Positions 1-34,735 of a DNA stretch of 34,735 nucleotides are shown one piece after another. Position numbers and translations under genes: made by a program. This DNA comes from a virus, in the IMG/VR virus record IMGVR_UViG_3300030329_002488, positions 1 through 34,735 of that record; one strand, written 5' to 3'. How positions within the stretch are numbered: the first letter of the stretch is position 1; every line of letters begins with the position of its first letter. A model generated the notes under the pieces. That model saw only the letters and a program-made list of their open reading frames with translations. It had not been told where the DNA came from and ran no database searches.

Positions 1-96
1 AAAGAAAATTGGTCAAAAGAGTATCCTTTTGAAGTTGATTTTGTAATGGACTTTGCAAAATTCTGTGAACAATCTGGAGGTTTTAGTATTTGCTGA
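1..96 (+). CDS. 3' end of an unidentified upstream gene
   Basis: An open frame runs from the first base to a TGA at 94-96 and gives the last 31 residues of a protein whose start lies left of the window. The tail is aromatic and acidic (segments WSKEYPFEVDF and FAKFCEQSGGFSIC). I do not recognise the family. It lies on the same strand as the replication genes, separated from the next gene by 141 bases that contain a promoter candidate, so it probably ends a preceding early transcript. Without the N-terminus no function can be given. Confidence 0.6.
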   Translation, partial: KENWSKEYPFEVDFVMDFAKFCEQSGGFSIC

Positions 97-132
97 CCTG
101 AGCAAAAAGAAATGTAGGTTGGTGTTTAAATT

Positions 133-158
133 CCGAACCATGTTGCAGGTGACCGAAC
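133..158. repeat. Two CCGAAC direct repeats, possible operator
   Basis: CCGAAC occurs at 133-138 and again at 153-158. The copies are 20 bases apart start to start, close to two helical turns, and lie 25-50 bases upstream of the promoter candidate at 183-211. This placement would suit an activator or repressor dimer. Only two copies are seen and no bound protein is known, so this is a weak call. Confidence 0.25.
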
Positions 159-182
159 AAACAGCATCAGCCTATGTTTCGA

Positions 183-211
183 TTGACTATAAACCTTGAT
201 ATTGTTAAATT
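183..211 (+). promoter_or_regulatory. Sigma70-like promoter for the recombination genes
   Basis: TTGACT at 183-188 (5 of 6 to TTGACA) is followed after exactly 17 bases by TAAATT at 206-211 (4 of 6 to TATAAT). It lies just upstream of the nuclease gene. A transcript starting near 218 would have a leader of about 20 bases containing the ribosome binding site at 222-230 (TAAGGGAGA). The match suggests the operon can be read by host RNA polymerase, which sits oddly with the candidate virion RNA polymerase encoded in the late block. Confidence 0.5.
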
Positions 212-237
212 TACAATGCACTAAGGGAGAAAAAACA

Positions 238-1020
238 ATGGATATAAAAGCCATATATAGTGCCTACTTAAAGCATGAAGATTCATTAAGAGAGAGAGAC
301 AAACATGTCTTTCACGCTTCATCTGCTGGTAGTTGCTATAGAAAACAAATGTATTCCTATTATGATTTTCCATCTGATGAAAAAGATGATAAGTCATTTA
401 GGTTATTAAGACTTGGAACTTTGGTTCATTCTGATTTAGAAAAAGCAATGTCTATGTATGAAGATAAACTTGCTGATATGGAATTACCAGAAAGTCCTAT
501 TAAAAGAAGTATTCATATTGAAGAAAAAGTAAAGTACGAACCATTAGATGTGGTAGGAACATTTGATGCTGGTGAATTAATAAGAGACAGTCATTCAAAA
601 GAAGTTGAATTTAATCTGTATGATTATAAAACAGCAGCTGCATATAAATGGACTACTAAGTTTGGATTAAAGAAAAATAGAGTAGCTGGTAGTGATACTA
701 ATTACAAGCTTCAATTAGGTACTTATGCATTAACAGTAAGACATACATATGAACCAGATAGAATCAATATGTATCTTGTATGGTACAATAAAAATACATC
801 TCAAATGAGAGAACAAATTGTTAGTAATGAATGGATAGATAAAGCATTTGAATATTGGACAGAAGTATATGAAATGAAAGAAGATATGGGGAAAGGATTC
901 GGAGATGAATTAATTCCAGAAGTTACATATGGTGTACCTGTTGCAGACTGGGAATGTAGGTACTGTCAATATTATAGCATATGTCCAAGTAAATTAGCTG
1001 ACAAAAAAAAGAAATACTAA
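238..1020 (+). CDS. Cas4/RecB-like PD-(D/E)XK exonuclease with Fe-S cysteines
   Basis: The 260-residue protein has the ordered motifs of the Cas4/RecB nuclease group. H64 lies in RLGTLVHSD, D110 in VVGTFDAGE, D129-Y-K131 in the DYKTA core, and Q159 in KLQLGTYA. One N-terminal cysteine (C33, GSCYRK) plus a C-terminal C240-x2-C243-x5-C249 cluster match the four ligands of the [4Fe-4S] cluster in Cas4 and AddB. It probably resects DNA ends to give single strands for the Rad52-like annealing protein two genes downstream. The ATG at 238 is chosen because AAGGGAGA sits 8 bases upstream; the frame opens further upstream at TTG 196, but without a ribosome site. No CRISPR array or cas1/cas2 is present, so this is a recombination nuclease rather than an adaptation protein. 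Confidence 0.88.
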   Translation: MDIKAIYSAYLKHEDSLRERDKHVFHASSAGSCYRKQMYSYYDFPSDEKDDKSFRLLRLGTLVHSDLEKAMSMYEDKLADMELPESPIKRSIHIEEKVKYEPLDVVGTFDAGELIRDSHSKEVEFNLYDYKTAAAYKWTTKFGLKKNRVAGSDTNYKLQLGTYALTVRHTYEPDRINMYLVWYNKNTSQMREQIVSNEWIDKAFEYWTEVYEMKEDMGKGFGDELIPEVTYGVPVADWECRYCQYYSICPSKLADKKKKY

Positions 1021-1029
1021 GGGAAAATA

Positions 1030-1254
1030 ATGAAAAAAATAAACAATAATCAATCCATTGATGTTGCTTTAAAGTCTACATCTCTAGGTATAATCAATAT
1101 ACCTACAAAAATTCTTAAAGAACTTGGATGGAATATAAATGAAAAAGTAGAAGTTTGTATTAGCAATTGCATAAATCATGAAAATGAAGAATGGCAAGAA
1201 ATTCAAGTAACGAGAAAAATAGACGCTGATAAAATTTACAAGGAGGAAAAATGA
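1030..1254 (+). CDS. AbrB/MazE-like swapped-hairpin small protein
   Basis: This 74-residue protein contains IPTKILKELGWNINEKVEV, which matches the pattern of AbrB/SpoVT and MazE-type DNA-binding barrels (IPKEIRKELGI-x-GDKLEI). The start follows the nuclease stop by nine bases (TAAGGGAAAATAATG) and the end overlaps the next start by four bases. The domain suggests a DNA-binding regulator of the early operon. No toxin partner is adjacent: the neighbours are recombination genes. The C-terminus ends in a charged tail. The fold call is fairly firm; its target is unknown. Confidence 0.6.
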   Translation: MKKINNNQSIDVALKSTSLGIINIPTKILKELGWNINEKVEVCISNCINHENEEWQEIQVTRKIDADKIYKEEK

Positions 1255-1889
1255 GCAATAACAATGACATAATAGTAGTTGATGAGCAAATGCTACAGGC
1301 TACTGACATAGTAAGACAAGCAATAACAAAGAAACATAAAAAAGTATCTAGGATTAAAACTCCTAAACCTTTTATTAAGAAAAAGATGGGATTGGATTAT
1401 GTAGAATTTTCTTATATGAGAGAAATTGCAGATAAGCATTATCCAGGTTGGTCTTGGACAATACAGAAAACTGAGGTACTAGGAAGTGAAGCGTACGTTG
1501 TACATGGAAGATTGAGGTGGTATGATGAAGGATTGTGGAGAGAAGGCGATATGGTAGCAGCGCATAGAATACAAAAGAAACGTGGAACGAATGAATTTGT
1601 TGATATAGGTAATGATGTTAAAGCATCTAATACTGATTGTATTAAGAAAGCTTTGCAAATGTATCTAAATATTGCAGATGACGTATATCGTAATCAAGTT
1701 GAAGATTTAACATTAACTGATGAACAAAAGAATGAAATACTTGTAATAGCTGATGAAATCAGTGAAGCAAAATTCAATCAAATACATGAATTAATAAAAG
1801 ACCAAGCAATAAATACTGCTAATTACAATTCATCTAAACTTAAACTAGAAAGAGAACTGGAGAAACATAATGAAAAATTTGAATCGTAG
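1251..1889 (+). CDS. Rad52/22-type single-strand annealing protein
   Basis: This 212-residue protein carries Rad52-family landmarks in order: an aromatic YVEFSYMREIADKHYPGWSW segment (residues 50-69), a strand pair with VHGRLRWYDEGLWREG (84-99), and the helix KASNTDCIKKALQMYLNI (124-141), equivalent to the conserved KAAVTDALKRALR region. Such proteins form rings on single-stranded DNA and anneal complementary strands without ATP. The gene starts ATGA over the previous stop and has a strong AAGGAGG site at 1242-1248. A Cas4-like nuclease upstream and an SSB-like protein downstream complete a recombination set comparable to lambda exo/bet. The last 60 residues are charged and helical. Confidence 0.8.
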   Translation: MSNNNDIIVVDEQMLQATDIVRQAITKKHKKVSRIKTPKPFIKKKMGLDYVEFSYMREIADKHYPGWSWTIQKTEVLGSEAYVVHGRLRWYDEGLWREGDMVAAHRIQKKRGTNEFVDIGNDVKASNTDCIKKALQMYLNIADDVYRNQVEDLTLTDEQKNEILVIADEISEAKFNQIHELIKDQAINTANYNSSKLKLERELEKHNEKFES

Positions 1890-2154
1890 TTATGATGACG
1901 GACTTCTTAGTGAAGAAGAATGTTATACTATTGGCACTAACGATGGAAAAGAATTTAGGAGAGTGGTCTATAAAGGAACTAAACTCTTAAATGGAAAGCC
2001 TATGATGGTATTTAAAACAGAAGAAAATACATCTTTAACTGTTAATCCATCATTTCATACTTTCACAATAGAAGAACAACCACTACCTCAACCTGAGGAT
2101 TTCGAGAGTAAGGTGGATGTTTACATACAAAACCAAATAAAAGGAGAGCAATAA
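1870..2154 (+). CDS. Small beta-rich early protein, unknown
   Basis: This 94-residue protein overlaps the end of the annealing-protein gene by 20 bases and uses the site GGAGAAACATA before its ATG. The middle (RVVYKGTKLLNGKPMMVFKT, then SLTVNPSFHTFTIEE) alternates hydrophobic and polar residues like a small five-stranded barrel (Sm- or SH3-like); the C-terminus is acidic. Its position between annealing and SSB-like genes suggests an accessory role in recombination or replication, but I do not recognise the family. Confidence 0.7.
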   Translation: MKNLNRSYDDGLLSEEECYTIGTNDGKEFRRVVYKGTKLLNGKPMMVFKTEENTSLTVNPSFHTFTIEEQPLPQPEDFESKVDVYIQNQIKGEQ

Positions 2155-2420
2155 TGGGAAAAGTATCAGCAAAAGATACGCAAGACCTCATCAAAAGTGG
2201 GGTGTTATCCAAGAAAGCCCTTGCAGAAATGGAAAAGAAAAACTTGGTTGCTAAAACTAAGTCAGTACGCAGATTTATGAAAACTGCAGATGGCAAGTTT
2301 GTAGAACCTCAGTTATATTTCCGAGGTGCAAAGGGAACTAAACCATCAAAGAAAATGGAAGAGTTCACAACTCAATACCATAAATTGATAGAAAAATACA
2401 CAACAACAAACAATAAATAG
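2154..2420 (+). CDS. Small basic early protein, unknown
   Basis: This 88-residue lysine-rich protein begins at a TAATG overlap with the preceding stop, with AAAAGGAG just upstream. The N-terminal half (VSAKDTQDLIKSGVLSKKAL) looks like two short helices and could be a helix-turn-helix-like fold. The rest is basic, with KFVEPQLYFRG and a lysine/threonine tail, which fits nucleic-acid contact. No family is recognised. Confidence 0.65.
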   Translation: MGKVSAKDTQDLIKSGVLSKKALAEMEKKNLVAKTKSVRRFMKTADGKFVEPQLYFRGAKGTKPSKKMEEFTTQYHKLIEKYTTTNNK

Positions 2421-2428
2421 GAGTAATA

Positions 2429-3049
2429 ATGGCAAAAGCACTAGAAGCTGTCTATGATTCAACAAATAAATGGGTTCCAACTGAAGAAGGAACTTACCCA
2501 GCTCATATAACATCTTTATCTACTAAAGAAGTTAATACAAGAGCAGGTGAGGCTATAGTTGTCAATATGACATACAAAGTAGCCCCAGAAGTTGTAGACT
2601 ACAAACAGAAACTATGGGAAATGGATGGATATAACTATAAGAAAGACAGCCAAGGCAATAAAATCCCTGTTATGAATGGGAGTGGTCAATCAGAAGTAAG
2701 CTGTGAACATCTTAAAGATAGAACTTTATATGATAATGGGTTCTGGGTTTTCACAGATACATCTTCAGCAAGTAAAAACCAAAGATATTTCGAATTACTT
2801 GAAAATCTAGGTATTGAATGTAAAGACGATAAAGGTATTAAGAAATTAATGCTAGTTGAGGAAGATGATGTAGTTGGTAAACCTGTTCTTGTTAATTTAA
2901 AAAGACAAGAATATGTTACCAAAGAAACAAAAGACCTTCCAGTCGACCAACAAGAAAAGAGGTCTACTTTTAAAGTAGGTTCTATTCAACCTTGGGATGA
3001 TGGAGAAGTTCTTACTCTTGAAGAATTGGATGATGATGTCCCATTCTAA
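2429..3049 (+). CDS. SSB-like single-stranded DNA-binding protein (DUF669 type)
   Basis: This 206-residue protein has a beta-rich N-terminal domain starting EEGTYPAHITSLSTKE, typical of phage DUF669-type SSB substitutes. It ends in an acidic tail EELDDDVPF, close to the DDDIPF tip that bacterial SSB uses to dock replication and recombination partners. Its place after the Rad52-like gene supports a role in coating single-stranded DNA made by the Cas4-like nuclease or the replication fork. The start is ATG 2429 with GGAG eight bases upstream. It is longer than E. coli SSB (178 residues) and is not a clear OB-fold match by eye. Confidence 0.75.
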   Translation: MAKALEAVYDSTNKWVPTEEGTYPAHITSLSTKEVNTRAGEAIVVNMTYKVAPEVVDYKQKLWEMDGYNYKKDSQGNKIPVMNGSGQSEVSCEHLKDRTLYDNGFWVFTDTSSASKNQRYFELLENLGIECKDDKGIKKLMLVEEDDVVGKPVLVNLKRQEYVTKETKDLPVDQQEKRSTFKVGSIQPWDDGEVLTLEELDDDVPF

Positions 3050-3069
3050 ATAAAAGAAAAAAGGGTTTT

Positions 3070-3086
3070 TATTGCAATATGCAATA
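3070..3086 (+). promoter_or_regulatory. Perfect 7-bp hairpin with 3-base loop
   Basis: TATTGCA (3070-3076), loop ATA, TGCAATA (3080-3086) form a perfect inverted repeat 20 bases after the SSB-like stop, preceded by GGGTTTTT. It lacks a GC-rich stem and a trailing T-run, so it is not a convincing terminator. It may be an operator, or a small DNA hairpin of the size recognised by N4-type virion polymerases. Confidence 0.35.
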
Positions 3087-3095
3087 TTAGTAAAT

Positions 3096-3124
3096 TTGAG
3101 ACGAGGGTAGTCAGATACTATATA
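3096..3124 (+). promoter_or_regulatory. Sigma70-like promoter candidate
   Basis: TTGAGA at 3096-3101 (5 of 6) is separated by 17 bases from TATATA at 3119-3124 (4 of 6) in the only sizeable gap of the early block. Transcription would start near 3131, within a pyrimidine tract, and drive the run of small genes from 3192. The 5' arm of the longer inverted repeat lies in its spacer, so the repeat could be an operator rather than an RNA stem. Confidence 0.4.
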
Positions 3125-3171
3125 TATTCTCTCTCTCGTCTCTCCCTTAGTTCTCCCAAGAGACTACCCTC
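3098..3171 (+). promoter_or_regulatory. Overlapping inverted repeats, possible attenuator or operator
   Basis: A perfect 10-base inverted repeat pairs GAGGGTAGTC (3103-3112) with GACTACCCTC (3162-3171). A second, 8-base repeat pairs GAGACGAG (3098-3105) with CTCGTCTC (3135-3142). The two share 3103-3105, so as RNA only one stem can form at a time, as in an attenuator. The loop holds a pyrimidine run (3128-3157) with two TCTCCC elements able to pair with Shine-Dalgarno sequences. The region lies 20 bases before the start of the next gene. No known riboswitch is recognised. Confidence 0.4.
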
Positions 3172-3191
3172 AAAACTTTAAAGGAAGAGAT

Positions 3192-3443
3192 ATGAAACAA
3201 GAATCAAGCGCAGTAATCAAACTAACAAAATCTGAAATCGAGATGGTAATAAATGCTTTGCAGTTTACTGAAAAAGCAGCTGAACATTTTGATGCAGATA
3301 ATATGTTTACACATAAAATAAAACAAGACTTTATTCAAATAAGGTCAGACATAATACAAGGAGAGAAAGACATTGAAACCAGAAACGAAACAAAAGAAGA
3401 AAATAGGAATGGCCCACAAGCTTGCTCAACGTGCGATGATTGA
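3192..3443 (+). CDS. Small helical early protein, unknown
   Basis: This 83-residue protein starts after AAAGGAAGAG. Residues 8-60 are predominantly helical (KLTKSEIEMVINALQFTEKA, then FTHKIKQDFIQIRSDIIQG); the C-terminus is polar and ends CSTCDD. The last 71 bases overlap the next gene in another frame, so the tail is constrained by two proteins. It is the first gene after the structured intergenic region and so the most likely direct target of any control there. Confidence 0.65.
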   Translation: MKQESSAVIKLTKSEIEMVINALQFTEKAAEHFDADNMFTHKIKQDFIQIRSDIIQGEKDIETRNETKEENRNGPQACSTCDD

Positions 3444-3672
3444 TAAACCAGTGTGGAAACCTGCTGAAGGTTTTACATATTTAAAAGATGTTGCTGTTGG
3501 TGAATTAGTCGATACTAACAGTGGATTAAAAGCTGTTGTTCTAGAACATACAGATTGCGCATCTTCAGTGTTGGTTTTAAATGCTGACAACCACCCAAGT
3601 GAAGAAAGACAATTTTATTTAGGTAAACATAGATGGGGAAATAAAACAGAAGTAAAAGTAATAGGAGATTAA
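3373..3672 (+). CDS. Small beta-rich early protein with TTG start, unknown
   Basis: A TTG at 3373 is preceded by AAGGAGAG at an ideal distance, so I take it as the start (99 residues). The alternative ATG at 3412 has a much weaker site. After a basic N-terminus (KQKKKIGMAHKLAQ) the protein is beta-rich: WKPAEGFTYLKDVAVGEL, then GLKAVVLEHT, SSVLVLNA, and WGNKTEVKVIG, suggesting a small barrel. No family is recognised. It overlaps the upstream gene by 71 bases. Confidence 0.65.
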   Translation: MKPETKQKKKIGMAHKLAQRAMIDKPVWKPAEGFTYLKDVAVGELVDTNSGLKAVVLEHTDCASSVLVLNADNHPSEERQFYLGKHRWGNKTEVKVIGD

Positions 3673-3673
3673 A

Positions 3674-3916
3674 ATGAAAAAGGATATAATAACATCACGA
3701 GCTGAAGAATACAAAATGGAAAGAGATTGGTATATTGATGCATTAAATATGATAGAAAGTATTTTATCAGAAGATGATACACCTAAATCTGAAACATTAT
3801 TAGAAGGAAAAATAAAAAGAATACAAGATGTAGTAACATCAGCCCTTGACGGTGAACCCACGACTGCAGACCCATATAATAGAGGAGATGATATAGAATA
3901 TAGTTATGAAGATTAA
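3674..3916 (+). CDS. Small acidic helical protein, unknown
   Basis: This 80-residue protein starts one base after the previous stop, with TAGGAG upstream. It is helical for its first 55 residues (RAEEYKMERDWYIDALNMIE, then LLEGKIKRIQDVVTSAL) and acidic at the end (DDIEYSYED). Acidic mini-proteins in early phage operons often bind or inhibit host enzymes, but nothing here shows a target. Confidence 0.6.
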   Translation: MKKDIITSRAEEYKMERDWYIDALNMIESILSEDDTPKSETLLEGKIKRIQDVVTSALDGEPTTADPYNRGDDIEYSYED

Positions 3917-4142
3917 AAACAAACAACCGTGGGGAGAGAAAATACAAGATGCTAGGATAGCTGATAAAAGAATAAAGCACTGTATTAAATGTAATGTATG
4001 CTGGGAAGCAATATACTATGGTCAAAAAAAACAAACATATTTTTATTATAATTTCCCTTCATATGGAAAAGTAAAAGAAATATGTTTAAAATGTAAAGGA
4101 GAGAGAAATGGCAAAAATGTCGTGGATAAGTTACCTATGTGA
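3906..4142 (+). CDS. Small zinc-ribbon protein
   Basis: This 78-residue basic protein has two CxxC pairs: C26-x2-C29 (HCIKCNVC, with a third cysteine at 32) and C60-x2-C63 (ICLKCKGE), the layout of a zinc ribbon, with aromatic residues between them (YFYYNFPSYG). It probably binds one zinc ion and nucleic acid or protein. The start overlaps the previous gene by 11 bases and the ribosome site is weak, so it may be translated by coupling. The end overlaps the next gene by 35 bases. Confidence 0.6.
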   Translation: MKIKNKQPWGEKIQDARIADKRIKHCIKCNVCWEAIYYGQKKQTYFYYNFPSYGKVKEICLKCKGERNGKNVVDKLPM

Positions 4143-4335
4143 ATCTGGTAACACAAAAGAGTTAATAGAAGAGGTCGGTGAAGAACTTGCCAACCAATTC
4201 TTACATGCTCATAATCAAATGAGAGAGAATAGAAATAACCCTGCATATCATAAATTAAACGAAATTCATGATGAAATGCAGAAGGAGGTTAAGAATGAAC
4301 AAATGTCCAGCGTGCGGTTATCATCTAAAAAGTAA
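4108..4335 (+). CDS. Small helical protein, unknown
   Basis: This 75-residue protein has AAAGGAGAG seven bases before its ATG, inside the zinc-ribbon gene. It is helical (KELIEEVGEELANQFLHAHN) and rich in Asn and His in the middle. The last 41 bases overlap the next gene. No family is recognised. Confidence 0.55.
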   Translation: MAKMSWISYLCESGNTKELIEEVGEELANQFLHAHNQMRENRNNPAYHKLNEIHDEMQKEVKNEQMSSVRLSSKK

Positions 4336-4669
4336 TCCAAACATAGGCAAAGAGATGAATAAGATTCTCAAGTCTAAAAATAAAAGAACAGTTCAAATGT
4401 TGAATAAAATAGCATCATTAATAACTGGAGAAATACCATCAGAAAACAGATATAAATACTATCAATTCCTATATGGAACAAAAAGTGTTGAAGACAATGT
4501 AATGGAATGGGCTATCCAAAAATATTATGAAGCACAACATTTTAATCACGGAAAAGGATTTGCTTACCTAAGAAGTATAGCATTGACTAGAGGTGAGAAC
4601 GTAGAAACAATAAAAAGAAAAGAAAGAGAAAGGATAGGGTCAGCCCCACCTTTATACAAGGGAGAATAA
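4295..4669 (+). CDS. Small protein with N-terminal CPACG knuckle
   Basis: The start at ATG 4295 is chosen because AAGGAGG lies at 4282-4288; the frame is open from 4268, but that ATG has no ribosome site. The 124-residue product begins MNKCPACGYHL, half of a zinc-binding site, and continues with helical segments (MNKIASLITGEIP, then VEDNVMEWAIQKYYEAQHF and FAYLRSIALTRGENVETIKR). The remainder resembles small phage replication-associated proteins that combine a zinc knuckle with a helical domain, but I cannot name a family. Confidence 0.65.
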   Translation: MNKCPACGYHLKSNPNIGKEMNKILKSKNKRTVQMLNKIASLITGEIPSENRYKYYQFLYGTKSVEDNVMEWAIQKYYEAQHFNHGKGFAYLRSIALTRGENVETIKRKERERIGSAPPLYKGE

Positions 4670-4670
4670 A

Positions 4671-4781
4671 ATGCCAAAAAAAAAGAAAAACATTCCAAAT
4701 AATTTTAGAGGAAAAGAAGATATATTCTTTAAAAAAATAAGGGATGGATTAAAGAAGTTTTTAGAATCACCATTTAAATAA
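4671..4781 (+). CDS. 36-residue basic peptide
   Basis: ATG 4671 follows the previous stop by one base and has AAGGGAGA eight bases upstream, as strong as its neighbours, so a very short gene is credible. The product starts MPKKKKNIPNNFRG and ends FFKKIRDGLKKFLESPFK. The C-terminal half is an amphipathic, strongly basic helix that could contact nucleic acid, a membrane or an acidic protein. No homologue is recognised. Confidence 0.5.
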   Translation: MPKKKKNIPNNFRGKEDIFFKKIRDGLKKFLESPFK

Positions 4782-4800
4782 CATAAAAAAGGAGAGAAGT

Positions 4801-5583
4801 ATGTTACAAAATGCAATGTTTCCAGTCAAAGAAGTACCAGCAATAGGAGTTGATTCTGATAGAGAGATAGACTCAACAGGATATAAATTCATAGTGAGAG
4901 AAGACACAGGACAAGTGCTTAGTTGCATGACAGATAGTTATAGGCTTGTTACAAATAAGTCTATAATTGATGCAGCTGAACCAATTGTAAAGAAACACGG
5001 TGGAGAAGTAAAAGAAGTAACTACATTTGGTAATGGAAAGTCGGTTCATATGAAATGGAATTTTCCTAAACATATGATAAAGATTGGTAAAAATGACGAA
5101 ATGACACCTGAGATTGTTGTAGGTAATAGTTATGATGGGACTCTTGGAGTAAACATTATGGCTGGAGCATTTAGATTAATCTGTTTAAACGGTGCTGTTA
5201 TAGGTATAGTAGCTGCTAAATACAAGAACAAGCATATCAAATCCAATATCTCTTTTGATGATTTTGATGAAGTAATCTCGGAGACCATGGATAAAACAAA
5301 ACTAATCTTTAAAGAAGAATTTCCTGTATTACAGGGAACTAAATTTAGAGATAAGCATGTTATTGATTTCTTGCAAATGTTTCCATTACAAGCAAATGAA
5401 ATGGTTACACAATCCTTAATAGCTAATGCACCTAAATCATTCTGGGATTTATTTAATGTAGGTACTAACGTACTAAGTCATCACATGAATAGAAACCAAC
5501 AATCAACCCATAATGTTGAAGGAAGACTGTATCCTACAATAAAGAAATGGGCTGAGAAAGAGGCTAAAGTTGCCATCGCTTGA
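4801..5583 (+). CDS. DUF932 family phage/plasmid protein
   Basis: This 260-residue protein matches the DUF932 (phage/plasmid-like, TIGR03299-type) pattern. It has an N-terminal region with YKFIVREDTGQVLSCMTDSYR, then IVVGNSYDGTLGVNIMAGAF followed by RLICLNGAVIG, then helical C-terminal segments. The family is widespread in phages and plasmids near replication genes, and its biochemical role is not established. AAAGGAGAG precedes the ATG. Its last 14 bases overlap the methyltransferase start, implying coupled translation. Confidence 0.8.
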   Translation: MLQNAMFPVKEVPAIGVDSDREIDSTGYKFIVREDTGQVLSCMTDSYRLVTNKSIIDAAEPIVKKHGGEVKEVTTFGNGKSVHMKWNFPKHMIKIGKNDEMTPEIVVGNSYDGTLGVNIMAGAFRLICLNGAVIGIVAAKYKNKHIKSNISFDDFDEVISETMDKTKLIFKEEFPVLQGTKFRDKHVIDFLQMFPLQANEMVTQSLIANAPKSFWDLFNVGTNVLSHHMNRNQQSTHNVEGRLYPTIKKWAEKEAKVAIA

Positions 5584-6403
5584 TTGGTACGATTGTCCAA
5601 TTGTTATACCTTATTATGGTGGGAAGTATGAGCTGAGCAAGAGATTTGTTCCTCTCATACCCCAGCATGATAGGTATTTCGAAGTATTTTCTGGAGGTTT
5701 GTCAATGTTCTTTAGGAAAAACAAAGCAGAATGGAACGTACTAAATGACAAAGATAACAACATTGTCAATTTATATATGTGTGTTATATATAAGTTAGAT
5801 GAATTAGTAGAAATACTAAATTGGCTTCCTAAATCTAGAAAATTATTCTTAGATTACAAGGTTGAGGTTCAAGAAAAACGAGAGATAGAGATACCAGACC
5901 CAATGAGAGCGGCTCAGTATTTCTATTGCATAAGACACAGCTTTAATAAATTAATTCACACACCAATGTCTATGATAAAAGATTGGAATAAAAACTGGGA
6001 AGAAGAATTTAAATATTCTAGAGAAAAGATAGGTGGAGCAACAATAGAAAACTTAGACTTTGCTGAATTAATTGACAAATATGAACCAAGAAAAGGAGAC
6101 TTTTGGTATCTAGACCCACCATACTTTGTTGCACATGAAAAAGGCAATAAGTATTATCAACATAATTTTAATGCTGATGACCATTTAAGATTAAAAGATA
6201 AAGTGGATAAGATACACAAGCAAGATGGGAAATTTATGATAAGTTATGACGCAGATGAAAGAGTTGCAGAACTCTATAAAGAATACGATGTTAGGACTAT
6301 AGATTTAAAGTACGCTGGAGCAACGGATGAAGCCAAGAAAAAAGAAAGAAAGGAATATTTAATAATTAATTATGAACCTGTTCAACAAGCAAGTTTATTT
6401 TAA
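5570..6403 (+). CDS. D12-class DNA adenine N6-methyltransferase
   Basis: The 277-residue protein has the D12/Dam motif order: IPYYGGKYELSKRF (residues 13-26, motif X), YFEVFSGGLSMFF (36-48, AdoMet-binding motif I), VLNDKDNNIVNLY (57-69), and LDPPYF (181-186, catalytic motif IV). It transfers methyl groups from AdoMet to adenine N6. Start TTG 5570 is preferred because AAAGAGG lies just upstream and motif X begins only 12 residues in. No restriction enzyme is adjacent, so it is an orphan, probably protecting phage DNA or regulating its expression. Dam enzymes of this class often modify GATC, yet that site is almost absent here, so the target may differ. Confidence 0.88.
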   Translation: MPSLDWYDCPIVIPYYGGKYELSKRFVPLIPQHDRYFEVFSGGLSMFFRKNKAEWNVLNDKDNNIVNLYMCVIYKLDELVEILNWLPKSRKLFLDYKVEVQEKREIEIPDPMRAAQYFYCIRHSFNKLIHTPMSMIKDWNKNWEEEFKYSREKIGGATIENLDFAELIDKYEPRKGDFWYLDPPYFVAHEKGNKYYQHNFNADDHLRLKDKVDKIHKQDGKFMISYDADERVAELYKEYDVRTIDLKYAGATDEAKKKERKEYLIINYEPVQQASLF

Positions 6404-6414
6404 AAGGAGACAAA

Positions 6415-7728
6415 ATGGCTAGAGAAATAAAATTAGCCCCTTCCTCTCAAGATGCTGAAGAAGCATTACTTGGGTGTATTATAGAAGGTGGAGAAAGAGA
6501 ACAAGAAGTAGCAATGGCTTGGATAAGGGATAATGATGCATTTTACAATACAGACAATAGAATAATATGGGAATCAATGGCAGAACTATATAAAGATAAA
6601 GTAGATATAGACTTTGTAACTTTATGCAACAAAGTAAAAGATATGCATGGAGATAGTAAAGCTTATTACATAACTGGATTAACTGAAAATATAACTAGTA
6701 AACAAAATGTAGAAGAATATGCAAGAATAGTATGGGAAAAATATATACAAAGAGAAACTGCTAAATCAGCAGAGGCTTTGTTAAATGCAAGTTATGAAGA
6801 TTATAAAAACGTAGGAAGCATATTAGAAAAGCATAGTAGATTGATTGATGAATTAAGACAAATACAACCATCTAAGCAAAGAGATATAACTGTATTAGTT
6901 GATGAAATGAGAGCAACAGTTGAAGAAGATTCTAATCTAATCCCTTTTAATCTTGGACATCTTGATACATTTGCAGGTGGAATGACTCGTAAAGAAATAA
7001 CTGTACTAGGCGGTAGGCCCGGCCATGGTAAAACAACTCTTGTAATAAATATTATTAGAGGGTTGATTGAACAAGGATATAGGGTAATGTTATTTAATCG
7101 AGAAATGAGCAATACAGAAATGTTGAAGAAAATGGTAGTAATGGAATCAAGTGGATTAAAATACGGAGATATAAGACGAAATGACCTATCTGAGACTAGT
7201 AAAGAAGAGTTTGAATTAGTATCTGAAAAGATGAAACATAACTATGAAAACTTTTTAATGTATGATAATGTAAGAACATTAGATGATTGCTTAAGAGAAA
7301 TAGCAAAACATAAACCTGATGTTGTTATAGATGATTACATACAATTAATAGATGTTCAAGGAGTAAAAGAAGGAAGAAGGTTTGAGATAGAAAAAATAAT
7401 GCAAGAGTATAAATGGATATGCAAACAAGAAAATTGCTCATCAATACTTGTATCACAATTAAATAGAGAAATAGAAAAACGATTTGACCCTAGACCTCGT
7501 ATGAGTGATTATGCAGAGTCAGGTGTAATCGAACAAACTGCTGAATCAGCTATGTTTGTATTCTATGGACATAATTTTGATAGTGAAAAGTTTAATCCAT
7601 ATAAGAGTGAAATCATAGTTTCTAAAAGTAGATACGGAAAGATAGGAACTCATGCAGTGGGATTTAATGGAGGCAGATGTAAATTCTACATGAACTCAAA
7701 TATGGCGGAAAAAGATAACATTGCGTAA
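6415..7728 (+). CDS. DnaB-type replicative DNA helicase
   Basis: This 437-residue protein has an N-terminal helical domain (SSQDAEEALLGCII from residue 10), then a RecA-like motor: Walker A GGRPGHGKTT (199-208), a post-Walker acidic segment (NREMS, 228-232), Walker B VVIDDYIQL (303-311), SILVSQLNREIEKR (343-356) and SDYAESGVIEQTAESAMFV (364-382). It would unwind the phage replication fork as a hexamer, 5' to 3'. Its length is close to bacterial DnaB (about 450-470). AAAAGGAGA precedes the ATG. No primase or helicase loader is visible in this window. Confidence 0.92.
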   Translation: MAREIKLAPSSQDAEEALLGCIIEGGEREQEVAMAWIRDNDAFYNTDNRIIWESMAELYKDKVDIDFVTLCNKVKDMHGDSKAYYITGLTENITSKQNVEEYARIVWEKYIQRETAKSAEALLNASYEDYKNVGSILEKHSRLIDELRQIQPSKQRDITVLVDEMRATVEEDSNLIPFNLGHLDTFAGGMTRKEITVLGGRPGHGKTTLVINIIRGLIEQGYRVMLFNREMSNTEMLKKMVVMESSGLKYGDIRRNDLSETSKEEFELVSEKMKHNYENFLMYDNVRTLDDCLREIAKHKPDVVIDDYIQLIDVQGVKEGRRFEIEKIMQEYKWICKQENCSSILVSQLNREIEKRFDPRPRMSDYAESGVIEQTAESAMFVFYGHNFDSEKFNPYKSEIIVSKSRYGKIGTHAVGFNGGRCKFYMNSNMAEKDNIA

Positions 7729-8026
7729 AAGTTGTCATGGGTGCTTCTTTGAAGTCTCCTCCAAATGCTATTGGTTTTCTTTAGCAAAAAAGGAGCACCC
7801 AAAACCTATACCTCAAGAAGTAATGAGTAAGGGTTGCAACCAATATAAAAACAATGTATCTATTGGATATAAAGCTGGAGACGAATTAACTGATAAAATA
7901 ATAAATACATTTGACGGTGAAATAGTAGGAGACAAGTATGAACCTCCAGTTAAACCAACAAAAACATACAAAAGAAAGTATGTTAAAAGTCCACATAAAT
8001 ATGCATATAGGAGAGATGCACAATGA
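7721..8026 (+). CDS. Cysteine-rich small protein with TTG start
   Basis: This 101-residue protein overlaps the helicase end by eight bases and starts at TTG 7721. It carries four cysteines in 40 residues (SCHGCFFEVSSKCYWF, then KGCNQYKNN), a pattern suited to one zinc ion or an Fe-S cluster, followed by a basic C-terminus (TKTYKRKYVKSPHKYAYRR). It lies between helicase and resolvase genes and ends in a four-base overlap with the latter. The ribosome site is weak, so translation probably depends on coupling. Confidence 0.6.
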   Translation: MRKSCHGCFFEVSSKCYWFSLAKKEHPKPIPQEVMSKGCNQYKNNVSIGYKAGDELTDKIINTFDGEIVGDKYEPPVKPTKTYKRKYVKSPHKYAYRRDAQ

Positions 8027-8502
8027 CAATAATAGGAATAGACCCTGGTGCTAGTGGAGCATTATGCTTTACTAATTCAGAACAAAAAGATATACATACG
8101 CATAAATGCCACAATCTAATAAGTGGTAGAAGGCTAACTGTTTCTATGGCTTTAAATGCATATAAATCTAAAGAAGCAATAGTATATATAGAAAAAGTTC
8201 ATGCTATGCCTCACGATGGAAGAAGTTCATTGTTTAAGTTTGGAGTTAATTATGGAGCATGGTTAGGAATATTACACAGTAATAATAAAATAAATAAAAT
8301 AGTAGAAGTATCACCACAAAAGTGGATGAAGTTTTGGGAAAATAAAATAGGAGAAAAATTACCTAAAATAAAAAAAGATAGAAAAAATAAGCTAAAAGAA
8401 ATAGCATCAATTTACACAGAGAAACCTGCAACGCTATGGAATGCTGATGCAGTATTAATAACAATGTACGGAATGTACACAGAAATGGAGGAATCAAAAT
8501 GA
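8023..8502 (+). CDS. RuvC-like Holliday junction resolvase
   Basis: The 159-residue protein has the RNase H-fold acid residues of RuvC: D7 in IIGIDPGASGAL, E57 in AIVYIEKVHAM, and D142 in LWNADAVLI. SPQKWMKFW (97-105) matches the PQxWK segment of phage RuvC-like proteins. It would cut branched DNA from replication and recombination before packaging, downstream of the annealing system encoded at 238-3049. The length fits RuvC (about 170). The first ATG overlaps the previous stop and has AGGAGAG upstream. Confidence 0.82.
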   Translation: MTIIGIDPGASGALCFTNSEQKDIHTHKCHNLISGRRLTVSMALNAYKSKEAIVYIEKVHAMPHDGRSSLFKFGVNYGAWLGILHSNNKINKIVEVSPQKWMKFWENKIGEKLPKIKKDRKNKLKEIASIYTEKPATLWNADAVLITMYGMYTEMEESK

Positions 8503-8690
8503 AAAATACAGAACAATATGCAAATTATTTATATAAAATAAGTGCTTTGTTAAAAGATATAGATAGTTATAAATCAGAAAAAATAGATAAACAAAAAATA
8601 AAATTATTAAAAGGTTTACTTGATTCAACAAGTGCTTTAATTAAATTATTAGAACATAAAGAAAAAACAGAACCAAAAGCTTTAGCATAA
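8499..8690 (+). CDS. Small coiled-coil protein ending the early block
   Basis: This 63-residue protein starts ATGA over the resolvase stop with TGGAGG upstream. It is entirely helical and charged (YLYKISALLKDIDSYKSEKI, then KLLKGLLDSTSALIKLLEHK), suggesting a small coiled-coil oligomer. It is the last gene before the convergent terminator. No family is recognised. Confidence 0.6.
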   Translation: MKNTEQYANYLYKISALLKDIDSYKSEKIDKQKIKLLKGLLDSTSALIKLLEHKEKTEPKALA

Positions 8691-8708
8691 CCTCCTTATT
8701 AATGCTAA

Positions 8709-8747
8709 AAGTAGGAAGGGTTGGTATTCAACTAGCCCTTCTTACTT
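8709..8747. terminator. Bidirectional terminator between convergent operons
   Basis: AAGTAGGAAGGG (8709-8720) pairs with CCCTTCTTACTT (8736-8747) in a 12-base stem with a single G-T wobble. On the + strand it runs into CTTTTT, and on the - strand into TTTTAGC. It therefore looks able to stop both operons. The - strand stop codon of the 944-residue gene (8742-8744) lies inside the stem, so termination is placed exactly at the gene end. Confidence 0.75.
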
Positions 8748-11576
8748 CTTTTTATCCAATTCCCTCATGTACTTTAACATTCTATAATTAACAGGCTTAG
8801 CACCAGACTTCTTTTTTCTTCTTGTCCCTGTTACATCTAGCCATTTTTCACCAGCTATATCAAAAACAGGTTTTCCTTCATAAAGGTTAAATGGTAAATT
8901 AATTTTAGAAGTAGGATAGAATGATAGTTCATTAAGTCCAACTCTAAAAGAATTTAATATTGGGCTTCTATCGTTTTCAAATAACATTGGAATATGTCTA
9001 TTGTAAGCTCTTTTGCCAAATGAACTCATAGAAATAAGATTGTTAAGCATTTTAGTTCTGCTTCCTGTGTGTGTCAAGTCATGGTCATACTTATATCCTT
9101 GAACAGCATATAAATACTCATGCCAAGCTTCAGGTTCCGTTTCATTAATCATGCCTATAGACATTCCTAGGTCAATCATGTCCCCAAGAAGAGGTCCTCC
9201 AAATGTACTAATAATTGGCCCTTTGCCATAAAAAGCTTCATTAATTTTTTCTGGGTCATTAGAAAATAAAGTACCCCATTGTGAAATTCTTTTTGCTGTA
9301 TCATGCTCTACTAAATTATCAACATCTAATCCCATAACAATATAAGCAATTAAAGGAGCTAACCCATAAGCCATTCCCATTTTCATTGCTTGATGAACTC
9401 CTTGCATTTCACTAAAGCTTGCTCCAGACCTAACATCAGCGGAGGCTTCTCTATAAATAGATGTGTTTCTTTCTAAAAATTCCATCCCATAATGTTGAAA
9501 TTGAAACATAAATCTTGTTATATTTCCATATTTCCCTAATGATTTAATATCTCCTCTCATAAGTTTAGACTTAGCATAATCGGCATAATCAAAATGATTT
9601 GCTAAAACCATATTTTTTGCATAATTAATAGATATTTCATTAGCTCTAGTTTCTAAATTTATCTTTTTATTTGCCATTTGAGCCCTAAACTCAGAACTTT
9701 CCATTAATATTTTATGTAAAGTCCCATAGGCAACTTTGAAAGTATGTTTTCTATTCCAATTTTCAGCAGTCCTATGCAATACAGATGATTTTTTAGAAAC
9801 CCAACTCATGCCTTCTGCTATTTTATGACCAAAATGCTCTTCTTTATATTGTATATTGCCATCTTCATCCATATATCTAGACTTGAACATACTAGGCTTT
9901 TCTTTAATACCGCTTTCCAAAAGTTCTGGTGTAATTTCTTTAAATAAAAACCCAGCTTCATCTAGTATTTTATCAGCTTCTCTAACTCCACCTTCACCTT
10001 TAATAGAGTCAAAATAATTTACAGCTCCAATGCTCTTAGTAAATCCAAACCTTATATAATCAAGAGACCTTTGAGTCATGTTTCTAGCCGCTCCACGAAC
10101 ATTCCACCCAAGTTTAGATGTAAACTCAAAAGCAAGTAATGTTTTCATTGCTAATTGAGCAGATTCAGACATTCGAGTATCTCCATTAGCTGCTTTATGC
10201 ATATCCACAATAAAATCCGATACGTTGGTCATATACTGAGTTGGCCCTTTTTTACCACCTCTATACATTTTTAAAACATCAAGTCTAGCATCCATAAAGG
10301 CTTCTTCTAAAAAAGCAGAAGTATTAAAATGATTTATATCGTCTATATATCCTTTAACAACATCAAAAAAGTTTCTTGAATATTCTGGAGCATATTCTTG
10401 TTTTCTACTTTTTGCGTGATTAGTAACCCATTCATTTATTGATTGTATATCTTCTTTAAGAGTGGATGTTTTTCTTAATAATAAATCTTCACCAGAAGAA
10501 TCTAATTTTTTTAATCTTGGCAACAATCCTTCCATGAAAGTAGCATTTAAATCCCTTACATAATGAGGAAAAAACCCTTGTTCATATCTAGGCATTAACT
10601 CTCTATTTAATCTTTCTCTTGTTTCTTTTAATAATTTAACATTTTCACTTTCTATTCCTCTGTTAAATTTTAATCTTTTTATTTTACTATTGATAACAGA
10701 GTTTATTCCTTTTTTTAAATTATCATACTGATTATCCATCATGTTATTATATTTCATTAAAGGGTCTGCATATCTTGTGTCCATTCCTAATTCAGACATG
10801 ATTTTTTCTAAAAATTTAACTTCATTTATTTTTAATAAAGTTTCACCGTTATCAACTTTTTCAAGGAATTTTTTAGAATCTTTAATTCTCATAGGTCTAA
10901 ATTCACCGCTTTCAATTTTTTCCCTATATTTCATTAATATATCTGGCATGCCAGTTTCAATTAATACAATAAAATCATCAAATGCTTTTAATTTTTTATT
11001 GCTATCTACAAATTCTGATAATTCTTTTCTAGCAGCTGAAATTTCTCTATTGTTTTGTTTGTCAATAGCTTTAATAAGATTTAAATCTAATTTTCTTAAT
11101 TTTTTTATATCCCTATTAAAAATAGCTTTATCAATAGGCCCGGTTACTTTAGATATAACTTTAATCATATCTGTTATTTCTTTAAAGTCTTCAGCTGATT
11201 TCATTGTTCTGACTTTATCTTGACCAGATACATCTTGCAATCTTGAAAGCATTGAACCTATTGCTGGGTCTCTTTTACCAAAAGTAGTACCAGTCCAAAA
11301 CAACTTTGCAAAATCATTACTTGCAATGTCGCCTTGCTTTACTCTTTTATTTAATCTATATAAACTTTCAGTAAATTGTTTTATTTTTCCAGGTGTTAAA
11401 AGTTTTTCACCTTCATCTAATATAGCCCATTTTAATGGAACATAAAATTCAGATTCCCACATTTTAAACATAGCTGAATGAGGGTTTTTAAAATTACTTA
11501 AAGTTTCTTTATCCCCAAGCCATGTATTAACTGCATTTATTAATTGAGATTTTTTTGTTGCTTTATTACAATCCAT
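8742..11576 (-). CDS. Large internal virion / ejection protein (944 aa)
   Basis: The protein is mostly alpha-helical and charged in its first 450 residues, with many Lys/Glu heptad-like stretches. It then has helix-rich segments with aromatic residues (RFMFQFQHYGMEFLERN), a hydrophobic stretch (MGMAYGLAPLIAYIVMGLDV) and a glycine-rich part (GPIISTFGGPLLGDMIDLGM), as in internal proteins that enter the host envelope with the DNA. It is translated from a TAATG overlap after the 2989-residue gene and ends the late operon. I infer a subunit of the ejection apparatus; no enzyme motif is seen. Confidence 0.6.
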   Translation of the reverse strand: MDCNKATKKSQLINAVNTWLGDKETLSNFKNPHSAMFKMWESEFYVPLKWAILDEGEKLLTPGKIKQFTESLYRLNKRVKQGDIASNDFAKLFWTGTTFGKRDPAIGSMLSRLQDVSGQDKVRTMKSAEDFKEITDMIKVISKVTGPIDKAIFNRDIKKLRKLDLNLIKAIDKQNNREISAARKELSEFVDSNKKLKAFDDFIVLIETGMPDILMKYREKIESGEFRPMRIKDSKKFLEKVDNGETLLKINEVKFLEKIMSELGMDTRYADPLMKYNNMMDNQYDNLKKGINSVINSKIKRLKFNRGIESENVKLLKETRERLNRELMPRYEQGFFPHYVRDLNATFMEGLLPRLKKLDSSGEDLLLRKTSTLKEDIQSINEWVTNHAKSRKQEYAPEYSRNFFDVVKGYIDDINHFNTSAFLEEAFMDARLDVLKMYRGGKKGPTQYMTNVSDFIVDMHKAANGDTRMSESAQLAMKTLLAFEFTSKLGWNVRGAARNMTQRSLDYIRFGFTKSIGAVNYFDSIKGEGGVREADKILDEAGFLFKEITPELLESGIKEKPSMFKSRYMDEDGNIQYKEEHFGHKIAEGMSWVSKKSSVLHRTAENWNRKHTFKVAYGTLHKILMESSEFRAQMANKKINLETRANEISINYAKNMVLANHFDYADYAKSKLMRGDIKSLGKYGNITRFMFQFQHYGMEFLERNTSIYREASADVRSGASFSEMQGVHQAMKMGMAYGLAPLIAYIVMGLDVDNLVEHDTAKRISQWGTLFSNDPEKINEAFYGKGPIISTFGGPLLGDMIDLGMSIGMINETEPEAWHEYLYAVQGYKYDHDLTHTGSRTKMLNNLISMSSFGKRAYNRHIPMLFENDRSPILNSFRVGLNELSFYPTSKINLPFNLYEGKPVFDIAGEKWLDVTGTRRKKKSGAKPVNYRMLKYMRELDKKK

Positions 11577-14500
11577 TATTTAATACACCCACTCATTTCA
11601 GCCCAATCTTCAGCATCTTTATTTGTATGGTCAAGTAATCTTCCGTCATGAGCTGTGTTGAGTTCTCTTTCAAGTTGTTGCAATTTATTATATTTTGAAA
11701 TTAAACTAGATTCATTTACTTCTAATTTAAGACCTTTATCAGCAGCTGCTCTTTGTAAATATTTAAATCCTTTTGATAATTTAAAAGAATCATGTTGTTG
11801 TATTGGTACAACAGATTTCGATTCCGATACTGCATTTATTTCAGTTTGAACCATTTTTATATACATATTGTCTAATTTAAGCCTTCTCTCTATAAAATCA
11901 TAAGGGTCTAAGTAAACATTTGTAGCTAAGTCTCTATTTAATAAATCTATTTCATCAAGAAATTTTTGAAATCCAATAGAAAACTCATCACCAGCTAAAT
12001 TTGCTGTTTCTTGATAAAAATCAAGAACTGAATTATTCATTATGTTTAATGTATGTCTTGGAAACATATTCCTTGTCCAATTTATATCAGTATAAGAACT
12101 TAGCTTTCTTTCTAAATAAGAATCAAATTTACCTAATCCATATTGTCTTACATCATTTTCTCTTGAAGTAAAAAGATTGTGATTTCTATCAAAATAGCCT
12201 CTATAATGATTTTCTGATTCAATTAATTTTGTTAATAATATTTGAGAAGGTATTTTTATATCATCAGCTTCACCAACAAGTTTTCTAGCTATTCTTATGG
12301 GGTTTTCTTCAGATGAAAAATCTTTAAAAGCAATTTCAGTAAGAACTCTTATCCCCATTCTAAATCTTTTTGAATCAACATATGGAATAGGAACTACTCT
12401 ATTATTAAAAACTCCAATTTTTTTTCTATTTAATGAAGGAGACATAAAAGCTAACATAAATTCTAATCCATATTGCTCAGTTTTTTCTTTTAAAAATTCT
12501 ACTTGCCATTTATAAAAATCATCAGTATCATATCTTTCTAATTGCTTTTTTAATTCTTTATCTTTAATTACTGTTTTAGCTCCAAATTCAAGTATGTCTT
12601 TTATGCTTCCATGGTCTCCATAAATTTTTCTTCTTAAATCTTTAAACATTGCCAAATCATCTTTAGCATTACCTTCAAGCATTTGATAAAAATTATCAAA
12701 TTTATAGCCACCTATTAATTCAGATTTTAATAAAGAATGTATAGAATGATAATATATTGTTGATTCTGTTAATTCTTTTCCTTCTGCAATTAAATCTAAA
12801 AATTCATATTTTTGAGGGTCTTTTATATTTACTCTTCTTCCATATTCAGTATTTATTTCTGATTGAAGTTTATTTATAACATATTTTAAAGATTTAATTT
12901 TTTTATTTTTCCATTCTTGTTTGTATTTAGACCTAGCAATTTCGTTTATTTTTCTACTTAAATAAACAACACTTCCAACTTTTTTATTATGGCTTAAAAC
13001 TGCAGTGGTTAATTTTTCATTATGTTTGTCAGCTGATTCTTTATACGATTCCATTATCATATCATTATACCAATCATCAAGCTGTATTTTATCTTCTCCT
13101 AGTAATCTAAAATCTTGTTTTTCTTCAAAATGATTTTTTCTAGCTAATTGAACAATTAATTGGTCTATATATGTTCCATTTGGATTTGTTGTTTCTTCAC
13201 TAATAAATCTTTCTGCATTATTACGAACATATTCAAAAGGGTCTTTGTTTAAGAATGTTCTTCTATACCATTTCCCTTTTTGTGGTTCTTTTTCAGTAAC
13301 AGCTCCAAATATTTTTCTTAACTCTTTATAATCATTTGGATTTAATTTTCTTTCTCTAGTTAACTTTCTATACACTTTATTTTGAATGTCTTTATGAAAA
13401 TCTATAAATCCCTGACCAGCTTGCATAAAATCATCATAAGACATTCTTCTAACATCAGCCCCATCATAAACATCTTTACCAGTTGCTTGTAATATTGTTT
13501 TATTATAATTATCCATTAAGGATTTAATAATTTCTTTTTCAGCTTTAGTTAATTCAATATTTACATCTTCTGTCCACTTACCATCTTTTTTAACCATTCT
13601 TGAAAATATTCTTATTCTTTTATTATTAGAAGCTCCTTTTTCTTGGATGTCTTTTCTTTGATTAAATGATAAATTATCTGGTCTTTCTGATTGCGTTATT
13701 AATGGAAATAAGAAATTATCTTTCCAATTAAATATATCATTTGCAATATTTGGATTTAATTTATTTTTACCATCAACAACATATTGCATTTCTAAAGCAC
13801 TTCGTATAAAAAAATCTATGTTTTTACTATCAATGGTAATTACTCTTTCATCACCATTTTTACTATCTGTTGTTCTAAATAAAATTCCAGGCCCATCAAC
13901 AGTCCCGTCTTGATTTTCTCTTCTAAAATTTGACCAAGCTTCTGATTCTTCTTTATCAGCTGTCCAATTTTTATTAGAAAGCATATCTAAATAATTTAAT
14001 TGTCTTGGAGTTTTTTGAACAATGCCTATCATTTTTTTATAAGCATCTGCATTGCCCATAGATTCTATAATATTTTCACTCTGAGTTTCTGTATCTTGTA
14101 AAAATGTAAACGAAGCTGGAGTTTTCCATTTTTTTGGGTCTATTCCTTGAACCCAATATTTATTAGTTCTCTTAATATGGTCAAACATATAATCATTATG
14201 AGCAAAGAAATAATCTACCTTATCAGCATCATAATCACCTTCATATATATTTACTATATCAAGACTATTAACCATTGTAGAATTACCATATCCCTTATCT
14301 AAAAACCCAGCCAATCCAAGCAATGTAATATCATTAGGTCTTGTTCTTGGATTTCTTCTTGAAATAATACCAATTTGATATTTTCTACCAGTTGCTTTGT
14401 TAGCATCTTTTAAAAAGTTATGTACGCTTCCAAGTGTGGAATTTTGAACAGATAAAGATAGTTCGTTCTTTTTATCTGATTCACCAACTCTTTCTTTATA

Positions 14501-17500
14501 ATCAGCAAGAAATTCATCAACAGTCATAATTCTTTCATTATCAACTATTCTTATAGTTCTTCCTTCAAGGTCTCCAAGTTTTGTATCTTGTTCGTGAAAT
14601 GGAAGAGCTAACTCACCTCTCATTAACATATTGCCTTGTTTATCTACCAATGTAGGCAATAATCTATGATTTCTCATGTTTCCATTTCTATCTAAAAATC
14701 TCTGAGCATTTTGTATTATATAAGATTGCCCACCATATCTATTACTTGTTACATTGCTTAATTCACCATGCCTTCCAGAACTTCTATTTGTAATAGACCT
14801 AGTGTTATTTATTAATCTATCTATAAATGTATTAAAAATTTTATTTTTTGTTTGATTGTCACTAAAGCTCATAGGATTAGCATTAGCATGATGCTCTAAG
14901 AAAAGATACATATTGTTAATTGTTTGTAAAGAAGAAATACCATCATCATTTTGCATTTGTCCATTTGGTAACAATTCATCCATCATAAATTCCCTCATAG
15001 CGACAGAACTTCCAACAATATCTTCTATTGATTGTATCGCAAAGGATATATCTTTTTGCATTTCTTGTATTTTTAAATATCCTTCTTCAGCATTATGATA
15101 ATTAGCATCAGCTGGTGAATCTTTAGCAGATGTAATAGAAGCATCTTTTTCTGGTTTTAATCCTATTGCATCTATATCTACAAATCTAATTTGATTTGGT
15201 TTTAAAATATTTTTACTAGTTGTTTTTAATTTATCAAGGGATATATTTAATATAGATTCATCATCTTTGTTTGAATTTCCATCAATATATTTTTCATCAT
15301 ATACCTTAGCTCCAGATTTTGTAAGTAAAATATCTAAATTATTTGCTTTAAGAAAATTTTCTAATCTTGGGTCATGTATAAACAACGTTTTACCAAGTAA
15401 AAGTGTTTTACCTTCTCCCATAGATGAAATAACTGGTTTTATTGCATTTTTAGAATAAGGATTATGCCCCATTAATGTATGATATTCCATCATAGCATCT
15501 TCTGTTAAGAAAGATATACTATCAAATGCACTAGCATCTTCGTGAGCCGTTCCTATGTTTTCAAAAGACCAATTTTCTAAATCGTAAATATCTTTATATT
15601 TTTCTATAATTTGCTCAACTTCATTTCTTATATTTGCATTATTATCATCATCCCAAATAGCAATAGAATATTTACCTTTCTTATTATATATTCTATCTTT
15701 TAGAAGATTACCAGCTTCATCACCATCATTAATTAACAACCTTGCTTCTGCTAATGATAAATAATAATCAGAATCACCTCGTATAAAATTTTTTGTATTT
15801 ACAAGTTTTACCCTACTAATAACTTTATCAATTTCATCAGCGTCATTATTATTTAGAATTTCTTTAAGTTTTGTATTAGAATCACTTCTTAACATTCTTT
15901 CGACTACTAACAATCTTGCTATTGATTCATAATCGTAATCTGCAGAATACCTATCTTGGTCTGTGTCTTTTATTCTTTCTAATAAAGCTTCTATATTTGT
16001 TGTATCTTCATATAAATTTTTATTTCTTTCGTAAAAATTATTAAACTCTTCTGCTAGAATTTTTCTATCTTGCCCTGTTATAATTATACTATCAAACTCT
16101 GGAACAAGATTTAATCTAATTAAAGGGTCTTTTCCAATAGAAACAACATCATCTTGAACTCCTAAAGCTTCAAAAACTTCATCTTCTTTATCTTTTATTC
16201 TGTTGTCTTTTAATATACCATCTACTATTGAATGATTTAGCAAATCATTTATTATTTGATTTTCTACTATCTTTACTTCATTTCTCATCCATTCTGGAAA
16301 ATTTTCAGCTTTAGAAGTAAGATTAACAATCCTAGGTTCCATTCTTGAATTTTCTGGATTAAAAGGTTTTATTAATACATTATTATCAAATAAATAATGT
16401 TTAATTTTTAAATCTCTAAATAATTCATATATTGGATTAGTTTGATGAAATTCAGGCTTGTCTGTAAATTTTATACCAGTACCAGCTACTTCAACAACTG
16501 GGACTTCTACTTGCTTTCTTCTTCCAAAAAATACTTGAGTAGCATCTTCTAATATTTGATTTCTTAATCTTCCTCCCATACTTTCATATGGTATAGTTTC
16601 TTGTTTTTTATTTCCATCTGCATCTGTAATAATTCTTGTCGCAACTAAATTATTAATTAAATTAGATATAGCATTTCCTTTAAGAATGGCATTTGGATTT
16701 TCTATTTCTGGAAAGTTTTCTGTTAATTCATCAAATTTCTTTATTTGATTTTCTTGACTCATTAAAGAATAATCTCTGTATTCTTTAAAATTTCCATCTG
16801 AATCATTAATTATTACTTTATATTTTCTAAAAAATTCACCAACACTCATTGATGGATTTGCAACATGGTCACTAGAATCATTTAAAAATCTTGGTTTTGA
16901 TATTTGTTTTTGTTCAGAAATTTTTTGATTAATAAAGCCTTCTGTGTATCCAAATTGTCTTAATGATTTATCAACTTTTTTCCAATAATCTTCAGTAAGT
17001 ATTTCTTTTTCTTCTACCTCAATTCTTCCACTATCTTCATTTATTTTTAATACACCTAAATCAAAAAGCATATTTTGAATTTTTGCTTGATTAATTTCTG
17101 GGGCAAGTGCAATATAATTTTTAATTCTATCTGAATAAAATCCCAAACCATTTTGAGTAAGTTTTTCAAGAACAGTGCCAAGTGCAACATTTGAATCATA
17201 AGTATTTCTACCTAATGCAGATTTCTTCATTTCAGCTTGTAAAATAGGAATTTCCATAACTCCGACATCAATAGTTTCTTTTGATATTTCCACTAATCCA
17301 CCAGACTTATTTGCAATTTCAGATATAAAATTATTGTATTTCGTTGAAAAATCATCATTACCAAAAATTTCAATTCTTTTTAAAATAAAATTATTTGAAG
17401 TACCCTCTGGTTTTAAATTATTTTCTCCAAATCCAGAAGAAACAGCTTGTAAAACAAAATCTGTTTGACCTCCAGATAATCTTGAATCTTTAAATCTTTT

Positions 17501-20500
17501 AGTGTTAAGTATATTGATAAGGTATTCATAATAAAAACTATCTAATTTTTTTACATCTAATCCAAAACCTTGCAAAGTTTTCTTTAATCTAACAAATCCA
17601 TCTTTATTTACAATTGTATTGCTAGATGTTAATTTGTCTGGAATATTTATAGAAGATTGCATTGTTAATACTTGACCTAATACTCTTTTCATAGAAGCTT
17701 GTTCTTCTTTTGAGACATCAGCTTTAACATCTTTAGAAAATTCTATTTGTTTTACACTTTTTATAATATTCCCATCTTTATCTATAAGACCAGCTCCTTG
17801 CAAAGCTCCTAGCAATTTTTGTCTTCCATTAAATTCTGGACTAAATATTTCTTGAATACTTTTAGAAACTGAAATTGCTTTGTTTTTCACCATACTCGGT
17901 AAATAATCCATGTAATCAGAATATCTAAATTCCCTAGAAACAAGGTCTTTCATTTCAAATGTTTTATTTACAGATTGTTCTGAATTTCTAACTATTTCAT
18001 ATATTTTTCTTAAAGATGCTTCATTTTTTAGTTCCATTACATTTGCATTAGAACTTGTTTGAATAGCCTCTAATCCACTTGATAAAGATTTAATAATAGA
18101 TTGAAGACTCATTTTCATTTTTTCAACTTCATTTACAGCGTCATCTCCAGAACCAAGAAATTCAAAATCACCTTTTCTAATTTTATCTTTTAATTTTTTG
18201 TCTATTATTATTGTTTGTGGAGTAATAATCTTATCACCAGTAGTTGTTGTAAAGAACCCAGCTAAGTCATCAAATTCACTTTCTTTATCAGCTACATCAA
18301 CAATTTTTTTAATAATACCAAGCATTTCATTTTCAAAATTTTCAGTTGCTTTTATTGTTGATTCTTCTTGCAAATCACGAAGTCCTTTCATGTCATCTTT
18401 CTTTATACCATGAACTTCTTCATACTTTTTAAGCATTGCATTTGCTTCTTTAACTGTTATTGCATCTAATGTTTTAGCAGTGTGGAAATCAGAGTTCATT
18501 GCAGTAACAAGTTCTTGCAATATTCCGTAATCTTGACCTTCTATTTCCATAGAAATTTTTACACTTTTTTCACCAGCAGGGACTGCAAAAGCATCCATTT
18601 CTCTACCTTCAGCTTCATCGTTTGTAGCCAATCCATTTTCAACTAACCAATCTTGATATTCTTTTTTTCTTGAAGCTTTGTCAAATCTAGACCTAGCAAT
18701 TGGAAAATTTTCATCTATATAAAAATTAGAATTTTTCCATTCTGGGTCTCCACCTAATATTTTAATACCTTCACGAATCCTATTTATATCCGTATTCATG
18801 TCCCATTTAGAAACATTGTCCTTTCTTTGGGTGTATGCTCCTATCATTAAATTTGTGAATAAATCCCAACCATTATAATCTTCGCCATATCCTCCTAAAA
18901 ATTCACCAGTGTTCCAAGCATCTTGGGCTATCATACCTGCGTTAAAAACCATACCTCCATATAACATTCTAGGCCATTCTTGTGCAAAACTTCTAAATGG
19001 TTCTTTTAAAGATTCACTTAATAAATCCCTAGCATATTGATTTTTTTCTTTTAAAAGATAATCAGATACTTCTTTTTTAAAATTACCACCAAGAGTCTCC
19101 GTTAATTCTTTATGCAATGATTTAATCCCATCTTCAGCATTTTCATAAGGAGTTCCACCTTGAGTTAAATCTATTTCTTTTTTATACTTTCCTTTACCAA
19201 ATCCAACATGATGTGGCCTTGGTACTTTATTAGTGCTATTTCTCCAAGCGTGATTTCCAAAATAAAATAAATCTTTAGCAAGTTGGCGCCTTGTTTTTCC
19301 CTCATATGGATTTGATTGTCTCCAAGTTCTTATAGCTGATGCAAAATCAACTCTTGAATTTGCCATTTTACCTAATGGTTTAAATATAGCAGCTCCACCT
19401 GACAATCCTACACCAGTTAACATTCCAAATAAAGTATCTTCAAAAAGTTGTCGACTAGAAAAAACATCAGAAAAAGATTGACCTTGCTCTCTTGCATAGT
19501 TCCATTGATTAGAGAGAGAAAATGCTCCATCAATAAAACTATATACAAAAGCATCATTTAATAATTGACCTACAAATCTACCTTTTCTTCCAGTTCCATA
19601 CATTACTTGACCTAATTGAAGCATGTTTTGTATTGGAACTCCTTTTTTCATCATTGTGTCAAACATACCTCTCATTATAGAAGCTTCAGCTTGAGTTATT
19701 TTACCTAAAGCCATTTGAGATTCTATTAATACTCCAGATTCTTCTTTTAACGCTTTATTAAATGTTTTTTGCTTTAAAATAGGGTGCATTCTACTTTTAG
19801 AAGCGACTTGAGTATATTTTGAAGTTCCTAATTTTATAGCATTTTTAGATAAACCTTCTTTAGCTGCCCATTGCTCACCAGCCTTAGTTATTTGTTTTGT
19901 TGATTCAGTAGAGGCTTTATCTCCTATTTTTTTCTTAAACACTTTTTTAGCAACTGGAAGAGTTGCTTTTGTAACAATATTTCCAGCTACTTTAAAAGGA
20001 AGACCTTTAACAAAACCTGCAAATGAACCTATGGCTGAACTAACTTTACCAGCAGCTAGTTCTTTTCTAGCTTCAGTTCTTTCTCTATATTCTTCTAATT
20101 CTTCGGGGTCTACTCTTCCCAAAGTTTGTTCTAATAGAAAATCTTTTGTTCCAAATGTTGCAGTATCTACAAAAGCATCTAAACCTGCAAAAATAATCGC
20201 ATCAAGACTTTCTCCAGTTTTATAAAGTAAAGATTTTTCTTCTTGAATTGGAGAATCTTCTTCTTGAAGAATATCAGCTTGTTCCATAATGTCAAGCATT
20301 GTTTGTGGATTCAAATCATTAGGTAAAGGTGGTTTTTCTTGATTTGGTTGGTTTGAATTAGAATAACTAATACCAGTTGGAGTTGCTAACGTTCTTGAAT
20401 TTCCACCTATTGCTTTTTTAGCTCTTGATGTATCTATCTCGCTATAATAATTTATTATTTCTTCTGGAGTCCAAGAAGGAGTTATAGTCTTATCTTCATC

Positions 20501-20545
20501 GTCAAACAATGAATTATATAGCGATTTTTGAGGATTTAAAGGCAT
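11576..20545 (-). CDS. Giant ejection protein with crAss-like virion RNA polymerase motifs (2989 aa)
   Basis: The N-terminal 500 residues carry glycine- and alanine-rich amphipathic stretches (SLDAIIFAGLDAFVDTATFG; FGMLTGVGLSGGAAIFKPLG) like ejection proteins. Further in, SGAKVYDEK (K1747, K1752) is a candidate for the lysine-bearing beta-like barrel. Then IGIISRRNPRTRPND (2058-2072), about 30 residues, and GDYDADKVDYFFAH (2103-2116) follow the order of the beta-prime barrel in two-barrel RNA polymerases: Rx-x-P, then DxDxD with D2104, D2106, D2108. crAss-like virion polymerases have the same DxDxDK arrangement. The probable role is DNA-directed RNA synthesis from injected DNA. The gene starts TAATG after the 397-residue gene; its size is comparable to the N4 virion polymerase (about 3500), but no T7/N4-type motif is seen. 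The polymerase call rests on motif reading only. Confidence 0.68.
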   Translation of the reverse strand: MPLNPQKSLYNSLFDDEDKTITPSWTPEEIINYYSEIDTSRAKKAIGGNSRTLATPTGISYSNSNQPNQEKPPLPNDLNPQTMLDIMEQADILQEEDSPIQEEKSLLYKTGESLDAIIFAGLDAFVDTATFGTKDFLLEQTLGRVDPEELEEYRERTEARKELAAGKVSSAIGSFAGFVKGLPFKVAGNIVTKATLPVAKKVFKKKIGDKASTESTKQITKAGEQWAAKEGLSKNAIKLGTSKYTQVASKSRMHPILKQKTFNKALKEESGVLIESQMALGKITQAEASIMRGMFDTMMKKGVPIQNMLQLGQVMYGTGRKGRFVGQLLNDAFVYSFIDGAFSLSNQWNYAREQGQSFSDVFSSRQLFEDTLFGMLTGVGLSGGAAIFKPLGKMANSRVDFASAIRTWRQSNPYEGKTRRQLAKDLFYFGNHAWRNSTNKVPRPHHVGFGKGKYKKEIDLTQGGTPYENAEDGIKSLHKELTETLGGNFKKEVSDYLLKEKNQYARDLLSESLKEPFRSFAQEWPRMLYGGMVFNAGMIAQDAWNTGEFLGGYGEDYNGWDLFTNLMIGAYTQRKDNVSKWDMNTDINRIREGIKILGGDPEWKNSNFYIDENFPIARSRFDKASRKKEYQDWLVENGLATNDEAEGREMDAFAVPAGEKSVKISMEIEGQDYGILQELVTAMNSDFHTAKTLDAITVKEANAMLKKYEEVHGIKKDDMKGLRDLQEESTIKATENFENEMLGIIKKIVDVADKESEFDDLAGFFTTTTGDKIITPQTIIIDKKLKDKIRKGDFEFLGSGDDAVNEVEKMKMSLQSIIKSLSSGLEAIQTSSNANVMELKNEASLRKIYEIVRNSEQSVNKTFEMKDLVSREFRYSDYMDYLPSMVKNKAISVSKSIQEIFSPEFNGRQKLLGALQGAGLIDKDGNIIKSVKQIEFSKDVKADVSKEEQASMKRVLGQVLTMQSSINIPDKLTSSNTIVNKDGFVRLKKTLQGFGLDVKKLDSFYYEYLINILNTKRFKDSRLSGGQTDFVLQAVSSGFGENNLKPEGTSNNFILKRIEIFGNDDFSTKYNNFISEIANKSGGLVEISKETIDVGVMEIPILQAEMKKSALGRNTYDSNVALGTVLEKLTQNGLGFYSDRIKNYIALAPEINQAKIQNMLFDLGVLKINEDSGRIEVEEKEILTEDYWKKVDKSLRQFGYTEGFINQKISEQKQISKPRFLNDSSDHVANPSMSVGEFFRKYKVIINDSDGNFKEYRDYSLMSQENQIKKFDELTENFPEIENPNAILKGNAISNLINNLVATRIITDADGNKKQETIPYESMGGRLRNQILEDATQVFFGRRKQVEVPVVEVAGTGIKFTDKPEFHQTNPIYELFRDLKIKHYLFDNNVLIKPFNPENSRMEPRIVNLTSKAENFPEWMRNEVKIVENQIINDLLNHSIVDGILKDNRIKDKEDEVFEALGVQDDVVSIGKDPLIRLNLVPEFDSIIITGQDRKILAEEFNNFYERNKNLYEDTTNIEALLERIKDTDQDRYSADYDYESIARLLVVERMLRSDSNTKLKEILNNNDADEIDKVISRVKLVNTKNFIRGDSDYYLSLAEARLLINDGDEAGNLLKDRIYNKKGKYSIAIWDDDNNANIRNEVEQIIEKYKDIYDLENWSFENIGTAHEDASAFDSISFLTEDAMMEYHTLMGHNPYSKNAIKPVISSMGEGKTLLLGKTLFIHDPRLENFLKANNLDILLTKSGAKVYDEKYIDGNSNKDDESILNISLDKLKTTSKNILKPNQIRFVDIDAIGLKPEKDASITSAKDSPADANYHNAEEGYLKIQEMQKDISFAIQSIEDIVGSSVAMREFMMDELLPNGQMQNDDGISSLQTINNMYLFLEHHANANPMSFSDNQTKNKIFNTFIDRLINNTRSITNRSSGRHGELSNVTSNRYGGQSYIIQNAQRFLDRNGNMRNHRLLPTLVDKQGNMLMRGELALPFHEQDTKLGDLEGRTIRIVDNERIMTVDEFLADYKERVGESDKKNELSLSVQNSTLGSVHNFLKDANKATGRKYQIGIISRRNPRTRPNDITLLGLAGFLDKGYGNSTMVNSLDIVNIYEGDYDADKVDYFFAHNDYMFDHIKRTNKYWVQGIDPKKWKTPASFTFLQDTETQSENIIESMGNADAYKKMIGIVQKTPRQLNYLDMLSNKNWTADKEESEAWSNFRRENQDGTVDGPGILFRTTDSKNGDERVITIDSKNIDFFIRSALEMQYVVDGKNKLNPNIANDIFNWKDNFLFPLITQSERPDNLSFNQRKDIQEKGASNNKRIRIFSRMVKKDGKWTEDVNIELTKAEKEIIKSLMDNYNKTILQATGKDVYDGADVRRMSYDDFMQAGQGFIDFHKDIQNKVYRKLTRERKLNPNDYKELRKIFGAVTEKEPQKGKWYRRTFLNKDPFEYVRNNAERFISEETTNPNGTYIDQLIVQLARKNHFEEKQDFRLLGEDKIQLDDWYNDMIMESYKESADKHNEKLTTAVLSHNKKVGSVVYLSRKINEIARSKYKQEWKNKKIKSLKYVINKLQSEINTEYGRRVNIKDPQKYEFLDLIAEGKELTESTIYYHSIHSLLKSELIGGYKFDNFYQMLEGNAKDDLAMFKDLRRKIYGDHGSIKDILEFGAKTVIKDKELKKQLERYDTDDFYKWQVEFLKEKTEQYGLEFMLAFMSPSLNRKKIGVFNNRVVPIPYVDSKRFRMGIRVLTEIAFKDFSSEENPIRIARKLVGEADDIKIPSQILLTKLIESENHYRGYFDRNHNLFTSRENDVRQYGLGKFDSYLERKLSSYTDINWTRNMFPRHTLNIMNNSVLDFYQETANLAGDEFSIGFQKFLDEIDLLNRDLATNVYLDPYDFIERRLKLDNMYIKMVQTEINAVSESKSVVPIQQHDSFKLSKGFKYLQRAAADKGLKLEVNESSLISKYNKLQQLERELNTAHDGRLLDHTNKDAEDWAEMSGCIK

Positions 20546-21738
20546 TAAATACCAGAACGTATTCTATTAAGAACTCTTTTTTGAATCCTTATTTGAGAAA
20601 CAATATCATCTTTTCTATCATCATACTCATCAATTAATTCTTTTTGTTTATCTGTTGGATTCTTAGCTTGCATAGCTTTATTATATAAAACAGCTAATTG
20701 GTCGAGAGATTTCTCACTATTTAAAATACTTTGTTGAATAGTTTTCATTCCTTGAGCCCCCATATAAGAAGGTGGAATATTATCAACATCTTCACCTCCC
20801 CTAATAACTGCATCTAGTAATTGAGCATCTTGAGGTGATATTTTTATATTAGAAACTTTATTTATATCAAATTTATAATCCCCAGTTCCAGCTTCAATTC
20901 TTTCATTTTGTATATTTTTTTCTATTTCTTTTGCTCTTAATAATTCTACACCTAAAGATTGAAATCTTGTTAATGTAGGTTCATCAAAACCAGCCCTAAA
21001 TATTTTATTATATTTTTTTTCTTCAGGCGTAAGTTTTTTCATTCTTTCATTTAAATTTTTACCGAATCTTGGACTGCCTAATTTCATACTAGCGCTAACA
21101 TAATTAATTAACATATTTTCAAAATCATCAGTTTTTCCTTCAGTTTGAACCATTCCAAAAATACTATTTTGTATTTCTTTACTAAATCTTTTCCTATCTT
21201 TACTTGATGTATTATTTTTTAAATTTTTATACAAAGAACTTTTTTCAAAAGTACCTGTTATACCACTTCCTTCTTGAGCCTGTATAATAGATTCTTGTAT
21301 TCCAAAAGCTCCAATAACATTTTCCATAATTTCTGCATGATTTCTTTCAGCGATTGTATCTAATTCATCCAACCTAGCATCAAATGTTTTTCTTCTAGCT
21401 TCTTCTGTTTGAGCTGTAATTTTGTCTATTTCAGCTAAAGTTGCTTTTCTTTGTAATTCAAGTTGTTCTGGTTGGGCTAAATATTCTTTTTGAGTCACTT
21501 CAGCTTCCAAACTTCTTTTGGTTAATGCTCTATTTGCTCTAACTTCTTTAGCTAATTCAGTACCTCCAATTCCTAATTGCGCTTCTTCTAATTGAAAAGA
21601 CCTATCTAAATTTCTTTGGTCCTGAGCCATTTTGAGCATAGAAAGAGATTCAGACACTTTTGTTTGTTCACGCTGTTGTCTATATTGTAATATTCTATTT
21701 AGTGATGCTAATACATCAGCTCCGTAATAATTTGCCAT
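20545..21738 (-). CDS. Coiled-coil internal virion protein (397 aa)
   Basis: Residues 10-140 form long charged helices (LNRILQYRQQREQTKVSESL; LELQRKATLAEIDKITAQTE), typical of coiled-coil core or ejection proteins. The middle is richer in glycine, and the C-terminal part is again helical, ending in QIRIQKRVLNRIRSGI. It lies between the gp14-like gene and the giant polymerase-like gene, the position of the T7 gp15-type core protein, so I infer an internal virion role. I see no Shine-Dalgarno sequence before the ATG, and its stop overlaps the next start as TAATG. Confidence 0.55.
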   Translation of the reverse strand: MANYYGADVLASLNRILQYRQQREQTKVSESLSMLKMAQDQRNLDRSFQLEEAQLGIGGTELAKEVRANRALTKRSLEAEVTQKEYLAQPEQLELQRKATLAEIDKITAQTEEARRKTFDARLDELDTIAERNHAEIMENVIGAFGIQESIIQAQEGSGITGTFEKSSLYKNLKNNTSSKDRKRFSKEIQNSIFGMVQTEGKTDDFENMLINYVSASMKLGSPRFGKNLNERMKKLTPEEKKYNKIFRAGFDEPTLTRFQSLGVELLRAKEIEKNIQNERIEAGTGDYKFDINKVSNIKISPQDAQLLDAVIRGGEDVDNIPPSYMGAQGMKTIQQSILNSEKSLDQLAVLYNKAMQAKNPTDKQKELIDEYDDRKDDIVSQIRIQKRVLNRIRSGI

Positions 21739-21743
21739 AATTT

Positions 21744-22466
21744 TTAACTAAAAAGATTTATTATGTTTTTACCTAAATACCAAGAATCAGCTCTTTCATC
21801 AGCTAAATCTTTTTCTCTTTGAAGAGCAAGTCTGTCGCTTTCCAATCTAGCTCTTTCAGTTTTATCTCTAGCGCTTAATTTACCCATTTCAGTTCCGTAT
21901 GAAAATTGTAAATCACCCATTCCAGATTCTATTGTTTTATTTAACATTTCTAATTCTTCATCTCCCATTTCAACATTAGCAAATCCAGTTTGACCTTTAG
22001 CTTTTCTAATGGATTCTCTAGTCCCACCTTTTTTATATCCAAATGTTTCTGAAAAATCAGATAATTTTTTTCCAAATGAAGCAGTAAGAGCCTCCCTACT
22101 TGCTCTTGTAGACTCACCTAATGCAGTTAGGGAAGTTTGTATCTTATCAAGGCCAGCTTGAGCATAATCAGATGATACTCCTGCTGATTGTTCTTGAGCA
22201 TATCCAGAAGCAGCTCCACTAATAGTTGAAACTGCAAGAGCGGCAGCTGGGATTAACCATGCCCATTTTTCTTCTAAACCTGTTTCTGGATTAATTGTAC
22301 CAGAGCCAACGTCATCTACTAATTTTTCACCATACTTGCCATAAGCATCTATTAATCTTTTTTCATCTTTACTAACATGCCAAAGATTGCCATCAGAAGT
22401 TTTTACTATTTCTGTATCTCCGTACCTTCCATATTTAGATAAATGTTTATTAGCGATGGAACTCAT
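21744..22466 (-). CDS. T7 gp14-like small ejection protein (240 aa)
   Basis: A single hydrophobic Ala/Gly-rich segment (WAWLIPAAALAVSTISGAAS, about residues 69-88) is followed by long Ala/Gln/Ser-rich helices (SDYAQAGLDKIQTSLTALGE) and charged helices to the end (LESDRLALQREKDLADERAD). This layout, one membrane segment plus a helical body of about 200 residues, is that of the T7 gp14-type internal protein that enters the outer membrane during ejection. AGAGG precedes the ATG. The assignment rests on architecture and gene order. Confidence 0.55.
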   Translation of the reverse strand: MSSIANKHLSKYGRYGDTEIVKTSDGNLWHVSKDEKRLIDAYGKYGEKLVDDVGSGTINPETGLEEKWAWLIPAAALAVSTISGAASGYAQEQSAGVSSDYAQAGLDKIQTSLTALGESTRASREALTASFGKKLSDFSETFGYKKGGTRESIRKAKGQTGFANVEMGDEELEMLNKTIESGMGDLQFSYGTEMGKLSARDKTERARLESDRLALQREKDLADERADSWYLGKNIINLFS

Positions 22467-22468
22467 AA

Positions 22469-23320
22469 TTAACCTCTTTTATGCAAACCTGTTTGTTGTA
22501 TATAATAATTATTACCCGGTTGAGATTGATTATAATCTTGATAATTTCCAACTTCTTCCCAATCAACATCATCCCACATTGAATCTAAATCAAATTCATC
22601 AGGTTCATCTATTCCAAACATTGCTTTAATAGCGTTTGAAGGTTCCCCATGTTTTTTAACATATTGTTCATAAGATGTTATTTTACTTTGGCTAGAATCA
22701 CTAGAATCAATTGAAAAACCGTATTTATCTGTTTTTTTAATATCAGACTGAGGAACAATATTTACATCTTCAAATCTAAAAGCGTCGGTTTTTGCTATTT
22801 TTTTATCTTTAAGAGGCAAACTTAAAACATTATTTTTAGTATCCACATTAGGAGATTCTGGAAAAGTCTGATTATACATATTTTTGTATTTTCCAAATTT
22901 TCCAAGAGCTTTTAACTCTGCTATTTCATCTTGACCTGAAAATGTTATATCTCCAAATTTATATTTGGCTGGAGTTCCAGTTAAATAATCAATAGCTGTT
23001 TGTAACCTACCTCTTTTAATTTGTTCTAATTCAACATCTGGAGTACCATGAATTTCTTGCAATTGTTTTTCAGCAAAGGGAATAGATTCTTTAAAAGCAG
23101 CTGTATCTTCCATACTAACGGCAAGAGTTCCAGCGTATTCTAATCCTTTTGCAATGGTATCAGTTGTTGCTGATATTTTACTTAAAGTTAAATCTAGATT
23201 TCTTTTTTCAAAATCTATATCTCTTAAAGATTCTTGGATTCCGATTCTTTCAACTTCGTAATCACCTGCGGAACTTGCTGCTGCTGAAGCAACTGAATAT
23301 AAACTTTTTGAGTTTGGCAT
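22469..23320 (-). CDS. Structural or ejection-associated protein, unknown (283 aa)
   Basis: The N-terminus is Ala/Ser-rich (SLYSVASAAASSAGDYEVER), followed by helices to residue 110 and then a polar, aromatic, probably extended C-terminus (LDSMWDDVDWEEVGNYQDYN) ending in Asn/Gln/Tyr-rich sequence. The gene order (before a gp14-like gene, after appendage genes) suggests a virion component linking tail and internal proteins. No Shine-Dalgarno sequence is seen; TATAAT lies only four bases before the ATG. Confidence 0.5.
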   Translation of the reverse strand: MPNSKSLYSVASAAASSAGDYEVERIGIQESLRDIDFEKRNLDLTLSKISATTDTIAKGLEYAGTLAVSMEDTAAFKESIPFAEKQLQEIHGTPDVELEQIKRGRLQTAIDYLTGTPAKYKFGDITFSGQDEIAELKALGKFGKYKNMYNQTFPESPNVDTKNNVLSLPLKDKKIAKTDAFRFEDVNIVPQSDIKKTDKYGFSIDSSDSSQSKITSYEQYVKKHGEPSNAIKAMFGIDEPDEFDLDSMWDDVDWEEVGNYQDYNQSQPGNNYYIQQTGLHKRG

Positions 23321-23378
23321 ATTGATTATATACTTTTACTATTTAATTTAATTAACATATTTTTTTTATCCAACAATA
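23321..23378 (-). other. A+T-rich gap with TATAAT, possible minor promoter
   Basis: This 58-base gap is the longest in the late block from the right edge to 8742. Read on the - strand it contains a T-poor A-run, TTAATTAAATTAAATAG and TATAAT just before the next start. A -35 element at 16-18 bases is poor. It could give a weak or nearly leaderless transcript for the ejection genes, but may simply be spacer. Confidence 0.2.
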
Positions 23379-24554
23379 TTATGATGTATGTTGATTTTCA
23401 GAAACATCAAAACTTGCAGTTTCTCCAAATGGTTGAAATGAAACATTTATTTGAGGTTTTAAAATTGATTTATCAGCATTTCCAGTTTGAGTAGAAGAAC
23501 CTTGTGGGTTATTACCTCTAAGCCCAATATCAATGACTAAATCCCAAAAACTTGTAATATGAACACTGTTACTACTATCAATAGAATACACTCTTCTAAA
23601 AGAACCACTACCTGGCGAACCAGTTGTTGAGTGAGATTCAAATGTTAAATTATGTTTTCCATAAATTTTAATTGTATCCACAGGAGAATAATATGTATTC
23701 CCATCATTATTACTTATTGTTCCATCAGCTGCTTGACTTTCACCTGCAGTTCTTACACTTGATTCTATTCTTGTGAATGGCTCAGAAGAGCCATGTCCTA
23801 ATTGAGCATAAGAAGACATTCCTAAATCTGTTCCTTGAGTATCTTTATCATCATATATACCATGAGATAAAACATATTCATTCGTAACAGTAGCTGGGTC
23901 AGCTAAATTAACTACTCCAGCGGGAGCTGTGTAAGTTTGAACGTGCATAGGTCTACTTTTATAAAAATTAGGTCTAGATGATTGATTTAAACCATGACCA
24001 GAAGCATTATTAATTCTAGATAATAAATGGTATTTTATAAAATGAGAACAATAATCTCCAAAAGGATTTTCACCGCTATTATTATTTAAAGTTGTCCAAT
24101 TTCTAGTTCTATCACCTACTGGAACAACTCCGCTACCATCTATCCATGTTGGTTCAGGCCCACTATTGTCTACAAATCCATTAGAAACTAAATTAGCTAA
24201 ACTGCTATAAGTTGTGTTTGCTGTTACGGGTTGAGCAATTCCTCCAGACAAACTCATACCTCCTGCTACATGAAAAACAAAACAATCATAATCTGCAAAC
24301 GTATGCTTCATTGCTTCTCTTCCTCTATCTTGGAATGTTCCAGCTGCTGACCCATCTGCTGAAAAAGAATTAGAATGTTCAATCCCATCTCCAACAGTGT
24401 GGTCATTACATTGTTGAATTAAATCATCTTGCCCATCATTATCTTCATGATTAACAACATTAATATATAACAATCCAGATATAAGTCTTCTGTCTGGAAT
24501 TTTAATATATCTAAATTCTTGTAATGTTCTTTTATTATTTGTACTTACTCCCAT
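23379..24554 (-). CDS. Tail-appendage protein, unknown (391 aa)
   Basis: The protein is rich in Ser, Thr, Gly, Asn and Asp, with short beta-type segments and many aromatic and histidine residues (FADYDCFVFHVAGGMSLSGG; SILKPQINVSFQPFGETASF), as in exposed virion appendages. The ATG at 24554 is preferred to an in-frame TTG at 24560 that would overlap the upstream stop. It lies directly after a fibre-like gene and is probably assembled with it. No enzyme motif or named family is recognised. Confidence 0.55.
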   Translation of the reverse strand: MGVSTNNKRTLQEFRYIKIPDRRLISGLLYINVVNHEDNDGQDDLIQQCNDHTVGDGIEHSNSFSADGSAAGTFQDRGREAMKHTFADYDCFVFHVAGGMSLSGGIAQPVTANTTYSSLANLVSNGFVDNSGPEPTWIDGSGVVPVGDRTRNWTTLNNNSGENPFGDYCSHFIKYHLLSRINNASGHGLNQSSRPNFYKSRPMHVQTYTAPAGVVNLADPATVTNEYVLSHGIYDDKDTQGTDLGMSSYAQLGHGSSEPFTRIESSVRTAGESQAADGTISNNDGNTYYSPVDTIKIYGKHNLTFESHSTTGSPGSGSFRRVYSIDSSNSVHITSFWDLVIDIGLRGNNPQGSSTQTGNADKSILKPQINVSFQPFGETASFDVSENQHTS

Positions 24555-24556
24555 TA

Positions 24557-25642
24557 TCAACTCGGATATGTTTCAAAAGTAGTATTTTGTTCAAAATAAC
24601 TTATTATTGAATAATTTTGTTCTAAGTCAGCTTTACCAGTTGTAAAATGATATATATCTTTCTTATTCATTATGCCATAATTTTGATATAACGTAACATC
24701 ATAATTATGTAGTTTTATAAAACCAGTTGTTCCAGCATGAAAAACTAAATTACCATTTGTATTTATATATGTACTTCCCACAGAATCAATAGTTATATCC
24801 GAACTGCCATCTAATATAAATGTACCTGTAACGTCTAATTCTGGAGTACTATCAACATTGAATGTAAATCTAGTAGTAGTCCCATCATCCATAGTAATTA
24901 ATTCATCATCAGCTGACAATATAATATCACCTGCTGCATCTATTGTAAAATCACCATCATCAGCTATTTGAGCATCAGTAATAACTGTCCCACCTATTGT
25001 AAAATCAGTCGTTGCATCTATTGTAGTCCCTTTTATAGTGCTATGAGAACTAGACCCTATAGTTGTACCATCTATCGCACCTGAATCTATATTAACATTT
25101 GTCATCGCATTAGAACCAAAATCAGAAACTGCATCTATATCTAATTCTTTATGGAATTGCATTTTTTCTGAACTATTAGTTGTAACAAATGTTAGATAAG
25201 CATTGTCGGCTTCTTCTATAACTAATGAAGCTGATTTATCATCTGGTATTTGTATTGAACTATTATCTTCAGTAAATATTAAAGCTCCGTTTCCACCTGA
25301 CAATTGGAGGTCCCCAGACATTGCTCTATTTCCAGATACTAATAAATATTGAGTGTGGTCATCGCTAGACAATCCATTTAAAGAAGCGTGAATACCTGAC
25401 CCAGAAACAGAAGAACGACCTCCAGGCTTAGAAGGAGTTCTTACAGGTGGCATTTCACCAGTAGAGGCAATAGGAACCCATTGATTATTTTGTTTTACAT
25501 AATGGACAGTTCCAGAGCCTTCTATTTCCCTATAAGAAACATCTCCGTTATTACCTTGATTGACATCTGGTGTTCCACGACCTACTATAGGTTGCGAACC
25601 TTTTTGATGTAATAATTTTCTTTCTTCTCTATTTAAAGCCAT
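24557..25642 (-). CDS. Tail fibre / receptor-binding-type protein (361 aa)
   Basis: The N-terminus has a short anchor (NREERKLLHQKGSQPIVGRG) and a YREIEGSGTVHYVKQNNQWV segment. A classic fibre hinge motif follows, ASLNGLSSDDHTQYLLVSGN, then RAMSGDLQLSGG, seen in many phage long tail fibres. Residues 120-330 are repetitive beta (TIGGTVITDAQIADDGDFTI; DAAGDIILSADDELITMDDG), suggesting a trimeric beta-helix shaft. The end is aromatic and polar. It probably forms part of the host-adsorption apparatus. The gene begins TAATG over the 1029-residue gene. Confidence 0.7.
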   Translation of the reverse strand: MALNREERKLLHQKGSQPIVGRGTPDVNQGNNGDVSYREIEGSGTVHYVKQNNQWVPIASTGEMPPVRTPSKPGGRSSVSGSGIHASLNGLSSDDHTQYLLVSGNRAMSGDLQLSGGNGALIFTEDNSSIQIPDDKSASLVIEEADNAYLTFVTTNSSEKMQFHKELDIDAVSDFGSNAMTNVNIDSGAIDGTTIGSSSHSTIKGTTIDATTDFTIGGTVITDAQIADDGDFTIDAAGDIILSADDELITMDDGTTTRFTFNVDSTPELDVTGTFILDGSSDITIDSVGSTYINTNGNLVFHAGTTGFIKLHNYDVTLYQNYGIMNKKDIYHFTTGKADLEQNYSIISYFEQNTTFETYPS

Positions 25643-28600
25643 TATCTAGGATTTTTTATTCTGTAAACTATTGTAATATCATTAATTTCAAAAGAAGCAC
25701 CAGCTGGAGCTCCTGTTAATTTTAATTGAAACGAATAACAATTATTAACATCCGTTCCAAATTTAAATTCTGCTTGAGTCCATTTAGGTTGATTAGCTGA
25801 AAAACTACCACTAGAAACAGCTGTAGCTGGAGTGCTATCCCCATCTACTCCGTAAGTACAAACTGGTACTCCACCAGAACCAGAAGTATAAGAAATATAT
25901 GCTTTGTATATTTTTTTTCTAACAGAAGGTTGTCCAAAATCAATATCTTTTGTAATATATAAAAAATTATCATTAGATGATGGATTTGGACTCCATGTAT
26001 ATACATCTGCATCTGTATTAGATAAATAAAATAATTCTTGACTTCCATTTAAAGCAAAATTAGTAACCTCAGTATCGCTTGGCAAAGCTGGAGCTTTTTC
26101 TTTTCCTGTCATCCAAGCTTTTAATACAAAATCGTATAAATAAATATCTGTATTTTCATTTTTTATTAATAATTGTCTTCTTTTAGGAATATATGCTATA
26201 TGAGCAGAACCCATATCTAAATCATCAGAACTTCCATCTACTCCATCTGTTATAAAAGATTCCCAATCAGATTCATTTATTAATCTCATTCCATCTTTTT
26301 CTAATAAATTAGAAACACTTCTACCATCAAAAAAATATACTCCAAATAAATTAAACCATGCTACTCCATAATCTGTTTTAGTTACATGATAATCATACGA
26401 ACATCCTTTGCCTTGCAATGTTTCTTCTAAGAAATCTGTAGTTTCAGATACATTAATAATATACATTGTTTTTTCTTTAAACTGTAAAATCCTATCTGCG
26501 TATGCTTCTAACTTTACTATGCTTTCACCATCGTTTATAGCAACATCTATGCTTCCCATTTTGTCTGGAAAAACATCAAATTTATTAATTTGACTTTTTA
26601 ACATTCTATCTGGATAAGTCTTGCCAGAAGAACCCCTAGGTTGCTTTATGTTGCCTATATAAGTTCTTCTTCCATGAACAACTGCAGTCTTAAATTTAGC
26701 ATCTAATGAACTAACATTTCCTCCATATCCATTCATACTTTTAAATGTGTCTATTACATTAGAAGATTCTGGAGTAATGCCTTTTACTATAACACAATTT
26801 TTATAAAAAGTTTCTCCAGTTGGAGTTCCATCTCCAGTTACATTAACCATAGAATAAGCCATTTCATTGCCTTCTGGAAGCCATTTAAATCCATTATCAA
26901 TAAAATCTAATTCCCCTATTAAATAAAAATTATCATTTTCTTCAAGTTTGTAATACAATCTAGAACCTGATATTCTTTTATTAAAAGAATAAGCTGGAGA
27001 ACCAGCATTGTCATATGGATTAATATATGCATCAAAATTAAATAATAAAGAACCTCCGACTATATTTACTTTGTTCACATTTACATTCGCTTCTGTATCT
27101 TCAAATAAAAATGGCAATGATTCTTGTTTTTGTTCATCATACAAATATGTATGGTAAAAAGTATATAATCCAGATTGATAACCTTGAAGGCCTGGGTTTT
27201 CAGATATAACAGGGCCTGAAAGATAGAAATCTAAATCAGTAGCACTTCTGTCAATTGTTAATTCCCAAGTATCTAACCCAGTTCCAGACGCGTCTCCTTC
27301 TGTAATATTGCTTAAATTACAAGAAATAAGATTCCAACAATCAGGTTTAATTTCTTCTTTTACAAATTCCCAAGTCAAAGATGTGTTAGGGCTAACTCCA
27401 GTTTCATTAACTTTAAATTTTATTTCAGACAAATTTGGATATTTAGAACTTTTAATAAAAATCCCAAGTATAATACTTTTTTCTTCAGTAAGAGTTAAAG
27501 ACATTCCATCAGTAAGAGTAATATCACCATCTCCCCCTCCTCCTTCTAAATGTATATTATAGTTTCCGAATAAAGGATATATATCCATTGCTGTACCCCC
27601 GCTATCTATTGTATCTCTTGCAGTGGCATTTGTAGGAGTACCATAAGAAGCTGCGTTTCCTCCTCTAAAACTATTATATTGAACACCTGTTCTTAAATTA
27701 ACACTAGATACTTTAGCAACATCTGGATTGCTTTCATTAGCCGCAGTTCCTATATATTCTGAAGCAGTAGAATTTACTCCATTGCTATCACTACCAGCAA
27801 AAGGTGTAGATATTAAAGACTTACCAGAAGTCGGAGATAATATTGCTTGATTGGCTTGTGTCCATCCTATATCACCTTCAGAACCATTTGGAGTCCCTTG
27901 TTGAGATATTTCAATAGTAAATCCAGAATCTCCAGCTGTTGCGTCAGTTTTTACTCCATTATCAGCAAGAGTTATTGTAACAACATTTCCACTAGCAGTT
28001 GCACCAAATTCAGCATTGGCATTTATAGCAGAAGCTACTTGAGTTGCAACTGTGGAAGCAGTATCATTAGTTGATATTCCAGTTACTTCTATATTGTGTT
28101 CATAACTGCCACTTCCGCTAGGTTGGGAACTTCCACCATCAACATCTATCCATATTTGAGTTTTATGATTATCCGCTCCATATATATCAAAATATTTTTG
28201 ATTTAAACTATCTCCACTATCAGCAACGCAAGTTACTTTAATTATTTCAGGTTGTGAAGCATATCCAGCATTTAAACCTGCAAATCTATGTCCATTTATA
28301 TATCCAAACCATTTATTTTCAACTGAATCATCAAATTCGCCATCACATACTCTTAAATTGCCATCACCAACATAAAAAATTGGTAAATCACTATCAAAAT
28401 TAGTTATTTGATTAGCATCCCAACCCTCGCTATCTCTTATATCTATTGCGCTATCTGTATCGTCATAAGCAATTATAAAAGTTTCATTTGAATTTCTATT
28501 ATCTAATTTCTTATCAGAAGACATTGTAGATAAACCACGATTAGGTAATATATTTAATGTGTGACTTGTGCTGTGGTCTCTTGCAAAATATCCCATTGTG

Positions 28601-28731
28601 GTCATTTTACCTAAATTGGTAATATTAATATCTTGCAAAGAAGAAGATTCTATATCTTTTATATCTCTAGGGTCTGCGTTGCTATTTAATCCACCATGAA
28701 ATGCTTCAATTTTATAGGTTTTCTTAGGCAT
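25642..28731 (-). CDS. Large tail nozzle/stem-like structural protein (1029 aa)
   Basis: It starts with KIEAFHGGLNSNADPRDIKD, the opening pattern of tail nozzle, stem or stabilisation proteins in short-tailed phages (xxGGLNxxxDPRxI). Residues about 158-290 form a module common in phage structural proteins: YFDIYGADNHKTQIWIDVDG, then IEVTGISTNDTASTVATQVA and GNVVTITLADNGVKTDATAG. The middle is beta-rich, with a propeller-like series (YKLEENDNFYLIGELDFIDN). The C-terminus is a beta-sandwich-like segment (FEINDITIVYRIKNPR). This fits a subunit of the tail tube end in a podovirus-like particle. The start is coupled (ATGCCTAA overlap) to the gene before. Confidence 0.65.
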   Translation of the reverse strand: MPKKTYKIEAFHGGLNSNADPRDIKDIESSSLQDINITNLGKMTTMGYFARDHSTSHTLNILPNRGLSTMSSDKKLDNRNSNETFIIAYDDTDSAIDIRDSEGWDANQITNFDSDLPIFYVGDGNLRVCDGEFDDSVENKWFGYINGHRFAGLNAGYASQPEIIKVTCVADSGDSLNQKYFDIYGADNHKTQIWIDVDGGSSQPSGSGSYEHNIEVTGISTNDTASTVATQVASAINANAEFGATASGNVVTITLADNGVKTDATAGDSGFTIEISQQGTPNGSEGDIGWTQANQAILSPTSGKSLISTPFAGSDSNGVNSTASEYIGTAANESNPDVAKVSSVNLRTGVQYNSFRGGNAASYGTPTNATARDTIDSGGTAMDIYPLFGNYNIHLEGGGGDGDITLTDGMSLTLTEEKSIILGIFIKSSKYPNLSEIKFKVNETGVSPNTSLTWEFVKEEIKPDCWNLISCNLSNITEGDASGTGLDTWELTIDRSATDLDFYLSGPVISENPGLQGYQSGLYTFYHTYLYDEQKQESLPFLFEDTEANVNVNKVNIVGGSLLFNFDAYINPYDNAGSPAYSFNKRISGSRLYYKLEENDNFYLIGELDFIDNGFKWLPEGNEMAYSMVNVTGDGTPTGETFYKNCVIVKGITPESSNVIDTFKSMNGYGGNVSSLDAKFKTAVVHGRRTYIGNIKQPRGSSGKTYPDRMLKSQINKFDVFPDKMGSIDVAINDGESIVKLEAYADRILQFKEKTMYIINVSETTDFLEETLQGKGCSYDYHVTKTDYGVAWFNLFGVYFFDGRSVSNLLEKDGMRLINESDWESFITDGVDGSSDDLDMGSAHIAYIPKRRQLLIKNENTDIYLYDFVLKAWMTGKEKAPALPSDTEVTNFALNGSQELFYLSNTDADVYTWSPNPSSNDNFLYITKDIDFGQPSVRKKIYKAYISYTSGSGGVPVCTYGVDGDSTPATAVSSGSFSANQPKWTQAEFKFGTDVNNCYSFQLKLTGAPAGASFEINDITIVYRIKNPR

Positions 28732-28966
28732 TTTCTTCGTACTCTATATCTTCTATGATATGATTTTGAGCATGTTCTGGAAGTTCACATACAGTACAAT
28801 CACTTTCTGAAAAATCATATTCAGAGTTTTCATCGTGGTCAAATACGTCTATACGTAATCCACCTTCAGCTCCTTCAATTCTTCCACCGTTTTTTACTCG
28901 TAGCTTTTGGTTGATGGATTCCTGTAAGGAATCATCTTGTTCAATATATCTCGGCGCTTTTGACAT
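28724..28966 (-). CDS. Small acidic protein with C-x2-C-x4-H-x3-H motif
   Basis: ATG 28966 is chosen because AAAGGAG lies eight bases upstream; a GTG at 28975 in the same frame would overlap that site. The 80-residue acidic product contains DCTVCELPEHAQNHI, with two Cys and two His spaced like a small zinc finger. It is nested partly over the 58-residue gene (73 bases shared) and ends over the start of the 1029-residue gene. It might be a virion assembly factor; the family is not recognised. Confidence 0.55.
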   Translation of the reverse strand: MSKAPRYIEQDDSLQESINQKLRVKNGGRIEGAEGGLRIDVFDHDENSEYDFSESDCTVCELPEHAQNHIIEDIEYEENA

Positions 28967-29070
28967 CCTCCACACTCCTTTATTTTGCCACGAGTGACAG
29001 TTTTAATTGCTCGGCTAACTGTGTCTCCTAAACCTTTGTCATGCCCAAATAAATCAACTCTTTTAGACAT
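28894..29070 (-). CDS. 58-residue CxxC protein overlapping its neighbour
   Basis: This short gene begins at a TAATG overlap with the preceding 79-residue gene. Its product opens SKRVDLFGHDKGLGDTVSRA and holds KECGGCQKRRDILNK (CxxC), a pattern I associate with small proteins of large tailed phages. The 73-base overlap with the next gene is in a different frame, so one stretch of DNA encodes two cysteine-containing proteins. A single CxxC suggests metal binding as a dimer, or redox chemistry. Confidence 0.6.
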   Translation of the reverse strand: MSKRVDLFGHDKGLGDTVSRAIKTVTRGKIKECGGCQKRRDILNKMIPYRNPSTKSYE

Positions 29071-29309
29071 TAGTAAGGCTTAGATGGGGTTCGCCTAACT
29101 CCTTTTTTTAATTTTTTCCCCATTCCTCTGATTGGTCTTGTAACTCCCCCATGAGCACTAGCTAATCCTTTTCCAGTTCTTGAGAATTCTTCTTTAGGGG
29201 AAGTCCCAGCTTTTTGAGTTTTAGCAGGCTTTTTGTAATCAATACAAGCAGCTACACTTGAATATCCTAATTTCTTCCATTCTTTTGCGCATGTTTTTTT
29301 ATCTGGCAT
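29070..29309 (-). CDS. Small basic protein, unknown (79 aa)
   Basis: The protein is strongly basic with two cysteines near the start (KKTCAKEWKKLGYSSVAACI) and a Lys/Arg/Gly-rich, probably disordered tail (RGMGKKLKKGVRRTPSKPY). The start is a TAATG overlap with AAAGGAG just upstream. It could be a DNA-binding virion component. It resembles the next upstream gene product in composition (basic, Cys pair), so the two may be related in origin. Confidence 0.55.
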   Translation of the reverse strand: MPDKKTCAKEWKKLGYSSVAACIDYKKPAKTQKAGTSPKEEFSRTGKGLASAHGGVTRPIRGMGKKLKKGVRRTPSKPY

Positions 29310-29581
29310 TATTTATCTCCTTTGTAAAATGGAGCCCCACCTTTAGTAGGTCTGTATCCATGTTGTTTTGTTGTTTTAGTTCTAATTGAGTACATAACCT
29401 TGCATTGTTTTTTTTCACCATCTGTCTTAGCATTTTTCATACATTCAATCAATCTATTAGATGCACTCTTTTTACTTGGTTTAGCCATATTATGCTTCCT
29501 TCTTCCACCACCTGTTTTTAATTGACTACCTTTGCCTGTGTCGGGTGATGATACATCAGACATTCCTATTACGTCAGCCAT
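29309..29581 (-). CDS. Small basic protein, unknown (90 aa)
   Basis: This 90-residue protein starts with GMSDVSSPDTGKGSQLKTGG and becomes basic (GGRRKHNMAKPSKKSASNR), with a Cys-containing helix pair (LIECMKNAKTDGEKKQCKVM) and a Gly/Lys tail. It is joined to its neighbours by TAATG at both ends. The composition suggests a nucleic-acid-binding protein. No family is recognised. Confidence 0.55.
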   Translation of the reverse strand: MADVIGMSDVSSPDTGKGSQLKTGGGRRKHNMAKPSKKSASNRLIECMKNAKTDGEKKQCKVMYSIRTKTTKQHGYRPTKGGAPFYKGDK

Positions 29582-29730
29582 TACAGACCCATTCTACCCA
29601 TTACTTTTTCTATATTAGATTTCATTTCTTCTAATTCTTCTAATAGATATGTAATAGCTTCTTGACATTCTTGCAATTCCTTAGAAACCTTAGGAGCTGC
29701 TTTAGTTGTTTTCTTTTTAGATACTGGCAT
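29581..29730 (-). CDS. 49-residue coiled-coil peptide
   Basis: A short open frame starts at TAATG and stops at TAATG, filling the whole gap between its neighbours. The product has a basic N-terminus (PVSKKKTTKAAPK) and a leucine/glutamate helix (KELQECQEAITYLLEELEEM, then IEKVMGRMG) that should form a coiled coil. Exact stop-start coupling on both sides supports it as a real gene. The function is unknown. Confidence 0.55.
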   Translation of the reverse strand: MPVSKKKTTKAAPKVSKELQECQEAITYLLEELEEMKSNIEKVMGRMGL

Positions 29731-29957
29731 TATTTACCTTTAAATACGCCTTCTAGAATATCTGTTACAACATCTACAACTTTCTCAAAAAATATCTGTT
29801 CTTTATCTTCACTAACAAATGGAATGTCAATTCTTTTATTAATAGCAGTAGCAATTTTCTCAGCCATTTCATCTGAACCTAAATGATTAATTGCCTCTTC
29901 TTGCATTTTTTCAGCTTGCTCTTCAGCAAGTTTTATTAACATTGATTTAATATCCAT
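29730..29957 (-). CDS. Small acidic helical protein (75 aa)
   Basis: This acidic, fully helical protein (MLIKLAEEQAEKMQEEAINH; IFFEKVVDVVTDILEGVFKG) has AAGGAG before its start and TAATG overlaps at both ends. It could be an assembly chaperone or a small inhibitor. No family is recognised. Confidence 0.55.
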   Translation of the reverse strand: MDIKSMLIKLAEEQAEKMQEEAINHLGSDEMAEKIATAINKRIDIPFVSEDKEQIFFEKVVDVVTDILEGVFKGK

Positions 29958-30103
29958 TATAACTCCTTTTCATTTTTTATTTTATAATATAAATAAACTA
30001 TATTCATAATAGCTATAGCAATTCCTAAAAAATATGGGAGCATATCCATAAATACTATTACTTGGCTTGTAAAACTTGCCCCTGTTACTTTTAAACTATC
30101 CAT
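29957..30103 (-). CDS. 48-residue single-span membrane peptide
   Basis: The product has one long hydrophobic stretch (FMDMLPYFLGIAIAIMNIVY) with a polar N-terminus and a basic end (YKIKNEKEL). It begins and ends at TAATG overlaps. Its size and single span fit a small holin-like or lysis-regulating peptide, close to other single-TM genes here, but function is inferred from topology only. Confidence 0.55.
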   Translation of the reverse strand: MDSLKVTGASFTSQVIVFMDMLPYFLGIAIAIMNIVYLYYKIKNEKEL

Positions 30104-30342
30104 TAATTCACACTTTGTGATTGTTTCACAGCTCCTTGACCTGGGTTAAAATAACTAATTGTTTGAGATTCTTGTTGTTGATTAATCATCATTTTAGAAT
30201 ATAATAAATCTAAATGCCTTATCAACATTCCAACTTCTGGCATATGAAGAACTAAATTAATTTGAGACTGATTAGGTTCTTCTTTTTTTTCAACAGGTTT
30301 TTGTTTGTATTGTTTGTTGTATATATCTGCTAAACTATGCAT
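30103..30342 (-). CDS. Small Gln-rich protein, unknown (79 aa)
   Basis: This 79-residue protein opens HSLADIYNKQYKQKPVEKKE, has a helical middle (INLVLHMPEVGMLIRHLDLL) and a Gln/Ser-rich end (GQGAVKQSQSVN). It starts one base after the previous stop and ends TAATG. No family is recognised. Confidence 0.55.
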   Translation of the reverse strand: MHSLADIYNKQYKQKPVEKKEEPNQSQINLVLHMPEVGMLIRHLDLLYSKMMINQQQESQTISYFNPGQGAVKQSQSVN

Positions 30343-30343
30343 T

Positions 30344-30661
30344 TCAATGTCTTCCGTTTATCCTGCTCATAGAGCCTTTTAATTCTGATACTTGGTTATC
30401 TAAGTCATTTATTTCTTTAGTAATAGCGTCAAATTTCCTATCTAATTTGTCATCAGATGTATTCCACCTACCAATTAATTTTATAATCATGCCTTCCATA
30501 TTTTCTAAAGTTTCTGATTGACCTCTATTTTCTGTTTTTAAATCTTCTAAGACCTCTTGTTGCTTAGCTGCTTTATTTGACATTTGCACTACTAAATATA
30601 CAAACATAGCACCAACAACTCCAATCATTCCTGCTTCGCCATATAATTGTAAAAAATCCAC
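30344..30661 (-). CDS. BhlA/UviB-type holin candidate (105 aa)
   Basis: One N-terminal transmembrane segment (EAGMIGVVGAMFVYLVVQMS, about residues 9-28) is followed by a long charged coiled coil (KQQEVLEDLKTENRGQSETL; KEINDLDNQVSELKGSM). This is the layout of BhlA/UviB-like holins, and also of some inner-membrane spanins. It starts with GTG in a TAGTG overlap. It sits in a group of small membrane genes, which supports a lysis role. No endolysin is recognised beside it. Confidence 0.5.
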   Translation of the reverse strand: MDFLQLYGEAGMIGVVGAMFVYLVVQMSNKAAKQQEVLEDLKTENRGQSETLENMEGMIIKLIGRWNTSDDKLDRKFDAITKEINDLDNQVSELKGSMSRINGRH

Positions 30662-30984
30662 TATTTCTTTTTCCTATTTTTACCCCAACTTAATGGATTA
30701 ATATTAAATTCTTTTTCATAGAAGGCTACCTTTTCTGCCAGCTCTTCTCGCTCAATCCTTTCTTCCAAAATGTGTTTACTAAGCAAATCCCCAATCTGTT
30801 CATTTGCAATAATAACATTATCTTCAAGTTTTCTAATGCGACTTTCAATTTGCCAATAACCATATACCAGCATTCCAACAAGAACTGCAATTTGACCAAG
30901 CCACTTAAGGTTAATGCTAACAATGGCATTATCATCAAGAACAGTAGCACGATAACTTCTGGCGGTATCTGGTTTCGCACTCAC
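30661..30984 (-). CDS. Single-TM coiled-coil protein, spanin-like (107 aa)
   Basis: This protein starts at GTG 30984, supported by GGGAGG eight bases upstream. A short cytoplasmic N-terminus leads into one transmembrane segment (WLGQIAVLVGMLVYGYWQIE, about residues 28-47) and a coiled coil (RIRKLEDNVIIANEQIGDLL; EERIEREELAEKVAFYEKEF), ending in basic residues. This topology matches an inner-membrane spanin (Rz-like) and follows a tiny lipoprotein gene, so the pair may form the envelope-fusion step of lysis. A second holin-like role is possible. Confidence 0.5.
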   Translation of the reverse strand: MSAKPDTARSYRATVLDDNAIVSINLKWLGQIAVLVGMLVYGYWQIESRIRKLEDNVIIANEQIGDLLSKHILEERIEREELAEKVAFYEKEFNINPLSWGKNRKKK

Positions 30985-31088
30985 TTAACCTCCCAGCCCA
31001 TTACAGACCAGCCATTACCGCATCCTAATACGCTTACTAACAAAAGTATAACGCACAGGAATAGCATAAGATGTATTAGGTTTTTCAT
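30981..31088 (-). CDS. 35-residue lipoprotein (possible o-spanin or lysis lipoprotein)
   Basis: The product is a signal peptide with a lipobox: basic start, hydrophobic core (LIHLMLFLCVILLLVSVLGC), then a 13-residue mature part beginning CGNGWSVMG. AAGG lies six bases upstream of ATG 31088. The gene lies largely inside the 40-residue frame at 31015-31137, an arrangement seen with Rz/Rz1 spanins. The mature part is far shorter than known Rz1, so it may be a small lysis lipoprotein instead. It runs into the GTG start of the TM coiled-coil gene. Confidence 0.55.
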   Translation of the reverse strand: MKNLIHLMLFLCVILLLVSVLGCGNGWSVMGWEVK

Positions 31089-31137
31089 AGACAACCTTAA
31101 AATCTCCATTTTTTAATTTTTTAACTTTCTTATTCAC
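31015..31137 (-). CDS. 40-residue basic peptide overlapping the lipoprotein gene
   Basis: A GTG at 31137 overlaps the stop of the VanZ-like gene (GTGA), and the frame encodes a basic peptide (MNKKVKKLKNGDFKVVYEKP, ending RYTFVSKRIRMR) with beta-type alternation in the middle. It shares 74 bases with the lipoprotein gene in another frame. Tight stop-start coupling supports translation; small size and double coding keep confidence moderate. Confidence 0.4.
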   Translation of the reverse strand: MNKKVKKLKNGDFKVVYEKPNTSYAIPVRYTFVSKRIRMR

Positions 31138-31427
31138 AGAACCATCCACCATGCGATACCTGTTTCTACTACAATATCAGCCATCGTATTGTATGCCCAT
31201 GCTTTTTTAGTGCCATACGTTTCTTCATCCCCTTCAATAATCCATTCAAATATTTCCCATAATACACCAATAATAAACACACCCATCACACACCAGAAAT
31301 CTGTCCAATCTAACCATTGGAATATTTTACAAAAGAAAGCTCCTGCAGCTAAATGATAAGAAGTCCAATGGTCTAATTGACTCGTTCTTAATTGCCAATT
31401 AACCAAATCTGCTATAGGATTCTTCAT
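31134..31427 (-). CDS. VanZ-like small membrane protein (97 aa)
   Basis: The protein has about three hydrophobic segments (LAAGAFFCKIFQWLDW; FWCVMGVFIIGVLWEIFEWI; IVVETGIAWWMVL) with conserved-looking polar positions: HWTSYHL, EIFEW, and YNTMADIV. Glu/Asp residues beside membrane helices recall VanZ/DUF2238-type membrane proteins. Such genes occur in marine phages without a proven role. It may act in the envelope near lysis. The start is a TAATG overlap. Confidence 0.55.
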   Translation of the reverse strand: MKNPIADLVNWQLRTSQLDHWTSYHLAAGAFFCKIFQWLDWTDFWCVMGVFIIGVLWEIFEWIIEGDEETYGTKKAWAYNTMADIVVETGIAWWMVL

Positions 31428-31618
31428 TATTTAGAACCAAAAGCTTTAGAGAAAAAGCCTTTCTTTTTTTTCTTACCTTTTTCAGAAAGTTTTTTCTTTT
31501 TCTTTTTCTTCTTCTTTACTTCTTCATTTGAATCAAATTGTTCATAATTAGCTGGATATGCAGGTTCAGAACCAGCAAATGATAGAGATATAATTACTGC
31601 CATTAGTTTTTTAATCAT
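31427..31618 (-). CDS. Exported poly-lysine peptide (63 aa)
   Basis: The N-terminus is a signal peptide (MIKKLMAVIISLSFAGSEPA, probable cleavage after AYPA). A short acidic linker (NYEQFDSNEE) follows, then a run of nine lysines and a second of five, ending GFFSKAFGSK. About 16 of the last 30 residues are lysine. If exported it would be a very cationic periplasmic peptide able to bind lipopolysaccharide, peptidoglycan or DNA. AAAGG precedes the start. Confidence 0.6.
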   Translation of the reverse strand: MIKKLMAVIISLSFAGSEPAYPANYEQFDSNEEVKKKKKKKKKLSEKGKKKKKGFFSKAFGSK

Positions 31619-31620
31619 GT

Positions 31621-32070
31621 TTATACCTTTAAGTGTTTTGAAACTTCTGTAGTACCACTATACTGAGGTACTATTCTTGAAAGAAGTTCTGTTTTTGATT
31701 CACTTCCACCATAAGCAACTCCACGCTTATCATAGAAATCTTTTATTTCTGCTTTAGTATTAGCATCAGTAGGATAATCTGATTGACTTGTAGCTACACC
31801 ATTAATTATATGATGTTTTCCAATAAGTATTCTACCATGTCCATCGCCATGTTTCTTTGCACATTCAGCAACATAAAATTCTTCAGCAGTTTTAAAACTA
31901 TTCGTTTTCTTTGCTACTGTTCCATCTACATCTACAAAATAATTATAAGACGAAGGGTAAGTCAGAGTCTCCTGTGTTCCATCTCGATACGTTTTAACTC
32001 TTGTTGCATTTGGTGATGTATTTCTATGTAGTCTTACTCGATGACCCTGACTGCACCTTCTTATAATCAT
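31621..32070 (-). CDS. Small protein with C-terminal HeH/SAP-like motif (149 aa)
   Basis: Residues about 103-132 (NTKAEIKDFYDKRGVAYGGS, then KTELLSRI) match the helix-extended loop-helix pattern of HeH/LEM and SAP-like motifs, in which a nucleic-acid or protein-binding helix pair ends in K-x-E-L-L. The first 100 residues are beta-rich with several His and Cys (CSQGHRVRLH; AECAKKHGDGHGRILIGKHH). It overlaps the DUF6447-like gene by four bases. It may be a virion accessory protein. Confidence 0.55.
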   Translation of the reverse strand: MIIRRCSQGHRVRLHRNTSPNATRVKTYRDGTQETLTYPSSYNYFVDVDGTVAKKTNSFKTAEEFYVAECAKKHGDGHGRILIGKHHIINGVATSQSDYPTDANTKAEIKDFYDKRGVAYGGSESKTELLSRIVPQYSGTTEVSKHLKV

Positions 32071-32342
32071 GCTTCTACTTCAGCCTCCACAACTTCAGGT
32101 TCTAAAGCTTTTTTAAGCTCCATCACACCTTTCTGATGTTTTTCTACAAACACCTTCTCACATTCAACTAATTGCTGACGCATGAAAGCATTTGTATTCA
32201 GTTTATTCTGAACATCACTTACATGATTTTGGTACATAGCAACTTCAGCCGCTAGTTCCTTTTGTGAATCAGTCATATCATCGATAACATATTCTTTGCC
32301 ATCAAGATTCAAGACTGGCTTTTCTTTTTCTTTTTTTGCCAT
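32067..32342 (-). CDS. DUF6447-like small protein (91 aa)
   Basis: The opening KPVLNLDGKEYVIDDMTDSQ followed by a long helix (KELAAEVAMYQNHVSDVQNK) matches the DUF6447 pattern found beside tail-fibre genes in marine tailed phages. The end is acidic (ALEPEVVEAEVEA). It probably acts as a small coiled-coil accessory to fibre assembly, judging only by position directly after the S74 fibre gene. A strong AAGGAG precedes the start. Confidence 0.65.
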   Translation of the reverse strand: MAKKEKEKPVLNLDGKEYVIDDMTDSQKELAAEVAMYQNHVSDVQNKLNTNAFMRQQLVECEKVFVEKHQKGVMELKKALEPEVVEAEVEA

Positions 32343-32359
32343 TATTGACTCCTTGTTTG

Positions 32360-34735
32360 TTATTTAAGTTTTGCTTCTAATTCTGTTACTTTTGCAGATA
32401 ATTCTTGTACTGCTTTGACAAGTGGGACTACAAGTCTTGAATAATCAATACCTTCGATTTTACTATCTTCTTGAACTGAATGAATATCGCAATCAACATT
32501 ATACTTATCTAAGCAAGCCTTCACTTCTTGAGCTATAAATCCTATCTTCTTGTCTTTATCGTCAATATCTCTTGAAGAATCAATATTTTTAAACCAAGCC
32601 TGTTCTTTCTTTAGGTCATTATCCCATTCTTCAGATTTTCTCATATTAAAAGTGACAGGATTAAGCTCATTTACAAAATTTAATCCAAGAGTAGTTTTTT
32701 CAACATTTTTCTTTATTCGAGCATCTGAAGAACTATCAATATTTGTACACCATACTTTAGCACCACTATCAAACGCCATATATACATGATCCACATTAGA
32801 ATCTCCAAGTGTTACTGTATTATTTCCTTTGGTAACTGTACCATATCCTATAGCTGTTGCATTTTGCGTTGTTCCAGCAGAAGTATCTGCTCCTGAACCT
32901 ATAATTGTATTTTTTTCACCAGAGGAAATTGTATCACCACTTGCATTTCCTACGCAAGTATTATCATCGCCTGTAAGTAATGTTCCAGAATTATGTCCGA
33001 TACATACATTTTGTGCTGTAGACGCTGAGTTACTTCCAACATCCATTACATAATTTCCAATACCAATATTTTGGTTTGCATTTGCATCTGTGGTCATTCC
33101 ATCAAGAGCTTGGTATCCAATTGCAATATTGTCATGTCCTTCAGTCATATCATTGAGGGCTTGGTATCCAATCGCTAAATTCCTTGCTCCAGTTGTCAAA
33201 GCAGATAAAGATTCAAAACCAATGCCTATCGCTCCATCTGCATCAGTTGTCAAAGACCCATTACCAGCATTTTTTCCAATAATTACTGCTTTATTAACAG
33301 CGGTAGAATTATATAAACAGTTTGTTCCAATTGCCACATTATCATCACCGTCTGTTAATGATATACCAGAAGCATTTCCAATAGCAATGTTACTGCCTCC
33401 AGTATTAACATCCTCAAGAGTCTTATATCCTAAAGCAACATTTCCATCTCCTGTGGTAAGACTCATTAAAGCCTCACTTCCAACGGCTACATTTTTAAGA
33501 GCGCCATCTAACGCACCTCTCATTATATCGTTACCTATTGCAACATTATCATCACAAGCCGCATTTGTCCATGTTCCAGAAGCAACTTGAAAACCTATAA
33601 ATACATTTCGAGAAGAAGCTTCGCTATTATCACCTGCATCTGTGTCAAGCATAACTTGATATCCTATTGCGACATTTTCTACACCAGTGCCATGAACTTT
33701 CATCGCTTCATAGCCTATACCAACATTTTTACTATTGTCGTGACCACTTTTTCCTGTACCTGCCTGTTTCCCTATGTACACATTTCCTGTTCCTTGAGCA
33801 TTATGATAACCAGCTTCTACTCCGATTCCAACATTACCCATTACAGCAGAGCTTCCTTTGTTTTGAGTATATAATGCTTGGTATCCAATAGCTACGGAAT
33901 GACTTCCTTGTGTTTCAGCTGTTAATGCTTGATAACCAAATACTGTATTATATCCAGAATCTGTAAGAGCATCTGCTGATTGATATCCAATCGCTGTATT
34001 TCCAGTTCCAGATGTCAATGTCGCAAGAGCAGATGTCCCTATCGCAACAGTACCATCTTGGGTTGCGGCTCCTCTCATAGCTTCACTACCTATTACAACA
34101 CAATAATCTGCACCATCAACAGCTCCGTCAAATGCTTGATGCCCTATTGCAACATTATCTCTTTCTGCATCTGCTTGGTCTGCGACATTTTGCCCTATAT
34201 AAATATTATTAGTTGCTGATGTTCCAGCTAATCCAGCATTCACTCCTATCATTACATTTGAATCACCAGAATTAAGAGCAGTTCCAGCCTTATGTCCTAA
34301 TAGGACATTATTTAAAGTATCAGTAGCAACCGAACTACCTGCCAAATATCCTAGTATAGTATTACCACTTGTACTATCTACTCCACCATCACCACCAGCA
34401 TCATTATTACTTAGTGAGATTCTGGAGTTGGTATCAAGTTTAAATCTAGCACCTGAACCATCTGTATAAAATGTAATCGTATCTGCCGCTCCACCTTCAT
34501 TACCAGCATTTGTTTGGATAGATAAAGCACCGTCTGAATATCCTATTGACGCATAATTGTCATCAGGAGCGATATCAGTTAGTTTTAATGTTGGATGCGC
34601 TCCAGCTATATCTGCTAAATCACCATTGACTGTAAGTGTTCCAGACATTGTTACATTACCATCAGATGCAATTCTCATTCTTTCAGTGTAAGCCGCTGAA
34701 GTATTCGTACCAAAGACCAGTTCTGTACTGTTATT
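32360..34735 (-). CDS. Tail fibre with S74 intramolecular chaperone, 5' end cut by window
   Basis: The frame stays open through the right edge, so at least 791 residues are encoded and the N-terminal anchor is missing. An internal ATG at 34678 is not the true start, since the preceding residues (TELVFGTNTSAAYTERM) are typical fibre sequence. The middle is a long series of YadA-head-like repeats. The C-terminal ~120 residues are a peptidase S74 chaperone: SSDARIKKNVEKT (catalytic Ser near 32728) and KKIGFIAQEVKACL, ending in a coiled coil (VKAVQELSAKVTELEAKLK). S74 domains trimerise the fibre and then cut themselves off. The protein is the likely host-binding fibre. Confidence 0.85.
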   Translation of the reverse strand, partial: NNSTELVFGTNTSAAYTERMRIASDGNVTMSGTLTVNGDLADIAGAHPTLKLTDIAPDDNYASIGYSDGALSIQTNAGNEGGAADTITFYTDGSGARFKLDTNSRISLSNNDAGGDGGVDSTSGNTILGYLAGSSVATDTLNNVLLGHKAGTALNSGDSNVMIGVNAGLAGTSATNNIYIGQNVADQADAERDNVAIGHQAFDGAVDGADYCVVIGSEAMRGAATQDGTVAIGTSALATLTSGTGNTAIGYQSADALTDSGYNTVFGYQALTAETQGSHSVAIGYQALYTQNKGSSAVMGNVGIGVEAGYHNAQGTGNVYIGKQAGTGKSGHDNSKNVGIGYEAMKVHGTGVENVAIGYQVMLDTDAGDNSEASSRNVFIGFQVASGTWTNAACDDNVAIGNDIMRGALDGALKNVAVGSEALMSLTTGDGNVALGYKTLEDVNTGGSNIAIGNASGISLTDGDDNVAIGTNCLYNSTAVNKAVIIGKNAGNGSLTTDADGAIGIGFESLSALTTGARNLAIGYQALNDMTEGHDNIAIGYQALDGMTTDANANQNIGIGNYVMDVGSNSASTAQNVCIGHNSGTLLTGDDNTCVGNASGDTISSGEKNTIIGSGADTSAGTTQNATAIGYGTVTKGNNTVTLGDSNVDHVYMAFDSGAKVWCTNIDSSSDARIKKNVEKTTLGLNFVNELNPVTFNMRKSEEWDNDLKKEQAWFKNIDSSRDIDDKDKKIGFIAQEVKACLDKYNVDCDIHSVQEDSKIEGIDYSRLVVPLVKAVQELSAKVTELEAKLK
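32810..34330 (-). repeat. YadA-head-like repeats in the tail fibre
   Basis: The encoded protein repeats a unit of about 14-28 residues with the core N-x-A-I-G-x-x-A-x: examples are NVAIGYQVM, NTAIGYQSAD, SVAIGYQAL, NLAIGYQALN, NIAIGYQALD and NVALGYKTL. Units are divergent at the protein level and more so in DNA, which suggests an old expansion with diversifying loops. The pattern builds a trimeric left-handed beta-roll, here about 500 residues long. Confidence 0.75.

Follow-up and report, generated by a model that had tools for sequence, protein, structure and literature searches.

Results

A conserved motif block in a giant phage protein

Does this phage bring its own RNA polymerase into the cell? 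The question is raised by a viral record of 34,735 bases and 31% GC (the window, i.e. the whole stretch of DNA that was analysed), in which one open reading frame codes for a giant protein of 2989 residues (Table 1). A preliminary description had noticed in this protein an RxP element followed by a relaxed DxDxD and a lysine, and had read them as the signature of a two-barrel RNA polymerase of the crAss-like type. Both motifs were confirmed at the residues given there, as was the gap of 30 residues between RRNPRTRPND and GDYDADKVDYFFAH. The bare RxP/DxDxD pattern is weak evidence. The protein contains 226 aspartates and two DxDxD sites and, in 2000 shuffles of its sequence, DxDxD appeared in 69%, DxDxDK in 11% and an RxP followed by DxDxD within 15-60 residues in 6.5%.

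Table 1. Position of the giant gene, of its segments and of its two neighbours in the window.
Feature	Window coordinates	Strand	Basis
Giant protein, 2989 aa, helical N-terminal half and predicted two-barrel RNA polymerase core	11576..20545	-	ORF, model, Foldseek
Modelled RNA polymerase core, residues 1330-2500	13046..16558	-	AlphaFold2; top PDB match phi14:2 gp66
Probable barrel-B (beta-type) segment, residues 1702-1747, K1703/K1719/K1747 invariant	15305..15442	-	48/48 rows
RYGGQ segment, residues 1936-1940	14726..14740	-	G1938 and G1939 in at least 92% of 48 rows
RRNPRTRPND, RxP element of barrel A, residues 2063-2072	14330..14359	-	R2064/P2066 pair with gp66 R1322/P1324
GDYDADKVDYFFAH, probable metal-binding DxDxD of barrel A, residues 2103-2116	14198..14239	-	Aligned with gp66 D1361/D1363/D1365
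Candidate bridge helix, 38 residues, 2152-2189	13979..14092	-	DSSP on model (H823-860); role from position only
Helical N-terminal part, residues 1-1190	16976..20545	-	AlphaFold2; without confident structural match
944-aa protein directly downstream, conserved neighbour	8742..11576	-	Large ORF there in relatives
397-aa protein directly upstream, same block	20545..21738	-	No significant family match

A search with the 95-residue motif region showed a relative to be encoded on 44 viral contigs, at 49-100% identity over the query. A scan with the core alignment, for which GKTLF and PRTRPND served as bait, gave 77 distinct loci (best 80 of 87 relatives), and a second round from distant members, with a bait that was partly the triad, gave the best 80 of 94 relatives, 11 of them on new contigs. 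At least 88 contigs with a relative were thus obtained across both scans; 87 cover the motif, and D-x-D-x-D is kept in all 87 of these listed contigs (76 + 11). In the core-alignment scan EGDYDxD was present in 76/77 contigs, L126 ending before that point, and all 11 further contigs of the second round carry the triad. Because the bait of the former scan was GKTLF/PRTRPND, its 76 contigs were unselected for the triad; the other 11 may have been selected for it. The aspartates D2104, D2106 and D2108, on whose conservation the preliminary description had staked its reading, are therefore retained in homologues. Its relaxed DxDxD followed by a lysine stands only in the first part, since the residue after the triad is E, A, M or T in some relatives.

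For the residue analysis, 48 non-redundant rows were drawn from the sequences with EGDYDxD, L126 and the near-identical and short rows being removed. The invariant positions include R1578, D1675, K1703, P1704, G1718, K1719, T1720, D1738, K1747 and G1977, and also P2066, T2068, P2070, D2072, G2087, E2102-D2106 and D2108. The conserved lysines lie in a barrel-like region that precedes the triad, in agreement with the lysine-bearing barrel expected earlier, and K1703, K1719 and K1747 are still at least 90% conserved in a set of 59 rows reaching 21-45% identity to the window. The motif block, conserved across relatives, is the most conserved part of the giant protein and is therefore not a chance string. 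A fortuitous or surface-exposed DxDxD in a tail or ejection protein would be compatible with the frequency of this motif in shuffled sequences, but its presence in 87/87 listed contigs covering the site, together with the fold match to two-barrel polymerases reported below, leaves this explanation a negligible probability. It could also be argued that a two-barrel fold has decayed or been repurposed, that its polymerase function is lost and that it is kept as a structural ejection protein, since distant relatives vary in the lysine that follows DxDxD and in part of the RxP element. This is very unlikely, however, as the triad and the barrel-B lysines are kept in relatives at 21-45% identity and a structural role does not need them.

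Predicted fold of the C-terminal half

A template-free AlphaFold2 model of residues 1330-2500, computed from 59 sequences, reached a pLDDT of 87.2 and a pTM of 0.87, with a mean pLDDT of 77 in the block of the DxDxD loop. When this model was compared with the PDB by Foldseek, phi14:2 gp66 (6vr4) came first (E 4.4e-11), followed by QDE-1 (1.5e-6) and RDR2 (1.5e-4). Two-barrel RNA polymerases make up all seven PDB matches at E <= 0.001; subunits of the multisubunit enzymes appear from E 0.003 on. The TM-score of 6vr4 is modest (0.30 by query length). In VIA-align, 6vr4 obtained a Z of 11.2 over 737 residues with an rmsd of 5.1, and RDR2, P74 gp62, QDE-1 and P32 gp64 obtained 10.7, 10.6, 10.2 and 8.4, respectively; since 6vr4, RDR2 and P74 gp62 tie in this score, it does not single out a nearest sister. 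The preliminary description had proposed a structure prediction to be compared with gp66 and QDE-1. Both head the PDB matches, so its two-barrel RNA polymerase interpretation is supported and appears largely right. Beyond DxDxD the model has a helix of 38 residues that, by its position, could be a bridge helix.

Residues 1-1190, submitted to the same treatment as a control, were predicted to be mostly helical (pLDDT 74.6, pTM 0.50) and gave no PDB match at E <= 0.001 with Foldseek. Resemblances of this N-terminal half to helical proteins such as ABC transporters (Z up to 8.1, mostly over 65-150 residues) were discarded as being in the chance range for helical models.

The two-barrel fold is shared by RNA-dependent RNA polymerases and by the DNA polymerase PolD, and QDE-1 and plant RDR2 come right behind gp66 among the fold matches. 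An enzyme of either kind is nevertheless highly improbable here: the best Foldseek match, gp66, is called DNA-dependent in the title of its PDB entry, and PolD was absent among the 50 rows listed, an absence that does not exclude it. The T7-type (N4) virion polymerase was likewise absent among the fold matches listed, which excludes nothing. For the modelled core we infer catalytic activity and DNA as the template.

In BFVD, seven unnamed viral proteins stood on top (E 2.5e-49 to 3.2e-12) and crAss-like phage proteins came next. Between the two closest matches and the crAss-like phage proteins rank A0A516LSI3, A0A516LHK8, A0A516LW39, A0A516MLC8 and A0A516LUR1, with E values of 5e-15 to 3e-12 against the model. 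These five proteins possibly represent further undescribed families of two-barrel polymerases.

A possible sequence relation to phi14:2 gp66

Direct sequence comparison did not reveal a relation to gp66. In tblastn searches of the phage collection, the whole giant protein, the 95-residue motif region and two distant relatives gave no match, and the core gave chance matches only, the listed ones at E 4; neither tblastn nor HMMER provided a link to gp66. In Pfam, PHROGs and NCBIfam nothing significant was found for the giant protein, the weak rows (best E 0.0061) looking like chance, and against PDB sequences the best E was 1 for the single sequence and 0.11 for the profile, whose best rows were caspases. 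None of these libraries (Pfam, PHROGs, NCBIfam, PDB sequences) thus ties the sequence of the giant protein to a polymerase. Among GTDB genomes, 62 stretches matched the search pattern and none of them encodes a relative, so that no prophage copy was detected by the pattern search.

For the profile comparison, the gp66-like set consisted of phi14:2 gp66 and 10 usable of 11 further loci, i.e. 11 rows; L058 was left out of the 12 crAss-like sequences because of its interrupted frame without the motif. Invariant in these 11 rows are, among others, K1012, K1027, K1065, K1119, R1322, P1324, G1345, G1359 and D1361/D1363/D1365, and gp66 R894 is found in 10/11. HHalign of the 59 rows against these 11 placed DxDxD on DxDxD with a score of 40.9 and an HHalign probability of only 11.5%. 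The controls gave at most 26.0 for 200 column shuffles and 27.8 for the reversed profile; the second and third alternative alignments, at 32.1 and 27.8, are just above and equal to this reversed control. With shallower profiles (22 vs 9 rows) the score fell to 28.6 and the probability to 1.3%, the reversed control being nearly as high.

Along the best path, 13 of the 28 inspected positions are identical and 15 are not. Nine of the 13 are conserved in at least 10/11 crAss-like rows, namely R1578/R894, K1703/K1012, K1747/K1065, R2064/R1322, P2066/P1324, G2087/G1345 and the three aspartates. On the same path K1719 falls one position off K1027 and K1800 misses K1119, and D1675 and G1693, which are 18 residues apart like D962 and G980, miss these two. 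The spacings in the giant protein and in gp66 are close, with 16 vs 15 residues from lysine to lysine and 40 vs 39 from the arginine to the first aspartate. When the profile alignment is taken together with the fold, common descent with gp66 is the simplest account.

Gene context and phage lineage

One strand of the window carries genes of early type, coding for a Cas4-like exonuclease, a DNA methyltransferase, a DnaB helicase and a Holliday junction resolvase, and the opposite strand carries a run of large genes ending in a tail spike or fibre. No terminase, portal or head gene was recognised in the window. An open reading frame of more than 500 codons lies directly downstream of the giant one in 61 of the 66 loci where the latter ends inside the locus. 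The 944-aa protein of the window, which may be another internal virion protein, shows between residues 588 and 704 a weak NCBIfam match (E 0.0067, far below the cut-off) to phage proteins with a PLxRFG domain. A relation of this downstream protein (40 rows) to phi14:2 gp65, the RNA polymerase associated protein, was not seen (HHalign probability 0.25%). A possible Rz-like spanin is encoded at 30344-30661 on the minus strand (phrog_739, E 0.0003).

Two relatives, G009 (54,059 bases) and G002 (54,531 bases), were used for comparison of the gene set. The giant gene shares its strand with terminase and portal in G009 and, in G002, with the genes for portal and head protein; the primase-helicase of G002 and the DnaB of the window are on the strand opposite to it. 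As a DNA repair exonuclease gene of G009 stands on the structural strand, the strands divide functions imperfectly, and the strand argument for packaging is slightly weakened. Packaging of the giant protein is suggested by the location of its gene on the structural-gene strand, and the label "virion protein" in the preliminary description has to be taken as inference and not as observation.

Under a different explanation, the protein would be an active two-barrel RNA polymerase that is made in the infected cell for middle or late genes, like P23-45 gp64, and that is not part of the virion. Phage polymerases of this non-virion kind exist, P23-45 gp64 being one (PMC10770324), and the P74 gp62 and P32 gp64 structures match the core model (Z 10.6 and 8.4). 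The giant gene, on the other hand, stands among structural genes, is fused to about 1300 mostly helical residues and is followed by a conserved large gene, and the polymerase proteins of crAss-like phages are virion cargo (PMC10172136). We therefore judge a non-virion enzyme rather unlikely, and virion cargo the better reading.

The preliminary description had also stated that the gene set does not look crAss-like. This is borne out by the relatives, in which terminase, portal and head protein belong to other families than in phi14:2, and a crAss-like phage was rejected on this ground. In PHROGs, the terminase of G009 belongs to phrog_38, the portal of both relatives to phrog_156 and the head protein to phrog_1328 (E 1.3e-10 in G002, only 0.011 in G009). 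The phi14:2 families, phrog_6681 for terminase, phrog_6547 for portal and phrog_11589 for the major head protein, are not those of these two relatives. Eleven of the largest relatives are contigs of 48-56 kb, none shown complete. The portal of G002 is weakly matched in 16 phage records, and in four of these the match is annotated as a P22-like portal. Because portals of relatives resemble those annotated P22-like, the comparison suggests a lineage with a short tail.

Direct repeats occur in the early region, 17 families in the window and 40 in G009 (20 listed). They are two-copy except one, and several in G009 contain ribosome-binding sites. No shared promoter was seen among these repeats of the window and G009, for which 20 of the 40 families were listed. 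The DnaB of the window has 437 residues (6415-7728, plus strand), and the distant relatives L145 (19983-21734, minus strand) and L146 (21029-22762, minus strand) code, opposite the giant gene, for a protein of 577-583 residues matching both primase and DnaB families. Judged by these sequences, the lineage may have exchanged one replication gene for another.

Host

Bacteroidota are the hosts of crAss-like phages, and Shine-Dalgarno sites are largely absent in Bacteroidota. In 13 stretches of the present lineage, Shine-Dalgarno-like sites precede 36-100% of the open reading frames, compared with 9-17% of internal ATGs; the window has them before 11 of 23 open reading frames and L145 before 13 of 13. 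Strong use was seen in the window, L125, L129, L131, L143, L145, L163 and others. In two stretches of phi14:2 they precede 1/27 and 2/13 open reading frames vs 14% of internal ATGs. As such sites are common in the lineage and largely missing from Bacteroidota, its host probably lies outside that group.

The tail spike of the window (32360-34678, minus strand) ends in an endosialidase-type chaperone (Peptidase_S74). Among the top rows, the tail proteins that it resembles most are those of a Roseobacter phage, a Methylophilales phage and the Pelagibacter phages HTVC111P and HTVC112P. Since phages exchange tail fibres, this likeness is a hint to the host only.

Discussion

Proposed identity and mechanism

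Taking fold, conservation and gene position together, we consider it likely that the giant protein has as its C-terminal half a single-chain two-barrel RNA polymerase of the gp66/QDE-1 type, most likely carried as virion cargo and transcribing early genes. We read it as representing a family, so far unannotated, in which a single-chain two-barrel RNA polymerase is joined to a large, helical N-terminal part, and the lineage in which it occurs is non-crAss by its packaging and head genes, as seen in two relatives.

In the proposed mechanism, the aspartates of GDYDADK would hold the catalytic magnesium in barrel A, and the conserved lysines between about 1703 and 1747 would contribute from barrel B. 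To judge from gene position and by analogy, the polymerase would be packed in the head as internal cargo and would enter the cell with the DNA or ahead of it. The early genes (nuclease, methyltransferase, DnaB, resolvase) could then be transcribed without the host polymerase, while the helical N-terminal half, again by analogy, might serve packaging or passage. A more detailed and only tentative version, which we regard as possible but doubtful, would place the protein in a widespread lineage with P22-like portals, outside Crassvirales and Bacteroidota hosts; in this giant ejection protein, the C-terminal half would be the injected polymerase and the helical N-terminal half would line the envelope channel, and the polymerase, tethered at the entry pore, would read the incoming genome.

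If the identification as a polymerase carried into the cell is true, host-independent early transcription would be more widespread than annotation suggests, and this polymerase type would be present in a further lineage that sequence searches have missed and that differs in its gene set and probably in its hosts. The clade of the eukaryotic RNA-interference polymerases would gain a branch as well, which bears on their origin. Residues 1330-2500, with their high predicted fold confidence, constitute a well-defined target for a test.

Comparison with known systems

Single-chain two-barrel RNA polymerases that enter the cell with a phage are described, in the literature consulted, in two groups: the crAss-like phages, and P23-45 with its relatives. 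In crAss001, polymerase proteins are carried as cargo and their entry is thought to involve partial unfolding (PMC10172136). The crAss-like enzyme had earlier been linked to the eukaryotic RNA-interference polymerases (PMC7886860). The likeness of the giant protein to phi14:2 gp66 extends from the best Foldseek match and the single chain to an R-x-P about 40 residues before DxDxDK, upstream lysines in the same order, and a large gene adjoining other large genes within the run of virion genes. It differs from gp66 by the lack of any tblastn or HMMER match and by its length (2989 vs 2180 residues), and the genome of phi14:2 has 100 kb, compared with 48-56 kb for the largest relative contigs, none of which is shown complete. 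The large virion protein of Flavobacterium phage Fpv1 (L057), a gp66-like polymerase, belongs to a phage whose taxonomy line is without Crassvirales; it was however found by tblastn from gp66, whereas the giant protein is not linked by tblastn to either.

P23-45 offers two points of comparison. Its gp96 is a two-barrel polymerase inside a giant virion protein, where it is fused to the tail tape measure and transcribes pre-early genes (PMC10770324). The polymerase of gp96 is N-terminal to its partner, whereas here it would be C-terminal, and the relatives of the present protein have portals like those annotated P22-like, suggesting a short tail. For gp64, the likeness is that of its close homologue P74 gp62, which scores Z 10.6 against the core model. 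The RNA-interference polymerases QDE-1 and plant RDR2 share the two-barrel fold (Z 10.2 and 10.7) but are enzymes of eukaryotic cells, and their Foldseek E values are weaker than that of gp66.

By titles and the beginnings of abstracts in the literature searched, no paper describes the family, although an earlier mention is possible, for instance among the 23 two-barrel families of PMC10770324. The type of enzyme is thus a known one, and the family, the fusion partner and the phage lineage appear to be undescribed.
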